This document shows positions 1-64,000 of a stretch of 64,000 nucleotides of DNA, in pieces. The notes beneath the pieces are model-generated. The model made no database searches. It had not been told where the DNA came from and saw only the letters and a program-made list of their open reading frames with translations. Position numbers and translations under genes: made by a program. Position 1 is the first letter of the stretch; each line of letters begins with the position of its first letter. Location of the stretch: positions 2,111,346 through 2,175,345 of the forward strand of contig AP018269.1 of the NCBI GenBank assembly GCA_003994795.1, read 5' to 3'. The stretch comes from Cylindrospermum sp. NIES-4074. GTDB taxonomy: Bacteria; Cyanobacteriota; Cyanobacteriia; Cyanobacteriales; Nostocaceae.

Positions 1-2
1 GT

Positions 3-116
3 AATTTTGCACTAACTACGCAAGTACTGTTGGAAAAAGAGTGGACACCCGAAATTATTGACAAGCGACAGGAACAGCTAATCAATAAACTCAAAGAAGT
101 TTGGCGGTTAAATTAG
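3..116 (+). CDS. C-terminal end of a DUF1524 (GmrSD-type) protein, partial
   Basis: Only the last 37 codons are in the window; the gene begins before base 1. The readable tail contains LTTQVLLEKEWTPEIIDKR followed by a helix and a final VWRLN. A 'W(T/S)PExIxxRQ' signature near the C terminus is characteristic of DUF1524, the HNH-like nuclease domain joined to DUF262 in GmrSD-type modification-dependent restriction enzymes and relatives. The call rests on this short motif, so the full domain order cannot be judged. The frame ends in TAG at 114-116 and is followed by a HIP1-rich spacer. Confidence 0.55.
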   Translation, partial: NFALTTQVLLEKEWTPEIIDKRQEQLINKLKEVWRLN

Positions 117-380
117 TAAAAGTTGTGCGATCGCTTCTAGCGGGGCGTAGCCCATCGCATCTAAGATATTATACAAATTATAATAGCGATCGCACATCCC
201 AACCTAATCAAGATATTTGCCAGCACTCAACAGTAAATTTATGGTTAATTTAACTCGGTATAAATACGCTAAAATCTTCAGCTATCATGAAAGTTTCAAA
301 AAGTTATGCGGTTTATACAGGCAAACCGGGGAATTTTCGTTAAGCTATAAATCCGACCATTGAGGATTGTTAAACGCCTT

Positions 381-1211
381 ATGCACAGTTTGTTATCTGG
401 GCCGTTGAGTACACAGAGATTAACGGTCAAAATTGCAGGATTACCTGCATCATTACAAGGTAAAAAGCTGGTGCAGATGTCAGATTTTCACTACGATGGT
501 TTACGGCTAACAGAAAAAATGTTAGAAAAGGCGATCGCAGTTAGCAACGCAGCCAAACCAGATTTAGTTGTATTAACCGGCGACTACGTAACCACAACCA
601 CAGCGCCAATTCATCAACTAGTACTACGCCTCAAACATCTGCAAAGTCGCTACGGTATCTATGCCATACTTGGTAACCACGATATATATTACAGACAATC
701 AAAAGCAGAAGTCACAGCAGCCCTGACTAGCATTGGAATTCACGTCCTCTGGAACCAAATCGCCTATCCACTAGGGCAAGAATTGCCACTGGTAGGACTA
801 GCAGATAAGTACTCTAAGGAATTTAATCCCGCACCGGTAATGAACCAGCTAGACGCCGCCACACCCCGCATAGTTTTATCCCACAACCCAGATACAGCCG
901 AGATATTACAAGCATGGCGAGTAGATTTACAATTATCTGGTCACACTCACGGTGGACAAATCAACATTCCCGGAATAGGCCCTGTAGGACGTTATTACAA
1001 AAAGCTCGTGCGCTACATACCCTCCAAAGTCCGGCGTCGCGTGTCATTCTTGCGAAAAGATTACTCTGTACTACACCATTGGGAATGGGCACAAGGTCTT
1101 CATCAGCTAGGAAAAAATCAGCTATACGTCAATCGTGGCTTGGGAACTTATCTCCCAGGACGTTTATTTTGCCCGCCGGAAGTTACTTTAATTACCCTAA
1201 AAAGTGGGTAG
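381..1211 (+). CDS. Metallophosphoesterase, YaeI/YkuE-like (copy 1 of a tandem pair)
   Basis: Calcineurin-like phosphoesterase of about 276 residues. The metal-binding motifs are all visible in order: SDFHYDG, GDYV, GNHD, a histidine in LSHNPD, and GHTHGG. Relatives of this branch (YaeI, YkuE, LpxG-like) hydrolyse phosphoester or pyrophosphate bonds of lipid-linked substrates at the membrane; the substrate here is unknown. A TTG at 360 would add seven residues. I prefer the ATG at 381 because the protein then aligns with its downstream paralogue from residue 1 (MHSLLSG against MHWLFTG). The paralogue starts 132 bp downstream on the same strand, so the two are a tandem duplication and may be co-transcribed. 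Confidence 0.85.
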   Translation: MHSLLSGPLSTQRLTVKIAGLPASLQGKKLVQMSDFHYDGLRLTEKMLEKAIAVSNAAKPDLVVLTGDYVTTTTAPIHQLVLRLKHLQSRYGIYAILGNHDIYYRQSKAEVTAALTSIGIHVLWNQIAYPLGQELPLVGLADKYSKEFNPAPVMNQLDAATPRIVLSHNPDTAEILQAWRVDLQLSGHTHGGQINIPGIGPVGRYYKKLVRYIPSKVRRRVSFLRKDYSVLHHWEWAQGLHQLGKNQLYVNRGLGTYLPGRLFCPPEVTLITLKSG

Positions 1212-1343
1212 TATGACATTACTATGTTAAATCCATTTACTATTTTTATTTGGGCGCTAGGATAGAAATTATCTGATTTAATCAAGATGCATTTTGATTT
1301 TTGATAAGCTGTAAACGCTAGTATGAGGAGTGTATGTTGACTT

Positions 1344-2180
1344 ATGCACTGGTTGTTTACGGGACGTTTAAGAGTAGATAAACTAACGATTAAGATTGCT
1401 AATTTACCAGCATCTTTACAAGGCATAAAGCTAGTACAGTTGTCAGATTTTCACTACGATGGCTTACGGCTATCGGAAAAAATGTTAGAAAAGGCGATCG
1501 CAGTTACTAACGAAATTGAACCAGATTTAATTCTCCTAACTGGAGACTACGTAACCGACGATCCCACACCAATCCACCAACTGGCACTACGACTCAAACA
1601 TCTGCAAAGCTTCAGTGGAATCTACGCCGTACTTGGCAACCACGATATCCATTACAGCCACTCAAAAGCAGAAGTTACAGATGCCCTCACAAGTATTGGC
1701 ATCCATGTCCTGTGGAATGAAATCGCCTACCCATTAGGCAAAGAATTCCCATTAGTAGGACTAGCTGATTATTGGTCACGGGAATTCAACCCCGCACCAA
1801 TCATGAATCAACTAGATCCCGCTACACCCCGCATAGTTTTATCCCACAACCCAGATACAGCCAAAATATTGCAAAAATGGCGCGTAGACTTGCAATTATC
1901 CGGTCATACCCACGGAGGTCATATCGTTATTCCCGGTCTTGGGCCTTTAGTATTCCATTATAAAAAGCTGTTGAAAAAACTTCCCAAAAAATTGCAGTGT
2001 TGGGTGTCTCTTTTATTAGGAGACTGCTCTAAAGTAGTACGATATTGGGAATGGGCACAAGGATTTCACAACGTCGCAGAAAATCAATTATACGTCAATC
2101 GTGGCTTAGGAACTTATCGCCCAGGACGCCTATTTTGCCCACCAGAAGTTACTGTAATTACCTTAATTAGTCATGAGTAA
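1344..2180 (+). CDS. Metallophosphoesterase, YaeI/YkuE-like (copy 2 of a tandem pair)
   Basis: A 278-residue paralogue of the preceding gene with the same ordered motifs: SDFHYDG, GDYV, GNHD, LSHNPD and GHTHGG. Most residues match copy 1, including a shared HIP1 site in the same codons. Divergence is greatest in the loop after the GHTHGG motif (about residues 198-235), which in this family lies near the active site, so substrate preference may differ; that is inference. A plain ATG follows a GAGG-like sequence upstream. The gene ends just before the 47-bp tandem repeat array. Confidence 0.85.
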   Translation: MHWLFTGRLRVDKLTIKIANLPASLQGIKLVQLSDFHYDGLRLSEKMLEKAIAVTNEIEPDLILLTGDYVTDDPTPIHQLALRLKHLQSFSGIYAVLGNHDIHYSHSKAEVTDALTSIGIHVLWNEIAYPLGKEFPLVGLADYWSREFNPAPIMNQLDPATPRIVLSHNPDTAKILQKWRVDLQLSGHTHGGHIVIPGLGPLVFHYKKLLKKLPKKLQCWVSLLLGDCSKVVRYWEWAQGFHNVAENQLYVNRGLGTYRPGRLFCPPEVTVITLISHE

Positions 2181-2389
2181 TTAGTCCGCGTTCGCGTAGC
2201 GTTCCGCAGGAAAGGCGGACTTCGTTCATGCAGCCACAACTTTAGTCATTAGTCCGCAAAGGCGGACTTCGTTCATGTAGCCGCGACTTTAGTCATTAGT
2301 CCGCGACGGCGGACTTTGTTCATGTAGCCACAACTTTAGTCATTAGTCCGCGACGGCGGACTTTGTTCATGTAGCCGCGACTTCAGTCG
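2181..2389. repeat. Four-unit 47-bp tandem repeat, each unit carrying a hairpin
   Basis: Units start at 2181, 2249, 2296 and 2343. Units 2-4 are 47 bp; unit 1 is 68 bp because of about 21 extra bases inside the hairpin loop. Each unit begins TTAGTCCGC and contains the inverted pair AGTCCGC / GCGGACT, followed by TTCATG-AGCC-ACTT(T/C)AGTC. The array starts immediately after the metallophosphoesterase stop codon, so its hairpins lie in that gene's 3' region. Confidence 0.9.
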
Positions 2390-2976
2390 TTAGGCACTCA
2401 TAGCAGAAACCGCCCCAAGCTACGATGGATAGATATCAGCAGCTTAGAGCGGTTCCTTCATCATGCAATTTTTCAAAAAAATCAGAGAATTCGACTTACA
2501 TCAAATAAGGTGGACACGATTCGCAATCAACTACTCAGAATTGTGCATCGTTCATTCTCAATAGGCAGGCATTTCTGGCAGTGCGTTCAATAACCTCCGA
2601 TACAACTCAATGGACTCAAGGCGAAAACACAATTACAGGATGCCACAACCTAAAAGTGATTACGAGAACATTAGAGCAGGAGGCACAGGCTCTAATCAGA
2701 AGGTTTTGGTTTAACTTTTAACCTTTTTGTACCTTGCTCTTAACTTAGCACTATGTTTGTTAACCTGTGCCGTATATTTACCAAAGTTTACTACCATTAA
2801 TTACCTGTTACATTCACACAAGCTTTTTCACAAATACTGTGTTATGCACTTTGCTGAATAAAAAATATCCAATTTTTCTTGTATCTTGGGTGTCCCGTCT
2901 CTCCAAAACAAAAGCGGGCGAGACGCCCGCACTACAAGATTGGATGAATTATTTTTTGGAAGTCTCTCCAAGGCTG
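2390..2976. other. Intergenic stretch with a dispersed-repeat fragment
   Basis: No convincing gene. A short open frame at about 2566-2721 (52 codons, ending in RRFWFNF) has no recognisable start or family and may be a gene remnant. The segment from about 2911 to 2965, with inverted GCGGGCG / CGCCCGC blocks followed by ACAAGATTGGAT, matches the right half of the palindromic element found intact at 48445-48611. Confidence 0.5.
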
Positions 2977-3783
2977 TTACGGAGTGGAACCGCTGCTGCT
3001 AGGAGGAGTGGAACTACTGCTACTAGGAACAGTAGTGGTAGATGAATTACTATCCGGTGTGCTACCTGACCTTTCTGCCTCTGTAGGCGAAGTAGTGTTA
3101 GAGGTGTTGTTCCTATTCTCTGGAACAGGAGTATTGCCGGAAGTATTACTAACTGGAGTTTTGGGGCTTGGTATCTCCTTAGGGATCGTCTGCGTCGCAG
3201 AAGGCGCTTTTTGAGCCGCCGCAGGTCGTGGGGACGGAACAGTAACGTTAATAGCTGGTGGGGAAGGTGCTGCCGCCGGCGGAACGGTAACGTTAATAGC
3301 TGGTGGGGAAGGTGCGGCTGCCGGCGCAACTTGCTGTTGTGGAACTAAAACAGGAATCTCTCTAGTTCTTTCAATAATCGTGGTTTTTGGTTGAGGAGAT
3401 TGAGCAGCTGCGGGAGACGAACTAGCTCTATTCGGTACAGGAACCACTACAGGTGCAGCATTTTCAATGGCTTCATTGGTGCGCTGGTTAAAGTACCAGA
3501 CTGCACCGACAACCAAACCAACTAGAGAGGTTAAAATAAGACCTAACAGCAAACCACGAGCAGCATTGTTATTATCACGCTCTGCTAAATTAGCTTGTTG
3601 GAAGTTAAGTTCCTTGTTGCGTCCGTGTATATAACCCTCCTGAAAAGACGTAGGATTAGTTTGGCTGTTACTAACTTTTTCAGTGTTTCGCGTCAAGTTA
3701 GTGTGAGTATTACCGTTAATATCTGTGGCATATTCTTCACTAACTTCAGTTTTATAAACTTCGCGATTATTTGGACTAGCCAT
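2977..3783 (-). CDS. Single-pass membrane protein with a Pro/Ser/Thr-rich C terminus
   Basis: Protein of 268 residues, family not recognised. The first 70 residues are polar and Asn/Glu/Thr-rich. One membrane segment lies near residues 74-93 (GLLLGLILTSLVGLVVGAVW) and is preceded by Arg, suggesting the N terminus is cytoplasmic. The remainder is low complexity, rich in Pro, Ala, Ser and Thr, with a near-perfect duplicated block (PPAINVTVPPAAAPSPPAIN region, about residues 160-185) and a Ser/Thr-rich end. The tail looks like an extended linker through or into the periplasm. Antisense frames here are open only because of the biased composition. Confidence 0.7.
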   Translation of the reverse strand: MASPNNREVYKTEVSEEYATDINGNTHTNLTRNTEKVSNSQTNPTSFQEGYIHGRNKELNFQQANLAERDNNNAARGLLLGLILTSLVGLVVGAVWYFNQRTNEAIENAAPVVVPVPNRASSSPAAAQSPQPKTTIIERTREIPVLVPQQQVAPAAAPSPPAINVTVPPAAAPSPPAINVTVPSPRPAAAQKAPSATQTIPKEIPSPKTPVSNTSGNTPVPENRNNTSNTTSPTEAERSGSTPDSNSSTTTVPSSSSSTPPSSSGSTP

Positions 3784-4231
3784 AAATTTTTATTTCACTC
3801 CTCAATCTGAATATTGACAAACTAAAGCATTGTAAAAACGAAACAAATGAGTGGATTTTAATAACACCTCTTAGGCAAAAACTGTTTGATTAGCTACCTC
3901 TGTCCTGAACAAATCCCAGAATAACCTTTGTTCTGGCAAAGATGGCTCTGTCTCCAGGTAGGAGTTTATACTCCACCGAAAGAAGGAGTAATCTATTAAT
4001 GTTGCTAGCTATTAGCTGATTGATAGATATAGAATTTACTAATTTTCTCAAACTCAAATAATTTAATTTTTCCTGGTAAAATATGATCTTCACCAATTTT
4101 TTGAATGCGTAAACTGGAAAAATTATTTTTACCAATACGTGACAGATAAGAATAGGGTGAGGTATTGTTAATAAATTTTTAATCCAGAATCCAAAATCCA
4201 AAATCTAAAATTGGTATGAGATATCAAAGCT
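3784..4231. other. Intergenic stretch, nothing recognised
   Basis: AT-rich spacer between two leftward genes. A 103-codon frame on the minus strand (3890-4201) has no family resemblance and biased composition, and I do not regard it as a gene. Confidence 0.4.
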
Positions 4232-5722
4232 TCAGCGACAAGGAAATAGTGTAATAGTTTTATCTCCACTACCAATAGCTAATGTCTTACCATCTGGGCT
4301 AAAGGCAACAGAATACACCACATCCTCAGGGCTGGTAAAATTATAGAGTTCATTGCCAGTATCCACCTGCCAGAGCTTGATAGTCTTGTCTTTACTGCTA
4401 CTAGCTAAAATCTTGCCATTTGGGCTGAATGCAACAGAACAAACTTCATCTGAATGCCCAGTTAGAGTATAGATTTCTTGGCTTCTTTCCCATTGCCATA
4501 GTTTGATTACCTTGTCTTGGGTAGCACTAGCTAAAATCTTACTATCAGGACTGAATGCCAGAGAAGTAATTCCACCAAACCAATCAGAATGCCCTTTGAG
4601 GGTGTGGACTTTTTGTTGAGCAATCTGCAAAATCTTGATATTTTTATCATTACTACCACCACCACTAGCTAAAATCTTGCCATCAGGACTGAAAGCAACA
4701 CATAAAACCTCATCTGAATGCCACTTAAAAGAGTATATTTCCTTTCCTATATCTACTAGTGACCAAAGCTTAATAGTCTGATCTTTACTGGCACTAGCTA
4801 AAATTTTTCCATAGGGGCTAAATGCCACACAGTAAACTTTTTCTTGATGTCCTTTGAAGGTGCTGATTTTTGTCTCCGTCTCCACATCCCACAATTTAAT
4901 AGTTTTGTCATCACTACCACTTGCTAATTTCTTACCGTCGGGACTAAAAGCTATTGAATTAATACCCCCAGAGGCGGAAGATTCTCTGGAGTCTGTAAGG
5001 GTACGAGTTTGCTTGTTAGCTAAATCCCAAATTTTTATAGTTTTGTCATTACTACCACTTGCTAATGTCTGCCCATCAGGACTGAAGACAACAGACATAA
5101 CTTTATCTGTATGTCCTTTGAGAGTGATAACAAATACTAAATCCTTTTGAGTTAGATTTGATGAATGTGTAGTTATAGGTTCCTGTTTTTGCTGTAATTG
5201 CTGAAGTTGCTGAGTGGCTGTCATCAACAAATGTTGCGTTAAGGCATCAATGAGTTGATTAAGTTGGTTAAGTTCATTAGCTTGCTCTTGTTGAGTTTGG
5301 CGTAATTGCTCAAATTGATGTTGAGTGGCTGTATAGGACTGTTGTATTAGGGTATCAACTTGCTGCTGAATAGTTGTACTCAACAGTTGCGTCAAGGTAT
5401 CAAGTTTAGTAAAACGCTGGTTGAAGCCATCCATCAGTTGATTAATTTGGTCAACTTCCCTAGCCTGATTTTGCTGATTTTGCTGTAATTTTTCAATCTG
5501 CTGAGTGGCTATATTTAACTGTTGCCTTAAGTCGTCAAGTTGCTGCTGGGTGGCTGTATGAGACTTTTGAATCGAGGTATCGAGTTGTTCAAAACGCTGG
5601 TTAAAAATATGCAGATAATTTTGCTGATTTTGCTGTAATTCCTCAAGTTTATGCTGAATAGTTGTACTCAACTGTTGCGTTAAGGTATTGAGTTGTGTTA
5701 AGCGCTGGTTGAAATTGTCCAT
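4232..5722 (-). CDS. Coiled-coil / WD40 beta-propeller protein
   Basis: Protein of 496 residues. Residues 1 to about 190 are Gln-rich heptad repeats (recurring NQRF-LDTLTQ-LSTTIQQQ) predicted to form a long coiled coil. From about residue 200 there are seven WD40 repeats with clear GH, FSPDGK-LASGS and KTIKLW signatures, enough for one complete seven-bladed propeller. Such proteins are scaffolds; no enzyme domain is present. The likely arrangement is oligomerisation through the coiled coil with the propeller binding a partner, which is inference. The start used is the first ATG of the intact frame, but the same frame continues upstream as recognisable coiled-coil sequence broken by three stop codons (see 5723-5893), so this protein looks N-terminally shortened. 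Confidence 0.85.
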   Translation of the reverse strand: MDNFNQRLTQLNTLTQQLSTTIQHKLEELQQNQQNYLHIFNQRFEQLDTSIQKSHTATQQQLDDLRQQLNIATQQIEKLQQNQQNQAREVDQINQLMDGFNQRFTKLDTLTQLLSTTIQQQVDTLIQQSYTATQHQFEQLRQTQQEQANELNQLNQLIDALTQHLLMTATQQLQQLQQKQEPITTHSSNLTQKDLVFVITLKGHTDKVMSVVFSPDGQTLASGSNDKTIKIWDLANKQTRTLTDSRESSASGGINSIAFSPDGKKLASGSDDKTIKLWDVETETKISTFKGHQEKVYCVAFSPYGKILASASKDQTIKLWSLVDIGKEIYSFKWHSDEVLCVAFSPDGKILASGGGSNDKNIKILQIAQQKVHTLKGHSDWFGGITSLAFSPDSKILASATQDKVIKLWQWERSQEIYTLTGHSDEVCSVAFSPNGKILASSSKDKTIKLWQVDTGNELYNFTSPEDVVYSVAFSPDGKTLAIGSGDKTITLFPCR

Positions 5723-5893
5723 GATTTGATTATGTTGGTAAACTTCGGTAGCCTGATTTTGTGGGAATTATTCAAATTGCTGCTAAGTCGTTGTAATCAG
5801 CAATTGCATCAAGTTATCAAGTTTTTCAAGGCGCTAGTTGAGAGCATGAAAATGGTTAAACTGCTGCCGTTGGGCTAAATTCAACGCAATAAT
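5723..5893 (-). pseudogene. Decayed 5' extension of the coiled-coil/WD40 gene
   Basis: Reading upstream from the WD40 gene in the same frame gives coiled-coil sequence closely similar to its own internal repeats (for example RLEKLDNLMQLL and NQATEVYQHNQIMDNFNQRL). It is interrupted by stops at 5834-5836 (TAG), 5783-5785 (TAG) and 5768-5770 (TAA). By alignment to the internal repeats, each stop falls where the repeat has Gln (NQRL, TTIQQQ, FEQL), so each is explained by a single C-to-T change of CAG or CAA. No frameshift is needed. Confidence 0.7.
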
Positions 5894-5976
5894 TTAACTT
5901 AGGGGAGGAGCCGGATAGATTACCTGCTGAGTTTTTCCCGCTGAGAAGGTTTATAGTTAGCGATCGCTCATACTAA

Positions 5977-7086
<1,110 letters not shown>

Positions 7087-7120
7087 AACTACTGCTATCA
7101 TTGTATCTGCTTCTTCTGTT

Positions 7121-7194
7121 GGGGTTGTAGCTCAGTTGGATAGAGCGGGCGCCTCCTAAGCGCCAGGTCGTGCGTTCAAGTCGCACCAGTCCCG
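7121..7194 (+). tRNA. tRNA-Arg (anticodon CCU)
   Basis: A 74-nt cloverleaf can be folded by hand: acceptor GGGGTTG with CAGTCCC (containing G-T and T-G wobbles), D-stem GCTC/GAGC, anticodon stem GGCGC/GCGCC around loop CTCCTAA with anticodon CCT, a 5-nt variable loop AGGTC, and T-stem GTGCG/CGCAC with loop TTCAAGT. The discriminator base is G. The 3' CCA is not encoded. The anticodon reads AGG arginine codons. Confidence 0.95.
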
Positions 7195-7597
7195 TCGCCT
7201 CAACACAATTGAATAAATTTCTCGCTCTTGTACAAGTACTTTCTGCCAGGGGTGAGAAAGAAAATAGGGTAATGGGAAAAGAAAAATTCCATTTCCCCAA
7301 CTATGTTTTGTTGCTATGTTGTCAACGTCTGCTAAAAGTCTCACCAATAAAGTGGTCGGACATTCTTTCTGAATTGTCCGATCTAAGTTAGGATAGTGCA
7401 TCAATTACAGTGATAGCGTATTAACGCGTTTAGCAAAAAACTTCCCAAACTCCTATTTGAGAGGGTTTTACAGAACTTTGCTACTCGACACAACTTGTTG
7501 TTATTTTGTTTCTTTTTATAGAGCAAATCCTGATTTCACCAGAAAAACCTATAGAGCCTTGAATAAGCTACTCTTTACAGGTAAATCTTTCCGGTTT

Positions 7598-8128
7598 ATG
7601 GCTTTCGCCCTACCGCTGTTAATGTGGTGGGGATACAAAGAAGCGCAAAACCAATTTTTACAACCCCAAGCAATGTTAGTTTTAGGCGGTTCTACTAGAC
7701 GTTTAGAACGGGAGAAGTTTACAGCAGATTTTGCCCGCCAGCATCCTAATATACCCATATGGATTACTGGGGGCAGTCCACCGAGATTCACCCAACAGGT
7801 ATTTACCAAAGCTGGAGTTGATCCCAGGCGCTTACACTTGGATTATGAAGCAGTTGATACAGTCACTAATTTTACTACGTTGGTAGATGATTTGCAAGCC
7901 CGTGGTATCAAAAGCGTTTATTTGATTACTTCCGACTTTCATATGCGCCGTGCTTGTGTCATTGGGGAGATTGTTTTAGGTAGTCGGGGGATTGAATTTA
8001 AAGCAGTAGCAGTTCCTTCCCAAAAAAGCCCTGAACCAATACAAAAATCAATCCGTGATGGAGCCAGAGCCATCCTTTGGGTAGCAACTGGTTATACAGG
8101 TGCAAATGAAGCTAAAAATAAGCGTTGA
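7598..8128 (+). CDS. DUF218 (YdcF/SanA-type) membrane-anchored protein
   Basis: About 176 residues from the ATG chosen here. A hydrophobic N-terminal anchor (MAFALPLLMWWGY) is followed by the DUF218 core: AMLVLGGS, ITGGSPP, a conserved acidic/asparagine stretch (YEAVDTVTNF), VYLITSDFHMRRA and a terminal helix. The fold is Rossmann-like; E. coli relatives (SanA, ElyC, YdcF) are linked to envelope integrity, but the catalytic role is unsettled. TTG codons at 7457 and about 7559 could extend the protein; I prefer the ATG because it places the anchor at the very N terminus, though no strong ribosome binding site decides it. Confidence 0.75.
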   Translation: MAFALPLLMWWGYKEAQNQFLQPQAMLVLGGSTRRLEREKFTADFARQHPNIPIWITGGSPPRFTQQVFTKAGVDPRRLHLDYEAVDTVTNFTTLVDDLQARGIKSVYLITSDFHMRRACVIGEIVLGSRGIEFKAVAVPSQKSPEPIQKSIRDGARAILWVATGYTGANEAKNKR

Positions 8129-8170
8129 ATTGGTCAGTTGTCATTCTTCCCCATTACCAATTACCAATTA

Positions 8171-8198
8171 CCGTTCGGCTGACGCTCACGGCGAAGCC
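8171..8198. repeat. 28-bp dispersed repeat, identical copy at 25541
   Basis: The 28 bases beginning CCGTTCGGCTGACGCTCACG occur again unchanged at 25541-25568, in both cases embedded between short ATTACCAATT-type heptamer repeats. It is an intergenic repeat cassette with no coding frame. Confidence 0.8.
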
Positions 8199-8294
8199 CA
8201 TTACCCCTTACCCATCACCCTTACAAAAAACACCCCCCCCAACACGTCCACAATTTGATACCCTAGCTTAAACAGATTTGAGAAAAGTTAAAGC

Positions 8295-9458
8295 GTGGAA
8301 ATTCAACTTGGGCGGGGAAAAAAAGCTCGCAGAGCATATGGAATTGATGAAATTGCTCTAGCTCCGGGTAACAGAACACTTGATCCGAGCTTGGCAGATA
8401 CTAAATGGAGTATTGGCAATATTGAGCGAGAAATCCCAATTATTGCCAGTGCGATGGATGGTGTAGTCGATGTTGGCATGGCTGTGCGTTTGTCGCAGTT
8501 AGGAGCATTAGGCGTCCTCAACTTAGAGGGTATCCAAACTCGCTATGCTGACCCAGAGCCGATTTTAGATCGGATTGCCTCCGTAGGTAAAGATGAATTT
8601 GTCTCTCTGATGCAAGAACTCTATGCCGAACCAATAAAGCCGGAATTAATTGAACAACGTATTCAGGAAATTAAACAACAAGGCGGTATTGCGGCGGTGA
8701 GTGCTACTCCAGCAGGTGCAAGTAAATATGGTGAGGTGGTGGCGAAGGCTGGGGCAGATTTATTCTTTGTACAAGCTACAGTGGTTTCTACGGCACACCT
8801 GTCGCCAGAGTCTTTAGTGCCACTGGATTTGGCAGAATTTTGCGCCAAGATGCCTATTCCTGTAGCGTTGGGGAATTGCGTGACTTATGAAGTCACTTTG
8901 AATTTAATGAAAGCTGGAGCAGCAGCGGTACTAGTGGGAATTGGCCCTGGTGCTGCTTGTACCTCTCGTGGGGTTTTGGGTGTGGGTGTACCCCAAGCAA
9001 CTGCGATCGCCGATTGTGCCGCAGCGCGAGATGATTATTTTCAGGAAAGCGGTAACTATATCCCCATAATTGCTGATGGCGGTTTAATCACCGGCGGCGA
9101 CATTTGCAAATGCATCGCCTGCGGTGCTGATGGAGTGATGATTGGTTCCCCCTTTGCTAGAGCCACTGAAGCCCCTGGACGGGGTTTTCATTGGGGTATG
9201 GCGACTCCTAGCCCTGTATTGCCCCGTGGCACCCGCATTCGTGTTGGTACCACCGGTAGTCTAGAGCAAATACTCATTGGCCCAGCAGGACTAGATGATG
9301 GCACTCATAATCTTGTGGGAGCCTTAAAAACTAGCATGGGTACATTGGGAGCCAAAAACATTAAAGAAATGCAGCAAGTTGAAGTTGTGATTGCGCCTTC
9401 CCTCTTAACCGAAGGCAAAGTCTACCAAAAAGCTCAACAGTTAGGCATGGGTAAATAA
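8295..9458 (+). CDS. guaB3: GuaB3-type IMP dehydrogenase family protein
   Basis: Protein of 387 residues with the IMP dehydrogenase/GMP reductase TIM-barrel. The catalytic loop is [11 protein letters not shown] with Cys222; the phosphate-binding region [15 protein letters not shown] follows. There is no CBS-domain insertion, which with the N-terminal [14 protein letters not shown] block marks the GuaB3 branch common in cyanobacteria and actinobacteria. IMP dehydrogenase makes XMP from IMP with NAD+, the first step toward GMP; the physiological role of GuaB3 beside a canonical GuaB is less clear. The start is GTG, chosen because it gives the family's usual N terminus. The next genes are the Yfr1 sRNA and trxA. 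Confidence 0.88.
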
Positions 9459-9585
9459 GGGGACTGGGGAACTCATAGCCCCCAGGGAGTGGGGATGAGA
9501 TGGAGACTGGGAAAAATTCTGACCCCTAACCCAATGACCTGTTCTCCATTTCCACCGACCCTCCGGGTGATGCCTGTTGCTCATG

Positions 9586-9640
9586 AGGAGCCACTGCATT
9601 GCCAGGGAACCAGCCGGTTGAAGCAAGCGGCTGGTTCCCC
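9586..9640. repeat. Fragment related to the 48.4-kb palindromic element
   Basis: GGAGCCACTGCATTGCCAGG and the following inverted GGGAACCAGCC / GGCTGGTTCCC arms resemble the GGAGCCACTGCGTTGCCGGG hairpin core of the elements at 48445-48611 and 50329-50634. Only the central part is present here. Confidence 0.6.
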
Positions 9641-9766
9641 ATCAGCGAGCGAGATGTTGTTCGCCTGGGAAGAAAACCGCACTGACTCACAGCTGACCAA
9701 TAATAAATTTTTCTAGCGGCTTCAACAATCCCTGGAAAAATCATATATGTCGCCTACAATAGAGAT

Positions 9767-9835
9767 AGCGGAGACGCATGTTTCCGTTCACTCCTCACAC
9801 CACACTCCGCCCGGACTACTGTTCGGGCGGTTCCT
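9767..9835 (+). ncRNA. yfr1: Yfr1 small regulatory RNA
   Basis: Yfr1 is a cyanobacterial trans-acting sRNA whose unpaired 11-nt motif ACTCCTCACAC binds target mRNAs, including outer membrane protein messages. Here the exact motif lies at 9790-9800. It is flanked upstream by a hairpin (CGGAGA / TTTCCG, 9769-9786) and downstream by the hairpin CCGCCCG / CGGGCGG (9807-9830) followed by TTCCTT, which serves as terminator. A -10 element TACAAT at 9755-9760 places the 5' end near 9767. The position upstream of trxA, with a guaB-type gene before it, matches the known Yfr1 neighbourhood in other cyanobacteria. Exact ends are estimated. Confidence 0.88.
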
Positions 9836-9958
9836 TATGAATAAGTGTGAATTTTAGAGCTTCTTTGCAAATGTACATCCTTTGCTCCCAAGCAAGCGTT
9901 TTTGCTATGGTAGAATTTTCACGAAACTGAGAAATATAATAGGCAAAGGTTTTTAGGC

Positions 9959-10282
9959 ATGTCAGCAGCCGCAAGTGTTACAGATTCAAGTTTTAAGCAA
10001 GAAGTACTCGACAGCGATGTTCCTGTGTTAGTTGACTTTTGGGCCCCTTGGTGTGGCCCCTGCCGGATGGTAGCTCCTGTTGTCGAGGAAATCGCAGTGC
10101 AGTATGAAGGTCAAATCAAGGTTGTGAAAGTAAACACAGATGAGAATCCGCAGATTGCCAGTCAATATGGCATCCGCAGCATTCCCACGTTAATGATTTT
10201 TAAGGACGGACAAAAAGTGGATATGGTTGTCGGTGCCGTGCCTAAAAGTACATTATCCAACACTTTGGAAAAGTATCTCTGA
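9959..10282 (+). CDS. trxA: Thioredoxin (m-type)
   Basis: Protein of 107 residues with the redox motif WCGPC (Cys32 and Cys35), the buried acid in LVDFWAPW and the cis-proline in SIPTLMIF. Reduced by ferredoxin- or NADPH-thioredoxin reductase, m-type thioredoxin transfers light-derived reducing power to Calvin-cycle and other target enzymes in the cytoplasm. Full family length, plain ATG start. It lies 120 bp downstream of Yfr1 and has its own spacer, so it probably has a separate promoter. No strong terminator directly follows; the nearest is at 10491. Confidence 0.97.
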
Positions 10283-10490
10283 AACTCACTTGGCAACAAA
10301 ATCCTGTTCAGTTGCCCATTTACTCTAGTTTTAGGTGAATATTTGTAACCAAGTTTGAGAGGCACGAACTTCGCGCCTCTACAAAACTTCTTGTCCATAT
10401 GAATGGGAAGTTTAAAAGCCCTCCAGGATATATCCTGTTAAAGGAATATATCTGTGCTTCGACGATTGATGAAAAATAACAGTCGTCACT

Positions 10491-10527
10491 AGCGCCTTGG
10501 TAAATAATTAACCAAAGGTGCTTTTTA
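10491..10527 (+). terminator. Rho-independent terminator
   Basis: Inverted arms AGCGCCTTGGT and ACCAAAGGTGCT enclose an AT-rich loop and run directly into CTTTTTATT. It lies about 210 bp after trxA, with no gene between, and may end the trxA transcript. The strand is set by the T-run. Confidence 0.65.
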
Positions 10528-10789
10528 TTGTCACACAGCAGTCAACAGTCATCGAAGTTTAAATTTTAGATTTTATCTGGCCGCGCTTTTTGAAACTATT
10601 ACTTTGGACTGTAGACTAATAGCACCAAGTTGCGATAAGTTGAAACGTTTACAATTGATAAAACAGCCTAACCACATATCATCCCCATCAAAAATCTAAA
10701 ATCCAAAATTGGGATGACTGATAGGAAGCAGTTGATAAAATGCACGCCAAATTTAGGTAAAATATAATGCCATTGTTGCGGCAGTTCTC

Positions 10790-11860
10790 ATGACCTCATC
10801 TGCGTCGTTTGACACATTAGAGTCTCTCCAAGCGGATATTGCTGAATTAATCGATCGCTTACCGACATTAAAAAATCGGCAATTAATCCAGCAGGCACTT
10901 GCCACTATAGTACGTTTGGCTGATAGTGAAATTGAACGTCTCGATTGGAAGATATTGTCTGCTGCTTTAGCAGACATGGAGCGGGGTTTCCAACTTTTCT
11001 ATGACTATCGACACGTCCGCAAAGTCACCATCTTTGGTTCAGCCCGCCTAGCGCCAGAAACCGCAGAATACCATATGGCACGTCAATTTGCTCGCGCTGT
11101 TTCTCAGTTGGGATTTATGGTAATGACCGGTGGTGGCGGTGGCATCATGCAGGCGGGCCACGAAGGCGCTGGCAGAGAAAATTCCTTTGGCTTAAACATT
11201 CAGTTACCGTTTGAGCAACAAGCCAATCCTTACATTGATGGTGATCCTAAGCTGATTCACTTCAAGTATTTCTTTACCCGCAAGCTGTTTCTCCTTAAAG
11301 AAAGTGATGCAGTCGCTTTGTTTCCTGGTGGTTTTGGTACCCAAGATGAAGCTTTTGAATGTATGACATTAAGCCAAACGGGTAAATTTGGCCCAGTCCC
11401 TGTGGTTTTAATTGATGAACCTGGTGGTGATTACTGGCGGTCTTGGAGTGAATATATTAATCAGCAACTAGTGCAAAAAGGTCTCGTTAGTCCTGAAGAC
11501 CCCAGCCTTTACACGGTGACAGATAACCTGGAAGTAGCTTGCAATGCTATTACTGGTTTTTACCAGATTTATCACTCTAGCCGTTACGTAGGGGAGCAGT
11601 TGGTGATTCGTCTGACAAAAGATTTATCACTTGCGGAGGTTGAACAACTCAATGCTGACTTCAATGATATTCTCGTAAAAGGAAGAATTGAAAAAAGTCA
11701 GGCTTTACCTCAAGAAGGACAAGATGAAACAATTGAGTTACCTCGTCTTGTTTTGTATTTCAATCAGCGGGATTTAGGGCGTTTGTATCAGATGATTGCA
11801 GCAATTAATCAGATGGGTACTCCATCTCCAGAAGCAGCGGCGCATCCAGAAAGAAAGTAA
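10790..11860 (+). CDS. LOG-family (TIGR00730-like) nucleotide-binding protein
   Basis: Protein of 356 residues. After about 75 helical residues comes a Rossmann-type LOG domain: FGSAR at 82-86, the glycine-rich TGGGGGIM around 113-120, and PGGFGTQDE at 179-187, which is the catalytic PGGxGTxxE signature. LOG enzymes release free cytokinin bases from nucleoside 5'-monophosphates in plants, and bacterial relatives act as nucleoside monophosphate phosphoribohydrolases; this longer type with extra N- and C-terminal regions has not been clearly assigned. A nucleotide hydrolase role is likely but the substrate is unknown. Confidence 0.85.
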   Translation: MTSSASFDTLESLQADIAELIDRLPTLKNRQLIQQALATIVRLADSEIERLDWKILSAALADMERGFQLFYDYRHVRKVTIFGSARLAPETAEYHMARQFARAVSQLGFMVMTGGGGGIMQAGHEGAGRENSFGLNIQLPFEQQANPYIDGDPKLIHFKYFFTRKLFLLKESDAVALFPGGFGTQDEAFECMTLSQTGKFGPVPVVLIDEPGGDYWRSWSEYINQQLVQKGLVSPEDPSLYTVTDNLEVACNAITGFYQIYHSSRYVGEQLVIRLTKDLSLAEVEQLNADFNDILVKGRIEKSQALPQEGQDETIELPRLVLYFNQRDLGRLYQMIAAINQMGTPSPEAAAHPERK

Positions 11861-12511
11861 GTATTAACCTAAGTTGCTAGTTAGGCGGCTGTAGTCCCTG
11901 GAATGGGTAATTGGTAATTAGTAATTGGGGAAGAGAAAAAAGTATCATCAATTAGCCATTACCAGCCCTAACTAGATAACTATCAACTTACGTTATTAGG
12001 GGTGGATTTCCCCACCCCTGAGAAAATTATCAGTAAAAAAAACACTTAATTTGTTTACCCAGTTAATCTTCAACAGTCCTATTTAGAAAATTTCACAAAT
12101 ATCTAATTGAACCTGCTTTTTATAACTAATAACAGTGGGCAATACTCATTATACAAATTGTCTTTAAAAAACCAATGAATCGGTAATATTAATTACCTGG
12201 CAGAATTATCAGATTATTTAACATCGATTTTAGGTCAGGTTTTTTGTCATTTATTCTTGACTACATTGGGTATTAAGTAGAAAAAATCAGGGAGACAAGG
12301 TAAAGACTTTTTCATAAATTTACCCTTGTCCTAGCTTCCTGTGCCTAAAGTCATGCAAAAAAGGATGATTCAAAAAAACTATGTGATATAACTTACTTCC
12401 AGATGTGATCAATACCAATTATGATGACTCAATGCTGATTGGCATAAAAAAGCTTGTATATTAGCACAGGAAACAATACAGGACATCCTAACAAAGACAG
12501 AGGAATAAAAG
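11861..12511. other. Intergenic stretch with one strong hairpin
   Basis: No gene recognised. It holds a short heptamer-repeat patch at about 11901-11930 (GGTAATT type) and the hairpin at 11998-12019, listed separately. The rest is AT-rich and without structure I can identify. Confidence 0.5.
11998..12019 (+). terminator. GC-rich hairpin, possible terminator
   Basis: Perfect 8-bp arms AGGGGTGG and CCACCCCT with a 6-nt loop. It is followed by GAGAAAATT, not a T-run, so on the plus strand it is a weak terminator candidate 137 bp after the LOG-family gene. Confidence 0.4.
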
Positions 12512-13834
12512 ATGCTGGAATTATTGGGTTCAGGTTTGGTTTCACTCTGGCTGGAAATGGCTGGGGTACAAATCAAGCCTTTAGATGCCTTAGATGCATT
12601 GGCTTGGCAAAGTAGCCCTGGCTTGGTTCTTGCCCCTGATCCAAATCCAGCTGGGCCGACAACAGTGCAGGAATATCTCAAGGCACTGATCACCTCAAAG
12701 CTAGTAGCACAGAATTTGTTGACGAGTCAGGGAATTTGGATGCAGTCGGGGCCGATGCTGATGGCTAATCATCAAGGTACAACGCCTCTGCCTGCTGCGT
12801 CTTTAACCAAGGTTGCCACTTCACTAGCTGCTTTTAAAACTTGGGGCCCAGACCATCAATTTGAGACTGTGGTCAGCGCTACAGGGCCAATAGTTAATGG
12901 GGTATTGCAGGGTGATTTGGTAATTACAGGTGGTGGTGATCCCATGTTTGTTTGGGAGGAAGCGATCGCACTTGGCAATTCTCTCAATAAAATAGGAATC
13001 AAGCAGGTAAAGGGAAATTTGGTCATAGCTGGCAGTTTTGCCATGAATTTCCAACGTCATCCCCTATTAGCCGGTCAATTGCTCAAGCAGTCCCTAAACT
13101 ACGCCACTTGGACGCGCCCTGCAACTTACACATACTCGATTATGCCCAAGGGCACACCCAAGCCTCAAGTCGTTATTACTGGTACTGTCAAACTAGCGGC
13201 ACAGCCAAACCCGCAACAAACTCTATTGCTGCGTCATCGTTCTTTACCTTTGAAGCAACTGATCAAGGAAATGAACGTTTTCAGCAACAACGATATGGCA
13301 GAAATGTTGGCGGAGTCAGTGGGGGGATCAACTGTAGTGCAATCAACAGCTGCCAACTTGGCTAGAGTGCCGCAATCAGAAATTCAATTAATTAATGGTT
13401 CTGGACTGGGGCCAGAAAATCGGATCTCCCCAAGAGCAGTCTGTGCTATGTTCATGGCACTGCAACGGGAAGCAGTCGCCCATCAGCTGACTTTAGCTGA
13501 TTTGTTTCCCATGTCTGGATTTGATCATCGAGGGACAATGCACGCTAGGCACTTACCTGCTGCAACTGTGATCAAAACTGGCACTCTCCGGGATGTGAGT
13601 GCTTTAGCTGGAGTGATGCCAACACGCGATCGCGGTTTGGTCTGGTTTGCTGTCCTTAACCGGGGGCCAAATGTATCTGGCTTCCGTACTGGGCAAGACC
13701 AACTACTGCAACATCTGGTACAACGGTTGCAACTACCTACAGGCGTTCCTGCTGCCCTTACTCCCCACTCAGCGATAAACTCTTTACCCGCATTGGGTGC
13801 AGCTAGTCGGAATGAAATTTTGTTTAAAAGTTAA
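12512..13834 (+). CDS. dacB: D-alanyl-D-alanine carboxypeptidase/endopeptidase, PBP4 (S13) family
   Basis: Protein of 440 residues with all three penicillin-binding motifs: SLTK with the nucleophile Ser97 and Lys100, SNND in the middle (FSNNDMAEML), and KTG near the C terminus (VIKTGTL). Enzymes of this family trim pentapeptide stems and cleave peptide cross-links of peptidoglycan in the periplasm. The N terminus has a moderately hydrophobic stretch (LLGSGLVSLWLEMAG) that could act as a signal. A GAGGAAT ribosome binding site precedes the ATG. Single gene, followed by intergenic repeats. Confidence 0.88.
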   Translation: MLELLGSGLVSLWLEMAGVQIKPLDALDALAWQSSPGLVLAPDPNPAGPTTVQEYLKALITSKLVAQNLLTSQGIWMQSGPMLMANHQGTTPLPAASLTKVATSLAAFKTWGPDHQFETVVSATGPIVNGVLQGDLVITGGGDPMFVWEEAIALGNSLNKIGIKQVKGNLVIAGSFAMNFQRHPLLAGQLLKQSLNYATWTRPATYTYSIMPKGTPKPQVVITGTVKLAAQPNPQQTLLLRHRSLPLKQLIKEMNVFSNNDMAEMLAESVGGSTVVQSTAANLARVPQSEIQLINGSGLGPENRISPRAVCAMFMALQREAVAHQLTLADLFPMSGFDHRGTMHARHLPAATVIKTGTLRDVSALAGVMPTRDRGLVWFAVLNRGPNVSGFRTGQDQLLQHLVQRLQLPTGVPAALTPHSAINSLPALGAASRNEILFKS

Positions 13835-13839
13835 TTATT

Positions 13840-13998
13840 GGTAATGGGTAATTGGTAATTGGTAATTGGTAATTGGTATGCACTTGGGTGAGATACATCA
13901 TAGTCCCCTCATCGCTTGCGGGGAGGGGGTTGGGGGTGGGGTTCTTGTATCTCACTCAACCGAGAACCGCTATATTTGGTAATTGGTAATTGGTAAAA
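13840..13998. repeat. GGTAATT heptamer repeats around a dispersed repeat
   Basis: Runs of GGTAATT at about 13840-13877 and again at 13978-13996 enclose a G-rich dispersed repeat (CCCCTCATCGCTTGCGGGGA core with inverted CCCC / GGGG arms). The arrangement resembles a repeat inserted inside a short-tandem-repeat tract. The region separates two convergent genes. Confidence 0.7.
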
Positions 13999-14022
13999 TT
14001 CCTCCCCATGCTCCCCTGCTCT

Positions 14023-15285
14023 CTACTGTCCACGAACTTTCTCTTGGGGAATAATCTCCGTTACTACTCTGCCGCTGGAATTGCCACCTTTAACCACAAT
14101 GTTTTCTGTTTGCAGATTACCCTCAGCTCTTTCACCGGTGAAATTTAATGGTGGATCAACTTGGCGATAAACTACATTTCCTACTGCTTCCAGCAACTTC
14201 TTTTCCAGATACCAAGTTAATGTATTAGATTTCAAAGACTGGCGACGTTGACCAATTGCGTTAACGTTGCCTGTTAAATAAACTGTTTTTTGAGATACTT
14301 TCATTTCACCTTGATTGGCAGTTACAGTCATATTTTCGGCACGATGGAACACGCGCAATGGTGTATTTGTAGTGATGAGTTCCCGGTTTATATTCCAGGT
14401 CATAGAGTTACTAGCTACTTGTATTGGTGGATCTAGTAATTCTAGTCGGGCATTTTTGTTAAGACTGGCAATTTTAGTTTTTAAGTTGACTTCGGCAGCA
14501 TCTCCTTTAGCGCGTTCAGTTAATTGCTTCTTTTTATAGCCGTCAATTTGTACAGGTACATCGCTAATTAATTTGTTTTCTTTAATTTGCCAAATTAAAT
14601 GCTCTGTTCGCATTTGTAATTGGGGATCAGCGGAGACTGCTACCACTTTGCCCGTAAATTCCATTCGCTGTTCGCGGGTTTTGACTCGCGCTTCCTGGGC
14701 CACTGCTTGTAGTTGTTTATGAGTGCCGTTTAGCTGGTTGCGAACAATTAATAAATCTTCTTTGGGACGCCATTCTAATTCATTACCTTGTAAGACTATG
14801 CCATTGACGGGATCTGTGGCCAGAATCTTACCTTTAAGAAATAGTTGCTTACCGTTTTGCTCAATATCTGCTTTTTCTGCTTTGATTTGGTAAACTACTT
14901 TACCATCTTGGTATAGTTCCCCATAGGGATTTTCTGCCTGACCAATTTGCTTTTCTTTGGTGTAGTTAGCTTGTTTAGCATTGACTTTCCAAATAGGTCG
15001 CCCCACTTCATCAAACTGTTCAAAAGCTACACCAAAAAAAGTTAAGTTGCTATCTCTGCCTTGGTTAGAACTTGTAGGATTTGGTTTAGAGGCTGTAGGG
15101 GATTTACCCCCGCAAGCCACCAACACAATTACTAAGAATAAGCTTAAAGGCAGGTAATACCAATTGAGTTTTTTTTGTAAAGAAAAAAGAAATGGGAGCG
15201 AATAGAATGGGGGGGAATTTGTTTTACTTCCCCCCTGCATTCTTGAAGTCTTATTCCCATTCTTTCTGCCTTGTTGATGCTGCAT
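14023..15285 (-). CDS. lptC: LptC-like LPS-export lipoprotein
   Basis: Protein of 420 residues, longer than proteobacterial LptC (about 190), as is usual in cyanobacteria. A hydrophobic segment ends in VLVACGG with Cys58 as a probable lipobox cysteine, preceded by a basic cytoplasmic stretch. The remainder is rich in repeated beta-strand modules typical of the LptC/LptA/OstA fold (FEQFDEVGRPIWKVNAKQA, LFLKGKILATDP, MEFTGKVVAVSADP, VYLTGNV). It would form part of the periplasmic bridge that carries LPS from the inner membrane ABC transporter to the outer membrane. The ATG overlaps the stop codon of the upstream LabA-like gene by one base, so the two are translationally coupled. An internal ATG at codon 16 is an alternative start. 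Confidence 0.8.
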   Translation of the reverse strand: MQHQQGRKNGNKTSRMQGGSKTNSPPFYSLPFLFSLQKKLNWYYLPLSLFLVIVLVACGGKSPTASKPNPTSSNQGRDSNLTFFGVAFEQFDEVGRPIWKVNAKQANYTKEKQIGQAENPYGELYQDGKVVYQIKAEKADIEQNGKQLFLKGKILATDPVNGIVLQGNELEWRPKEDLLIVRNQLNGTHKQLQAVAQEARVKTREQRMEFTGKVVAVSADPQLQMRTEHLIWQIKENKLISDVPVQIDGYKKKQLTERAKGDAAEVNLKTKIASLNKNARLELLDPPIQVASNSMTWNINRELITTNTPLRVFHRAENMTVTANQGEMKVSQKTVYLTGNVNAIGQRRQSLKSNTLTWYLEKKLLEAVGNVVYRQVDPPLNFTGERAEGNLQTENIVVKGGNSSGRVVTEIIPQEKVRGQ

Positions 15286-15923
15286 TACTCTTGAATTTCT
15301 AGGTGTGCATCACTATCTCGATGATCATCCAAAAAACCTATACCAGATAATGGTCGATAGGGATAGCTTTGGCGGGGAGTTTTTTGGATATCTTCTTTGA
15401 TGGCTTCTAAATCAATATAGCGATCGCTCACATTGATTAAGCTATCACTAGTCATAGAACGCAAACTCACCACTTCTACGCGCACACCGCGATAGCTGAC
15501 GGAATTCACCGCATATGCCAAATCTCCATCACCACTGACCAAGACGGCAGTATCATAGGAATCAACTAAAGCCATCATATCTACGGCTATCTCCACATCC
15601 AAGTTAGCCTTTTTGGAGCCATCTGGCAGCTGCACCAAATCCTTAGCAATGACTCGATAGCCGTTACGACGCATCCACAACAAAAACCCCTGTTGCTTCT
15701 CGTTTGTCCGGTCTACCCCAGTGTAGAAGAAAGAACGCAACAGCCTAGAACCACCAGTTAAACGACACAACAACTTCGTGTAATCAATTTCGATTCCTAG
15801 TTGCAGCGCGGCGTAAAATAGATTTGAGCCATCAATAAATATGGCTACACGACCCCGATTTTCCAAAACTTGTTCTGGCGTAAATATTGAGTCGTTTTCT
15901 AAATTATTCAACATTGTTCTCAT
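15285..15923 (-). CDS. LabA-like NYN (PIN-fold) domain protein
   Basis: Protein of 212 residues with the NYN/DUF88 fold. The acidic residues expected to bind metal are in AIFIDGSNLFYA, NLDVEIAVDMM and VSGDGDLAYAV. Relatives include Synechococcus LabA, which affects circadian output, and related proteins; the fold suggests ribonuclease activity but this is not shown for most members. It is the first gene of a two-gene unit: its TAA shares a base with the lptC ATG. No functional link between LabA-type proteins and LPS export is established. Confidence 0.85.
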   Translation of the reverse strand: MRTMLNNLENDSIFTPEQVLENRGRVAIFIDGSNLFYAALQLGIEIDYTKLLCRLTGGSRLLRSFFYTGVDRTNEKQQGFLLWMRRNGYRVIAKDLVQLPDGSKKANLDVEIAVDMMALVDSYDTAVLVSGDGDLAYAVNSVSYRGVRVEVVSLRSMTSDSLINVSDRYIDLEAIKEDIQKTPRQSYPYRPLSGIGFLDDHRDSDAHLEIQE

Positions 15924-16061
15924 ACCTCAATTGTTAACCCTGTGATATTTGATACAAAATACCAACTTTTACTTGCTTGTTAGAGCGGCTTATGATATGC
16001 TGCCGGGGCTAATAGGTTAAGCCCCGAATAAATTTTTTGAGAAAATCAAAAATTGAAAGTT

Positions 16062-17663
16062 CTAATCGTTTTTCAAGGGTTCTATACGCTTAAAAATTGG
16101 TCGGGGTTCACCCAACTGTTGTTTATTGGATAGTAAGCCCCAGGTTGCATGGATAGCAAAAGGTGCGACAATTGGACTTTCTGTTTGATCGTTAAAGTTT
16201 ATTCCCAATCCCAGTTGTAGATAAATATCGTTACTGATATTTGGAATAATAGGAGAGAGGAGATAAGCTGCCAGTCTAACCGATTCTAGAACTGCATACA
16301 GCACCGCTTCCACTTCCTGCTGCTTTCCCTGTTTATATAATGTCCAAGGAGCTTGTTCATCAATAAACTTATTGCTGGCTTGTACCAACAAAAGAATCGC
16401 TTCACAGGCTTGATTGAAAGCTAGCCCTTCATAAGCTTGTTTCACCTGCTCCCCTAGAGGTAAGCCAATTGCTTTTAAAGGATTCTCAATGGGAATAGCT
16501 TCATTGGCAATTGATGGCATATTGCCAGCACAGTATTTCTTCACCATGTTCAAAGTGCGGTTTAACAAATTACCTAAATCATTTGCCAAATCTGCATTCA
16601 GAACATTAATGAACCTAACTTCATTAAAATCTCCATCCTTGCCAAATTCGATTTCCTTAAGGAAGTAATAACGAACGGCATCACTACCATAGCGCTGGAT
16701 GAGAGCTATGGGATCGAGGGTATTACCCAGAGTCTTTCCCATTTTTTGACCATCTTTGGTCAAAAAGCCGTGGCCAAATACTCGCTCTGGCAAGGTTAAA
16801 TCGGCTGACATCAGCATTGCTGGCCAGTAAACGGCATGGAAGCGCAGGATATCTTTACCAATGAGGTGCAGGTTAATTGGCCACCATGTCTTTAAGGCAT
16901 TGGCTAAAGTTGGTTCTGCATCTGGTTCTAGCAATGCGGTGACATAACCCAGCAGTGCATCAAACCAAACATAAAGCGTGTGCTTGGAGTCAACTGGTAC
17001 AGGAAAACCCCAATCTAGATTCACCCGCGAAATTGAAAAGTCTTGCAAACCTTGACTGACAAAGTTGAGGACTTCATTTCGTCGGCTGACTGGCTGGATA
17101 AAATCCGGTCTAAACTGATAAAATTCTTCTAGTTTGGTTTGATACTTGGATAAGCGGAAGAAATAGTTTTGCTCGTCTCGCCACTCGACTTCTTTGGTAG
17201 TATGTATGGGGCAACGGCGTCCTTCTAGTAGATCCCGTTCTTCTTTAAATTCTTCGCAGGATACGCAGTACCAGCCTTGTTGTTGTCCCTGGTAGATATC
17301 ACCATTTTCCCATACTCGCAGGAAAAATTCTTTGACGATCGCTTGATGACGAGCTGCGGTAGTCCGACTAAAGCGATCGTATTGAATGTCTAACGATTCC
17401 CACAACCTAACGAAGCTAGGCACAATTTCATCACAAAACTCTTGTGGCCCTTTCCCTAAGTTCTCTGCTGACCGCTGAATTTTCTGTCCATGCTCATCTG
17501 TTCCTGTAATCAGCAGTACCCGATGGCCCAACAACCGCTGAAACCTTGCCACCACATCTGCCGCTATGGTTGTATAAGCACTGCCAATGTGTGGCACATC
17601 GTTGACATAATATAACGGTGTTGTCAGCGCAAATGTCTTTTCTGTTTTATCCACTAGATTCAT
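16062..17663 (-). CDS. metG: Methionyl-tRNA synthetase
   Basis: Class I aminoacyl-tRNA synthetase of 533 residues that charges tRNA-Met. Visible signatures are HIGS at 25-28 (HIGH motif), the zinc-binding knuckle CVSCEEF followed by CPIH, the tRNA-acceptor motif WFDALLGYV, and KMGKT (KMSKS variant) around residue 307. The length fits the short bacterial type without the C-terminal tRNA-binding extension. Single gene; the adjacent LabA-like gene starts 138 bp downstream on the same strand. Confidence 0.97.
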   Translation of the reverse strand: MNLVDKTEKTFALTTPLYYVNDVPHIGSAYTTIAADVVARFQRLLGHRVLLITGTDEHGQKIQRSAENLGKGPQEFCDEIVPSFVRLWESLDIQYDRFSRTTAARHQAIVKEFFLRVWENGDIYQGQQQGWYCVSCEEFKEERDLLEGRRCPIHTTKEVEWRDEQNYFFRLSKYQTKLEEFYQFRPDFIQPVSRRNEVLNFVSQGLQDFSISRVNLDWGFPVPVDSKHTLYVWFDALLGYVTALLEPDAEPTLANALKTWWPINLHLIGKDILRFHAVYWPAMLMSADLTLPERVFGHGFLTKDGQKMGKTLGNTLDPIALIQRYGSDAVRYYFLKEIEFGKDGDFNEVRFINVLNADLANDLGNLLNRTLNMVKKYCAGNMPSIANEAIPIENPLKAIGLPLGEQVKQAYEGLAFNQACEAILLLVQASNKFIDEQAPWTLYKQGKQQEVEAVLYAVLESVRLAAYLLSPIIPNISNDIYLQLGLGINFNDQTESPIVAPFAIHATWGLLSNKQQLGEPRPIFKRIEPLKND

Positions 17664-18203
17664 GCAGAATAAAAAACAACTTCTTAAAACGTTTTCTATC
17701 TAACTTATTTCGGCAAAACCACGCAATTATATACCATTGTTACCATTTTTTCAAACAACTCCTCAATATTAGCAAATATATTGCTTGTGTAATGTGTATT
17801 AAATACAGCTATTTTCGAGAGAATATAAAAAAGCAGCTCTTAATAATTTTAGTAAAAGCTTTTTTATCAATTTAATGTGATTGTGAATACATAAACCTTC
17901 AGGAACGTGAACTTAATAATTTGCTATCCCTCAATTGTGTAGCTTAGGTTTCGCTTTGGCTTGACCCAACCTGATTAAGGGTCAGTTGTGTTGGGTTTCC
18001 CAGCCTTAACCCATACCATATGCGTCTAGATTCCTCAACTCAAACTACATAAGTTATTTAATTGTCATTCCTAAGTGAGAAAATTTTGTTGCTTCTGTGA
18101 TGAAGGAATTTCTACCTTAAGACGGCCATAATAGTAGTCAAGAGATGTAAAAATTAATTCAAGCTCAACTGGGATATGTTGTGAAAAATTATATTGATTA
18201 ACT
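17664..18203. other. Intergenic stretch, divergent promoter region
   Basis: AT-rich region between divergent metG and the acyltransferase gene, so it must hold promoters for both. Around 17962-18000 the words GACCCAACC and GTTGGGTTT form an inverted pair typical of a dispersed cyanobacterial repeat. Nothing coding was recognised. Confidence 0.5.
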
Positions 18204-18929
18204 ATGAGTCTAAATAGCCCTCTGGATATTTCTCGCTACTGCTTGGCATCACTCTCAACACAAATGTTTCGCTACTATGAGGATCGGATTCCCCGTGATG
18301 CTAGCGTGTTGGTTGTGAGCAATCATCGTAGCTTTATGGATGCACTGGTTTTAATGGCTGCTGTATCAAGTCCGATTCGCTTTGCTTGCCATCACTATAT
18401 GGGACAAGTGCCAGTCATGCGAGAGATTGTAACTGGACAATTGGGGTGTTTTCCCTTGGAGGAAACGCAAAATCGCCAACAAAGCTTTTTTGTGCAGTCA
18501 CAGTTACTGTTACAATCCAAGCAGATGGTGGGGGTGTTTCCAGAAGGTACTCAACCAATGGTGAAATTTACTCAGCCAAATCAGGTGGGTGAATTTCAAC
18601 GGGGATTTGCTCACTTGGCGTTGCGAGCTGATGTACCGGATTTAGCAATTTTGCCGATCGCCATTGCCTCACTAGAAGAAGTAAACACTGCGGCTTTTCC
18701 CTTACGACTGTTAAGTTTATTTGACCCTTCCGAACCTTTATTTAATCAACCTGGTTGGCATCCCTTGGTAATTTATCGTCGGGTGGCGGTGTTAATCGGT
18801 CGTCCTTATTGGATTAAGCCCCAACTTCACCAACAATATCAAGGAAAACAAGCTAAAAGCGTGGTAAATGAACTCACAGAACATTGTCACGACGAAATTG
18901 CTAAATTATTGCGTCAAGGATGTTATTAG
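18204..18929 (+). CDS. Lysophospholipid acyltransferase (PlsC-like/LPLAT) protein
   Basis: Protein of 241 residues with the acyltransferase motifs NHRSFMD (His41, Asp46) and FPEGT (112-116), and PIAI further on. The family transfers acyl chains to glycerolipids or related alcohols at the membrane. It is clearly different from the second LPLAT gene at 29657, which sits with the fatty-acid genes. The next gene, 247 bp downstream, is an alpha/beta hydrolase. In plants, phytyl ester synthases combine a hydrolase and an LPLAT domain in one chain, so the pairing may be functional; this is inference. Confidence 0.8.
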   Translation: MSLNSPLDISRYCLASLSTQMFRYYEDRIPRDASVLVVSNHRSFMDALVLMAAVSSPIRFACHHYMGQVPVMREIVTGQLGCFPLEETQNRQQSFFVQSQLLLQSKQMVGVFPEGTQPMVKFTQPNQVGEFQRGFAHLALRADVPDLAILPIAIASLEEVNTAAFPLRLLSLFDPSEPLFNQPGWHPLVIYRRVAVLIGRPYWIKPQLHQQYQGKQAKSVVNELTEHCHDEIAKLLRQGCY

Positions 18930-19176
18930 AAACACCTGAACCAATTATGTAATCAAGATTTGGGAATTATATTGTGCCTCTGCTTAAAAAACTAAACGCT
19001 GTGTTGCCGGAGTTAAATTCAGCTACACTGAAAATGATTTTCGCCTTTCCACGCTATGATTCTATCAGGCTTGTGACTACGCTGTTACACAGTAATCCAG
19101 TTTTATCTCCTACATAAAATCTTGGGTCTTCATAGAGAAAACTTTATACAACTAAAAACGTTAACTTGATTTTACA

Positions 19177-20100
19177 ATGCCGGAAGTTAAACTTAAGCCA
19201 TGTTTCCTGACCCCGAAACGAGTGCAACCTGAGTATCCGCTGTTTATATATTTACCAGGAATGGATGGAACTGGTGAATTATTGCGATCGCAAACTGCTG
19301 GATTAGAACGTAGCTTTGATGTCCGCTGTTTGGCGCTTCCCCGGAAAGACCTCACCACCTGGGATACGTTAGCGAAGAATGTATTAGACTTGATTCACGC
19401 CGAATTAGAAAAAAGCTGTCAACGGGCAGTTTACCTGTGTGGTGAGTCTTTTGGAGGCTGTTTGGGGATGAAAGTAGCCACACTTGCACCCCAGTTATTT
19501 AAGCGCATTATCCTGATTAACCCAGCTTCTAGCTTTCATCTTCGTCCTTGGTTAAACTGGGCTTCCCAACTCACTAACTTAGTTCATCCATGCTTTTATG
19601 AGGTTGGTGCATTGGGGTTGTTACCGTTTTTGGCATCTTTAGCAAGGTTGTCGAGACGCGATCGCCATGAATTGCTAAAAACTATGCGTTCTGTACCGCC
19701 AGAAACAATTAACTGGCGGTTATCTTTAATCAGAAATTTTTGGGTTGATGAAGAGCAATTATATCGCCTTACGCAACCAGTATTGTTGATGGCTGGTGCA
19801 AGAGATCGTCTTTTACCTTCTGAGACTGAAGTTAGACGGTTAGCTAATATTTTACCCAATGCTCAGACGGTGATACTTCTCGATAGTGGACACGCTTGTT
19901 TGCTGGAGGAAGGTGTTAACCTCTATGAAATTCTTCAGCGTCAAAACTTTTTAGAAAGCACTGTCCCAGCAGTTCAGGATGTACGAGAAAAAATTGATGC
20001 GGCGATCGCAGTTTCAGAACAGACAGCACCGATTGATGGTGAGACTTTTGTCAATCAAATTTTAGATCGGTTTGGGCAACAACGACAGGCAGAAAAATGA
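19177..20100 (+). CDS. Alpha/beta hydrolase with an antitoxin-like C-terminal tail
   Basis: Protein of 307 residues. The hydrolase part has an oxyanion-loop region (LPGMDGTGE), the nucleophile elbow GESFGG with Ser91, an acid in GARDRLLPS and the histidine in DSGHACLLEE, so the catalytic triad is complete by about residue 240. The sequence resembles the hydrolase half of plant phytyl ester synthases. The last 40 residues (from about DVREKIDAAI to QQRQAEK) look unrelated to the hydrolase and similar to the C-terminal end of ParD-type antitoxins. The stop codon overlaps, as ATGA, the start of a decayed ParE-type toxin gene. I infer that the hydrolase gene has become fused to the remnant of an antitoxin gene. 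Confidence 0.75.
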   Translation: MPEVKLKPCFLTPKRVQPEYPLFIYLPGMDGTGELLRSQTAGLERSFDVRCLALPRKDLTTWDTLAKNVLDLIHAELEKSCQRAVYLCGESFGGCLGMKVATLAPQLFKRIILINPASSFHLRPWLNWASQLTNLVHPCFYEVGALGLLPFLASLARLSRRDRHELLKTMRSVPPETINWRLSLIRNFWVDEEQLYRLTQPVLLMAGARDRLLPSETEVRRLANILPNAQTVILLDSGHACLLEEGVNLYEILQRQNFLESTVPAVQDVREKIDAAIAVSEQTAPIDGETFVNQILDRFGQQRQAEK

Positions 20101-20320
20101 ATCGTTACGTTATTAATATTCTTGCTAGTCGTGACCTCAACAAATTGCTGAATATTTCTCACAAAGCAACCTAGAAGCGGGTGAGAGATTTTTTCAGGAA
20201 TTTAATCGCAAATGTCAACAACTTGTCTCCTTTGGAATAAAACATTTATCCTGTCTGGGAGATGTCAAGCCTCTCACATCTTCGCTACAACCTAAAGAGA
20301 GAGAGGCTTTTAGTCCAGTG
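20097..20320 (+). pseudogene. Decayed ParE/RelE-type toxin gene
   Basis: The frame opens with MNRYVINILASRDLNKLL, typical of the ParE/RelE N terminus, but reaches a stop after 25 codons. A +1 shift near 20160 restores SNLEAGERFFQEFNRKCQQL, and a further shift restores SHLRYNLKR near 20275, matching the order of motifs in intact relatives such as the gene at 63351. At least two frame changes plus stops make it non-functional. Its ATG overlaps the end of the preceding hydrolase gene by four bases, as toxin starts usually overlap antitoxin stops. Confidence 0.7.
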
Positions 20321-20327
20321 TTGAACA

Positions 20328-21467
20328 ATGACAGACAAACCCCAACCAAAAAACGGGTTGAACAAATCAGAGAATTCACCCAGAGAAAAACCTACACCGT
20401 CGCCTTTAGAGTCCTTTGCCAATACTGTAAACCAAGTGGGAGAAGCAATTACTCAAACTGGTAAAGTAGTATTTGATGCTGCTGTAGGAGTAGGGGCAGC
20501 GGCGGCGAAACAAACACATCAGGTAATTACACAACTCACCCAAACCACCGGCGACGTAGTTAACAACCTGGGCGAAAATTGGTTAATTAGAAAACTATCT
20601 GGTTTTCTAAATCTTAATTGGCTGATTCGCCCTGCTGAGAATGTTGATGTAGACAAAGCCGCTGGGTTAGCGAATACCCTTAAACAACAGCATCCCCAGG
20701 AATCACCCAGCCAAATTGCTCACCGGATTATGGTGGAAAAAGCAGCTAAAGCCGGGGGAGTGGGGTTAGCAACGAGTATTTTACCAGGTGCTGCGGTGGC
20801 GTTGTTGGCGATTGATTTAGCCGCAACGACGGAATTACAGTCAGAAATGCTTTATGAGATTGCTGCTGCCTATGGGTTAGATTTAAAAGACCCGGCGCGT
20901 AAGGGTGAAATTTTAGCGATTTTTGGTTTGGGGTTGGGTGGTAGTCGGCTGCTGAAAGCTGCGGGATTAGGTTTATTGCGAAATATGCCGTTTGCGGGTG
21001 CGGCGATCGCAGCGAGTTCAAATGCAACTATGATTTATTCTTTGGGATATGCGGCTTGTCGATTTTATGAAGCCAAGCTAGATGCTTCTACATCCCTGAC
21101 GAATGAGACGACGCTGGCAAATTTAAAAGCAGAAAGTGAAAAATATCTGGAAATTGCGATCGCGCAAGAAGCCATCATGGATCAAATTTTAGTTCACATG
21201 ATCCTTGCTAGTCATCCAGAGAAGACTTGGGAAGAAATTTTACCAGAGTTGCAAGCTATCAACCTCAGTGATAACTCCTTAGCGGCGATCGCGCAAAACA
21301 TCAAATCACCCCAGCCTTTAGATTCCCTGCTGAACCAACTTAATCGTGATTTTGCCATCCCTGTATTAGCTCAATGCAACAAAATCGCTCAACTTGACAA
21401 TCAGATTACACCACTTGAGCAACAGATTATTGCCAAAATTGCCAACAAATTTGAAATTGGTCATTAG
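20328..21467 (+). CDS. EcsC-like membrane-associated protein
   Basis: Protein of 379 residues. A Pro/Lys-rich start is followed by amphipathic and Ala/Gly-rich helices: AAVGVGAAAAKQTHQV, GGVGLATSILPGAAVALLAI, a conserved-looking LQSEMLYEIAAAYGLD-DP block, and GLGLGGSRLLKAAGLGLL. The ILPG-ID-Q-EM-Y-IA-YG pattern resembles the EcsC family, whose function in most bacteria is unknown. The last codons and the stop (GGTCATTAG) fall in a GTCATTA heptamer repeat, so the present C terminus may be repeat-derived. Confidence 0.55.
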   Translation: MTDKPQPKNGLNKSENSPREKPTPSPLESFANTVNQVGEAITQTGKVVFDAAVGVGAAAAKQTHQVITQLTQTTGDVVNNLGENWLIRKLSGFLNLNWLIRPAENVDVDKAAGLANTLKQQHPQESPSQIAHRIMVEKAAKAGGVGLATSILPGAAVALLAIDLAATTELQSEMLYEIAAAYGLDLKDPARKGEILAIFGLGLGGSRLLKAAGLGLLRNMPFAGAAIAASSNATMIYSLGYAACRFYEAKLDASTSLTNETTLANLKAESEKYLEIAIAQEAIMDQILVHMILASHPEKTWEEILPELQAINLSDNSLAAIAQNIKSPQPLDSLLNQLNRDFAIPVLAQCNKIAQLDNQITPLEQQIIAKIANKFEIGH

Positions 21468-21502
21468 TCATTGGTCATTGGTCATTAGTCATTAGTCATT
21501 AG
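21459..21502. repeat. GTCATT(A/G) heptamer short tandem repeat
   Basis: About six units of GGTCATT / AGTCATT follow one another, overlapping the final three codons of the EcsC-like gene. A C-rich tract (CTCCCCACA units) follows to about 21560. This is a typical heterocystous-cyanobacterial short tandem repeat. Confidence 0.85.
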
Positions 21503-21614
21503 TTCCCCCCCCGCTCCCCACACTCCCCACACCCCCCACACTCCCCCCAATCCTCCTGTTGAACCCAAAATTTTACGCAATACTGGTACAAGAAGGTTTA
21601 CACAACATACAAAA

Positions 21615-23087
21615 ATGACGATTCGACCTAATGAGACGCCTTTATTAGAATGGGCGGGTGATACTTTAGCAATTGGCTTATTTGAAGATGCAGTAGAGTT
21701 AACAGGTGATTTGGCGGCTTTAGATGAGAAGTTCGCTGGAATCTTAAAAGAACTGATTGCAGAAGAGGAATTCACCGGCAAAACCAACAGCACAATCTTC
21801 ACGCGGGTAGGTGCTGGTAATCTTGTCCGGAAAGTGATTCTGGTGGGTTTGGGTAAACCGGAAGCGCTGAAACTAGACACTGTGCGCCGCATTGCTGCTG
21901 CTGTCGCTAAGGTTGCTAAAAAGCAAAAAACCAAAACCTTGGGTATTAGTTTACCAGTATGGAATAATGATCCAGCAGCCACAGCCCAAGCGATCGCCGA
22001 AGGTACACAACTAGCACTTTACCAAGATACGCGCTTTAAGTCGGAACCTGAGGATAAAGGGCCACAAATTGAAACCATAGATTTACTGGGTTTAGGTGGA
22101 CAAGAAGCCGCCATAACCCGCGCTAATCAAATTGTTTCTGGGGTATTTTTGGCACGGCAGTTGGTAGCAGCACCAGCAAACGCGGTTACACCCATTACCT
22201 TAGCCGAAACAGCCCAAGCGATCGCCACTGATTACGGTTTACAAATAGAAATTTTAGAACGGGAAGACTGCGAAAAGCTAGGTATGGGAGCATTTTTGGG
22301 AGTTGCCCAAGCTTCTGATTTGCCACCAAAATTTATTCACCTGACTTACAAACCAGAAACCACAGCTAAACGCAAGCTGGCAATTATTGGTAAAGGTCTA
22401 ACCTTCGATTCTGGTGGACTCAACATTAAAGGTGCTGGTAGCGGCATCGAAACCATGAAAATAGATATGGGTGGTGCAGCTGCCACCTTGGGTGCAGCAA
22501 AAGCGATCGCCCAAATTAAGCCAGATGTCGAGGTTCACTTTATTTCAGCAGCGACTGAAAACATGATCAGCGGTCGCGCCATGCACCCTGGTGATGTGCT
22601 GACAGCCTCAAATGGCAAAACAATCGAAGTCAACAACACCGACGCTGAAGGGCGTTTAACCCTCGCTGATGCCTTGGTATTTGCCGATAAATTGGGATTG
22701 GATGCGATCGTTGATTTAGCCACCCTAACTGGTGCTTGCGTTGTGGCCTTGGGTAACGATATTGCCGGTTTATTTACACCTGATGATGCCGTGGCTTCCC
22801 AGCTAGAAAAAGCCGCTGAAAGTGCTGGGGAAAAGATTTGGCGCTTACCAATGGAAGACAAATATTTTGAAGGGCTAAAGTCTGGCATTGCCGACATGAA
22901 AAACACAGGCCCCCGTCCTGGTGGTTCCATTACCGCATCCCTTTTCCTCAAGCAATTTGTTAAAGAAACCCCTTGGGCGCACTTAGACATTGCTGGCCCA
23001 GTTTGGGAAGATAAAGAAAATGGCTACAACGGCTCCGGTGCGACAGGCTTCGGTGTGCGGACTTTGGTTAACTGGGTGCTGAGTTAA
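21615..23087 (+). CDS. pepA: Leucyl aminopeptidase (M17)
   Basis: Protein of 490 residues, the usual length. It has the M17 signature [17 protein letters not shown] and the first metal-site segment [13 protein letters not shown], both diagnostic of the two-zinc or manganese catalytic domain. The enzyme removes N-terminal residues, preferably leucine, from peptides in the cytoplasm as hexamers. The N-terminal third is the less conserved regulatory domain. Single gene flanked on both sides by C-rich or G-rich intergenic repeats. Confidence 0.97.
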
Positions 23088-23090
23088 AGG

Positions 23091-23262
23091 AATAGGGGAG
23101 CAGGGGAGTGTGGGGAGATGGGGGAGATGGGGGAGACGGGGAGTAATATTTAATATTTCTCACTCAGCGCTCCCCACACTTCCCACACTCCCCACACCCC
23201 CCACACTCCCCACTCAGCACTCAGCACTCAGCACTCAGCACTCCCCACTCAGCCCTGAAAAA
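23091..23262. repeat. G-rich and complementary C-rich minisatellite with CACTCAG heptamers
   Basis: A G-rich tract (GGGGAGCAGGGG, GGGGGAGATG units, 23091-23145) is followed by a complementary C-rich tract (CTCCCCACAC units, about 23165-23210) and then CACTCAG heptamers to 23262. The two tracts could pair as a long imperfect hairpin. The GGAGCAGGG words are the same as those inside the mutS2 coding sequence at 33440-33587. Confidence 0.8.
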
Positions 23263-23325
23263 AGTTAAGCTTTTTCTAGCATTGGCATCTGGTAAAATTT
23301 GTAAGGTTTCTTTGAGCTAGGAGCA

Positions 23326-24351
23326 ATGGGATCTACTGGCGTACGGATCGCAATTGATGCAATGGGAGGGGATCATGCACCCGGTGAAATCGTCGCTGGC
23401 GCACTGCGGGCACGGGAAGAATTGGGTGTAGAAGTCTTGTTGGTAGGTGATCCCCAACAAATTGAAGCTGCCCTGCCATCAAAAACAAGCTTGGCACTGG
23501 TAGAGATCGTTCCTGCACAGGATGCGATCGCAATGGATGAGGAGCCTCTAACCGCCGTTAGACGCAAACCCAAGGCTTCCATTAATGTGGCGATGGATTT
23601 GGTTAAGCAGCAGAAGGCAGATGCTGTATTTTCAGCTGGTCACTCTGGGGCTGCTATGGCAGCAGCTTTGCTCCGCTTAGGACGCTTGCCAGGAATTGAC
23701 CGCCCAGCAATTGGCACAGTTTTTCCCACAATCATCGCGGGCAAGCCTGTGCTGATACTTGATGTCGGCGCAAATGTAGACTGCCGTCCTAAGTTCTTAG
23801 AGCAATTTGGCGTCATGGGCGCGGCTTATAGTCAGTATGTCTTGGGTACAACCGAACCCAAGGTGGGTTTATTAAATATTGGGGAAGAAGAATCTAAAGG
23901 CAATGATGCCGCTGTCAAGGCTCATCAATTACTCAGCGAAAATTCCCAAATTAATTTTATTGGCAATGCTGAAGGACGTGATGTGCTTTCCGGTCGCTTT
24001 GATGTAATTGTTTGTGATGGTTTTACAGGTAATGTGTTATTAAAATTTGCCGAAGCAGTCGGAGGAGTAATTTTGCAAATCTTGCGGGAAGAATTACCCC
24101 AAGGCTTAAACGGTCAAATTGGCACGGCACTTTTAAAACCCAACCTGAAGCGCATTAAACAGCGAATGGATCACGCAGAACACGGCGGTGCTTTGCTCTT
24201 AGGTGTTGCAGGTGTCTGTTTTATTGGTCACGGCAGTTCACAAGCGCCTTCAATTTTTAATGCCATTCGCATGGCAAAAGAAGCTGTTGACAACCAGGTG
24301 CTACAGCGAATTCAAACCCAATATCAAATCCTACATCGTGAGAGTAGTTAG
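23326..24351 (+). CDS. plsX: Phosphate acyltransferase PlsX
   Basis: Protein of 341 residues with the PlsX start (IAIDAMGGDHAPGEIV) and later blocks (GHSGAAMAAALLRLGRL, DGFTGNVLLK, HGSSQA). It converts acyl-ACP to acyl-phosphate, the donor used in glycerol-3-phosphate acylation, and so connects fatty-acid synthesis with phospholipid synthesis. First gene of plsX-fabH-fabD, with spacings of 133 and 120 bp filled largely by short repeats. plsC, which commonly follows, is 3.2 kb away behind an insert. Confidence 0.96.
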   Translation: MGSTGVRIAIDAMGGDHAPGEIVAGALRAREELGVEVLLVGDPQQIEAALPSKTSLALVEIVPAQDAIAMDEEPLTAVRRKPKASINVAMDLVKQQKADAVFSAGHSGAAMAAALLRLGRLPGIDRPAIGTVFPTIIAGKPVLILDVGANVDCRPKFLEQFGVMGAAYSQYVLGTTEPKVGLLNIGEEESKGNDAAVKAHQLLSENSQINFIGNAEGRDVLSGRFDVIVCDGFTGNVLLKFAEAVGGVILQILREELPQGLNGQIGTALLKPNLKRIKQRMDHAEHGGALLLGVAGVCFIGHGSSQAPSIFNAIRMAKEAVDNQVLQRIQTQYQILHRESS

Positions 24352-24411
24352 CAATTAGTCATTTGTCATTAGTCATTGTCATTAGTCATTGGTATTTAGG
24401 CTCATAAAACA

Positions 24412-24457
24412 GACAACTGACAACTGACAACTGACAACTGACAACTGACAACTGACA
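24412..24457. repeat. GACAACT heptamer short tandem repeat
   Basis: Six or more uninterrupted copies of GACAACT occupy the plsX-fabH spacer, just upstream of the fabH ribosome binding region. Copy number is expected to vary between strains. Confidence 0.9.
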
Positions 24458-24484
24458 AAAAGCTAATAACTTGGGAGACTAGGA

Positions 24485-25477
24485 GTGCAAAACTTAGGTA
24501 TAGCAATTACAGGAAGTGGCTCTGCGGTACCAGCAACTTCCCTAGAAAATCAAAGACTGAGCGAACTAGTTGAAACTTCAGACGAATGGATCACCTCAAG
24601 AACAGGAATTCGTCAGCGACGGATAGCATTACCGCCTGAATCTTTGAGTGGACTCGCCACTATTGCCAGTAGACAGGCTATATCCGCAGCCGGAATTACA
24701 CCAGCTGACCTGGATCTGATTTTGCTAGCGACTTCCACCCCTGATGACCTGTTTGGCAGTGCTTGTAAAATTCAAGCTGAATTGGGAGCGACAAAAGCAG
24801 TAGCTTTTGACTTAACTGCTGCCTGCTCCGGCTTTGTATTTGGACTGGTTACAGCAGCCCAATATATTAAAACAGGAGTTTATCAAAATGTACTTTTGAT
24901 AGGGGCGGATATCCTCTCTCGTTGGGTAGATTGGCAAGATAGGCGCACTTGTGTATTGTTCGGGGATGGTGCTGGAGCGGTGGTATTGCAGGCAAACCAG
25001 AGCGATCGCTTACTGGGATTTTCACTCAAAAGCGATGGAACTCAAAACCATTACCTCAACCTTGCCTATAATGGCTCTTCCCAAGAACTGATTCCTGGCA
25101 TCAATGTCACTAAAGGTACTTACGAACCGATTACCATGAACGGCAAAGAAGTCTACCGCTTTGCTGTGCAGCGAGTCCCAGAAGTCATCGACAAAGCCTT
25201 ATTTCAAGCTAACCTCAGTGTAGACCAAATAGATTGGCTAATATTACACCAAGCTAATCAGCGGATTCTCAATGCTGTAGCCCAACGTTTAAATATTCCA
25301 GATCATAAAGTTATTAGTAATGTTGCCAATTACGGCAACACTTCTGCCGCCTCTATACCCCTAGCCCTAGATGAAGCAGTGCGGCAAGGCAAAATTAAAC
25401 CCAATGACATAATTGCTACATCTGGCTTTGGTGCCGGACTCAGTTGGGGCGCAGCAATTTTTCAATGGGGAAGATAG
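24485..25477 (+). CDS. fabH: 3-oxoacyl-ACP synthase III
   Basis: Protein of 330 residues that condenses acetyl-CoA with malonyl-ACP to start fatty-acid synthesis. The Cys-His-Asn triad is visible: Cys114 in DLTAACSGF, the His of LILHQANQRI and the Asn of VANYGNTSAAS. The start is GTG after a GGAG ribosome binding site, giving the normal N terminus (MQNLGIAITGSGSAVP). It sits between plsX and fabD, as in other cyanobacteria. Confidence 0.97.
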   Translation: MQNLGIAITGSGSAVPATSLENQRLSELVETSDEWITSRTGIRQRRIALPPESLSGLATIASRQAISAAGITPADLDLILLATSTPDDLFGSACKIQAELGATKAVAFDLTAACSGFVFGLVTAAQYIKTGVYQNVLLIGADILSRWVDWQDRRTCVLFGDGAGAVVLQANQSDRLLGFSLKSDGTQNHYLNLAYNGSSQELIPGINVTKGTYEPITMNGKEVYRFAVQRVPEVIDKALFQANLSVDQIDWLILHQANQRILNAVAQRLNIPDHKVISNVANYGNTSAASIPLALDEAVRQGKIKPNDIIATSGFGAGLSWGAAIFQWGR

Positions 25478-25540
25478 GAATTTGGTAATGGGTAATCGGT
25501 AATGGGTAATAGAAATAGACCAATTACCAATTAACAATTA

Positions 25541-25568
25541 CCGTTCGGCTGACGCTCACGGCGAAGCC
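25541..25568. repeat. 28-bp dispersed repeat, identical copy at 8171
   Basis: Same 28 bases as at 8171-8198, here between ATTACCAATT-type heptamers in the fabH-fabD spacer. Confidence 0.8.
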
Positions 25569-25597
25569 AATTAGCAATTACCAATTAGCAATTACCA

Positions 25598-26479
25598 ATG
25601 ACCAAAACTGCATGGGTGTTTCCCGGACAAGGTTCCCAAACAGTGGGAATGGGATTGGACTTATTAGATATACCATCCGCTCAAGAAAAATTTGCCGAAG
25701 CTGAAGCAATTTTAGGCTGGTCTGTAACAGAAATCTGCCAAAGCGATGCCGAAAACTTATCACGCACACTCTACACCCAGCCTAGCCTTTATGTGGTAGA
25801 AAGCATTCTCGCTGATATAGTTCAGGAAAGGGGACACCAACCAGATTTAGTTGCTGGTCACAGTTTGGGAGAATACATCGCCCTTTATATTGCTGGTGTT
25901 TTTGATTGGTCTGTTGGGTTACGCTTAGTGAAGCGGCGGGCAGAGCTTATGGAGAGTGCCGCCGGCGGGATGATGGCAGCTTTGATGAATTTTGACCGCG
26001 AACAGTTAGAAACAGTTATTTCTCAAACCCCTGATGTGGTGCTAGCAAATGATAATAGTCCTGCTCAGGTGGTAATTTCTGGGACTCCAGAAGCTGTACA
26101 AACGGTGATATCCCAAGTTAAAGCTAAACGTGCTATTCCCTTAAAAACTTCTGGTGCATTTCACTCACCTTTAATGGCACCTGCGGCAGCAGAATTTCAA
26201 GAAATTCTAGAAACTTTGCAATTTCAGCCAGCTGTTGTCCCAGTTTTATCGAATGTAGATCCTGTTCCTGAAGTTGATGCGGAAATTTTAAAGCAGCGTC
26301 TTAATAAACAAATGACTGGTTCAGTCCGCTGGCGAGAAATTTCTCTACAATTACCCATAAATGGTATTGAGCGAGTCGTGGAAATTGGCCCTGGTAATGT
26401 ATTAACTGGGTTGATTAAACGCACTAGCCCGGATTTAAAATTACAAAATATTCGTAATGTTGCTGAGTTGCCTATTTAG
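25598..26479 (+). CDS. fabD: Malonyl-CoA:ACP transacylase
   Basis: Protein of 293 residues with GQGSQ at 10-14 and the active-site GHSLGEY with Ser89; the catalytic His is in SGAFHSPLM. It loads malonyl groups onto acyl carrier protein for chain elongation. It closes the plsX-fabH-fabD block. The gene downstream on the same strand is hicA, beginning 62 bp later, so the lipid operon is interrupted at this point. Confidence 0.97.
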   Translation: MTKTAWVFPGQGSQTVGMGLDLLDIPSAQEKFAEAEAILGWSVTEICQSDAENLSRTLYTQPSLYVVESILADIVQERGHQPDLVAGHSLGEYIALYIAGVFDWSVGLRLVKRRAELMESAAGGMMAALMNFDREQLETVISQTPDVVLANDNSPAQVVISGTPEAVQTVISQVKAKRAIPLKTSGAFHSPLMAPAAAEFQEILETLQFQPAVVPVLSNVDPVPEVDAEILKQRLNKQMTGSVRWREISLQLPINGIERVVEIGPGNVLTGLIKRTSPDLKLQNIRNVAELPI

Positions 26480-26540
26480 GAAAAATTCATTCAAAGGAAT
26501 TAACATTTGGGAAACACTGCAAAACCTTTCAATCGATCCC

Positions 26541-26726
26541 ATGAAGGTAAAAGAGATCATCTCTATTATTGAGGATGATGGCTGGTATCTTGTGCGAATT
26601 CGTGGTAGCCATCGTCAATACAAGCATCTAACTAAAGTTGGTCTTGTTACAATACCAGGGAAGCTAAGTGATGACCTTGCTCCCGGAACCTTGAACAATA
26701 TTTTGAAGCAGTCAGGTCTGAAATGA
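26541..26726 (+). CDS. hicA: HicA-type mRNA interferase toxin
   Basis: Protein of 61 residues with the HicA double-stranded-RNA-binding-like fold: a start MKVKEIISIIEDDGW, the catalytic GSH motif with His24, and the end LAPGTLNNILKQSGLK. HicA cleaves mRNA and is neutralised by HicB. An upstream in-frame start at 26457 overlapping fabD is possible, but the ATG at 26541 gives the family's normal N terminus. The TGA overlaps the hicB start by four bases. Confidence 0.93.
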   Translation: MKVKEIISIIEDDGWYLVRIRGSHRQYKHLTKVGLVTIPGKLSDDLAPGTLNNILKQSGLK

Positions 26727-26938
26727 TGAAGTACCTCATTATTATCGAAAAGACGGATACAGGCTATTCTGCTTACTCCCCAGATATACCAGGATGCGTT
26801 TCCACAGGTGCGACTCTTGAGGAAGTTGAGCGCAATATGCGTGAGGCGATAGAATTCCATGTAGAAGGTCTGAAAATCGAAGGTTTTGCAGTTCCACAAC
26901 CATCTACAACATCAGCTTATATTGAAGTTGCTGCTTAG
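26723..26938 (+). CDS. hicB: HicB-type antitoxin
   Basis: Protein of 71 residues with the degenerate RNase H-like HicB fold: YSAYSPDIPGCVSTGATLEEVERNMREAIEFH region is diagnostic. It is the short form without an obvious C-terminal DNA-binding domain. Coupled to hicA by a four-base ATGA overlap, toxin first, which is the usual order for this family. The pair lies between fabD and the IS element. Confidence 0.92.
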   Translation: MMKYLIIIEKTDTGYSAYSPDIPGCVSTGATLEEVERNMREAIEFHVEGLKIEGFAVPQPSTTSAYIEVAA

Positions 26939-27194
26939 TCTAAATCGGTTCTATGAGCGTGGCTATCGGGAAAGATATGCCACGACATGGTTTTTTGAGA
27001 TTTTGTTGGTGCTGAAAAACTATATGAGCGCCGATCTAATATTTATTCGGTAATAATTTTGATGTGAATTTCGCAGGTGTATTGGTGGTATTTGCGGCAT
27101 AACAAAGCTTCATATCAGAAATAGGATTATATGTAGAACAATTCTGGCTATGTAACCTAAATAAGTGGATATCCGACAAATATTTGTATAATAA

Positions 27195-28605
27195 CCCTCT
27201 TCCATCAGTCTAGGCAGAAGAAAAAGATAAATCCTCAAATTGTGCATCGTTGACAAGACAACCAAGGAACTCATTCATAATTTGAATAAGCCATTGAAAT
27301 CCCAGTTGTAAATAGTGATTGTTAAACAGTGTTATCCAAGGTTTAATTAAACAATAATAAATGTAGGGTTGGAGTAGTAAGCGTAAGTTATTTAGGCAGT
27401 TATTCCAACCAGAAATGTTGTGCCACCAGGGATGTCGGCGCAATTTTAATAACAGGTCTTTATCCGGATAATCATGACCAAGGCTTTCTGTTTGATTCAT
27501 GCCGAAGAACTGGAGGTTAACCATTAAAAAGACACTCTCAACAATTTCCCACCAGCGTTCAATCTGATGGTAATCAGTACACCTAAAGTCTGCCCATCCC
27601 AACTGGTTTTTGCACTGTTTAAACCCATATTCTATCCAGGTTCTTAAGCCATAATTATTGCCAATCTCTGCTGGTGGTGCATCTGATAAATTGGTCATTA
27701 CATACCAAGTTGAATTATCTGGTAGCTCAATCTTATCAGTGGTAATTTGCCAATATCTCAACCTCCTGCGCTTGCCAAAAACAATTTCCCTTATGTAACG
27801 TTCCTCACTTTTACCGTTGGAGAAAATCCGCTCAAATTGTTTCCACCTATTGAACCTAACTCTTTGTTCCGAAGGCATCCAGACTGCATGATTACTTCTA
27901 ATTGCCACAATGAACCGTAATTGATATTGATTTAATACACTCAGAAATGTTTCACTCTCACCATACAAACTATCTGCTAATACTAATTCAAATTTAAATC
28001 CCATTTCTGGCAGTTCCGTAATTATTTCTCCTGCTAATTGAGTTTTTGTCTTGTATACATCCTCTTTCTTGAGTCGCTTTTTAGGTTTATAGATTTTGAA
28101 GAGCAATGGAAATGTTATTCCTTGCCATAGCCCATAAGCATTTACTGATACTATTCCGTTCTCGGTTTTCCCCAGATTTCCTATATACTGTCTGTCTACA
28201 TAATCCGTTGTTTTTCCTTTCTTCTTATCTCCTGTCTCATCAATAATCAAGATGATTTTATTTTCTCCTACTCTTTGGGCAATTATCTCTAATCTTTTTT
28301 TTCTAACTGACTCTACTGACCAAGGTGATTCTGTCAAGAAATGAAGCAAGGATTGTTCATTGTTTAACCCTACAGCTTTGGCTATTGCAGGTAATGTCTT
28401 CCTCTTTATTTCTGCTGTCATTCCTACGTGCAATCTCTTGAATGCTTCGTAACTTCTCACTTCTGGAAATAATTTTTGGTACGCTGTGCAATAATTATCT
28501 ATAAATGCCACTGTCGGATTCGCAATTCTTGGCTGTGTCATAACTACAGCCTCCCTTTCAGCTTTCTACTTTTATTTTACTCTTTCCCACACTGATGGAA
28601 GAGGG
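27195..28605 (-). mobile_element. Complete IS701-type insertion sequence
   Basis: About 1.41 kb bounded by terminal inverted repeats of 20 bp: CCCTCTTCCATCAGTCTAGG at 27195 and, inverted, CCCTCTTCCATCAGTGTGGG ending at 28605 (first 15 identical). It carries one transposase gene on the minus strand. Its right boundary abuts directly an inverted, truncated second copy, so no target duplication can be assigned. Confidence 0.88.
27210..28541 (-). CDS. IS701-family DDE transposase
   Basis: Protein of 443 residues, intact. DDE-type landmarks are IILIIDETGDKKKG (first Asp), the second Asp in LVLADSLYGE, and an acidic residue in RTWIEYGFKQCKNQLGWADFR (YREK-like region). The GDKKKG-TDYV-RQYIGNLGK block is characteristic of the IS4/IS701 group. 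The C-terminal 182 residues are repeated identically in the inverted truncated copy at 28609-29160, which shows that the duplication is recent. Confidence 0.92.
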   Translation of the reverse strand: MTQPRIANPTVAFIDNYCTAYQKLFPEVRSYEAFKRLHVGMTAEIKRKTLPAIAKAVGLNNEQSLLHFLTESPWSVESVRKKRLEIIAQRVGENKIILIIDETGDKKKGKTTDYVDRQYIGNLGKTENGIVSVNAYGLWQGITFPLLFKIYKPKKRLKKEDVYKTKTQLAGEIITELPEMGFKFELVLADSLYGESETFLSVLNQYQLRFIVAIRSNHAVWMPSEQRVRFNRWKQFERIFSNGKSEERYIREIVFGKRRRLRYWQITTDKIELPDNSTWYVMTNLSDAPPAEIGNNYGLRTWIEYGFKQCKNQLGWADFRCTDYHQIERWWEIVESVFLMVNLQFFGMNQTESLGHDYPDKDLLLKLRRHPWWHNISGWNNCLNNLRLLLQPYIYYCLIKPWITLFNNHYLQLGFQWLIQIMNEFLGCLVNDAQFEDLSFSSA

Positions 28606-29175
28606 AGGTTGAGATATTGGCAAATTACCACTGATAAGATTGAGCTACCAGATAATTCAACTTGGTATGTAATGACCAATTTATCAGATGCACCACCAGC
28701 AGAGATTGGCAATAATTATGGCTTAAGAACCTGGATAGAATATGGGTTTAAACAGTGCAAAAACCAGTTGGGATGGGCAGACTTTAGGTGTACTGATTAC
28801 CATCAGATTGAACGCTGGTGGGAAATTGTTGAGAGTGTCTTTTTAATGGTTAACCTCCAGTTCTTCGGCATGAATCAAACAGAAAGCCTTGGTCATGATT
28901 ATCCGGATAAAGACCTGTTATTAAAATTGCGCCGACATCCCTGGTGGCACAACATTTCTGGTTGGAATAACTGCCTAAATAACTTACGCTTACTACTCCA
29001 ACCCTACATTTATTATTGTTTAATTAAACCTTGGATAACACTGTTTAACAATCACTATTTACAACTGGGATTTCAATGGCTTATTCAAATTATGAATGAG
29101 TTCCTTGGTTGTCTTGTCAACGATGCACAATTTGAGGATTTATCTTTTTCTTCTGCCTAGACTGATGGAAGAGGG
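28606..29175 (+). mobile_element. Truncated, inverted copy of the same IS element
   Basis: This 570-bp segment is the 3' part of the neighbouring IS in opposite orientation and ends in the same terminal repeat (29156-29175). Together with 27195-27766 it forms a very long, apparently perfect inverted repeat around an 837-bp spacer. The junction with the full copy lies in a shared GG at 28604-28605. Confidence 0.88.
28609..29160 (+). pseudogene. 5'-truncated IS701 transposase
   Basis: The frame encodes only the C-terminal 182 residues of the transposase (from RYWQITTDK) and is identical in sequence to the intact copy. It lacks the first two catalytic aspartates, so it cannot be an active transposase. 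An apparent start at 28609 is created by the junction (TTG). Confidence 0.88.
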
Positions 29176-29257
29176 TTAGCTAGATATTATCTGGATAAGT
29201 GTCTAGTGAAATTCTGTATTCAAGTAAGCTGGTTATCCTATAGAGGTTGGGAAAACG

Positions 29258-29479
29258 ATGTACGTCAGAATAAAGTATCGTGGTAGAGAATATATCTACC
29301 CTGTTAATAGTGAACGCGAAGGTTGGCAAATTGGCTTTGACTTTTGGAAAAAGGTAGAGTCAAAACTCCAAGGGCTGGATGAGGTTATTGTACAACTGAT
29401 TGGGGACGAGCCACCTATAGGACTCTCCAACATTGATACAGGCCCCCAAGACCTTCTGAAGCGTGTTTTTGGAGATTAA
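29258..29479 (+). CDS. Small hypothetical protein
   Basis: Protein of 73 residues, family not recognised. It is mixed alpha/beta, acidic towards the C terminus, with no signal or membrane segment. A GAGG ribosome binding sequence lies 10 bp before the ATG, and a strong hairpin follows at 29483, both of which support a real gene. It sits in the insert that separates fabD from plsC. Confidence 0.55.
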   Translation: MYVRIKYRGREYIYPVNSEREGWQIGFDFWKKVESKLQGLDEVIVQLIGDEPPIGLSNIDTGPQDLLKRVFGD

Positions 29480-29482
29480 TGC

Positions 29483-29509
29483 TTAAGGCACAGCACTGCT
29501 GTGCCTTAA
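29483..29509 (+). terminator. Strong hairpin after the small ORF
   Basis: Arms TTAAGGCACAG and CTGTGCCTTAA pair perfectly around CACTG, three bases after the stop codon. Only a short, interrupted T-run (TTGTTTT) follows, so termination is likely but not certain. Confidence 0.6.
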
Positions 29510-29656
29510 ACAGCTTGTTTTACCCAAGCAAGAATGGCTATGGTTTCAGGATGAGCGATCGCCTTAAAATAGCTTGTTAACGGGCTAAATCCACCTCTGT
29601 TGGCTGACTAAAAGCGATCGCGATCGCTTATGCTAAATTCAGTCTAAGTTGAATTA

Positions 29657-30301
29657 TTGTCTGTGGGTAGAAGTCGCGAACCGTTTCCCAGTCTGGCACT
29701 TTACCACACCTTGAAGTGGTCAGTGGTCAGCCCTTTTCTGCATACTTACTTCCGAATCAAAATACACGATGCCCAAAATGTCCCCCAGGCTGGGCCCTTA
29801 GTAGTAGTCAGCAATCATGCTAGTTACTTTGACCCACTGATTATCTCCAATTCTGTGCGTCGTCCGGTGGCATATATGGCTAAGGAAGAGTTGTTTCGTG
29901 TTCCGGTCTTGGTGCAAGCAATTAGATTATATGGTGCTTATCCGGTAAATCGGGGAACTGCCGATCGCTCTGCCATTCGCTCTGCCTTAGAATGTCTAGA
30001 GAATGGTTGGGCTGTCGGTGTTTTCTTGGAGGGTACACGCACCCCAGATGGTCGCATCACTGACCCCAAAAGAGGCGCAGCACTGTTAGCAGCAAAGGCA
30101 AAAGTTCCAATGTTACCAGTGAGTTTGTGGAATACTGAGAAGATTTTACAAAAAGGCTCGCCAATACCTCGTGCAGTCCCTGTGACTGTGAGGATTGGTA
30201 ACTTGATTGATGCTCCCAGTTCTACTAATAAACAGGAATTGGAAGCATTAACCCGCAAGTGTGCAGCAGCAATTAATGAGATGCATGATTTAGGGCGCTG
30301 A
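29657..30301 (+). CDS. plsC: 1-acyl-sn-glycerol-3-phosphate acyltransferase
   Basis: Protein of 214 residues with NHASYFD (His54, Asp59) and FLEGT (123-127), plus the PVNRG and PVSLW blocks of PlsC. It acylates lysophosphatidic acid to phosphatidic acid at the membrane. In related cyanobacteria such a gene follows plsX-fabH-fabD; here it is separated by hicAB and the IS structure, so it probably uses a promoter in 29510-29656. The start is TTG at 29657 or GTG at 29663; neither is decided by a clear ribosome binding site. Confidence 0.88.
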   Translation: MSVGRSREPFPSLALYHTLKWSVVSPFLHTYFRIKIHDAQNVPQAGPLVVVSNHASYFDPLIISNSVRRPVAYMAKEELFRVPVLVQAIRLYGAYPVNRGTADRSAIRSALECLENGWAVGVFLEGTRTPDGRITDPKRGAALLAAKAKVPMLPVSLWNTEKILQKGSPIPRAVPVTVRIGNLIDAPSSTNKQELEALTRKCAAAINEMHDLGR

Positions 30302-30470
30302 GTTAGCTTGGGGGAAAAATATGCTTTAGGGAAGTGGCGATCGCCTTAAAAGTCTTATAAATTTAAGATTAAAGCCCTCTAACTATCAACCCGCAAAGCT
30401 ATTTTATACAACCAATGACACATCTTAGCCATGAATATTTTAAGTTTAAAATCCCAAATCCAAAATTGCT

Positions 30471-31508
30471 ATGAGCGGTTTGGAAGCTAAGAATTTCTGG
30501 CAGCGACTCAACAATTTGGCATTAGTCCGGTTTTTGCTTTTGGTTGCTTCTGGCTGGGCTGTCGTTCAGTTGTTAGCTTATTTTGAAGCAGTTATAGTTA
30601 TTTTTACATTCGCTGCAATTCTGGCGTTTTTACTCAGCTATCCTGTAAAATGGTTAGGGCGTTTTTTACCCCACGGTATAGCTGTTGTTTTAGTTTTTTT
30701 AATCAGCATAGTTATTCTTGGGGGGCTGATGATTACTGTGGGTTTAGCAGTTTTATCCCAAGGACAACAATTAGTTGACAGTATAACAGGATTTTTAAAT
30801 TCTTTAGTACCTTTAAGAGAGGGAGTAGAAGAATTCCTCCAAAAGCGCAATTTGCAAATAAATTTAGGTGTCTTTGAAACACAATTACGCAATCAGGCTA
30901 TATCAACTCTTGGAACTAGCTTGGCTATTTTACAAGGAGGTTTAACTAATTTTGTAACTTTTATTATAATTGCTGTTGTCGCTTTTTTTATGTTACTAGA
31001 TGGTGATAAACTATGGAACTTTATCATTAAAATAGTGCCGCAGCATCGCCGCAATAAATTTACTATAATCATCAGACGCAGTTTTTTAGGCTTTTTTCGC
31101 GGTCAGTTATTATTAACCTTATTTCTGTCAAGTGCCACTTTTATAGTTTTCTTGTTATTAAAAGTACCTTATGCTTTATTGCTCTCAGTAATCATCGGGG
31201 TGTTAGATATAATTCCTGGGATAGGAGCCACATTAGGAGTTAGCACAATTACTTTAATTGTGTTATCTCAAAATGTTTGGCTAGCATTGAGAGTATTGGC
31301 AGCTTGCATTGTCCTACAACAAATTCAAGATAACTTAATTGCGCCACGAATTATGCAAGGTGCTCTTAATCTAAATCCGGTGGTGGTATTCTTTGCTTTG
31401 TTAGTAGGTGCTAAAGTTGCAGGTTTATTGGGTGTCTTCATCTCTATTCCCATTGCTGGAGTTATTGTATCTTTGTTTGAAATAGATGAAATGAAATCTG
31501 AGGTTTAG
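30471..31508 (+). CDS. AI-2E family (PerM-like) membrane transporter
   Basis: Protein of 345 residues with about eight membrane segments: two or three at the N terminus (FLLLVASGWAVVQLLAYF and following), a cytoplasmic amphipathic stretch, and five in the C-terminal half, including the family block PYALLLSVIIGVLDIIPGIG and the end region FISIPIAGVIVSLF. The family includes TqsA and PerM; substrates are mostly unproven, and AI-2 export should not be assumed. It lies 170 bp after plsC on the same strand. Confidence 0.85.
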   Translation: MSGLEAKNFWQRLNNLALVRFLLLVASGWAVVQLLAYFEAVIVIFTFAAILAFLLSYPVKWLGRFLPHGIAVVLVFLISIVILGGLMITVGLAVLSQGQQLVDSITGFLNSLVPLREGVEEFLQKRNLQINLGVFETQLRNQAISTLGTSLAILQGGLTNFVTFIIIAVVAFFMLLDGDKLWNFIIKIVPQHRRNKFTIIIRRSFLGFFRGQLLLTLFLSSATFIVFLLLKVPYALLLSVIIGVLDIIPGIGATLGVSTITLIVLSQNVWLALRVLAACIVLQQIQDNLIAPRIMQGALNLNPVVVFFALLVGAKVAGLLGVFISIPIAGVIVSLFEIDEMKSEV

Positions 31509-31519
31509 TCAACCCCTTT

Positions 31520-31720
31520 GGGGAATTAAAAATTAAAAATTAAAAATTAAAAAAGGATATAGTCCCCTGAATTCATTTATGGAAAATCAGGAAAAATGTA
31601 TTTACCAGACGCGCAGCGCGTTCGCCTTTGGCGTCTCGTAGAGAGAAATATGGCGTCCTTGCTTCAGAGCAACTAATTTTATTCATGGGATGTTAATTTT
31701 TAATTTTTAATTGAAGCGCA
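31520..31720. repeat. TTAAAAA-type heptamers flanking a palindromic dispersed repeat
   Basis: AAAAATT units at about 31524-31552 and the complementary TTTTTAA units at 31692-31714 face each other across a dispersed repeat whose core (GACGCGCAGCGCGTTCGCC, then GGCGTC) is self-complementary. No gene is present. Confidence 0.65.
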
Positions 31721-31796
31721 GCGACGGTCATTGGTCAAGAATTCCGAATTGGTGAATAATGGGAAAATAGCCATCTAATGACAAAAATAGGGAGTT

Positions 31797-32093
31797 ATGG
31801 CGGATTTAAGAGCGGAATTAACAGAAAATTTGGATGAAGCAGAGTGGGAGTGGTTAATTCCCCATGTGCAGCGGGATGCAGTGATTGTGGTGGCGCTTGA
31901 GTTAGACTTGCTGGATGTGGGGGTGGCGATCGCCAGTGATAACATTCCCTCGGTGCAACAGTGGATTGATCAGCAATTGCTGAGTAAGCCTACGGTGGAT
32001 CAGGTGGGAGAATGGAATGGCGATCGCACCAAACGATTTACCACCCTCATAGTTCAGCCTTATGTTCTGGTACAAGAACTAGTAGCTGCTTAA
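31797..32093 (+). CDS. DUF2288 family protein
   Basis: Protein of 98 residues matching the small DUF2288 family by its start (LRAELTENLDEAEWEWLIPHV), central DLLDVGVAIASDN and end LIVQPYVLVQE. It is soluble and acidic. No function is established. It starts 111 bp before mutS2 on the same strand; the annotation of the two as a unit is only positional. Confidence 0.75.
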   Translation: MADLRAELTENLDEAEWEWLIPHVQRDAVIVVALELDLLDVGVAIASDNIPSVQQWIDQQLLSKPTVDQVGEWNGDRTKRFTTLIVQPYVLVQELVAA

Positions 32094-32204
32094 GAGTGTC
32101 AACACATTGCCGTGCAATTGACAACCAGCAAAATTTTATCCTTTAAGATTGAGCCATCTAGGGGCTAAAATTGTTACGATCCTTTCAGATTCGATATTGA
32201 AGCC

Positions 32205-34715
32205 TTGATCCAATCTGAAACCTTAGAACTACTAGAATGGCCCCGCCTTTGCCAGCACCTTTCCACGTTTGCGGCAACTAAGTTAGGGGCAACTGCTGCG
32301 CGTCAGTTGAAAATACCTGACTCTCAGGCAGAAAGTGAACAGTTACTAGCACAAACCAAAGAAGTTTACCAACTAGAAAGTCGCCTCACCACGGGACTTT
32401 CCTTTGAAGGCATTCAAGATATTGGTGATTCTCTAGAACGGGCAGAACGTAGCGGAATTTTGGCAGGAGAGGAATTGTTAGCGATCGCTACTACCCTCTC
32501 TGGTGCCAGAAATTTACGGCGTGTAATTGACAACCAGCAAGATTTGCCCATCTTGACTGAGTTGGTGGCTGACTTGCGGACTTATCCAGAATTAGAGCAA
32601 GAAATACATCGGTGTATTGATGAACGCGCCCAAGTAACCGATCGCGCTAGCCAAAAACTAGGGGATATTCGTGTTGACTTGCGGCGATTACGCAGTCAAA
32701 TTACCCAAAAGCTGCAAAATATTATTCAGGCCAAATCTGGGGCGGTTCAGGAACAGCTAATTACCCAAAGGGGCGATCGCTTTGTTATCCCTGTCAAAGC
32801 ACCCCAAAAGGACGCTATACCCGGCATTGTTCACGATACTTCCACCAGTGGCGCAACTTTGTATGTAGAACCTCATAGCGTTGTGCCAATTGGTAATCAG
32901 TTGCGGCAGGTAATTAGAAAAGAGCAAGCGGAAGAAGAAGCAATTCGCCGTGCTTTAACAGAACAAGTCGCCGCAGTTAAACCTGATTTAGAAAGATTGT
33001 TGGCGATCGCTACTGCATTGGATTTGGCAACCGCTAAATCCCGTTACAGTTTCTGGATTGGCGCTAATCCTCCCCGCTTTATTCAGCGACAGGATCAGGA
33101 AATCATTACCTTGCGAAATCTCCGCCATCCTTTATTAGTGTGGCAGCAACAGCACGAACAAGGACAGCCAGTGGTTCCTGTCGATTTGCTGATTAGTCCC
33201 CACATTCGGGTAGTGACGATTACAGGGCCTAATACTGGGGGAAAAACTGTTACCTTAAAAACCTTGGGGTTAGCCGCTTTAATGGCTAAGGTGGGTTTAT
33301 TTGTCCCCGCCCGCGAACCTGTGGAAATTCCTTGGTTTGATAAGGTGCTGGCAGATATTGGTGATGAACAATCCCTACAGCAAAGTTTATCTACTTTTTC
33401 TGGTCATATTCGCCGCATTAGTCGGATTTTAGAAGCATTGGGGGATGGGGGAGAGGAGCAGGGAGCAGGGGGAGCAGGGGGAGCAGGGGAAGCAGGGGGA
33501 GCAGGGGGAGCAGGGGGAGCAGGGGGAGCAGGGGAGAAAGAAGAATTTATCTTTAGAGGCTCTAAAAACCAATCTCCATGCCCCCAATCCCTGGTTTTAC
33601 TTGATGAAGTTGGGGCGGGTACAGATCCAGCGGAGGGTAGTGCATTAGCGATCGCCTTATTGCAATATCTGGCGAACCATGCCCAATTAGCGATCGCCAC
33701 CACTCACTTTGGCGAATTGAAAGCGCTGAAATATGAAGATGAAAGGTTTGAAAATGCCTCGGTAGAATTTGACGAAAGCACTCTATCGCCAACTTATCGC
33801 TTGCTGTGGGGCATTCCTGGCCGTTCTAATGCCTTGACAATTGCCTTGCGCTTGGGGTTAAAACCAGAAGTGGTAGAACAGGCAAAAACCCAGGTGGGTG
33901 AAGCTAGCGATGAAGTTAACCAGGTGATTGCGGGGTTAGAAGCGCAACGTCGTCGTCAAGAAACTAAAGCGGCTGAGGCTCAAGATTTGTTGCGACAAGC
34001 GGAAATTTTATATAAAGAAGTATCCGCCAAAGCCACAGATTTGCAGGAACGGGAAAAAGCGCTGCGGGTTTCTCAAGAAGTAGCCGTACAACAAGCGATC
34101 GCCCAAGCAAAAGGTGAAATCGCTCAAGTGATTCGCCGCTTGCAGCAAGGAACACCCACCGCCCAAGATGCCCAGCAAGCAACTAATGCCTTAAATCAAA
34201 TTGCCCAGAAGTCCCAGCCAGCAGCACCACCCAAAGCAAAAATTGGGTTTATGCCCAAAATAGGCGATCGCATCCGCATTCCTAAATTGGGACAAACAGC
34301 AGAAGTGTTAACCGCCCCCGATGAAGATGGGGACTTAACCGTCCGCTTTGGCATCATGAAAATGACAGTGCAACTGGCAGATGTAGAATCTCTGGATGGT
34401 CAAAAACCAGAACCAGTCGTCAAACCAAAACCAGCCCCAGCAGCAGTAACTCCACCACCATCACCACCCCCAGCCATTCGTACCTCTCAAAATACCATCG
34501 ATTTGCGCGGAAAACGGGTGGCTGATGCCGAATATATGTTAGATAAAGCCATTTCTGAAGCTGCTGGCCCCGTGTGGATTATTCATGGACATGGTACTGG
34601 TAAACTGCGGCTAGGTGTTCACGCCTATTTGCAACAGCACCCCAGAGTTAGTCACTACGAACCCGCAGAACCAGCAGATGGCGGCAGCGGTGTCACCGTC
34701 GCTTATGTTCAATAA
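32205..34715 (+). CDS. mutS2: MutS2 endonuclease with a low-complexity insertion in the ATPase
   Basis: Protein of 836 residues. It has the MutS core and ABC-type ATPase (Walker [16 protein letters not shown], Walker [23 protein letters not shown]), a coiled-coil linker, and the C-terminal Smr nuclease domain ([21 protein letters not shown]). MutS2 limits homologous recombination and in some bacteria resolves stalled ribosomes. Between ILEAL and SLVLLDE, where relatives are contiguous or nearly so, about 49 residues are inserted, mostly Gly-Ala-Gly repeats encoded by a 9-bp minisatellite. Catalytic motifs on both sides remain intact. The start is TTG, which gives the family's N terminus. Confidence 0.93.
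33440..33587. repeat. 9-bp minisatellite inside mutS2
   Basis: Units of GGAGCAGGG (one or two bases varying) recur from about 33455 to 33533, followed by non-repetitive but unrelated sequence to 33587. The 9-bp period keeps the reading frame, adding Gly-Ala-Gly per unit, so copy number can change without breaking the gene. Equivalent G-rich words occur in non-coding DNA at 23091-23145. Confidence 0.9.
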
Positions 34716-35446
34716 AGTGGAAATAAATGTATAGCAAAGTGCTGAGTGCTGAGTGCTGAGTGCTGAGTATAAACCCAGTTGCTTCAGTGCTTTGAGCGAT
34801 CAACATCGTCCTAACGGCCGAGAAGGTTGCTATAACTAGTACAGCGAATTCGGAATTCAAAATTCAAAAATTTAAGAAGCTGATACATTAGGCTTTTCAT
34901 CTATTTTTGGATTTCCTCTTTATTCCTACTCTGATGTACTAGTGGAGGTAGTTAATTGTTAATTAGTAATTATTAATTGCCTGACTATGATTAGCAATTA
35001 GTAATTTTAAGCTATCAGCCGTCAGCAAGCTTAAAGAATTTATGAGAATTCTGACAGAGGTATTACTAATTGTTTTTGGTGTAAATCTCCCTTGGGAAAA
35101 ACCCTGAAACTCAGTATAAAACTCTGTTTTAGACTTCGGCGTGAGCTCAGTCGAACGCTGACTGCTGACCGCTGATAGCTGAATGCTTACTAGTAATTAG
35201 CAATTAATGCTTTGATATAGGTTTATTTATACATTTATACCTAGCTGGCAACTAATGCAAGCTAGGACTTTATTGAGGCGGTGAAATTTCTACTTTGTGG
35301 AAAATAAATTTTCATCTAAAGTAAAACAAAGACAACTGCTGTTAATCAAACTGATTCAGAACAAGCTCTGAGGAAACCAACCTAGATACTTGAGAGTCTG
35401 GTTTCAAAATGGGTAACAGCAACAGCCTCTATCAGCCTGATCACCT
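34716..35446. other. Intergenic stretch with heptamer repeats and a miniature element
   Basis: GTGCTGA heptamers lie at 34739-34769 directly after mutS2. A miniature inverted-repeat element occupies about 35001-35190 (listed separately). The remainder to 35446 is AT-rich with no gene recognised and must hold the promoter of the DUF3038 gene. Confidence 0.6.
35001..35190. mobile_element. Putative miniature inverted-repeat element, copy 1
   Basis: Inner inverted arms AGCTATCAGCCGTCAGC (35010-35026) and GCTGACCGCTGATAGCT (35164-35180) differ by one base, and the right end continues GAATGCTTAC. The interior shares ATTTATGAG-ATTCTGAC and AACTCTGTTTTAG-type words with the element at 53195-53362. 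It has no coding capacity. Confidence 0.65.
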
Positions 35447-36058
35447 ATGCTAAAAGTTATGCACCCGGTTGCCAATTCAGCCACGCCAAATTCCCAGTGG
35501 GAGGACTTAACCAAGCTTCCAGCCCCAAACTCAGTTCAATGGGACAATATCAAAACCCAATTAGACTTGGTGCTGTTGGCGCTAGAAACTTTGACTGGCA
35601 TTGGTTCAGAGGCTATGCTCTCAGCCGCAACTCATCTGAATTTAGAATCGAAAGTGCCAGATCGCGTAGCTTTATGGCGACTGCGCCAGTCGAATCCCCT
35701 ACGCAAAGGTCAAGGAGGGCGAAAGAAGCTAGATGTAGAAGAAGCGCGATCGCTAGTCCTCATCACTTGCTACCTTGCTAAACAGCACCAGGAATTGATT
35801 CGCCGTGCTGTTGGTCTATTAGAACAAATGGCGGAAAATAACCGAGAACCTCATCAGGCTGCTTTGTTGGGAGATTATATTGATGCGTTCTGCAACACCT
35901 ACCAAGAGCGGATGGAAGAGGACGAAAAAATCTCGACGGATTTACTTACCCACCTAGCACTAAAACTGCTGGTAGATGTACTTTTTTACAGCGCCCCTGG
36001 TGGACACCGCCGTCTGTGGCTAGCACTAATAGACCGTTCCACAAAATTTGAGATTTGA
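35447..36058 (+). CDS. DUF3038 family protein
   Basis: Protein of 203 residues, mainly helical and soluble, with the cyanobacterial DUF3038 blocks (LDLVLLALETLTGIGSEAM, DRVALWRLRQSNPLRKGQ, APGGHRRLWLALIDR). Function is unknown. The DUF4335 gene starts 67 bp downstream on the same strand; the pair is conserved as neighbours in cyanobacteria, which suggests a shared process. Upstream ATG choice: one at 35447 and a second four codons later (MHPVAN); either is possible. Confidence 0.78.
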   Translation: MLKVMHPVANSATPNSQWEDLTKLPAPNSVQWDNIKTQLDLVLLALETLTGIGSEAMLSAATHLNLESKVPDRVALWRLRQSNPLRKGQGGRKKLDVEEARSLVLITCYLAKQHQELIRRAVGLLEQMAENNREPHQAALLGDYIDAFCNTYQERMEEDEKISTDLLTHLALKLLVDVLFYSAPGGHRRLWLALIDRSTKFEI

Positions 36059-36125
36059 GATTTGAGATTTCTTATCCAAAATCTAAAATCCACAATTCCA
36101 AATCGTCTCTCTTGCAATTCCTGTT

Positions 36126-37748
36126 ATGCCACGATCAAATTCTGTAATCCGTCGCTACACCCCCCCCACCTGCACATTAGAAGTCTTGGCGCAAAGTTCG
36201 CCTTTGTCCCGTTGGATGGGGAAAACAGTCCTCAAACAGCTAAGTTTTGAACTGCGTTTTGACGATCCGCGACTACCAGAAGAACGCCGGATTCCCATTC
36301 GGGGCGATCGCGACCAACTTGAAGCTTTGTGTGATGCTGTCAGCAGCTACGTCAAGAATTTCCTCCAACAGTCTTCAGAAAGTTTTTGGGTCAGTTTCTC
36401 CGGCACCCAAGATGCAAATAAAGCTTCAGATCAGCCAGAATCAAAAGATTTATCCCCCGCTTCACCGTCGGCTAGAATTTTAGAGCCAGTTCCCTCCCCA
36501 ATGTCAGGGGCGCATATTTACATAGAATCTAGTAGCTATTTAACCCATAAATTATTTCTTGGTTCCCTTGGCAATCAGACATCTGGCCCTGTGATTGAAC
36601 TCACTCTGCTGCAATTATTTGATTTGGCTAGTGCCTTAGATGAATACTCGGCTGATGTCATGGTACTACCAACTCTCAACACCGATAGTTACAGTCAGCG
36701 TATTCCTGCTTGGGCACCTATAGCGGCGGTACTGGTGTTGGGTGTGGGTTTAACACCATTCACCTGGCAATATGCAAATAATACCAAGCCAAAGCAGCAG
36801 ACAGCGACAACAACATCTCCATCAGCACCAAAAGTGGCAGCAGCACCCACTCCCGCACTAGACTTTCCCTCACCTCAACCTATACTTACTCCCCCAGATA
36901 CTTTCCGTTCGCTACCACTGCCTTCAGGTAACACTGCTCCACTTCCCAATCTGAGTGAGCCGGCAGCGCCTCTAGCATTCCCTAATACCTCTGTTTCCCC
37001 CAACACCAACTTCTCCCAGAGAGATACCCTGACCGTACCTCCAGCGGAGAATTTCACTAAGCCACAGCCTGTAATACCGGCCAAAGTACCAAGAACGGAA
37101 ATTGCGATCGCACCAGCTTCGCGGACAAATTCTAAAGTATTAAATCCGCAAATTGCCATTCCCACCACTATCCAACAGAACCGCCCAGAACCGATTCCCC
37201 AAGGTGCAATTGCGATCGCACCCAGGCAGAATTTACCAGCCCCTCTCTTAGCCCCTAGTACCAAATTACCTCCATCTCTTGCCACCACATCTAATAATAG
37301 CGGCGTCCAGATTCCTCCCCTAGCCTACTCCCAACAAGACCCACAACAGCTAGGCAGTATTTCTCCTGCTTCTGGGGTAAGTGAGGAGAAGGCATTAATC
37401 GCTAGATTGAGAGGAGATAGCAAAACGCCCATACCCACAGTAGCGGCGAATAGTGACACCTTATTTGATACACCCCAAGTGGCAGAAGCTAGAGAATACC
37501 TGAAAAAGCGTTGGCAACCACCTAGTGGATTAACGCAGACATTAGAGTATAGTCTGATGCTGGGTATTGACGGCTCAGTTGAGCGAATTTTGCCCCTAAA
37601 TCAGGCAGCAAGACAATACGTTGATAATGCCGGCATCCCGGATATTGGTAAACCTTTTGTTTCCACCAATAAATACGGTCAAAATGTCAGGCTTCGCGTT
37701 GTGCTTAGTCCTGATGGCAAAGTGCAGACATTTTCCGAGTCTCCATAA
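36126..37748 (+). CDS. DUF4335 protein with one membrane segment and a Pro-rich region
   Basis: Protein of 540 residues. Residues 1 to about 190 form the DUF4335 domain (VIRRYTPPTCTLEVLAQSSP, LSFELRFDDPRLPEERR, DVMVLPTL). A membrane segment follows near 197-217 (WAPIAAVLVLGVGLTPFTW). Residues about 225-430 are Pro/Ser/Thr/Ala-rich and probably disordered, and the last 100 residues form a compact domain (AREYLKKRWQPP, YSLMLGIDGSVERILP, NVRLRVVLSPDG). The layout suggests a cytoplasmic N domain and a periplasmic C domain, or the reverse. Function unknown. Confidence 0.8.
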   Translation: MPRSNSVIRRYTPPTCTLEVLAQSSPLSRWMGKTVLKQLSFELRFDDPRLPEERRIPIRGDRDQLEALCDAVSSYVKNFLQQSSESFWVSFSGTQDANKASDQPESKDLSPASPSARILEPVPSPMSGAHIYIESSSYLTHKLFLGSLGNQTSGPVIELTLLQLFDLASALDEYSADVMVLPTLNTDSYSQRIPAWAPIAAVLVLGVGLTPFTWQYANNTKPKQQTATTTSPSAPKVAAAPTPALDFPSPQPILTPPDTFRSLPLPSGNTAPLPNLSEPAAPLAFPNTSVSPNTNFSQRDTLTVPPAENFTKPQPVIPAKVPRTEIAIAPASRTNSKVLNPQIAIPTTIQQNRPEPIPQGAIAIAPRQNLPAPLLAPSTKLPPSLATTSNNSGVQIPPLAYSQQDPQQLGSISPASGVSEEKALIARLRGDSKTPIPTVAANSDTLFDTPQVAEAREYLKKRWQPPSGLTQTLEYSLMLGIDGSVERILPLNQAARQYVDNAGIPDIGKPFVSTNKYGQNVRLRVVLSPDGKVQTFSESP

Positions 37749-37933
37749 TTGCCAACATTTCTTTAATACCACTTGCAAAACTGGTACACAGTCTGTACCA
37801 GTATTTTCTTGATCTTATTGCTTTTGAGTTAGCTTTTTTCAGTCCAGTTACCCAAGTGGTTAAATTACCATTGCTATTGATTGTACTAATCAATACAATT
37901 AGATTTAAATCACTCAGTTAAAAGGTCGGAAAT

Positions 37934-38218
37934 ATGCAAACTCTTGGGCCTCAAAAAGACAGTACCGCTTGGATTATTCAAACCTGGGCAGCTTTCGCGA
38001 TGTCTATTTCTATGACTACCTTTGGCATTGTGAACTTGCCTGTGGATAACTGGGTGAAAGGCTTTATGGGTATGGGTTTAGCTTTTTCTGTTGGCTCAAC
38101 TTTTACTTTAGCGAAAACTTCTAGAGACTTGCACGAAGCCAGAAGATTAACCTCTAGAATCGATGAAGCGAAAGTTGAGAAGTTGCTTTCACAGCATGAC
38201 CCTCTAAGCCTTAAGTGA
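37934..38218 (+). CDS. YiaA/YiaB-like two-helix membrane protein
   Basis: Protein of 94 residues with two membrane helices (about 13-31 and 42-60) joined by NLPVDNW, as in the YiaAB family, then a charged cytoplasmic tail. Function unknown. A GGTCGG sequence precedes the ATG. Its 3' end faces the leftward accessory cassette that begins at 38282. Confidence 0.75.
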   Translation: MQTLGPQKDSTAWIIQTWAAFAMSISMTTFGIVNLPVDNWVKGFMGMGLAFSVGSTFTLAKTSRDLHEARRLTSRIDEAKVEKLLSQHDPLSLK

Positions 38219-38281
38219 CAGCAGTTAGCAAGCATTAGATGTGAGGATTGATGCGATCGCTTTTTTGGTTATTCTGATAAA

Positions 38282-38773
38282 TTAAATTGGTCTTTTCATA
38301 ATACAGGCAACCTCACCATAACCAGGATTCCCAGTTAAACCTAGTAAATTACTATGCTCTATATCTTCATCTTGCCCCAGCTTACTTGTCCATTTACCAT
38401 CAGGTAATTGTCTAGCAACGTGGGTTGGTATTTTGTTGGAATTAGCGTATATTGCTATTTTCTGAAATCCTGATTCTAAAGCATCATCTTGACAAAGTTC
38501 ATAGCCAAGTGTTTGAAATGCTTGCTGAAAAGCTTTAAGAGTTTCTTCTCTAGGAATATCTGGTGGCCAATATTCTTCATTTTGAGCATCTGGCCACCAC
38601 CAATTTTGCTCATCTTCAGCTGCCCAAGCTACACAATTGTAATCTGTTGTATCTGGACTGGTGAGCTTGTATCCTTGGGTGACTAGGTTAGGAAAATCAC
38701 GCTCAATCAATGTTTTTACATAGCTAGTCCAGGCTTCATTACCTACCACGTATAGCCCCTTTTTCTTCCCCAC
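38282..38773 (-). CDS. Small papain-like-fold candidate protein (hypothetical)
   Basis: Protein of 163 residues, no firm family assignment. It contains YNCVAWA with Cys47, HVARQLPDGKW with His118 and an acidic SKLGQDEDIEH stretch, an order that resembles papain-like or NlpC/P60-type cysteine hydrolases; this is inference from motifs. There is no signal peptide. Its first codons overlap the end of the upstream 107-residue gene by 31 bases, so the two are probably translated together. A similar architecture in polymorphic-toxin or conflict systems would fit, but no partner proves it. Confidence 0.65.
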   Translation of the reverse strand: MGKKKGLYVVGNEAWTSYVKTLIERDFPNLVTQGYKLTSPDTTDYNCVAWAAEDEQNWWWPDAQNEEYWPPDIPREETLKAFQQAFQTLGYELCQDDALESGFQKIAIYANSNKIPTHVARQLPDGKWTSKLGQDEDIEHSNLLGLTGNPGYGEVACIMKRPI

Positions 38774-39066
38774 TCAAGCCATGCTTGAGTCATTTCTTTT
38801 GTATTTCCTCTGTACTTTGGAGGTACAGGATCTTCTCTGGAAATAGATTTTAATGCCCAAAACCAGCGTCCAGATTTTTTCTCAAGTTCTCTGAGTAGTA
38901 AAGGTATTACAGGTTCACCCATTCCTATTATTTGTTGATATGCAGGGTGCATAGACATTTGGTTAGTAGATGATACACCACGATTTTCTTCACGCCATTG
39001 CTTGGCAAGTGTGTTGAAAGTAGTTTCTATTTCTACTTGTCTGGAGTAGGGTTGTAGTTTTTCCAT
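38743..39066 (-). CDS. Hypothetical protein overlapping the papain-like candidate
   Basis: Protein of 107 residues, family not recognised. It is soluble with a helical N-terminal half (IETTFNTLAKQWREENR), a PVIPLLLRELEK helix and a Trp-rich C-terminal half (WFWALKSISREDPVPP, AWLEWGRKRGYTW). The 31-base overlap with the following gene suggests a two-gene module. A toxin-antitoxin-like or effector-immunity relation is conceivable, given the size and overlap, but unproven. Confidence 0.65.
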   Translation of the reverse strand: MEKLQPYSRQVEIETTFNTLAKQWREENRGVSSTNQMSMHPAYQQIIGMGEPVIPLLLRELEKKSGRWFWALKSISREDPVPPKYRGNTKEMTQAWLEWGRKRGYTW

Positions 39067-39216
39067 ATGGACCGCTCACTGTTTTGCTCGTCTGGATAAA
39101 TGGTTTTTTAGGTTTAGTGGGTAATGGTTTGGGCTGTTGAGAACTAAATTAATTTTAGGCGATTGTTTTTTTGGCTGGCATAGTAATTAAATTAATGTAG
39201 ACATGAATGAGATTTA

Positions 39217-40662
39217 CTAAGATATTGCATCTGCAATTTCCCTAAATAAATCTTCTCTTACTTGATCGTTTAAGCAAGATTTACACCATTGATTAACAAG
39301 AGTTTCCCATACGCTTGTTGAACTTTTAATTACTCTATCTCCAACCATTGATGTCCATTTGTGGTGCTTAGGCTCTAACATAGAATCTTCTAGATATGTA
39401 TGAAGACTACCTGCTCCAATTCCAAATCTAGCTGTAAGTTCAGGCCATCCTAATTGCTTTAAATCATTGAATACAACGCGTTCAGGAGCTTCAGTACCAG
39501 GAAGATTTAGACAACTACCATTAGATCCTTTATCCCCATCAAGTACAGCAATAGATTTGTATGGCAACTTATTATTTTTTGCAAGATCCCCCATGATTTG
39601 AACCACATTAGACGGACCAACTGGAATTATTGCTAAACGTGTAAGCAATTCTGCTGAGTCAGAATTGCTGGCTAGAATTTCACGTAGGAATATTTCAGCT
39701 TCTCTATCCTCTACAAATACAAACAATTCAGGATGTGTTTTTTCATCCAAATGGCTCAAGGCAAATTCAGGCGTAGCTCCGTAAACAATATTTGTTCCAG
39801 ATGTTCCAGGAAGTAACAATATTCTGGCCTCTTCTGGTAGTTCTTGCAGCACATAGGGACTATGTGTTGAGAGAATTATTTGTATTCGTTTTTGACGACT
39901 CAGCCAAAGCAAGAATCTTATGAGACGGCGTTGCGCTCTTGGATGTAAAGATGCTTCTACCTCATCAATTATTAATAGAGATGTATTTGGTATTGATTGA
40001 AGACTTCTCATTAAATCAAGTGTAGTATCTTCACCTGCACCTTGATGAAATTGAGAAATTTCACCAAACTCTCTTGTTAGAAGACCTACTTCTCTGTTGG
40101 CATCAACGTCAGATATAGCAAAACGTGCTTTAGTATATTCTCGCCCAAGAATATGAGAAAGAAAATTCCTGTAATCAGGCTGTATTTCATTTGTAGAAAT
40201 TTCACTTGCAGCTAACTTTGCAATCTTTGCATATCCTACTGATGCATCCAAAGGCAATGTACGTGCAATATCAAAAATAAACACTTGGCGTTTAATACGT
40301 TTTTCTGGAAAAGCCCAACGTTTAGTAGGTTTTCTAATTTTGAAGGAGCTAACTTCGTTACCCTGTCTTACTGTATAGCTTAGATTAACTCCTGATATTG
40401 AATCCCAATGTGTATCTACAAAAAAAGTTGATGGATAATATGTACGCTTCTCTGTCTCATTTTCATAAGCGCAAGCAGATGCTTTCAAGAACGTACTCTT
40501 GCCCGTGCCATTTTCACCCACAATAGCAGTTACAGGAAAAGGAAAACGTATTGATTGACCACTCCAGCCTCGTAAACCATCAATTGATACAGAATCCAAA
40601 AACTTAGGCCATTGTCCAGCGAGGTGTTGCTGTCTTATTTTTTCTATTTCTTGTATATCCAT
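39217..40662 (-). CDS. OLD-type AAA ATPase with a C-terminal Toprim-like domain
   Basis: Protein of 481 residues. The ATPase has Walker A GENGTGKS (49-56), Walker B SLLIIDEVEASLHP and the H-loop ILSTHSPYVL, all typical of the SMC/ABC-like AAA_15/21 group. The C-terminal part begins LFVFVEDREAEIFLREIL and continues to SIAVLDGDKG, the Glu and Asp-x-Asp arrangement of a Toprim nuclease as in OLD-family proteins. OLD nucleases take part in phage defence (P2 Old, Gabija GajA, retron-associated ATPases). No second subunit such as a UvrD-like helicase is adjacent; neighbours are the two small overlapping genes and psaB. Defence is therefore a reasonable inference only. Confidence 0.8.
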   Translation of the reverse strand: MDIQEIEKIRQQHLAGQWPKFLDSVSIDGLRGWSGQSIRFPFPVTAIVGENGTGKSTFLKASACAYENETEKRTYYPSTFFVDTHWDSISGVNLSYTVRQGNEVSSFKIRKPTKRWAFPEKRIKRQVFIFDIARTLPLDASVGYAKIAKLAASEISTNEIQPDYRNFLSHILGREYTKARFAISDVDANREVGLLTREFGEISQFHQGAGEDTTLDLMRSLQSIPNTSLLIIDEVEASLHPRAQRRLIRFLLWLSRQKRIQIILSTHSPYVLQELPEEARILLLPGTSGTNIVYGATPEFALSHLDEKTHPELFVFVEDREAEIFLREILASNSDSAELLTRLAIIPVGPSNVVQIMGDLAKNNKLPYKSIAVLDGDKGSNGSCLNLPGTEAPERVVFNDLKQLGWPELTARFGIGAGSLHTYLEDSMLEPKHHKWTSMVGDRVIKSSTSVWETLVNQWCKSCLNDQVREDLFREIADAIS

Positions 40663-40685
40663 ACCTTTAATTTCTAATTACTCAT

Positions 40686-40715
40686 TAAAAAATCCCCCAC
40701 CTTGCGGCAGGGGAT
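40686..40715 (-). terminator. Rho-independent terminator of psaAB
   Basis: On the minus strand, arms ATCCCCTGCC and GGTGGGGGAT form a ten-pair stem closed by a GCAA tetraloop, followed directly by a T-run. It lies 34 bp after the psaB stop codon and is the best terminator in the window. Confidence 0.92.
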
Positions 40716-40748
40716 CTCTATTATACACCTACAAAACTAGTAGCCAGA

Positions 40749-42980
40749 TCAACCGAACTTACCAGCAGTGGAGGCAATCAAGAACGCCGCGTAGGTCAAG
40801 ACGTAGCCAACAGTGAAGTGAGCTAGACCAACTAAACGAGCTTGAACAATGGATAGAGCAACAGGCTTGTCTTTCCAGCGAACTAGGTTAGCTAGAGGAG
40901 TGCGCTCGTGTGCCCAAACAAGAGTTTCAATCAACTCTTGCCAGTAACCTCTCCAAGAGATGAGGAACATGAAGCCAGTAGCCCAAACCAAGTGTCCGAA
41001 GAGGAACATCCAAGCCCAGACAGACAGGTTATTCACGCCGTAGGGGTTGTATCCGTTAATCAACTGAGCAGAGTTAGCCCAGAGGTAGTCGCGGAACCAG
41101 CCCATCAGGTATGTGGAGTTTTCGTTGAACTGAGCAACGTTGCCTTGCCAAATACCTAAGTGCTTCCAGTGCCAGTAGAAGGTGATCCAACCTACTGTAT
41201 TTAACGCCCAGAACAGAGACAGGTAGAAGGCATCCCAAGCTGAGATGTCGCAAGTACCGCCACGACCGGGGCCGTCGCAAGGGAAGGCATAGCCGAAGTC
41301 CTTTTTATCGGGCATCAGCTTAGAACCACGAGCATCCAAAGCACCCTTAACGAGTATTAAGGTCGTGGTGTGCAGACCTAGAGCGATCGCATGGTGAACC
41401 AAGAAATCGCCAGGGCCGATTGTTAAGAACAAGGAGTTGGTGCCAGAGTTAATGGCTTCCAACCAGCCGCTCAACCAAACGTTACCGTAGTTGGGGTAGG
41501 CTGTGTAAGCAATGCTATCGGGGTTAGACAGCAAGGTGTCTAAGCCGTACAACACTTTACCGTGAGCAGCTTGGACGAATTGAGCAAATACTGGCTCAAT
41601 TAGGATTTGCTTCTCAGGTGTGCCAAAAGCAACTACTACGTCGTTATGGACGTACAAACCAAGGGTGTGGAAGCCCAAGAAGAGAGATACCCAGCTCAGG
41701 TGGGAGATGATCGCTTCTTTGTGCTGCAATATACGGTCAAGTACGTTGCCCTTGTTTTGTTCGGGGTCGTAGTCACGTACCCAGAAGATAGCCGCGTGGG
41801 CGAAAGCACCAACTAGCAGGAATACTGCAATGTATTGGTGGTGGGTGTACAACGCTGCCTGTGTTGTATAGTCCTTAGCAATAAATGCGTAGGGAGGCAG
41901 GGAGTACATATGCTGCGCTACCAAGGAGGTGACGGTTCCCAATGCTGCCAAAGCTAATGACAGTTGGAAGTGCAGCGAGTTGTTGATGGTGTCGTAAAGA
42001 CCTTGGTGAGGCAGGTTGAACTGACCTTCACTCTTGCTACCAGGTACTAAACCGGATTTGGAGTTCAGCATTTCTTTGATGCTGTGACCAATTCCGAAGT
42101 TAGTCCGGTACATATGACCGGCAATGATGAAGATAACAGCGATCGCCAAATGATGGTGAGCGATGTCAGTCAGCCACAGGGATTCTGTTTGTGGATGGAA
42201 GCCACCCAAGAAAGTCAGAATCGCTGTACCAGCACCAGTGGTTGTGCTAAATAAATGACCAGCAGTGTCAGGGTTCTCAGCGTAAACGCCCCAATTACCA
42301 GTGAAGAAGGGGGTTAAGCCTGCTGGGTGGGGAGCAACGGACAAGAAGTTATCCCAGCCTACGTGGATACCACGAGATTCGGGGATAGCAACGTGAACCA
42401 AGTGACCTGTCCAAGCCAGAGAGCTAACACCAAACAGACCAGCCAAGTGGTGGTTCAGGCGGGGTTCAGCACTCTTAAACCAAGAGAGGCTGGGACGGAA
42501 CTTGGGTTGCAAGTGCAACCAACCTGCAAACAAGAACAATGCTGCCAACAGGAGGAGACCGACTGAACCTGTATACAGTTCAGTGTTTGTCCGCATCCCG
42601 ATGGTGTACCACCAGTGGTAAACACCGGAGTAAGCAATGTTTACAGGGTTGCTTGCGCCAGCTTGAGTGAAAGCTTCAATTGCTGGCTGACCAAAGTGAG
42701 GGTCCCAAATCGCATGGGCGATGGGACGGACGTGAAGGGGATCTTGAATCCACTGTTCAAAGTTACCTTGCCAGGCTACGTGGAACAGGAGGCTGGATGC
42801 CCACAGGAAGATGATTGCCAAGTGACCGAAGTGAGTAGCGAAAATCTTTTGGTAAAGATTTTCCTCTGTCATGCCATCGTGGCTTTCAAAGTCGTTACCT
42901 GTAGCGATCGCATACCATATCCGACGCGTAGTCGGGTCCTGTGCGAGATCCTGGCTAAATTTTGGAAATTTTGTTGCCAT
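40749..42980 (-). CDS. psaB: Photosystem I P700 apoprotein A2
   Basis: Protein of 743 residues with 11 membrane helices expected. The FX iron-sulfur ligand loop [18 protein letters not shown] (near residues 560-577) supplies two of the four cysteines, and many conserved His for chlorophyll binding are visible ([17 protein letters not shown]). With PsaA it forms the thylakoid reaction-centre heterodimer that oxidises plastocyanin or cytochrome c6 and reduces ferredoxin. It follows psaA by 121 bp; that spacer holds CACTCAG and TGAGTACTGAG heptamer repeats (about 43020-43088). Full length, no anomalies. Confidence 0.99.
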
Positions 42981-43101
42981 AGGTGTGATGAGTCCTCTGA
43001 CCTTTAGCCATCAGGTATCAGCATTTAGAGTTCTGAGTTTTGAGTACTGAGTGTTTACTGATTACTCAGCACTCAGCACTCAGCACTCTATAAACGGATT
43101 G

Positions 43102-45360
43102 CTACCCTACTGAAAGGATGTGTGCGTGGAAGAATGCCCAGGTAGTGACAATACCTCCTAGAAGGTAATGAGCCACACCTACAGCCCGACCCTGAATGAT
43201 GCTCAGAGCGCGGGGTTGGATTGCTGGTGCTACTTTCAGTTTATTATGAGCCCAAACAATGGACTCAATTAGTTCTTGCCAGTAACCGCGACCACTGAAC
43301 AAGAACATTAAGCTGAATGCCCAAACAAAGTGAGCGCCTAAGAAAAGTAGCCCATAGGCAGACAACTCACTTCCGTAGGAGTTGATTACTTGTGTAGCTT
43401 GCGCCCACAAGAAGTCACGCAACCAGCCGTTAATGGTGATGGCACTTTGGGCAAAGTTATCACCAGTGATGTGACTTACTACGCCATCTGCATCTACTGT
43501 TCCCCAAACATCAGATTGCATCTTCCAGCTGAAGTGGAAAATCACAATGGATAGGGAGTTGTACATCCAGAACAGTCCGAGGAACACATGATCCCAACCA
43601 GACACTTGACATGTACCGCCACGACCAGGACCATCGCAAGGGAAGCGGAAGCCTAAGTTGGCCTTGTCTGGAATCAGACGAGAACTACGGGCAAACAGCA
43701 CACCCTTGAGCAGGATGAGAACGGTGACGTGAATGGTGAAGGCGTGAATGTGGTGAATCAAGAAGTCCGCTGTACCCAAAGGAATGGCAGCAGCAGCGAC
43801 TTTTCCGCCTATAGCCAGAACACCGCCACCAAAGACATAACTTACGGGTTCTAGGGCATTGGGCGCAGTTGTACCAGGAGCCAAGGTGTGCAAGTTTTGC
43901 ACCCATTGAGCAAATATTGGCTGCAACTGAATCCCTGTATCAGAGAACAAGTCTTGGGGACGACCCAAGGCACGCATTGTGTCGTTGTGGATGTATAGTC
44001 CAAAGCTGTGGAAGCCAAGGAAAATGGACACCCAGTTGAGGTGAGAAATAATCGCATCGCGGTGACGAATCACCCGATCCAGTACGTTGTTTTGGTTCAC
44101 AACTGGATCGTAATCCCGCACCATAAAGATGGCAGCATGAGCTGCTCCACCAACGATCAAGAAGCCACCAATCCAAATATGGTGAGTAAAGAGCGTTAGC
44201 TGAGTAGCGTAGTCAGTTGCCAAGTAAGGATAGGGGGGCATCGCGTACATGTGATGCGCGATGATGATGGTCAGGGAACCCAAGAAGGCTAGGTTAGTAG
44301 CCAACTGAGCGTGCCAAGATGTGGTCAGGTTTTCGTAGAGTCCTTTGTGACCTTCACCAGTGAAAGGCCCCTTGTGGTTTTCTAGGATATCTTTGATGCT
44401 GTGACCGATACCCCAGTTGGTGCGGTATTGATGACCGGCAATGATGAACAGTACGGCGATCGCTAAATGGTGATGGGAAATATCCGTCAGCCACAAGCCA
44501 CCTGTTACTGGGTTCAAACCGCCTTTGAATGTGAGGAAGTCAGCATACTGTCCCCAGTTCAAGGTGAAGAAAGGTGTTAAACCATTGGCAAAGCTGGGAT
44601 ACAACTCTGTCAACAAATCTTTATTCAGAATGAACTCGTGGGGCAGGGGTATGTCCTTAATAGCGACACCTGCATCCAAAAGCTTGTTGATTGGTGCTGA
44701 AACATGGATCAAGTGACCAGTCCAACCCAAGGAACCGCAACCCAGCAATACTGCCAAGTGGTGATTCAGCATCGACTCCACGTTCTGGAACCATTCCAGT
44801 TTAGGAGCGCGCTTGTGGTAGTGAAACCAACCAGCAAATAGGAACAAGCCTGCTAATACCAAGCCGCCGATTGCTGTTACGTAGAGTTGGAAGGAGTTGG
44901 TAATACCCCAGCCGCGCCAAACTTGGAACAAGCCAGAGGTGATTTGAATGCCGTGGAAGCCACCGCCAACATCACCGTTTAAAATGTCTTGTCCGACAAT
45001 GGGCCAAACAACTTGAGCGCTTGGCTTAACATTCAATGGGTCGCTCAACCAAGCTTCGTAGTTGGAGAACTTCGCGCCGTGGAATAACATCCCGCTCAAC
45101 CAGATTGTCACTACAGCTAGGTGGCCGAAGTGAGCGGCGAATATCTTGCGGGATATGTCTTCTAAATCGCTTGTATGTGTATCAAAATCGTGGGCGAGGG
45201 CGTGAAGGTTCCAAATCCATGTGGTGGTTTTGGGGCCTTTGGCTAAGGATCTGTCGAAATGTCCAGGTTGCGCCCATTTTTCAAATGAGGTAGGTACCGG
45301 ATCATTGTCAACGATGACTCTTGCCTTCTTTTCCTCTCGCTCCGGAGGACTAATCGTCAT
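43102..45360 (-). CDS. psaA: Photosystem I P700 apoprotein A1
   Basis: Protein of 752 residues with the same FX loop [18 protein letters not shown] near residues 570-587 and the [21 protein letters not shown] block. Partner of PsaB in the thylakoid reaction centre; binds P700, most antenna chlorophylls and FX. First gene of the psaAB operon: a GAGGAGG ribosome binding site lies five bases before the ATG, and the leader of more than 100 bases upstream is probably where light-dependent promoters act. Confidence 0.99.
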
Positions 45361-45886
45361 TCGACCTCCTCTTTAGATAAGGATTGAGGAATCATGAATA
45401 CCACAAGGTTAACCTCAGTCGCAACCTCCAGAAATTTTCTGGGGGCGCGAGAAGACGCTGTGCGGATAGTTGTTTCTCGTTGAATTATAGTGTCAGGACT
45501 AGTACATTGTTGGAAACATTTTAACAATAATTCAAAATCGCTGAATTTCTTGTCATATCTGCCTTTTAACTTCAAAGTTTTTGTCAAAAAGTCAATAGTT
45601 TCTCCATTTAATTTACAAAGGATAACAATTCGTAAAACTTATGGCTTACAGAATAAAGCGGGTACTTCGGTAGATGTGTAGTTATTACTGAATATTTCAG
45701 TCATGCCTGAATTGGTGGTTGCGAAAATTTGTAATATTTTTTACAAAATCAGGATTTTTCTGAGAAGGAGCCAGAAAAAATTAATATGTATTAAGTAATA
45801 TTTCACCTTTTGGGCTATAGTTCCCTTGGGACAGTTTGAGCCAAAATAATCTGTCAATTGTTAAAGACTATCGCTGGGTGTAAGGC
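45361..45886. promoter_or_regulatory. Divergent control region of psaA and a lipoprotein gene
   Basis: A 526-bp region with no gene, between divergent psaA and the 45887 gene. It is AT-rich in the centre. Candidate promoter words exist on both strands (for example TATAGT at 45815) but none is distinctive enough to assign a start site. psaA promoters in other cyanobacteria lie well upstream of the gene and respond to light intensity. Confidence 0.5.
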
Positions 45887-47500
45887 ATGAACTTGTGGCA
45901 GAAGATGGCATTAGAGAAACTCCTACCCAGGAGTTTTCCGATCATCAGGTGGTTAATAACTTTGGTGCTGGTATTGAGTTTAGCCAGTTGTGGGGAGAAA
46001 GTAGGCAGCCAAGAAGTACCTACTGGCTATCAAGAAACACCAACAACAATCGCCGAAACTCCTCGCCAATTCTCAGAAGTTTCTCCACCAGACGTAATCC
46101 AAGAACTGCGCTCCACCTTGGAAGTTTATCAGCCACAAGTCACAATAATTACTCCACAACCTGATGAAGTCCTGCAAGACAACAAAGTTAAAGTTAGCTT
46201 GCAAGTTAAGGATTTACCAATATTTAAAGACCCGCAATGGCAATTGGGGCCCCATCTACACCTAATCCTTGATAACCAACCCTACATAGCCGTTTATGAT
46301 CTCAATCAGCCTCTGGTTTTACCAGATTTGGCCCCAGGTACTCACACCTTGCGCGTTTTTGCTTCTCGTCCTTGGCATGAAAGCTTTAAAAATGATGGCG
46401 CTTATGCCCAGACGACATTTCACATTTTTACCAAAACCGACGATAATAACCCAGATCCTAGTCTGCCCCTGCTCACCTACAGCCGTCCCAAAGATAACTA
46501 TGGAGCAGAGCCGATTTTACTGGACTTTTACCTAACTAACGCTCCCCTACACCTGGTTGCTGAAGACAACCCCCAAGATGAAGTTAGTGATTGGCGCATT
46601 CGTTGCACAATTAATGGTGAAAGCTTTATCCTCGACAGATGGCAAGCCGTCTATCTCAAAGGCTTCAAACCTGGGAAAAATTGGGTAAAGCTGGAATTTC
46701 TCGATAACCAGGGGAACCCTGTAAAAAATGTCTTCAACAGTACGGTTAGATTAATCACCTACGAGCCAAAGGGTAAAGATACTCTTTCGAGAATTATTAG
46801 AGGTGAACTCAAGGCTGACGAGGTGCGCGGTATTGTAGATCCAAATTACACTACAAAGATTCCGCCTGCTGAACCCACTCCTACTCCTACAGTTGAACAA
46901 GCACCGACACCACAGCCGGAAATAGAAGAACAGCCAGTTCCGGAAATAGAAGTTCCAGAAATCCCCAAAACTCCTACAGTTGAAAAAGTACCGGAAGTAC
47001 AGCCAGAAGTTGAAAAACAGCCAGTTCCGGAAATAGAAGTTCCAGAAATCCCCAAAACTCCTACGGTTGAAAAAGTACCGGAAGTACAGCCAGAAGTTGA
47101 AAAACAGCCAGTTCCGGAAATAGAAGTTCCAGAAACACCCAAAACTCCTACGGTTGAAAAAGTACCGGAAGTACAGCCAGAAGTTGAAAAACAGCCAGTT
47201 CCGGAAATAGAAGTTCCAGAAATCCCCAAAACTCCTACGGTTGAAAAAGTACCAGCACCGCAGCCTCAAGTAGAAGAACAGCCAGTTCCGGAAATAGAAG
47301 TTCCAGAAATCCCCAAAACTCCTACGGTTGAAAAAGCACCGGAAGTAGAAAAACAGCCAGTTCCGGAAATAGAAGTTCCGGAAATCCCCAAAACTCCTAC
47401 AGTTGAATTACCTGAAAAACCAATAACTCAGGTGGAAAACAGCCAACTTCCCACGGCTACACCAGCAGCACCAGAACAGCCAAGAGAAGAAACCCATTAG
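45887..47500 (+). CDS. Lipoprotein with a long Pro/Val/Glu repeat tail
   Basis: Protein of 537 residues. A signal segment (ITLVLVLSLASCGE) ends in a lipobox with Cys35, so it is probably a membrane-anchored lipoprotein. Residues about 75-320 hold two beta-rich domains (VTIITPQPDEVLQDNKVKVS..., and DWRIRCTINGESFILDRW...), resembling Ig-like or carbohydrate-binding sandwiches; family not identified. From about residue 335 to 510 the chain is a repeat of roughly 29 residues built on PEIEVPEIPKTPTVEK and QPEVEKQPV. Such tails are extended and may cross or bind peptidoglycan. The 3' end overlaps convergent glsA by four bases. Confidence 0.8.
   Translation: MNLWQKMALEKLLPRSFPIIRWLITLVLVLSLASCGEKVGSQEVPTGYQETPTTIAETPRQFSEVSPPDVIQELRSTLEVYQPQVTIITPQPDEVLQDNKVKVSLQVKDLPIFKDPQWQLGPHLHLILDNQPYIAVYDLNQPLVLPDLAPGTHTLRVFASRPWHESFKNDGAYAQTTFHIFTKTDDNNPDPSLPLLTYSRPKDNYGAEPILLDFYLTNAPLHLVAEDNPQDEVSDWRIRCTINGESFILDRWQAVYLKGFKPGKNWVKLEFLDNQGNPVKNVFNSTVRLITYEPKGKDTLSRIIRGELKADEVRGIVDPNYTTKIPPAEPTPTPTVEQAPTPQPEIEEQPVPEIEVPEIPKTPTVEKVPEVQPEVEKQPVPEIEVPEIPKTPTVEKVPEVQPEVEKQPVPEIEVPETPKTPTVEKVPEVQPEVEKQPVPEIEVPEIPKTPTVEKVPAPQPQVEEQPVPEIEVPEIPKTPTVEKAPEVEKQPVPEIEVPEIPKTPTVELPEKPITQVENSQLPTATPAAPEQPREETH
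46905..47403. repeat. In-frame 87-bp tandem repeat in the lipoprotein gene
   Basis: Units of about 87 bp (29 codons) recur five to six times with nearly identical bases, for example CCGGAAATAGAAGTTCCAGA at the same phase in each. Units near the end are shortened. Antisense frames here are long only because of the repeat. Confidence 0.9.
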
Positions 47501-48411
47501 GCAAAGATACTTAACTGCAATTCTTGGGATAAAGCTTCGACAAAGGATAGTCCCACCACAGGATTACCTACACTATCTAAGGCAGGACTATAGCAGGCGA
47601 TCGCACCTTGATTTGGTACGATCGCTAATAGTCCACCACCAACCCCTGATTTCATCGGTAGACCAATCCTGACAGCAAACTCAGCAGAAGCCTCGTACAA
47701 TCCACAAGTTAACATCACAGCATTGACAATCCGGCGATTTTGTGGATTTAAACAGCCACTTTCACAAGCCAGCAGTTTTCCCAAAAGGGCTAAATCTTCC
47801 ACCTGACCAGATAGACAGCATATTTGTTCGTAGGTGTCAAGGGCAGTTTCTAAATTTTTTAAATGCTGAGTTTGGGTAAGATAGTGAGCGATCGCTTGAT
47901 TGGCTTTTGAACGCGTTGAACGGACTGAAGCCAGCATCACCTCATCTAAGCTGAGATCACAGCCTGCCAATTGATTTAACCATTGACAAAATAATTGAGT
48001 GCGATCGCCAGGGTTCTTTCCTGGTAATTTATCAGCAAGGGTAATTGCCCCGCTATTAATCATCGGATTTCGGGGGCGTCCACCATCAGCCATCAATTGC
48101 TCCAGGGAATTGAAAGCAGCATCCGACGGTTTCACTCCTACCCACTGCAAAACCGTCTTGGCTCCCAGATGTTCTAACAGATAGAGTAGGGAAAAAGGCT
48201 TGATGGCGCTCATCAGTGGAAATACACAGGACGTATCCCCTTGACTGTAACTTGTTCCTGATTCACAACAGATGTGTACCGCAAACCAATTAGGATTAGC
48301 TTGAGCCAGACGGGGAATGCGCTCAGGAACACGTCCTTGTAATGCCTGGGTTTTGGCTTGTTGTATCCAGGTTGATAACTCTGTGGTGGTTAGTGCTGCA
48401 AGTGGTTTCAA
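47497..48411 (-). CDS. glsA: Glutaminase
   Basis: Serine-dependent beta-lactamase-fold glutaminase of about 304 residues from the proposed start. Motifs include FPLMSAIKPFSLLYLL (the catalytic Ser-x-x-Lys), RPRNPMINSGAIT, and VGLPMKSGVGGGLLA. It converts glutamine to glutamate and ammonia. The open frame continues to a GTG at 48492, but residues it would add are encoded by the palindromic element at 48445-48611 and have no counterpart in the enzyme. I therefore place the start at the TTG at 48411 (MKPLAALTTTELSTW), which gives the usual family length; no strong ribosome binding site decides between them. Confidence 0.85.
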   Translation of the reverse strand: MKPLAALTTTELSTWIQQAKTQALQGRVPERIPRLAQANPNWFAVHICCESGTSYSQGDTSCVFPLMSAIKPFSLLYLLEHLGAKTVLQWVGVKPSDAAFNSLEQLMADGGRPRNPMINSGAITLADKLPGKNPGDRTQLFCQWLNQLAGCDLSLDEVMLASVRSTRSKANQAIAHYLTQTQHLKNLETALDTYEQICCLSGQVEDLALLGKLLACESGCLNPQNRRIVNAVMLTCGLYEASAEFAVRIGLPMKSGVGGGLLAIVPNQGAIACYSPALDSVGNPVVGLSFVEALSQELQLSIFA

Positions 48412-48444
48412 AAATGATCTAGCCCTCAGAGAATTTCTCGATAA

Positions 48445-48611
48445 GGGAGTTCCAACTAAAAAATATCCAACTAATTCTTGTGGGGGAGCCACTGCGTTGC
48501 CGGGGTTTCCCCGGTTGTAGCAAGTGGCGTTGGGCTTCTAGCCCGCCCAGTTTATTGGACGGGCGGGACGCCCATCCCACAAGATTGGATAATTTATTTG
48601 TTGGAGTTCCC
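48445..48611. mobile_element. Palindromic dispersed element A, intact copy
   Basis: A 167-bp element with imperfect terminal inverted repeats: GGGAGTTCCAAC...TTCTTGTGGG at the left and CCCACAAGATTGG...GTTGGAGTTCCC at the right. Inside are two hairpins, CCGGGGTTTCCCCGG (about 48501-48515) and the GCCCGCCCAGTTTATTGGACGGGCGGG palindrome region. A second copy is at 50329-50634 and fragments are at about 2911 and 9586. No coding capacity. Confidence 0.8.
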
Positions 48612-48688
48612 TAAAGTAAATAAGTGTAAGTATCCTTATCTGGGATGCTTATGTTTCTTCAGTTCAAATTTTAAATTTTAAATTGCTT

Positions 48689-50236
48689 ATGACTCCCCGT
48701 GTCAGGGCGCCAGAACTACCGCAAAATTTCCCTTGGCTTAACACCGACAAACCCTTGTCTCTTAAACAACTCAAGGGCAGAGTTGTAATTTTAGACTTTT
48801 GGACATACTGTTGCATTAACTGTCTGCACATCCTACCAGACCTGAAATATCTTGAACAGAAATATCAAGACAGCCTGACAGTCATTGGTGTCCACTCCGC
48901 CAAGTTTGACAACGAACAGGAAAGCGAAAACATCCGCCAAGCTATATTACGCTACGACATCGAACACCCAGTTTTAGTTGATGTTGATTTTCGAGTATGG
49001 CAAGAGTATGCTGTGCGTGCTTGGCCAAGCTTTATGGTTATAGACCCGCAAAGTTATGTAGTTGGTTGCTTCTCAGGTGAAGGTAAGCGTCAAGTTTTAG
49101 ACGACTTGGTTGCAAAACTAATTCAGGAACACCGCGAGAAAGGAACAATTAATTTCTCAGAAGTCAGCTTAACTTTAGAAAAGCAACGCCAACCATTAAT
49201 CACACCCTTAGCTTTTCCTGGTAAAGTTTTAGCAACATCGGCGGGTTTGTTTATCGCTGACTCTGGACATCACCGCTTAGTCATGAGTAGCTGCGACGGC
49301 GAAGTTCTGCACTTAATTGGAACTGGGAAAGCTGGTTTAACCGATGGTGCATTTAGCGAAGCACAATTTTCTGCACCCCAAGGAATGGCATTTGATACCG
49401 AAAATCAGCTTCTCTACGTTGCTGATACAGAAAATCATGCCCTCCGGCGAGTAGATATTCAACGCCAAGTAGTAGAAACTATTGCGGGTACTGGTGAACA
49501 AAGCCGTAATATCAGTCCTCATGGTGGTGCAGCACTAACAACAGCACTAAATTCCCCTTGGGATTTAGAAAAAGCGGGAAATTCCCTGTTTATAGCAATG
49601 GCAGGGCCTCATCAAATTTGGCAACTGGATTTAGAAAAGGGTATTGTCAAAACCTATGCTGGTATTGGCGCAGAAGGATGTATTGATGGCACCTTGGCTG
49701 AATGTGCTTTTGCTCAACCCAGTGGCATTACCACCAACGGCAAGGAATTATTTATTGCTGACAGTGAAATTAGTTCAATTCGCGGCGTGGAATTAGAGCA
49801 GACAGGCAAAGTGCGGACTGTTTGCGGTAGTGGCTCGTTATTTGGCTTTGGTGACATTGATGGACAAGATATCGATGTCCGGCTACAGCATTGCTTAGGT
49901 GTGGAATATGCCCATAATCACCTGTGGGTGGCAGATACTTACAACCACAAAATTAAATTAGTGAATCTCACAACAGGTAATTGTCAAACAGTCTTGGGGG
50001 ATGGTTCAGCAGGTTTGCAAGACGGACAAGGTAAAAATGCCCGTTTTTTTGAACCTTCGGGACTGAGTGCTATAAATTCATTTTTATATATCAGCGATAC
50101 CAATAATCACGCCATCCGTCGCGTAGATTTAAATACGTTGGAGGTGACAACCCTACAATTTTCTGGCTTGTGTGCGCCAGATGTGTGCATTCCGCCTTAT
50201 TTGTCGGCTACTAGTTCTCAACCAACCCAAAAATAA
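48689..50236 (+). CDS. Thioredoxin-like protein with NHL-repeat propeller (NHLRC2-like)
   Basis: Protein of 515 residues from the ATG at 48689 (a TTG two codons earlier is possible). Residues 1 to about 155 are a thioredoxin/TlpA-like domain with LDFWTYCCINCLH, a CxxC variant CINC, and the WPSFMVID cis-proline. From about residue 175 there are NHL repeats (GLFIADSGHHRLVM, LLYVADTENHALRRVD, LWVADTYNHKIKLV, FLYISDTNNHAIRRVD), forming a beta-propeller. This is the layout of NHLRC2 and its bacterial relatives, whose redox partner is unknown. No signal peptide is seen, so it is probably cytoplasmic. Confidence 0.85.
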   Translation: MTPRVRAPELPQNFPWLNTDKPLSLKQLKGRVVILDFWTYCCINCLHILPDLKYLEQKYQDSLTVIGVHSAKFDNEQESENIRQAILRYDIEHPVLVDVDFRVWQEYAVRAWPSFMVIDPQSYVVGCFSGEGKRQVLDDLVAKLIQEHREKGTINFSEVSLTLEKQRQPLITPLAFPGKVLATSAGLFIADSGHHRLVMSSCDGEVLHLIGTGKAGLTDGAFSEAQFSAPQGMAFDTENQLLYVADTENHALRRVDIQRQVVETIAGTGEQSRNISPHGGAALTTALNSPWDLEKAGNSLFIAMAGPHQIWQLDLEKGIVKTYAGIGAEGCIDGTLAECAFAQPSGITTNGKELFIADSEISSIRGVELEQTGKVRTVCGSGSLFGFGDIDGQDIDVRLQHCLGVEYAHNHLWVADTYNHKIKLVNLTTGNCQTVLGDGSAGLQDGQGKNARFFEPSGLSAINSFLYISDTNNHAIRRVDLNTLEVTTLQFSGLCAPDVCIPPYLSATSSQPTQK

Positions 50237-50328
50237 CGGGTGCAAACTGCCTCCAAAAATGTGGTTGATGACAATGAATCTGAATCAGGACTTTAAGACC
50301 GTGTGCCCCACGGTTCTTTGATTGATTA

Positions 50329-50634
50329 GGGATTTCCAAGAAATAAATTAACCATCTTGTGGGGGAGCCACTGCGTTGCCGGGGTTTCCCCGGTTGTAGC
50401 AAGTGGCGTTGCAATACGGTTCGGTTAACGTTTAAATCCATCGAAGATCCCCCCAACCCCCCTTAAAAAGGGGGGCTTTGAACTCTCTTTTACCCCCTTT
50501 TTAAGGGGGTCGCCGCAGGCGGGGGGATCTTAACCGAACCGTATTGAGTGGCGTTGGGCTTCTAGCCCGCCCGGAATATGGGACGGGTGGGGACACCCAT
50601 CCCACAAGAAAATTTGGGATGTTTTTTTATTTGG
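50329..50634. mobile_element. Palindromic dispersed element A, copy interrupted by another element
   Basis: Same ends and hairpins as the intact copy at 48445-48611, but with a 135-bp insertion at 50412-50546 plus a 10-bp duplication. The right end overlaps the 3' end of the acyl-CoA dehydrogenase gene, whose stop codon (50627-50629) lies in element sequence. Confidence 0.8.
50412..50546. mobile_element. Miniature inverted-repeat element B nested in element A
   Basis: A 135-bp element with perfect 17-bp terminal inverted repeats, CAATACGGTTCGGTTAA and TTAACCGAACCGTATTG. The host sequence AGTGGCGTTG is duplicated at 50402-50411 and 50547-50556, and occurs once in the uninterrupted copy of element A near 48523, so insertion and target duplication are both proven by comparison. 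The interior contains CCCCCCTTAAAAAGGGGGG-type hairpins, also found at 63276. Confidence 0.93.
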
Positions 50635-51826
50635 CTTTAAGTACCGATTTACCTAAGGACTGACAAATCACATCATTTTGAGGTGTGTGGATACGGCTGC
50701 ACAGAACATCCCGGTAATGTCGCTCTAAAGGATTCTTTCTTAATAAACCAGGATTACCAGTGAGTTCCAGTCCCATTTCCACAGCCCGAATTGAGTTGGT
50801 TGTAGTGAGATATTTAACAGTTTGTGCCTGTAATCCTACATTAGATTCATATTCGCCTTTGTCAATGTCTTGCGCCAAGCTGTAAATCAGTCTGCGGTTA
50901 GCCAACAAAAGAGCTTCAATTTCACCCACCGCAGTTTGGCAGCGTGGCAAGTCTGCTAATGGTGTGCCTAGATTGGAAGGTATACGCTCATTTAGGTAGT
51001 TAATTAGCCAGTCTCTAGCAGTGCTAGCAACTCCCAAATATAAAGCGCTGATTGTCAAACTACCCCAAGTAGAAATCAGGGGGTCAAAGGATGGTGGATT
51101 GGATATGGGGCGAATATCTAGGGCATACTCTTGGGGAATTAATACATTCTCTAAAATTAAGTCATGGCTGCCTGTGGCTCTCATCCCCAAATGATCCCAG
51201 GTTTCAACAATTTGTAAACCGGGGCGATCGCGCGGCACCAGAAAACTCCCAACTTGAGGTTCATCTTCAGTTGTTCTGGCCCAAACAACAAAGTAACTCA
51301 AGATAGGACTACCAGTAGTGTATAGTTTATGACCAGTTAACCGCCAACCATCTGTTGTCCTCTCAGCAGTTGTTGCTGGCAATCCTCCTCTCGCTGGAGT
51401 ACCTAATTCAGGCTCAACACGGGCAGCATTCAGCAGGGCAACACCTTCAATGGACTCACGACACAGCCGTTGATAAAGTTCTGGATGCCAGCGGCGGTGT
51501 CGGGCAGCGTTGGCGTGTTGGAGATAGTGCATCGTCAGTACTAAGGCAGTTGAAGCATCTCCACGGGCTATCCCCTCAATTACCCGGCAGATGTCAGTCA
51601 GTTCCCAACCTTGCCCACCTAATTCGCGGGGAATAGTCAAGCTGAGTAATCCCGCTGCGTGCAACTTAGTAAAATTCTCGAAAGGAAAGGAAGCATCTTT
51701 GTCATGTGCTGCTGCACGGGTGGCAAAGTCCTTGGCTAGAGTTTCAACTCGGTTGAAAACATGAAGGGGAGTTTCTAAACCTTTGTCAATAAAGGTTTCT
51801 GGTACTAACTGCTCCAACTGTGACAT
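50627..51826 (-). CDS. Acyl-CoA dehydrogenase family flavoprotein
   Basis: Protein of 399 residues with the three-domain acyl-CoA dehydrogenase fold: N-terminal helical domain (LTIPRELGGQGWELTDICRV), the middle beta domain (LTGHKLYTTGSPI, GMRATGSHDLILENV) and a C-terminal helical domain (NPGLLRKNPLERHYRDVLCSRIH). FAD-dependent oxidoreductase; substrates could be acyl-CoA or, as in related SfnB/DszC-type enzymes, sulfur or other small compounds. No catalytic Glu position can be assigned by eye. The stop codon lies inside dispersed element A. Confidence 0.82.
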   Translation of the reverse strand: MSQLEQLVPETFIDKGLETPLHVFNRVETLAKDFATRAAAHDKDASFPFENFTKLHAAGLLSLTIPRELGGQGWELTDICRVIEGIARGDASTALVLTMHYLQHANAARHRRWHPELYQRLCRESIEGVALLNAARVEPELGTPARGGLPATTAERTTDGWRLTGHKLYTTGSPILSYFVVWARTTEDEPQVGSFLVPRDRPGLQIVETWDHLGMRATGSHDLILENVLIPQEYALDIRPISNPPSFDPLISTWGSLTISALYLGVASTARDWLINYLNERIPSNLGTPLADLPRCQTAVGEIEALLLANRRLIYSLAQDIDKGEYESNVGLQAQTVKYLTTTNSIRAVEMGLELTGNPGLLRKNPLERHYRDVLCSRIHTPQNDVICQSLGKSVLKAK

Positions 51827-52188
51827 AAATTCTCCTGCAAAACTCGCTTAAAAATACTGCTCATTTAAGGGATGAAAATCTATCTCAAAGTTAGCGTTTT
51901 TGGTATACTTCATCCCCAGATTCAGCAACATGGAGGAAAGAGTTCTCCCTGGCCGAGGTTTTTGGGATTTTGGGATGCGATCGCTTCCAGCGCCGTCAGA
52001 GCGATCGCGGGAGCAGGTGCTGTTTTGCCCAACCTAAATGGTTGCACCATCGCCATCAGCCACACAAAGCTGCTAAATTAATCCTGGCAGGCACTAAAAA
52101 TTTTTATCTTTTCTTCGTCAAAGACATCCTTGAACATCTTACAGCGATTTTCAAATGAGTAAACCACACACAGACATCTCTCCTACAA

Positions 52189-52220
52189 ATGTAAAGGCGT
52201 TTCATGAAACGTCTCTACAT
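52189..52220. repeat. Palindromic dispersed repeat
   Basis: The inverted arms around CGTTTCATGAAACG match, with two changes, the perfect 30-bp palindrome inside the CHAT gene at 61010-61039. Here it is non-coding. Confidence 0.85.
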
Positions 52221-52263
52221 TCATGTAAGCAGAAGACACTATTTCTACTCATGTATAAATATA

Positions 52264-52640
52264 CTGCTTGAAGTAATTACTAATTGAGCCAATCTCTCCA
52301 TTCTAAATAATCTGCAATTGACTGCCAGGATGTCGAATGCGAGTGGTTCTAAGTTCAATCGCCTCCAAAATCCTTACAACAATTTTATTTTCACTTTTTC
52401 CTGCCTGAATATAGTCACTCACCAAATAATAGTTTTCAAATAGAATCAATAAAAACACAGACCACATCATTAATCAGCATTTCTGTTCCCTCGCAATACC
52501 TGCACCTGCTAAGATATGTGTCGGATTAACGTTGATTAAATCGAGAATCTTAACATTTGCAATAAAGTAAAATGGATATTTCAAAAATTTCAGTAACAGA
52601 CACAGGGCTACACACAGAAAAAACTACAATTTGACTGATA
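52264..52640 (-). pseudogene. Decayed MscS-family mechanosensitive channel
   Basis: Three co-linear pieces on the minus strand read as an MscS channel. First, a hydrophobic helix leading to LINVNPTHILAGAGIA, the start of the pore helix. Then, in another frame, LINDVVCVFI. Then ENYYLVSDYIQAG and LRTTRIRHPGSQLQII of the beta domain, a TAG at 52303-52305 where the family has Pro, and NGEIGSISNYFKQ. The glycine-rich pore segment between the first two pieces is deleted. At least two frame changes and one stop show that it is dead. Confidence 0.65.
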
Positions 52641-52709
52641 TTTAGGCAGAAAATGCCAATTTTCTCAGTTTTTACCTGAAGCTAAGAAACCTTGATAATC
52701 TGCTTGAAT

Positions 52710-52856
52710 ATGATTCTGAATAACCAGTTAAAGAGGAAGAAGGCAAAAATCAGCATACTGATTTCAGCAATAATAATTACTATGTTCATATTCCAGTACT
52801 ATTTGACAAAATACATGTATTACAGTAGATTAACTGATAAATCTATTAAAACCTGA
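52710..52856 (+). CDS. Possible 48-residue membrane peptide
   Basis: Short ATG-started frame with a Lys/Arg-rich start (NQLKRKKAK) followed by one hydrophobic helix (ISILISAIIITMFIFQYYL) and a polar tail. No clear ribosome binding site and no homologue recognised; it could be chance in an AT-rich stretch. Confidence 0.22.
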   Translation: MILNNQLKRKKAKISILISAIIITMFIFQYYLTKYMYYSRLTDKSIKT

Positions 52857-53194
52857 ATCTGACATTGCCAACCGGCTAGGAAGCTCATTTCCTAGCTAAT
52901 ATGCAACTGCTTGGAAATTGACTGCAAAGCATAATTCTCACCAATAGATGTCAGTAGAGTAAAACCTTCTTTTAAAGGAAAGTTTACACATCTCACGATC
53001 TCGGAAGCATTTTGGGGATTAGCTTGCTATCTTACACTCTTTAAACCTTGGGGAGTAGGATATTTAATAGTTTAATTCTGACCGAAAAGTATTGTTGAGT
53101 ATACCAACAATCAGATAATGACATGCGCGAAAAGTTGCACAGTTTTCTCGTTAGCATTTGCACCAGTTCAAGAGTTATTAATTTTAATTAGTTC

Positions 53195-53362
53195 GTAAGC
53201 ATTCAGCTTCTTGTAGCTTCAAGCTATCAGCCATCTTCAGGAATTTATGAGCATTCTGACTGAGGGATTAGTATGCTTTTACTGTAAGTGTCACCAACTC
53301 AAAACCCCTAAATTTCAGTCTAAAACCTGGTTTTAGCTGACTGCTGATAGCTGAATGCTTAC
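53195..53362. mobile_element. Putative miniature inverted-repeat element, copy 2
   Basis: 168 bp with perfect 14-bp terminal inverted repeats GTAAGCATTCAGCT and AGCTGAATGCTTAC. The words TAGTTC/TTAGTTC flank both ends and may be a target duplication. Interior words (GAATTTATGAGCATTCTGAC, GGTTTTAGCTGACTGCTGATAG) are shared with copy 1 at 35001-35190. Confidence 0.7.
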
Positions 53363-53401
53363 GTTAGTTCACAAAAGAAAGTATTTATTTAGGGTAACTG
53401 C

Positions 53402-54319
53402 ATGAAAGTTGAAAAACGGGGATGGTTTCAAATAGCTTTACAAATCAAAGGTTCTGTAATCTCAGCAATCTATCAACAAGTTTTGTGGTGTGCCGCCTTT
53501 GGGATCGTTATTTCGGTACTTCACCATTTTAGATTGCCTGTTTCTCAACCTATTTTAGGAAGCGTCATTCCCAGTATTGTTTTAGGTTTGTTGCTGGTTT
53601 TTCGCACGAATACAGCCTATGAGCGCTTTTGGGAAGGTAGAAAAATTTGGGGATCTATAGTAAATAATATCCGAAATCTGGCGCGACAAATTTGGGTATG
53701 TGTTGATGAAATCTCTCACGAAGATAAAGAAAATAAGATTGCTGCTTTATATTTATTAGTGGCTTTTGCTGTAGCAACAAAATTACATTTACGGGGAGAA
53801 TCTATAGGTAGTGAACTAGAAGAATTAATACCCAGTTCTAATTATGTCAAACTCAAGCTTATGAATAATCCTCCCCTAGAAGTTGCTTTCTGGATTGGAG
53901 ATTATTTACAACAGCAGTATAATCACAACTACCTCAACAGCTACCAGTTAACCGCTATGCAAGAATTATTGAATAATTTGGTAGATAATTTAGGAGCTTG
54001 TGAACGTATTTTAAAAACACCTATGCCTTTAGCATACGCTATCCATTTAAAACAATTGCTACTACTGTATTGCCTCTTGCTACCTTTTCAAATTGTGCAA
54101 AGTCTGGGTTGGTGGACAGGTTTTATTGTTGGTTTAATTAGTTTTACTTTGTTTGGTATTGAAGCCATCGGCTTGGAAATAGAAAACCCCTTTGGTTATG
54201 ATGCCAACGACTTGCCACTAGATACAATTTGCCAAACTATAAAACGAAATACTGATGATTTAATCAGCCTTACTCCCAATATCCAAAAATTATCATTTAT
54301 GAAATCGGAGGAAAATTAA
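53402..54319 (+). CDS. Bestrophin-like anion channel
   Basis: Protein of 305 residues of the bestrophin/UPF0187 family. Visible are the start GWFQIALQIKGSVISAIYQQV, the block FRTNTAYERFWEGRKIWGSIVNNIRNLARQ, which carries the conserved residues after the pore-lining helix, and GIEAIGLEIENPFGYDANDLPLD near the end. Bacterial members form pentameric ion channels; in cyanobacteria and thylakoids related proteins pass chloride or bicarbonate, but selectivity cannot be read here. Four membrane helices expected. Single gene. Confidence 0.87.
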   Translation: MKVEKRGWFQIALQIKGSVISAIYQQVLWCAAFGIVISVLHHFRLPVSQPILGSVIPSIVLGLLLVFRTNTAYERFWEGRKIWGSIVNNIRNLARQIWVCVDEISHEDKENKIAALYLLVAFAVATKLHLRGESIGSELEELIPSSNYVKLKLMNNPPLEVAFWIGDYLQQQYNHNYLNSYQLTAMQELLNNLVDNLGACERILKTPMPLAYAIHLKQLLLLYCLLLPFQIVQSLGWWTGFIVGLISFTLFGIEAIGLEIENPFGYDANDLPLDTICQTIKRNTDDLISLTPNIQKLSFMKSEEN

Positions 54320-54438
54320 AACTCTTAATCGTCTTATTCTAAGTTTCCCACTTCTCATATACACCTTTGAGAAAATTTGAAAAAAACTCTGTATAACTTT
54401 ACCTCCCCTCTTACCCTGTTCCCTGTTCTAATTGATAT

Positions 54439-55287
54439 TTACAAACATCTAATGCCCATTTCTAATCCCTCACATACACCAGTGAGGAAATCTAAATTTA
54501 AAGTAGCTATGGTGTCGCTAGGTTTGTGATAGTGTGGATTTCGCATAAATGCTGTATCTGTCACCATAATTGCTGGATAACCCGCATCCCAAAAAGGCGC
54601 ATGATCACTAAGCCTAGTTTGGGGAACTATTAAACCTCGATAAGGTGCTGGTAGCCATTGACTAGGTACACCAGCTTTGCGAATATTCCGGCTAATGCTA
54701 ATTAAGTCACGTAGCGATCGCAAATTACCAATTAAACCAATAAAGTCACCCCGATTTGGGTAAAAACGTTCTAGAGGGGGCGGGTAACTTTGAGAGCCAG
54801 GAGTAGAATCGCAATATCCCAACATTTCCAAAGACATCATTAAGCGTAAAGGTTGCTGCTGTTGACGCAATAGCCTGGCATAATCAGTGCTACCTAGTAA
54901 CCCATATTCTTCCATGTCAAAAGCAACCAGTCGCAGGGGATACCTGGCTGGTTCGGCAGCAAACTTTCTGGCAAATTCTAACAAAACTGCCACACCTGTA
55001 GCGTTATCATCAGCTGCTACTGTTCCAGGTACGCCATCATAATGAGCACCAATTAAAATTGGTGGTAAATCCCTCTTTTGCCCTCTAGCTAGGGAAGGTA
55101 AATTTAATATGAGGTTCTTACAGGTTTTGCCTCTGACTTGGAAGGTGTGGATTTCCACACTTCCCCATTGAGCTAGTTCTTGGCGAATGTATTCTTGGAC
55201 AAAAAAATGTCCTGCTGTCGCCATATAGGGATCGCGTTCTCGCGCTATCTGGCTTAGGTAAGTTTGTAATCGCTCTTTTAAATTCAA
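54439..55287 (-). CDS. M28-family zinc peptidase
   Basis: Protein of 282 residues. The co-catalytic zinc ligands are visible: His and Asp in GAHYDGVPGTVAADDNATG, Glu-Glu in DMEEYGLLG, Asp in RLSDHAPFWDAGYPA and His in MRNPHYHKPSDT. M28 enzymes are aminopeptidases or related amidohydrolases (including glutaminyl cyclases). No signal peptide is seen, so it may be cytoplasmic; the substrate is unknown. Confidence 0.88.
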   Translation of the reverse strand: MNLKERLQTYLSQIARERDPYMATAGHFFVQEYIRQELAQWGSVEIHTFQVRGKTCKNLILNLPSLARGQKRDLPPILIGAHYDGVPGTVAADDNATGVAVLLEFARKFAAEPARYPLRLVAFDMEEYGLLGSTDYARLLRQQQQPLRLMMSLEMLGYCDSTPGSQSYPPPLERFYPNRGDFIGLIGNLRSLRDLISISRNIRKAGVPSQWLPAPYRGLIVPQTRLSDHAPFWDAGYPAIMVTDTAFMRNPHYHKPSDTIATLNLDFLTGVCEGLEMGIRCL

Positions 55288-55606
55288 ATGTTTAAAATAG
55301 TGGCAACATTATTTTTTTTCAGACAGGGGAAAGTGTAACCCAACTCAGACTATGGTGCATTACCCAAAGGTCAGATCCGGTGCTATCAAGTAGCTAGAAC
55401 ACAAGATTTGCAGCTACTTAGGCATACTAACCATTGTGAATGTTATCCTAGTCTAGCAAGTAGCTCATCAAGCTGAAATTTCTCCACTTCCTGCCTGAAT
55501 GATGATAATTATACCGTTGAAGGGTTTTCATCATCTAGCACCGAGCTAGAGGTAGTCCCTCCCAATCATAATAAATGTATTAGATACGCTAGGAGAAGAG
55601 TAAGGC
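55288..55606. promoter_or_regulatory. Divergent control region upstream of dnaK
   Basis: A 319-bp region between a divergent peptidase gene and dnaK. A short inverted repeat CTAGC-ACCGA-GCTAG lies at about 55535-55549. I searched for a CIRCE operator (TTAGCACTC and its inverse) and did not find one, so heat control by HrcA is not supported. Confidence 0.45.
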
Positions 55607-57658
55607 ATGGGCAAGGTAGTCGGCATCGACTTGGGTACAACCAACTCAGTAGTCGCCGTGATGGAGGGTGGCAAGCCGGTGGTGATTGCCAATGCAGAAG
55701 GAATGCGAACAACCCCCTCCGTAGTTGGTTTCAGTAAAGAAGGTGAAAGAGTAGTGGGGCAAATGGCACGACGGCAAACCGTTCTCAATCCCCAAAATAC
55801 CTTTTTTGCAGTCAAGCGCTTTATTGGGCGGAAGTATGGCGAACTGAGCCAGGATTCTAAGCGTGTACCCTACACTATACGCAAAGACGAAGTTGGCAAT
55901 ATTAAAATTGCTTGTCCCCGTCTCAATAAAGAATTCTCCCCAGAAGAAATCCAGGCAATGGTGCTGAAAAAATTGGCGGACGATGCCAGTCGCTACTTGG
56001 GTACACCTGTGACTGGGGCAGTTATTACTGTTCCTGCTTATTTTAATGATTCTCAGCGGCAGGCAACCCGTGATGCTGGCAGAATTGCTGGTTTAGAGGT
56101 GTTACGGATTCTCAATGAACCGACTGCGGCATCTTTGGCTTATGGTTTGGATCGGGGTGAGACAGAAACCATCTTAGTATTTGACTTGGGTGGTGGCACT
56201 TTTGATGTGTCGATTCTAGATGTGGGCGATGGCGTTTTTGAAGTCAAAGCTACTAGTGGAGATACGCAACTGGGTGGTAATGACTTTGACAAAAAAATAG
56301 TAGATTGGTTAGCAGAGCAATTTTTGGAAGCAGAAGGGGTAGACTTAAGACGCGATCGCCAAGCTTTGCAACGTTTAATGGAAGCGGCAGAAAAAGCTAA
56401 AATCGAACTTTCTGCTGTCAGCGTTACCGATATTAACTTACCCTTTATCACCGCCACTGAAGATGGCCCCAAGCATTTAGAAACCCGTCTCACTCGTTCC
56501 CAATTTGAGGGCTTGTGTGGTGACTTAGTGGGGCGGTTGCGGACACCAGTCAAGCGGGCACTAAAAGATGCCGGACTTTCACCCGCAGACATTGAAGAAG
56601 TAGTACTAGTTGGTGGTTCTACCCGGATACCAATGGTAAAGCAGCTAGTGCGAGACTTGATTGGCACTGAACCTAACGAAAACGTCAACCCGGATGAAGT
56701 GGTAGCTGTGGGTGCAGCGATTCAGGCAGGCATTCTCGCAGGTGAACTCAAGGATATACTGCTGTTGGATGTCACACCTTTATCTGTAGGGTTGGAAACC
56801 ATTGGTGGTGTGATGAAAAAACTCATTCCCCGCAACACAACTATACCAGTACGCCGCTCTGATATCTTTTCTACATCAGAAAATAACCAAAACACAGTAG
56901 AAATTCACGTAGTCCAGGGCGAAAGGGAAATGGCAGCAAATAACAAGTCCTTGGGACGGTTTAAGCTGTATGGTATTCCCCCAGCGCCAAGGGGTATCCC
57001 TCAAGTCCAAGTATCTTTTGATATTGACGCTAACGGAATATTACAGGTGACAGCCTTAGATCGGACAACTGGAAGAGAACAGACAATCACCATTCAAGGC
57101 GCTTCTACCTTGAGTGAGTCGGAAGTGAATCGCATGATTCAAGATGCCCAAAAATACGCCGATGTTGACCGGGAACGGAAAGAACGGGTAGAAAAGCGCA
57201 CTCGTTCTGAGGCGATGATTTTACAAGCGGAACGACAACTCAGGGAAGTAGCGCTGGAAATGGGAATGCAGTTTGCTCGCAGCCGTCGTCAACGAATTGA
57301 TAATATCTGCCGGGAACTGCGTGAGAGTTTACAGCAAAATAACGATCGCGGTATTGACCAAGCCTACGCCGACCTGCAAGATGCTCTGTATGAGCTAAAT
57401 CGGGAAGTCCGTGAGTATTATGCTGAGGACGAAGAAGAAGATTTATTTGGTACCATCCGCGAAATTTTTACTGGAGACAAAGAAAAAGAACGGGATTTAC
57501 CCAGAGATACCTATCGGGAACGGGATGCTTATAACAGCAAGGATTATGGCAGGGACTATGGTAAGGACAGTCGTTCTTCCTCCTATGACAGCCGTCCAGC
57601 ACGCAGATCCCGCCCCAGCTACCAGGATAACTGGGATGATGATGATGATTGGTTATGA
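55607..57658 (+). CDS. dnaK: Hsp70 chaperone DnaK, form with a long charged tail
   Basis: Protein of 683 residues. The ATPase domain has DLGTTNS (9-15), [14 protein letters not shown] and [12 protein letters not shown]; the linker is [13 protein letters not shown]; the peptide-binding domain and a helical lid follow. The C terminus is not the usual EEVKD end but a tail of about 90 residues rich in Arg, Tyr, Ser and Asp ending DDDDDWL. Cyanobacteria have several DnaK paralogues, and this is one of the divergent, non-essential-tail types; I cannot say which numbered paralogue. The J-protein gene is 149 bp downstream. Confidence 0.95.
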
Positions 57659-57807
57659 TTCAAGTTGGGGTTTTGGATTTTAGATTGGGGCTGAGAGGTT
57701 TTGAGTTTAAAATCCAATATTAAATAGCTGCATGGTCAGTGATAAATAGAAACACAACTAATAACTGACCACTGACCACTGACATCTAAATATTAAATAA
57801 CTAAACT

Positions 57808-58800
57808 ATGCAAAATTTGCAGAATTTTCGCGATTATTACGAGATTTTAGGAGTACCTAAGGATGCCTCCAGTGAGGAGATTAAAAAGGTTTATCGGCGG
57901 TTAGCAAGACAGTATCACCCCGACCTCAATCCCGGAAACAAAGCAGCAGAGGAAAAATTTAAGGTCATCGGTGAGGCTTACGAAATCCTTTCCGACCCAG
58001 CCAAACGGGCGCATTACGACCAGTTTAGCCGCTACTGGAAGCAAAAAGGCTTTGTTGGTAACAAAGCACCAAAGTCTAAAGACTGGGATAACCGCTCTAA
58101 TAGTCGTAATGGTAATGATGTAGATCCTAGCGAGTTTTCTGATTTTGAGAGCTTTATTAATCAAGTAATTGGTGTTAGCTCTCGCAAAGAATCTAGAAAT
58201 AGTGGAAGTACCACTACTAGCGATCCGTTTCGCGCCCCCAGAAATACCAAAGTTGAATACACAGTTAACAACCCACCCCGCGCCACCCGTCGGGATATCG
58301 AAGCTAGATTAACTTTACCACTGGAAAAAGCTTATCAAGGTGGTAATGAGCGCATTCGTTTGGAAGATGGGCGATCGCTAGAAGTAACTATGCCCCCTGC
58401 TATGGTAACAGGTCAAACCATCCGGTTGCGAAACCAAGGCATTGGTGGTGGCGATTTGTACTTAAAAATTACAGTCGAGCCGCATCCTTTATTTAAGCTA
58501 GAAGGTGCAAATATCTTCTGTCAAGTACCAGTAACTCCCAGCGAAGCCACTTTAGGAGGACAGGTAGAAGCACCAACTCTCGATGGCCCAGTGAAAATGA
58601 CAATTCCCCCAGGTGTGCGGTCTGGTCAAAGATTCCGCCTTTCTAATAAAGGCTACCCCAGCGAAAACGGTAAACGTGGCGATCAATTGGTGGAAGTGCA
58701 GATAGTTACGCCTAAAAATATTAGTCCTGAAGAACGAGAACTTTACGAAAAAATCCGGGAAATTGAAACCTTTAAACCCCGCGCTGATTTAATTTCATAG
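57808..58800 (+). CDS. dnaJ: DnaJ-family co-chaperone without zinc finger (CbpA-like)
   Basis: Protein of 330 residues. J domain at the N terminus with His37-Pro-Asp39, a Ser/Asn/Gly-rich linker (about 75-155) and the two beta-barrel C-terminal substrate-binding domains ([34 protein letters not shown]). The Cys-rich zinc-finger region of type I DnaJ is missing, so it is type II. It stimulates DnaK ATPase and presents clients; the gene directly upstream encodes the likely partner. Confidence 0.93.
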
Positions 58801-58946
58801 ACTTATCCGAAATTAGATGTGTATTATATAGAACATCCGCAAACGTTCCATTGGGTTTACACAGGGTAAGCTCAACCTACAAATATTCTTAACCGAGTAG
58901 TATTGTTATAGTCACTACTTAGCTTAGGTATTTGTGTACTCTTGCC

Positions 58947-61900
58947 ATGCCTTTTACCTTCACCTTTACCCCCAGCCAAAACCAAACCTTTGAACTGCGT
59001 TGCGATTATGGTACACGCCGTTTAGATACTCATGAATTAGCTAAACTCATTAATCAGTGTGAAGAAAATTACTATTCCCAAGAAGACGATGATATAGGAC
59101 TATTGCGGGAAATTGGACGCAAACTATATTCCTGGTTAGATGGGAAAGAAGGATGGTTACGTCGGGCATTAAGTGAAAGCACAGATAAAACAATTTATTT
59201 AGATTTAATTAAAACTAGTGAAGCACAGGGTTTAAACCGAGAAACAAAGCCTGTAGCCTTGGGTTTAGCCCATTTACCTTGGGAATTATTACATAATGAC
59301 ACAGAGTTTTTACTGAATGTTTTACCAGTAAGGAAAGTCAAACAAGAAAATAGCAGCATTTTCGGTGAGCAAAATCGCCCATTGCGGCTGTTATTTATGG
59401 CAACTTCTCCAGAACATCCAGGTATTGCTTCATTACAATTTGAAACAGAAGAAACAAATATTCTCCAAGCCACAAAAGACCAGCCTTTAGCCTTAGTTGT
59501 GGAAGAAAGCGGTTCTGTTTCAGAATTAGGTAATTTAGTCAACTCCTACACCGAAAATTATTTTGACGTGTTCCATTTAACGGGACATGGCGTAATTTAT
59601 ACAGCAGCAGCTTACAGCAGTTATCTGCCCCCAGGTAAGCAAATTGCAGATCATACCCCCTGTTTCATCACAGAAGATGAACTAGGAGAGATGGCATTTA
59701 CCACCGTTGATGATTTAGCAAAAGCCTTTAAAAACAGATTCCCCAGAGTAGTATTTCTTTCCGGCTGTCACACCGGACAAATTGCCAATCAAGGTACAAT
59801 TCCCTCAATGGCTGAGGCATTGGTAAAAGCGGGTGCAGCTGTGGTTTTGGGTTGGGCGCGTCCCGTTTATGATCGTACTGGTATCATTGCCGCACAGACA
59901 CTTTATCAAGCTTTAGCGACGGGAGAAACCGTAGAAGCAGCAGTCAAAGCCGCACAAATGGAGATGATTGCCCAAAAATGCAGCGATTGGCATTTATTAC
60001 GGATTTATCGGGATACACGCTTAATTGAAAAACTGGTAACTCCACTGAACACCTTTAAGCGGGAGAAACGGAAATTTAACCCACCAGAAAACGAATTTTT
60101 AGATGAAAATAACATCGTTAAAGTTGCTAGCCGGGGGGAATTTGTCGGGCGCAGACGTGCCTTGCAGCGCGGGTTAAAGGCTTTACGGCAAACTGGCGAC
60201 GAAATTGGGGTATTTATTGCCGGGATGGGCGGTTTAGGTAAAAGTTCCTTAGCTGCGCGGTTGTGTACACGGGTACAGTCCCAACGGGATAACTTTCAGC
60301 GGGTGGTATTAATTGGGCCAGTGGATGAAATCAAGTTAATTGGTAAACTAGCGAGTAAATATGAAAGATTTGCTGGCGTACCTGCGTTGTTAAATGATCC
60401 AAATGTTCCTTCCTTGAAAGGGCGATTACAAAACTTTTTTGAACACATTGAAGACGAATTAGATCAGCCGTTATTGTTGGTTTTGGATGACTTTGAGCAG
60501 AATATTCCCGAATCCAACATTGCAGATGGTAGCTTGCGGATGACTACAGATGCTTACCGAGTTTTAGAGGCTGTGTGTGCAGCTTTGGCTGAAAATCAAG
60601 CCGAAAGTCGGTTAATTGTCACCTGTCGCTATCTGCAAGCAGAGACGCTACCACCCCATAAATTACATTTGGAAAGTTTAGCGGGGATGGGTGAAAGCGA
60701 TATTGATAAAATTTATCGTGGCTGGGATAGACAGATTCAGCTACAAGCTAGAAAACAGCGGATTCTCAAGATTGCAAATGGCAACCCCCGCTTATTAAAG
60801 TGGTTGGTAGAGGTATTGCAACAACCAGGTTTAGCAGCAGATGAGTTGTTGACTAAGTTGGAGAATACACAGTTAAAGTTTCGAGAAAATATTCTGGCAG
60901 AAACTTTGTTGAGTGGGTTGAAAGAAGAGGAAAAAAAGTTTCTGGCTAGGTTGAGTGTGTTTTACTTGCCGGTGCAGAGGGAAATTATTGAAAACCTCTA
61001 TTTTACAAGTGTAGAGACGTTTCATGAAACGTCTCTACATTCTCTGACAAGTCTGAGTTTGGTGGAATCAGCGACGGTATATGCAGGACAAAAGGTTGAG
61101 TATCGGGTGACGACAATTTTAGCACCCCTACTGCAACCCATATTAACTGAAGCCGAATGGCAAACAACACGCCAAGCAGCAACTAGAACAATTTATCAAG
61201 CTTGGTGGGAAGAATCAAATAAGCGTAATGAAGAACAAGCAAGAGAAATTGTCAGGTTAGCAGTGCTGGCACAAGAACAAGAAATCGCGATTACGGTGGG
61301 AGATATAATCGCAAATCGTTGGGTGAACACTAGCCGATTTCGGGAAGCGTGGGAACTATGCCAAGAAATTCTCCAATTAGGAGAAGATTACCGGATTTTA
61401 GGAACTATCGCCAGGGCGGAAGAAACTTTGGGTTTGGTTGATTCAGCATCGAGTCATTATCAACTAGCTTTAAAACTTTGCCCAGAGGATGATTTAATCA
61501 AAAAAGCTTCCATCCTCCACAACATGGCAAATTTAAAAGCGACACAGGGAGACATAGCTGAGGCATTCGCTCTTTTCCAGCAATCTTTGGAGATTACTGA
61601 CAGCATCAACGATGTCCAAGGGAAAGCCGCTATACTGTACGAAATGGCAAATTTAAAAGCCACACAGAGAGACATAGCCGAGGCTTGGGCTCTTCTCCAG
61701 CAAGCTTCAGAGATTACCGACAACATCAACGATGTCGAAACCAAAGCTTCCATCCTGCACCAAATGGCAAATTTAAAAGCCAGACAGGGAGATACAGCTG
61801 GGGCATTTGCTCTTTTCCAGCAATGTTTGAAGGTTCACGAAAGTATCAACGATGTCCAAGGGAAAGCCGCTAAATTGGCAAGTATGGCTTATTGGGAAGG

Positions 61901-62408
61901 GCAAAGGGGAAATAAAGCCAAACAGTTAGAACTCAACCTACAAGCCGCCCAATTATTCGCACAAGTCGGCGCTTACTTGGATTTGCGGCAGGTTTTGAAA
62001 AATTTAGGTGTGACTGCGGAAACCAACGGTATCATCTACCTTGCCCAAGCTGTATGGTTGTGTCTGCGGATTCAAGTACCTTTGCATGATACTGTCGATA
62101 CCCTGAAACCTATGTACAATAGAGTACCTCAAGGTGATGAAATGGAAGGTTTGCTGGGTGTAACGGCGATGTTTTTCTGTCGCATACGAGGGGGTGGACA
62201 TCCGCAGTTAGAGGAATTGGAAGATAGTGGTTTTAAACTTTTATTAGGTGCAGCAGCAGGTCAAGGTATTGAAACCAAAGAAGCCTTTAAAGCTTGGCTT
62301 CTGGAGAAACACTTGAGTGATCCTCAATATTTTATCCCGCGTCTCTATCAACGGCTAGAGGCAATTATTGGGGATGGGTGGGTGTTTGATCCTGGGGAAA
62401 TTGTCTGA
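58947..62408 (+). CDS. CHAT protease - STAND NTPase - TPR protein
   Basis: Protein of 1153 residues from the ATG chosen (a TTG at 58932 would add five). Residues about 145-360 are a CHAT (caspase-like) peptidase with His214 in HLTGHG and Cys274 in LSGCHTG, both intact. Residues about 396-650 are a STAND ATPase: FVGRRRALQ, Walker A GMGGLGKS (426-433) and Walker B LLVLDDFE (about 510-517). The C-terminal third has TPR-like repeats, including three nearly identical 40-residue units at about 851-970. The layout suggests ligand sensing by the C terminus, ATP-dependent oligomerisation, and proteolysis of a target, as in caspase-like conflict and cell-death systems. A 30-bp palindrome lies in frame at 61010. 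Target and trigger are unknown. Confidence 0.88.
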   Translation: MPFTFTFTPSQNQTFELRCDYGTRRLDTHELAKLINQCEENYYSQEDDDIGLLREIGRKLYSWLDGKEGWLRRALSESTDKTIYLDLIKTSEAQGLNRETKPVALGLAHLPWELLHNDTEFLLNVLPVRKVKQENSSIFGEQNRPLRLLFMATSPEHPGIASLQFETEETNILQATKDQPLALVVEESGSVSELGNLVNSYTENYFDVFHLTGHGVIYTAAAYSSYLPPGKQIADHTPCFITEDELGEMAFTTVDDLAKAFKNRFPRVVFLSGCHTGQIANQGTIPSMAEALVKAGAAVVLGWARPVYDRTGIIAAQTLYQALATGETVEAAVKAAQMEMIAQKCSDWHLLRIYRDTRLIEKLVTPLNTFKREKRKFNPPENEFLDENNIVKVASRGEFVGRRRALQRGLKALRQTGDEIGVFIAGMGGLGKSSLAARLCTRVQSQRDNFQRVVLIGPVDEIKLIGKLASKYERFAGVPALLNDPNVPSLKGRLQNFFEHIEDELDQPLLLVLDDFEQNIPESNIADGSLRMTTDAYRVLEAVCAALAENQAESRLIVTCRYLQAETLPPHKLHLESLAGMGESDIDKIYRGWDRQIQLQARKQRILKIANGNPRLLKWLVEVLQQPGLAADELLTKLENTQLKFRENILAETLLSGLKEEEKKFLARLSVFYLPVQREIIENLYFTSVETFHETSLHSLTSLSLVESATVYAGQKVEYRVTTILAPLLQPILTEAEWQTTRQAATRTIYQAWWEESNKRNEEQAREIVRLAVLAQEQEIAITVGDIIANRWVNTSRFREAWELCQEILQLGEDYRILGTIARAEETLGLVDSASSHYQLALKLCPEDDLIKKASILHNMANLKATQGDIAEAFALFQQSLEITDSINDVQGKAAILYEMANLKATQRDIAEAWALLQQASEITDNINDVETKASILHQMANLKARQGDTAGAFALFQQCLKVHESINDVQGKAAKLASMAYWEGQRGNKAKQLELNLQAAQLFAQVGAYLDLRQVLKNLGVTAETNGIIYLAQAVWLCLRIQVPLHDTVDTLKPMYNRVPQGDEMEGLLGVTAMFFCRIRGGGHPQLEELEDSGFKLLLGAAAGQGIETKEAFKAWLLEKHLSDPQYFIPRLYQRLEAIIGDGWVFDPGEIV
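61010..61039. repeat. Perfect 30-bp palindrome inside the CHAT-STAND gene
   Basis: The sequence TGTAGAGACGTTTCA followed by its exact inverse complement; related copy at 52189-52220 in non-coding DNA. It encodes about residues 689-698 (VETFHETSLH) between the ATPase-associated region and the TPR region, without disturbing the frame. Confidence 0.92.
61500..61860. repeat. 120-bp tandem repeats coding for TPR units
   Basis: Three consecutive 120-bp units with highly similar bases (each containing ATGGCAAATTTAAAAGC and ATCAACGATGTC) encode 40-residue TPR-like units; a fourth unit is more diverged. High base identity indicates recent duplication or conversion. Confidence 0.88.
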
Positions 62409-62546
62409 AGCAGGATTTTCTGGATTTGAGGATGAACAGGATTAAGATGAGGATTTAACCAGCAATTACTCGTTACTAGATATATGTTGGGTTGAACAAG
62501 GTTTACTGATGTTACCCTAAAAATATATCCCCACCAGCTTGTAGCT

Positions 62547-63224
62547 ATGACCGTCACCCAAGATATTGAACCCGGTTTAGATGTAATATTTCCTCCAGGA
62601 AATATAGAAAGTGACGAACCACCCTTGGAATCATCTCTACATCTACAACAACTGCTACTACTAATTAAATGCCTAGATTGGTGGTGGCACGATATAAATA
62701 AATTTAATAACTATTTTGCCGCAGGTAACATGAGTGTTTACTACAGTCCTCGGCAAATTAAAACTAAAGACTTTCGTGGGCCAGATTTTTTCTTGGTGTT
62801 GGATACAGAAAACAAACCGCGTAACAGTTGGGTAGTTTGGGAAGAAGGTGGTAAATATCCCAACTTAATTATAGAATTGCTTTCTCCTTCCACTGCGGCC
62901 ACTGACAAAGGTTTGAAAAAACAAATTTATCAAGATATTTTCCGCACACCTGAATATTTCTGGTTTGATCCTCAAAGTTTAGAATTTGCTGGTTTTATCT
63001 TGCTTGGTGGTACATATCAACCTATAGAACCAAATCCTCAAGGTTTATTGTGGAGTCAGCAGCTAAATTTACACTTGGGTGTGCATGAAGGTAAGTTGCG
63101 TTATTTCACCCCAGAAGCACAGTTAATGTTAACACCAGAAGAATATGGGGTACAAGAAAAAGAACGTGCAGAACGTTTAGCGGCAAAACTGAGAGAATTG
63201 AATATTGACCCTGAGAGTTTATAA
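62547..63224 (+). CDS. Uma2 family (DUF820) putative endonuclease
   Basis: Protein of 225 residues with the PD-(D/E)XK-like Uma2 core: GPDFFLVLD, then LIIELLSPSTAATDKGLKKQIYQD, where Asp, Glu and Lys would form the active site. Cyanobacteria carry many copies, often near repeats, and function is not established. The C-terminal EKERAERLAAKLRELNIDPESL helix is typical. It starts 138 bp after the CHAT-STAND gene on the same strand, but no operon signal ties them. Confidence 0.87.
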   Translation: MTVTQDIEPGLDVIFPPGNIESDEPPLESSLHLQQLLLLIKCLDWWWHDINKFNNYFAAGNMSVYYSPRQIKTKDFRGPDFFLVLDTENKPRNSWVVWEEGGKYPNLIIELLSPSTAATDKGLKKQIYQDIFRTPEYFWFDPQSLEFAGFILLGGTYQPIEPNPQGLLWSQQLNLHLGVHEGKLRYFTPEAQLMLTPEEYGVQEKERAERLAAKLRELNIDPESL

Positions 63225-63275
63225 GTAAAGTAATACCAATTCCCCATAAAGTTGAAACAAATGAGATCCCCCCAA

Positions 63276-63294
63276 CCCCCCTTAAAAAGGGGGG
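63276..63294. repeat. CCCCCC-TTAAAAA-GGGGGG dispersed hairpin
   Basis: Inverted C6/G6 arms with the surrounding GATCCCCCCAACC word also occur inside miniature element B (about 50447-50472). It lies between the convergent Uma2 and parE genes and could act as a terminator for either. Confidence 0.7.
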
Positions 63295-63350
63295 CTAGAA
63301 TAAATCGTATGTATCAAGGTTTAAGAGAAACGGTATAAGCTGTTGTGCTT

Positions 63351-63662
63351 TTAATGGTCTGTATTTTCTTCATGCAGAAAAACTTGTTTTATATCTTGTG
63401 AACCGTGCAAGATACGCACAATCTCAACTCCTGCTTCTATTGGACGGTAAAAAATTAAATAGTTTTTCACTGGTAAACTTTGTAAAAAAGGCGCTAATTC
63501 CGATCGTTCTCTACCCATTTGGGGAAATTTAGCCAGTTTAGGAAAGGTTTCTCGCAGATTATCGAAAAGATTATCAGCAGCTTTTAAGTTATTTTGCGCG
63601 ACATAGTTCCAGATATTCTCAATATCTTGTGCTGCTTGAGTAGAAATCCGAAATTGGCTCAT
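63351..63662 (-). CDS. parE: ParE/RelE-superfamily toxin
   Basis: Protein of 103 residues with the ParE pattern: ISTQAAQDIENIWNYVAQNN at the start, FPKLAKFPQMGRERSEL in the middle and LIFYRPIEAGVEIVRILHGSQD near the end. ParE toxins inhibit gyrase, whereas RelE relatives cleave mRNA; the motif set fits ParE better. It is intact. The antitoxin gene lies upstream at 63879 but is now separated by a 205-bp miniature element, so the usual translational coupling is lost. Confidence 0.9.
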   Translation of the reverse strand: MSQFRISTQAAQDIENIWNYVAQNNLKAADNLFDNLRETFPKLAKFPQMGRERSELAPFLQSLPVKNYLIFYRPIEAGVEIVRILHGSQDIKQVFLHEENTDH

Positions 63663-63679
63663 ACAATATCATTCTGAGT

Positions 63680-63884
63680 CATAGGTGTCAACTTAAGTGA
63701 AAACTCATGTCCCGCAAGGAACTGAAGTTCCTTGCTAATAACAAAAGTCATCTCAAGATGACTAAATATCCCGAAAAATCTTTAGTCTACTTCAGTAGAC
63801 TTTGGCTATTAGCCTTGAAATTCATTTCCAGGCGGGTGTGTAAGCCAACGGACAAAGGATTTCTAGCTTAATTTGACACTAATG
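63680..63884. mobile_element. 205-bp miniature inverted-repeat element between parD and parE
   Basis: Ends CATAGGTGTCAACTTAA and, inverted, CATTAGTGTCAAATTAA match at 14 of 17 positions. ATTCTGAGT is duplicated at 63671-63679 and 63885-63893, a 9-bp target duplication. Internal hairpins include GGAACTGAAGTTCC, CATCTCAAGATG and AGTCTACTTCAGTAGACT. Removing the element and one target copy restores an ATGA overlap of parD and parE. Confidence 0.9.
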
Positions 63885-64000
63885 ATTCTGAGTCAATTTT
63901 TGTTGTCCCCGTGTTTTAATATCTTCAAAAAAACCCGAAAGCGTCTCTTCGTTATATTCAGTATAATCACCGCTATCAAGCTGTTTAATGCCGATATTGA
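63879..64000 (-). CDS. parD: ParD-type antitoxin, partial, 3' end altered
   Basis: The gene runs off the window; 39 codons and the stop are visible. The C-terminal sequence IKQLDSGDYTEYNEETLSGF and FFEDIKTRGQQKLTQN is typical of ParD antitoxin tails that bind the toxin. The last residue (His) and the TAG at 63881-63879 come from the inserted miniature element. Before insertion the frame would have ended ...LTQNDIV with its TGA overlapping the toxin ATG. Toxin-binding residues appear retained, so the antitoxin is probably still active. Confidence 0.8.
   Translation of the reverse strand, partial: NIGIKQLDSGDYTEYNEETLSGFFEDIKTRGQQKLTQNH

What the first reader, a model, noticed from the sequence alone, without database searches (positions are those of the whole stretch)
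63671..63893. Miniature element splits a parDE operon, with exact reconstruction
A 205-bp element with imperfect 17-bp inverted ends and a 9-bp target duplication (ATTCTGAGT) sits at the end of parD. Excising it with one target copy recreates a normal ATGA overlap and a parD ending ...LTQNDIV. The element now supplies the last parD residue and stop. This changes the toxin-antitoxin ratio control because translational coupling is lost.
Basis: seen in the sequence. Interest (0 to 1): 0.7.

Follow-up and report, generated by a model that had tools for sequence, protein, structure and literature searches.

The report
Mobile mini-element splitting a toxin-antitoxin operon
A 205-base non-coding jumping element has landed where an antitoxin gene overlaps its toxin gene in a filamentous cyanobacterium; it is an ordinary member of a large family, but its position may change how much toxin is made.

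Summary
A 205-bp element (63680-63884) with imperfect inverted ends sits between two copies of ATTCTGAGT at the antitoxin-toxin junction. A same-genus genome (G001) has the natural empty site with one target copy; 0 of 21 homologous loci inspected carry an insert there. It is a miniature inverted-repeat element (MITE): of 40 end-pairings from loci fetched from this genome, 22 have perfect 9-bp duplications and 9 have one mismatch. Its probable driver was traced: IS4-family insertion sequences with the same ends in G005 (1454/1458 bp) and ends one base different in G001 (1415 bp, perfect 9-bp duplication in 4 of 5 copies). The window's own genome showed only a 41% homologue of that transposase. 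Two corrections: the antitoxin is Phd/YefM, not ParD; and 'coupling is lost' is unproven, since a 30-codon frame starting inside the element ends in the toxin's own ATGA, although three terminator-like stems favour less toxin. The toxin frame is broken in other ways in both same-genus genomes searched, so the operon may be decaying. Verdict: real, largely ordinary, a good test case.

The parts
63680..63884 (.). 205-bp MITE
   Evidence: sequence; 13 other places in the genome match at least 200 of the 223 query positions at 77-96% identity (only 40 of 82 first-look candidates were scored); folds at -69.3 kcal/mol (minus strand, z -5.70) and -70.4 (plus strand, z -8.20)
63680..63697 (+). terminal inverted repeat, CATAGGTGTCAACTTAAG
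   Evidence: like the ends of the IS4-family IS in G005 and G001
63867..63884 (-). other terminal inverted repeat, CATTAGTGTCAAATTAAG on the minus strand
63671..63679 (.). target duplication ATTCTGAGT, toxin side
63885..63893 (.). target duplication ATTCTGAGT, antitoxin side
63351..63662 (-). ParE-family toxin, 103 aa, uninterrupted frame
   Evidence: PF05016 E 2e-19
63879..64000 (-). 3' part of the Phd/YefM antitoxin gene (whole frame L065:1725-2081, continuing beyond the window); last codon and stop come from the element
63659..63751 (-). 30-codon open frame starting in the element (ATG 63751; an inner ATG at 63682 gives 7 codons) and ending in the TGA of the toxin's ATGA
   Evidence: nothing shows that it is translated
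63663..63691 (-). promoter-like TTGACA (element end) - 17 - TATTGT (native), directly before the toxin ATG
   Evidence: 2 sites in the scanned 801 bases against 2.2 in shuffles, so no excess; by the usual spacing (recalled) a start site would lie inside the toxin frame
63709..63801 (-). three terminator-like stem-loops between antitoxin stop and toxin start (63801-63784, 63763-63746, 63722-63709)
   Evidence: 3 found against a mean of 0.6 (sd 0.8) in shuffles

Best explanation
The 205-bp feature is a non-autonomous MITE, moved in trans by an IS4-family transposase that recognises ends of the form CATNNGTGTCAASTTAAG and duplicates 9 bp (copies, ends and duplications are shown; the mobilisation itself is inferred). 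It inserted, probably after the split from the same-genus genome G001, into the last codons of a Phd/YefM antitoxin gene that overlapped a ParE-family toxin gene by ATGA. Compared with G001, the antitoxin has a single histidine in place of its last three residues; the toxin frame is whole and the 17 bases before its ATG are those of the empty site, because the target duplication repeats nine of them. The two genes are now 216 nt apart with a strongly folding spacer. Most likely effect (inferred, about even odds): less toxin per antitoxin, by loss of the original stop-start overlap and by stem-loops that may end or expose the message, partly offset if the element's own short frame re-couples translation. 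In the two other same-genus genomes searched the toxin frame is broken in other ways, so I read the insertion as a tolerated step in decay of this operon, not as an evolved regulator.
For: Copies: 58 matches in the genome, 13 others near full length. Duplications: 22 of 40 pairings perfect, 9 with one mismatch, 9 with three or more. Empty site L194; 0 of 21 loci inspected with an insert. Driver: seven G005 units of 1454/1458 bp and one G070 unit of 1410 bp with these ends; transposase PF01609 and NF033592, Y(2)R(3)E(6)K motif; G001 IS of 1415 bp with perfect 9-bp duplication in 4 of 5 copies examined. Fold and stems. Toxin frame from the ATG is 67 aa in G001 and 50 aa in G002 against 103 here; G001 carries a different insert in the toxin gene.
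Against: No matching autonomous IS was found in the window's own genome: one homologue, 41% identical, around which I saw no matching ends by eye. G030 has 60 exact ends and no transposase match, so presence of ends and of a driver do not go together everywhere. Of the seven G005 units, flanking 9-mers are identical in 1, one base off in 3 and unlike in 3, and several have a stop in the transposase frame. The 30-codon frame speaks against a simple loss of coupling. No transcript or protein data.
Confidence: 0.85

Rival explanations
1. The insertion is neutral for the toxin-antitoxin pair: the element's own short frame, ending in the same ATGA, re-couples translation, and the toxin is made about as before.
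For: 30-codon and 7-codon frames end in the ATGA; the 17 nt before the toxin ATG are kept; toxin frame whole.
Against: I see no strong ribosome-binding site before either ATG (by eye, strings); three terminator-like stems lie in between. Over 80 ends of the family the open stretch in the frame of the terminal codon varies from 6 to 65 codons, so it is no conserved feature.
Confidence: 0.3
2. The insertion was selected as a regulator: it separates toxin from antitoxin and sets a new ratio under control of the element's stem-loops.
For: Uninterrupted toxin and antitoxin frames here, in contrast to broken toxin frames in the two same-genus genomes searched; strong fold.
Against: One insertion in one genome; no insert of any kind at this junction in the 21 homologous loci inspected.
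Confidence: 0.08
3. Ancestral spacer of the operon that relatives have lost.
For: None found.
Against: 0 of 21 loci inspected carry it, including two same-genus ones; perfect target duplication; copies elsewhere with their own duplications.
Confidence: 0.01

Closest known systems
IS4-family insertion sequences, subgroups IS231, ISH8, IS4Sa (PMC2266710, passages and Table 1 seen)
   Same: Both ends fit the printed end consensus of IS231, ISH8 and IS4Sa; the 9-bp duplication lies in the IS4Sa range of 8-10 bp; the driver has the YREK motif.
   Different: The element codes for no transposase and by eye shares only its ends with the driver IS; the subgroup is not settled (duplications printed as 10-12 bp for IS231 and 10 bp for ISH8).
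Nezha MITE of cyanobacteria (seen only as a reference-list entry in PMC10969869; the paper itself was not looked up)
   Same: MITE in cyanobacteria.
   Different: Ends and duplication could not be compared; identity with this family is untested.
187-nt MITE of Microcystis PCC 7806 (PMC11448079, passages seen)
   Same: MITE in a cyanobacterium, reported as often lying between toxin-antitoxin systems and transposable elements, with short frames over the ends and a stem-loop fold.
   Different: Its ends begin GGCTCTTCG, the duplication is 8 nt and the proposed driver is ISL3 family.
Rickettsia palindromic elements (as described in PMC10969869, passage seen)
   Same: Small repeats that add coding sequence to the gene they hit.
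   Different: Those are described as in-frame fusions; here one residue and a stop are supplied.

Membership tests
MITE | short, no transposase gene, terminal inverted repeats | tested here: met
   205 bp; longest listed frame inside is 54 aa (not searched against families); paired ends
MITE | target-site duplication at insertion | tested here: met
   ATTCTGAGT on both sides; 22 of 40 pairings perfect, 9 with one mismatch
MITE | multiple dispersed copies | tested here: met
   56 of 100 genomes (own included) have a match, some only to the core
MITE | empty site in a relative | tested here: met
   L194
IS4 family (driver IS) | DDE transposase with Y(2)R(3)E(6)K | tested here: met
   G005: YRRRWRVEDAFLLTK, D155, D224, E324; NF033592 185.1 bits, cut-off 115. 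G001: YREK found, my script did not locate its two D
IS4 family (driver IS) | duplication of about one helix turn | tested here: met
   9 bp, perfect in 4 of 5 G001 copies; in G005 1 of 7 identical, 3 of 7 one base off, 3 of 7 unlike
IS4 family (driver IS) | transposase shown to move this MITE | not testable with these tools
   needs a bench assay
ParDE operon | ParD-type antitoxin | tested here: not met
   antitoxin matches PF02604 PhdYeFM_antitox
Phd/YefM-ParE type II toxin-antitoxin pair | antitoxin and toxin domains adjacent, antitoxin first | tested here: met
   PF02604 and PF05016; adjacent, ATGA overlap in relatives
Phd/YefM-ParE type II toxin-antitoxin pair | toxicity and its neutralisation | not testable with these tools
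   no assay

The most novel reading that the evidence does not exclude
The element family carries portable expression signals on both ends: pointing outward, 66 of 80 ends hold a perfect TTGACA and 72 of 80 end in ATG, and since the duplication is 9 bp a hit near a stop-start overlap can rebuild a small coupling frame. If so, insertions at gene junctions would rewire rather than break operons, and the toxin-antitoxin case would be a natural experiment in changing the ratio of the two proteins.
Probability: 0.08. Interest if true: 0.5.

Novelty: new member of a known kind. Interest (0 to 1): 0.3.

Why it matters
It gives a matched pair (split junction here, empty site in a same-genus genome) for asking how much toxin-antitoxin gene overlap matters, and it links a MITE family spread over Nostocaceae-type genomes to a concrete IS4-family candidate driver. 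The kind of event itself is well known.

Tried and rejected
Ancestral spacer: rejected by empty sites. Structured RNA family: three sub-threshold Rfam matches (27.1, 25.9, 24.6 bits against cut-offs of 100, 50, 50), taken as chance. Driver among the PF01609 transposases of the own genome: 22 matches; in none of the 22 loci was there a pair of ends within two mismatches; the 7-copy and 2-copy IS have other ends; L186 had one end-like site and no matching partner among its listed inverted repeats. Internal-deletion origin from the IS: beyond the ends the MITE and the IS look unlike (by eye). A new promoter for the toxin: rejected because the start would fall inside the toxin frame and the count shows no excess over shuffles. 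Phage records: no match; plasmid records: 2, both Nostoc. Literature: searches. GTGTCAACTTAAG occurs in no held paper; MITE, toxin-antitoxin, insertion and translational coupling occur together in one held paper, a broad review (listing only). PMC4963859 (passages) lists cyanobacterial Phd/YefM pairs but gave nothing on gene overlap. Wolk et al. on Anabaena insertion sequences is not held, so this family may already be described there.

Caveats on counts: the 40 pairings come from loci I had fetched, not from every base of the genome; they have 39 distinct left ends because one end of L021 was paired twice; the window's own element is one of the 40. The 9-bp targets look near-palindromic in 16 of 31 (chance 5.4%), but 18 of 40 insertions match motifs of one repeat family (GTAGGGGCACAGC...), so they are not independent. 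In one search my count of the length of the G001 insert failed; the figure of about 122 bp is a hand count from the printed stretch.

Full report
Check. The sequence at 63680-63884 is a 205-bp element with imperfect inverted ends, flanked on both sides by ATTCTGAGT. On the minus strand the antitoxin frame runs into the element and ends H-TAG (63881-63879); the toxin ATG is at 63662. The toxin matches the ParE family (PF05016, E 2e-19); the antitoxin, most of which lies past the window end (L065:1725-2081), matches Phd/YefM (PF02604, E 5.1e-9), not ParD.

Empty sites. A search with the toxin gave 16 loci of named cyanobacteria. None of the 19 has an insert at the junction; nor have two more distant ones (L118, L119; 51% and 49% toxin identity), so 0 of 21. 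By the stretches displayed, the antitoxin frame ends in the ATGA in 17 of the 19; in L102 and L109 it stops a few codons earlier. L099 shows a frame break further up and L110 a different N-terminal part. L194, from the same genus, has exactly the expected junction with one target copy; its antitoxin side is identical in 557 of 573 aligned bases.

Family. The element has 58 matches in its genome, 40 of 82 candidates having been scored; 13 besides itself are near full length (77-96% identity) and many cover only the palindromic core, which also occurs as a repeat of its own, in part clustered (4025.6-4026.3 kb). The end motif occurs 69 times against 5 in the reversed control. In 40 end-pairings of 165-272 bp, 22 have perfect 9-bp duplications, 9 one mismatch, 9 three or more. 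Several size classes share the ends; 10 of the 40 are 205 bp long. Eighteen of 40 match motifs of another palindromic repeat, GTAGGGGCACAGCANTGCT.... Matches to the element occur in 56 of 100 genomes and exact ends in 22 of 60, the window's own genome counted in both.

Driver. The spacing of exact ends in G005 pointed to units of 1454-1458 bp. Eight stretches were fetched, seven of G005 and one of G070. L201 holds an unbroken 440-aa transposase that matches PF01609 and NCBI's IS4-family model with the YREK motif; five other G005 copies have a stop in that frame. Flanking 9-mers are identical in L199, one base off in L200, L201, L206 and in L203 (G070), and unlike in L202, L204 and L205. In G001, of the same genus as the window, a 1415-bp IS with ends CATTGGTGTCAAGTTAAG has perfect 9-bp duplications in 4 of 5 copies; its transposase is 55% identical to that of G005. 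The window genome has one homologue at 41% on contig C3 without visible matching ends. So the driver is probably lost here, or distant, or absent from the assembly. The ends fit three printed IS4 subgroup consensus strings; the 9-bp duplication fits IS4Sa best (PMC2266710 Table 1).

Effect. With the insert the genes are 216 nt apart. The element folds at -69.3 kcal/mol on the message strand (z -5.70) and holds three terminator-like stems against 0.6 expected in the scanned stretch. A 30-codon frame from ATG 63751, and a 7-codon one from ATG 63682, end in the toxin's ATGA. So the plain statement that coupling is lost cannot be upheld; less toxin is my preferred guess, at about 0.5. The frames are not a conserved family trait.

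Setting. From the ATG the toxin frame is 67 aa in G001, where another insert with ends GGGAGTTCCAAC (imperfect, about 122 bp by hand count) lies in the gene, and 50 aa in G002, where similarity ends after about 36-42 codons. All three same-genus genomes seen (the window's, G001, G002) thus carry some lesion in this operon, here at the junction only. This favours decay under weak constraint over a designed switch.

Known or new. MITEs between toxin-antitoxin systems in Microcystis (PMC11448079, passages seen) and gene inactivation by MITEs in Anabaena (PMC10969869, passages seen) are on record. I rate this a new member of a known kind. The two papers most likely to describe the same family (Nezha; Wolk et al.) I did not see.

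Noticed in passing
L194 (G001:C2:1288500-1291500), toxin gene: A different insert with imperfect inverted ends (GGGAGTTCCAAC..., about 122 bp by hand count) interrupts the homologous toxin gene in a same-genus genome.
   Followed up: partly
loci, e.g. L003, L004, L055, L088, L089, L090: Many copies sit in the centre of palindromic repeats GTAGGGGCACAGCANTGCTGTGCCCCTAC; most of the G005 and G001 IS copies seen also sit in palindrome-like targets (GGCANTGCC, GCNNNNNGC).
   Followed up: partly
G000:C1:4025569-4026342: A cluster of repeats resembling only the core of the element (its middle ~110 bp), without its ends.
   Followed up: no
80 ends of the 40 pairings: Outward-facing TTGACA in 66 of 80 ends and terminal outward ATG in 72 of 80.
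   Followed up: partly
window 27540-28043 and 28639-28830 (G000:C1:2138885-2139388, 2139984-2140175): PF01609 transposase matches within the window; no end of this MITE family within two mismatches in those loci.
   Followed up: no
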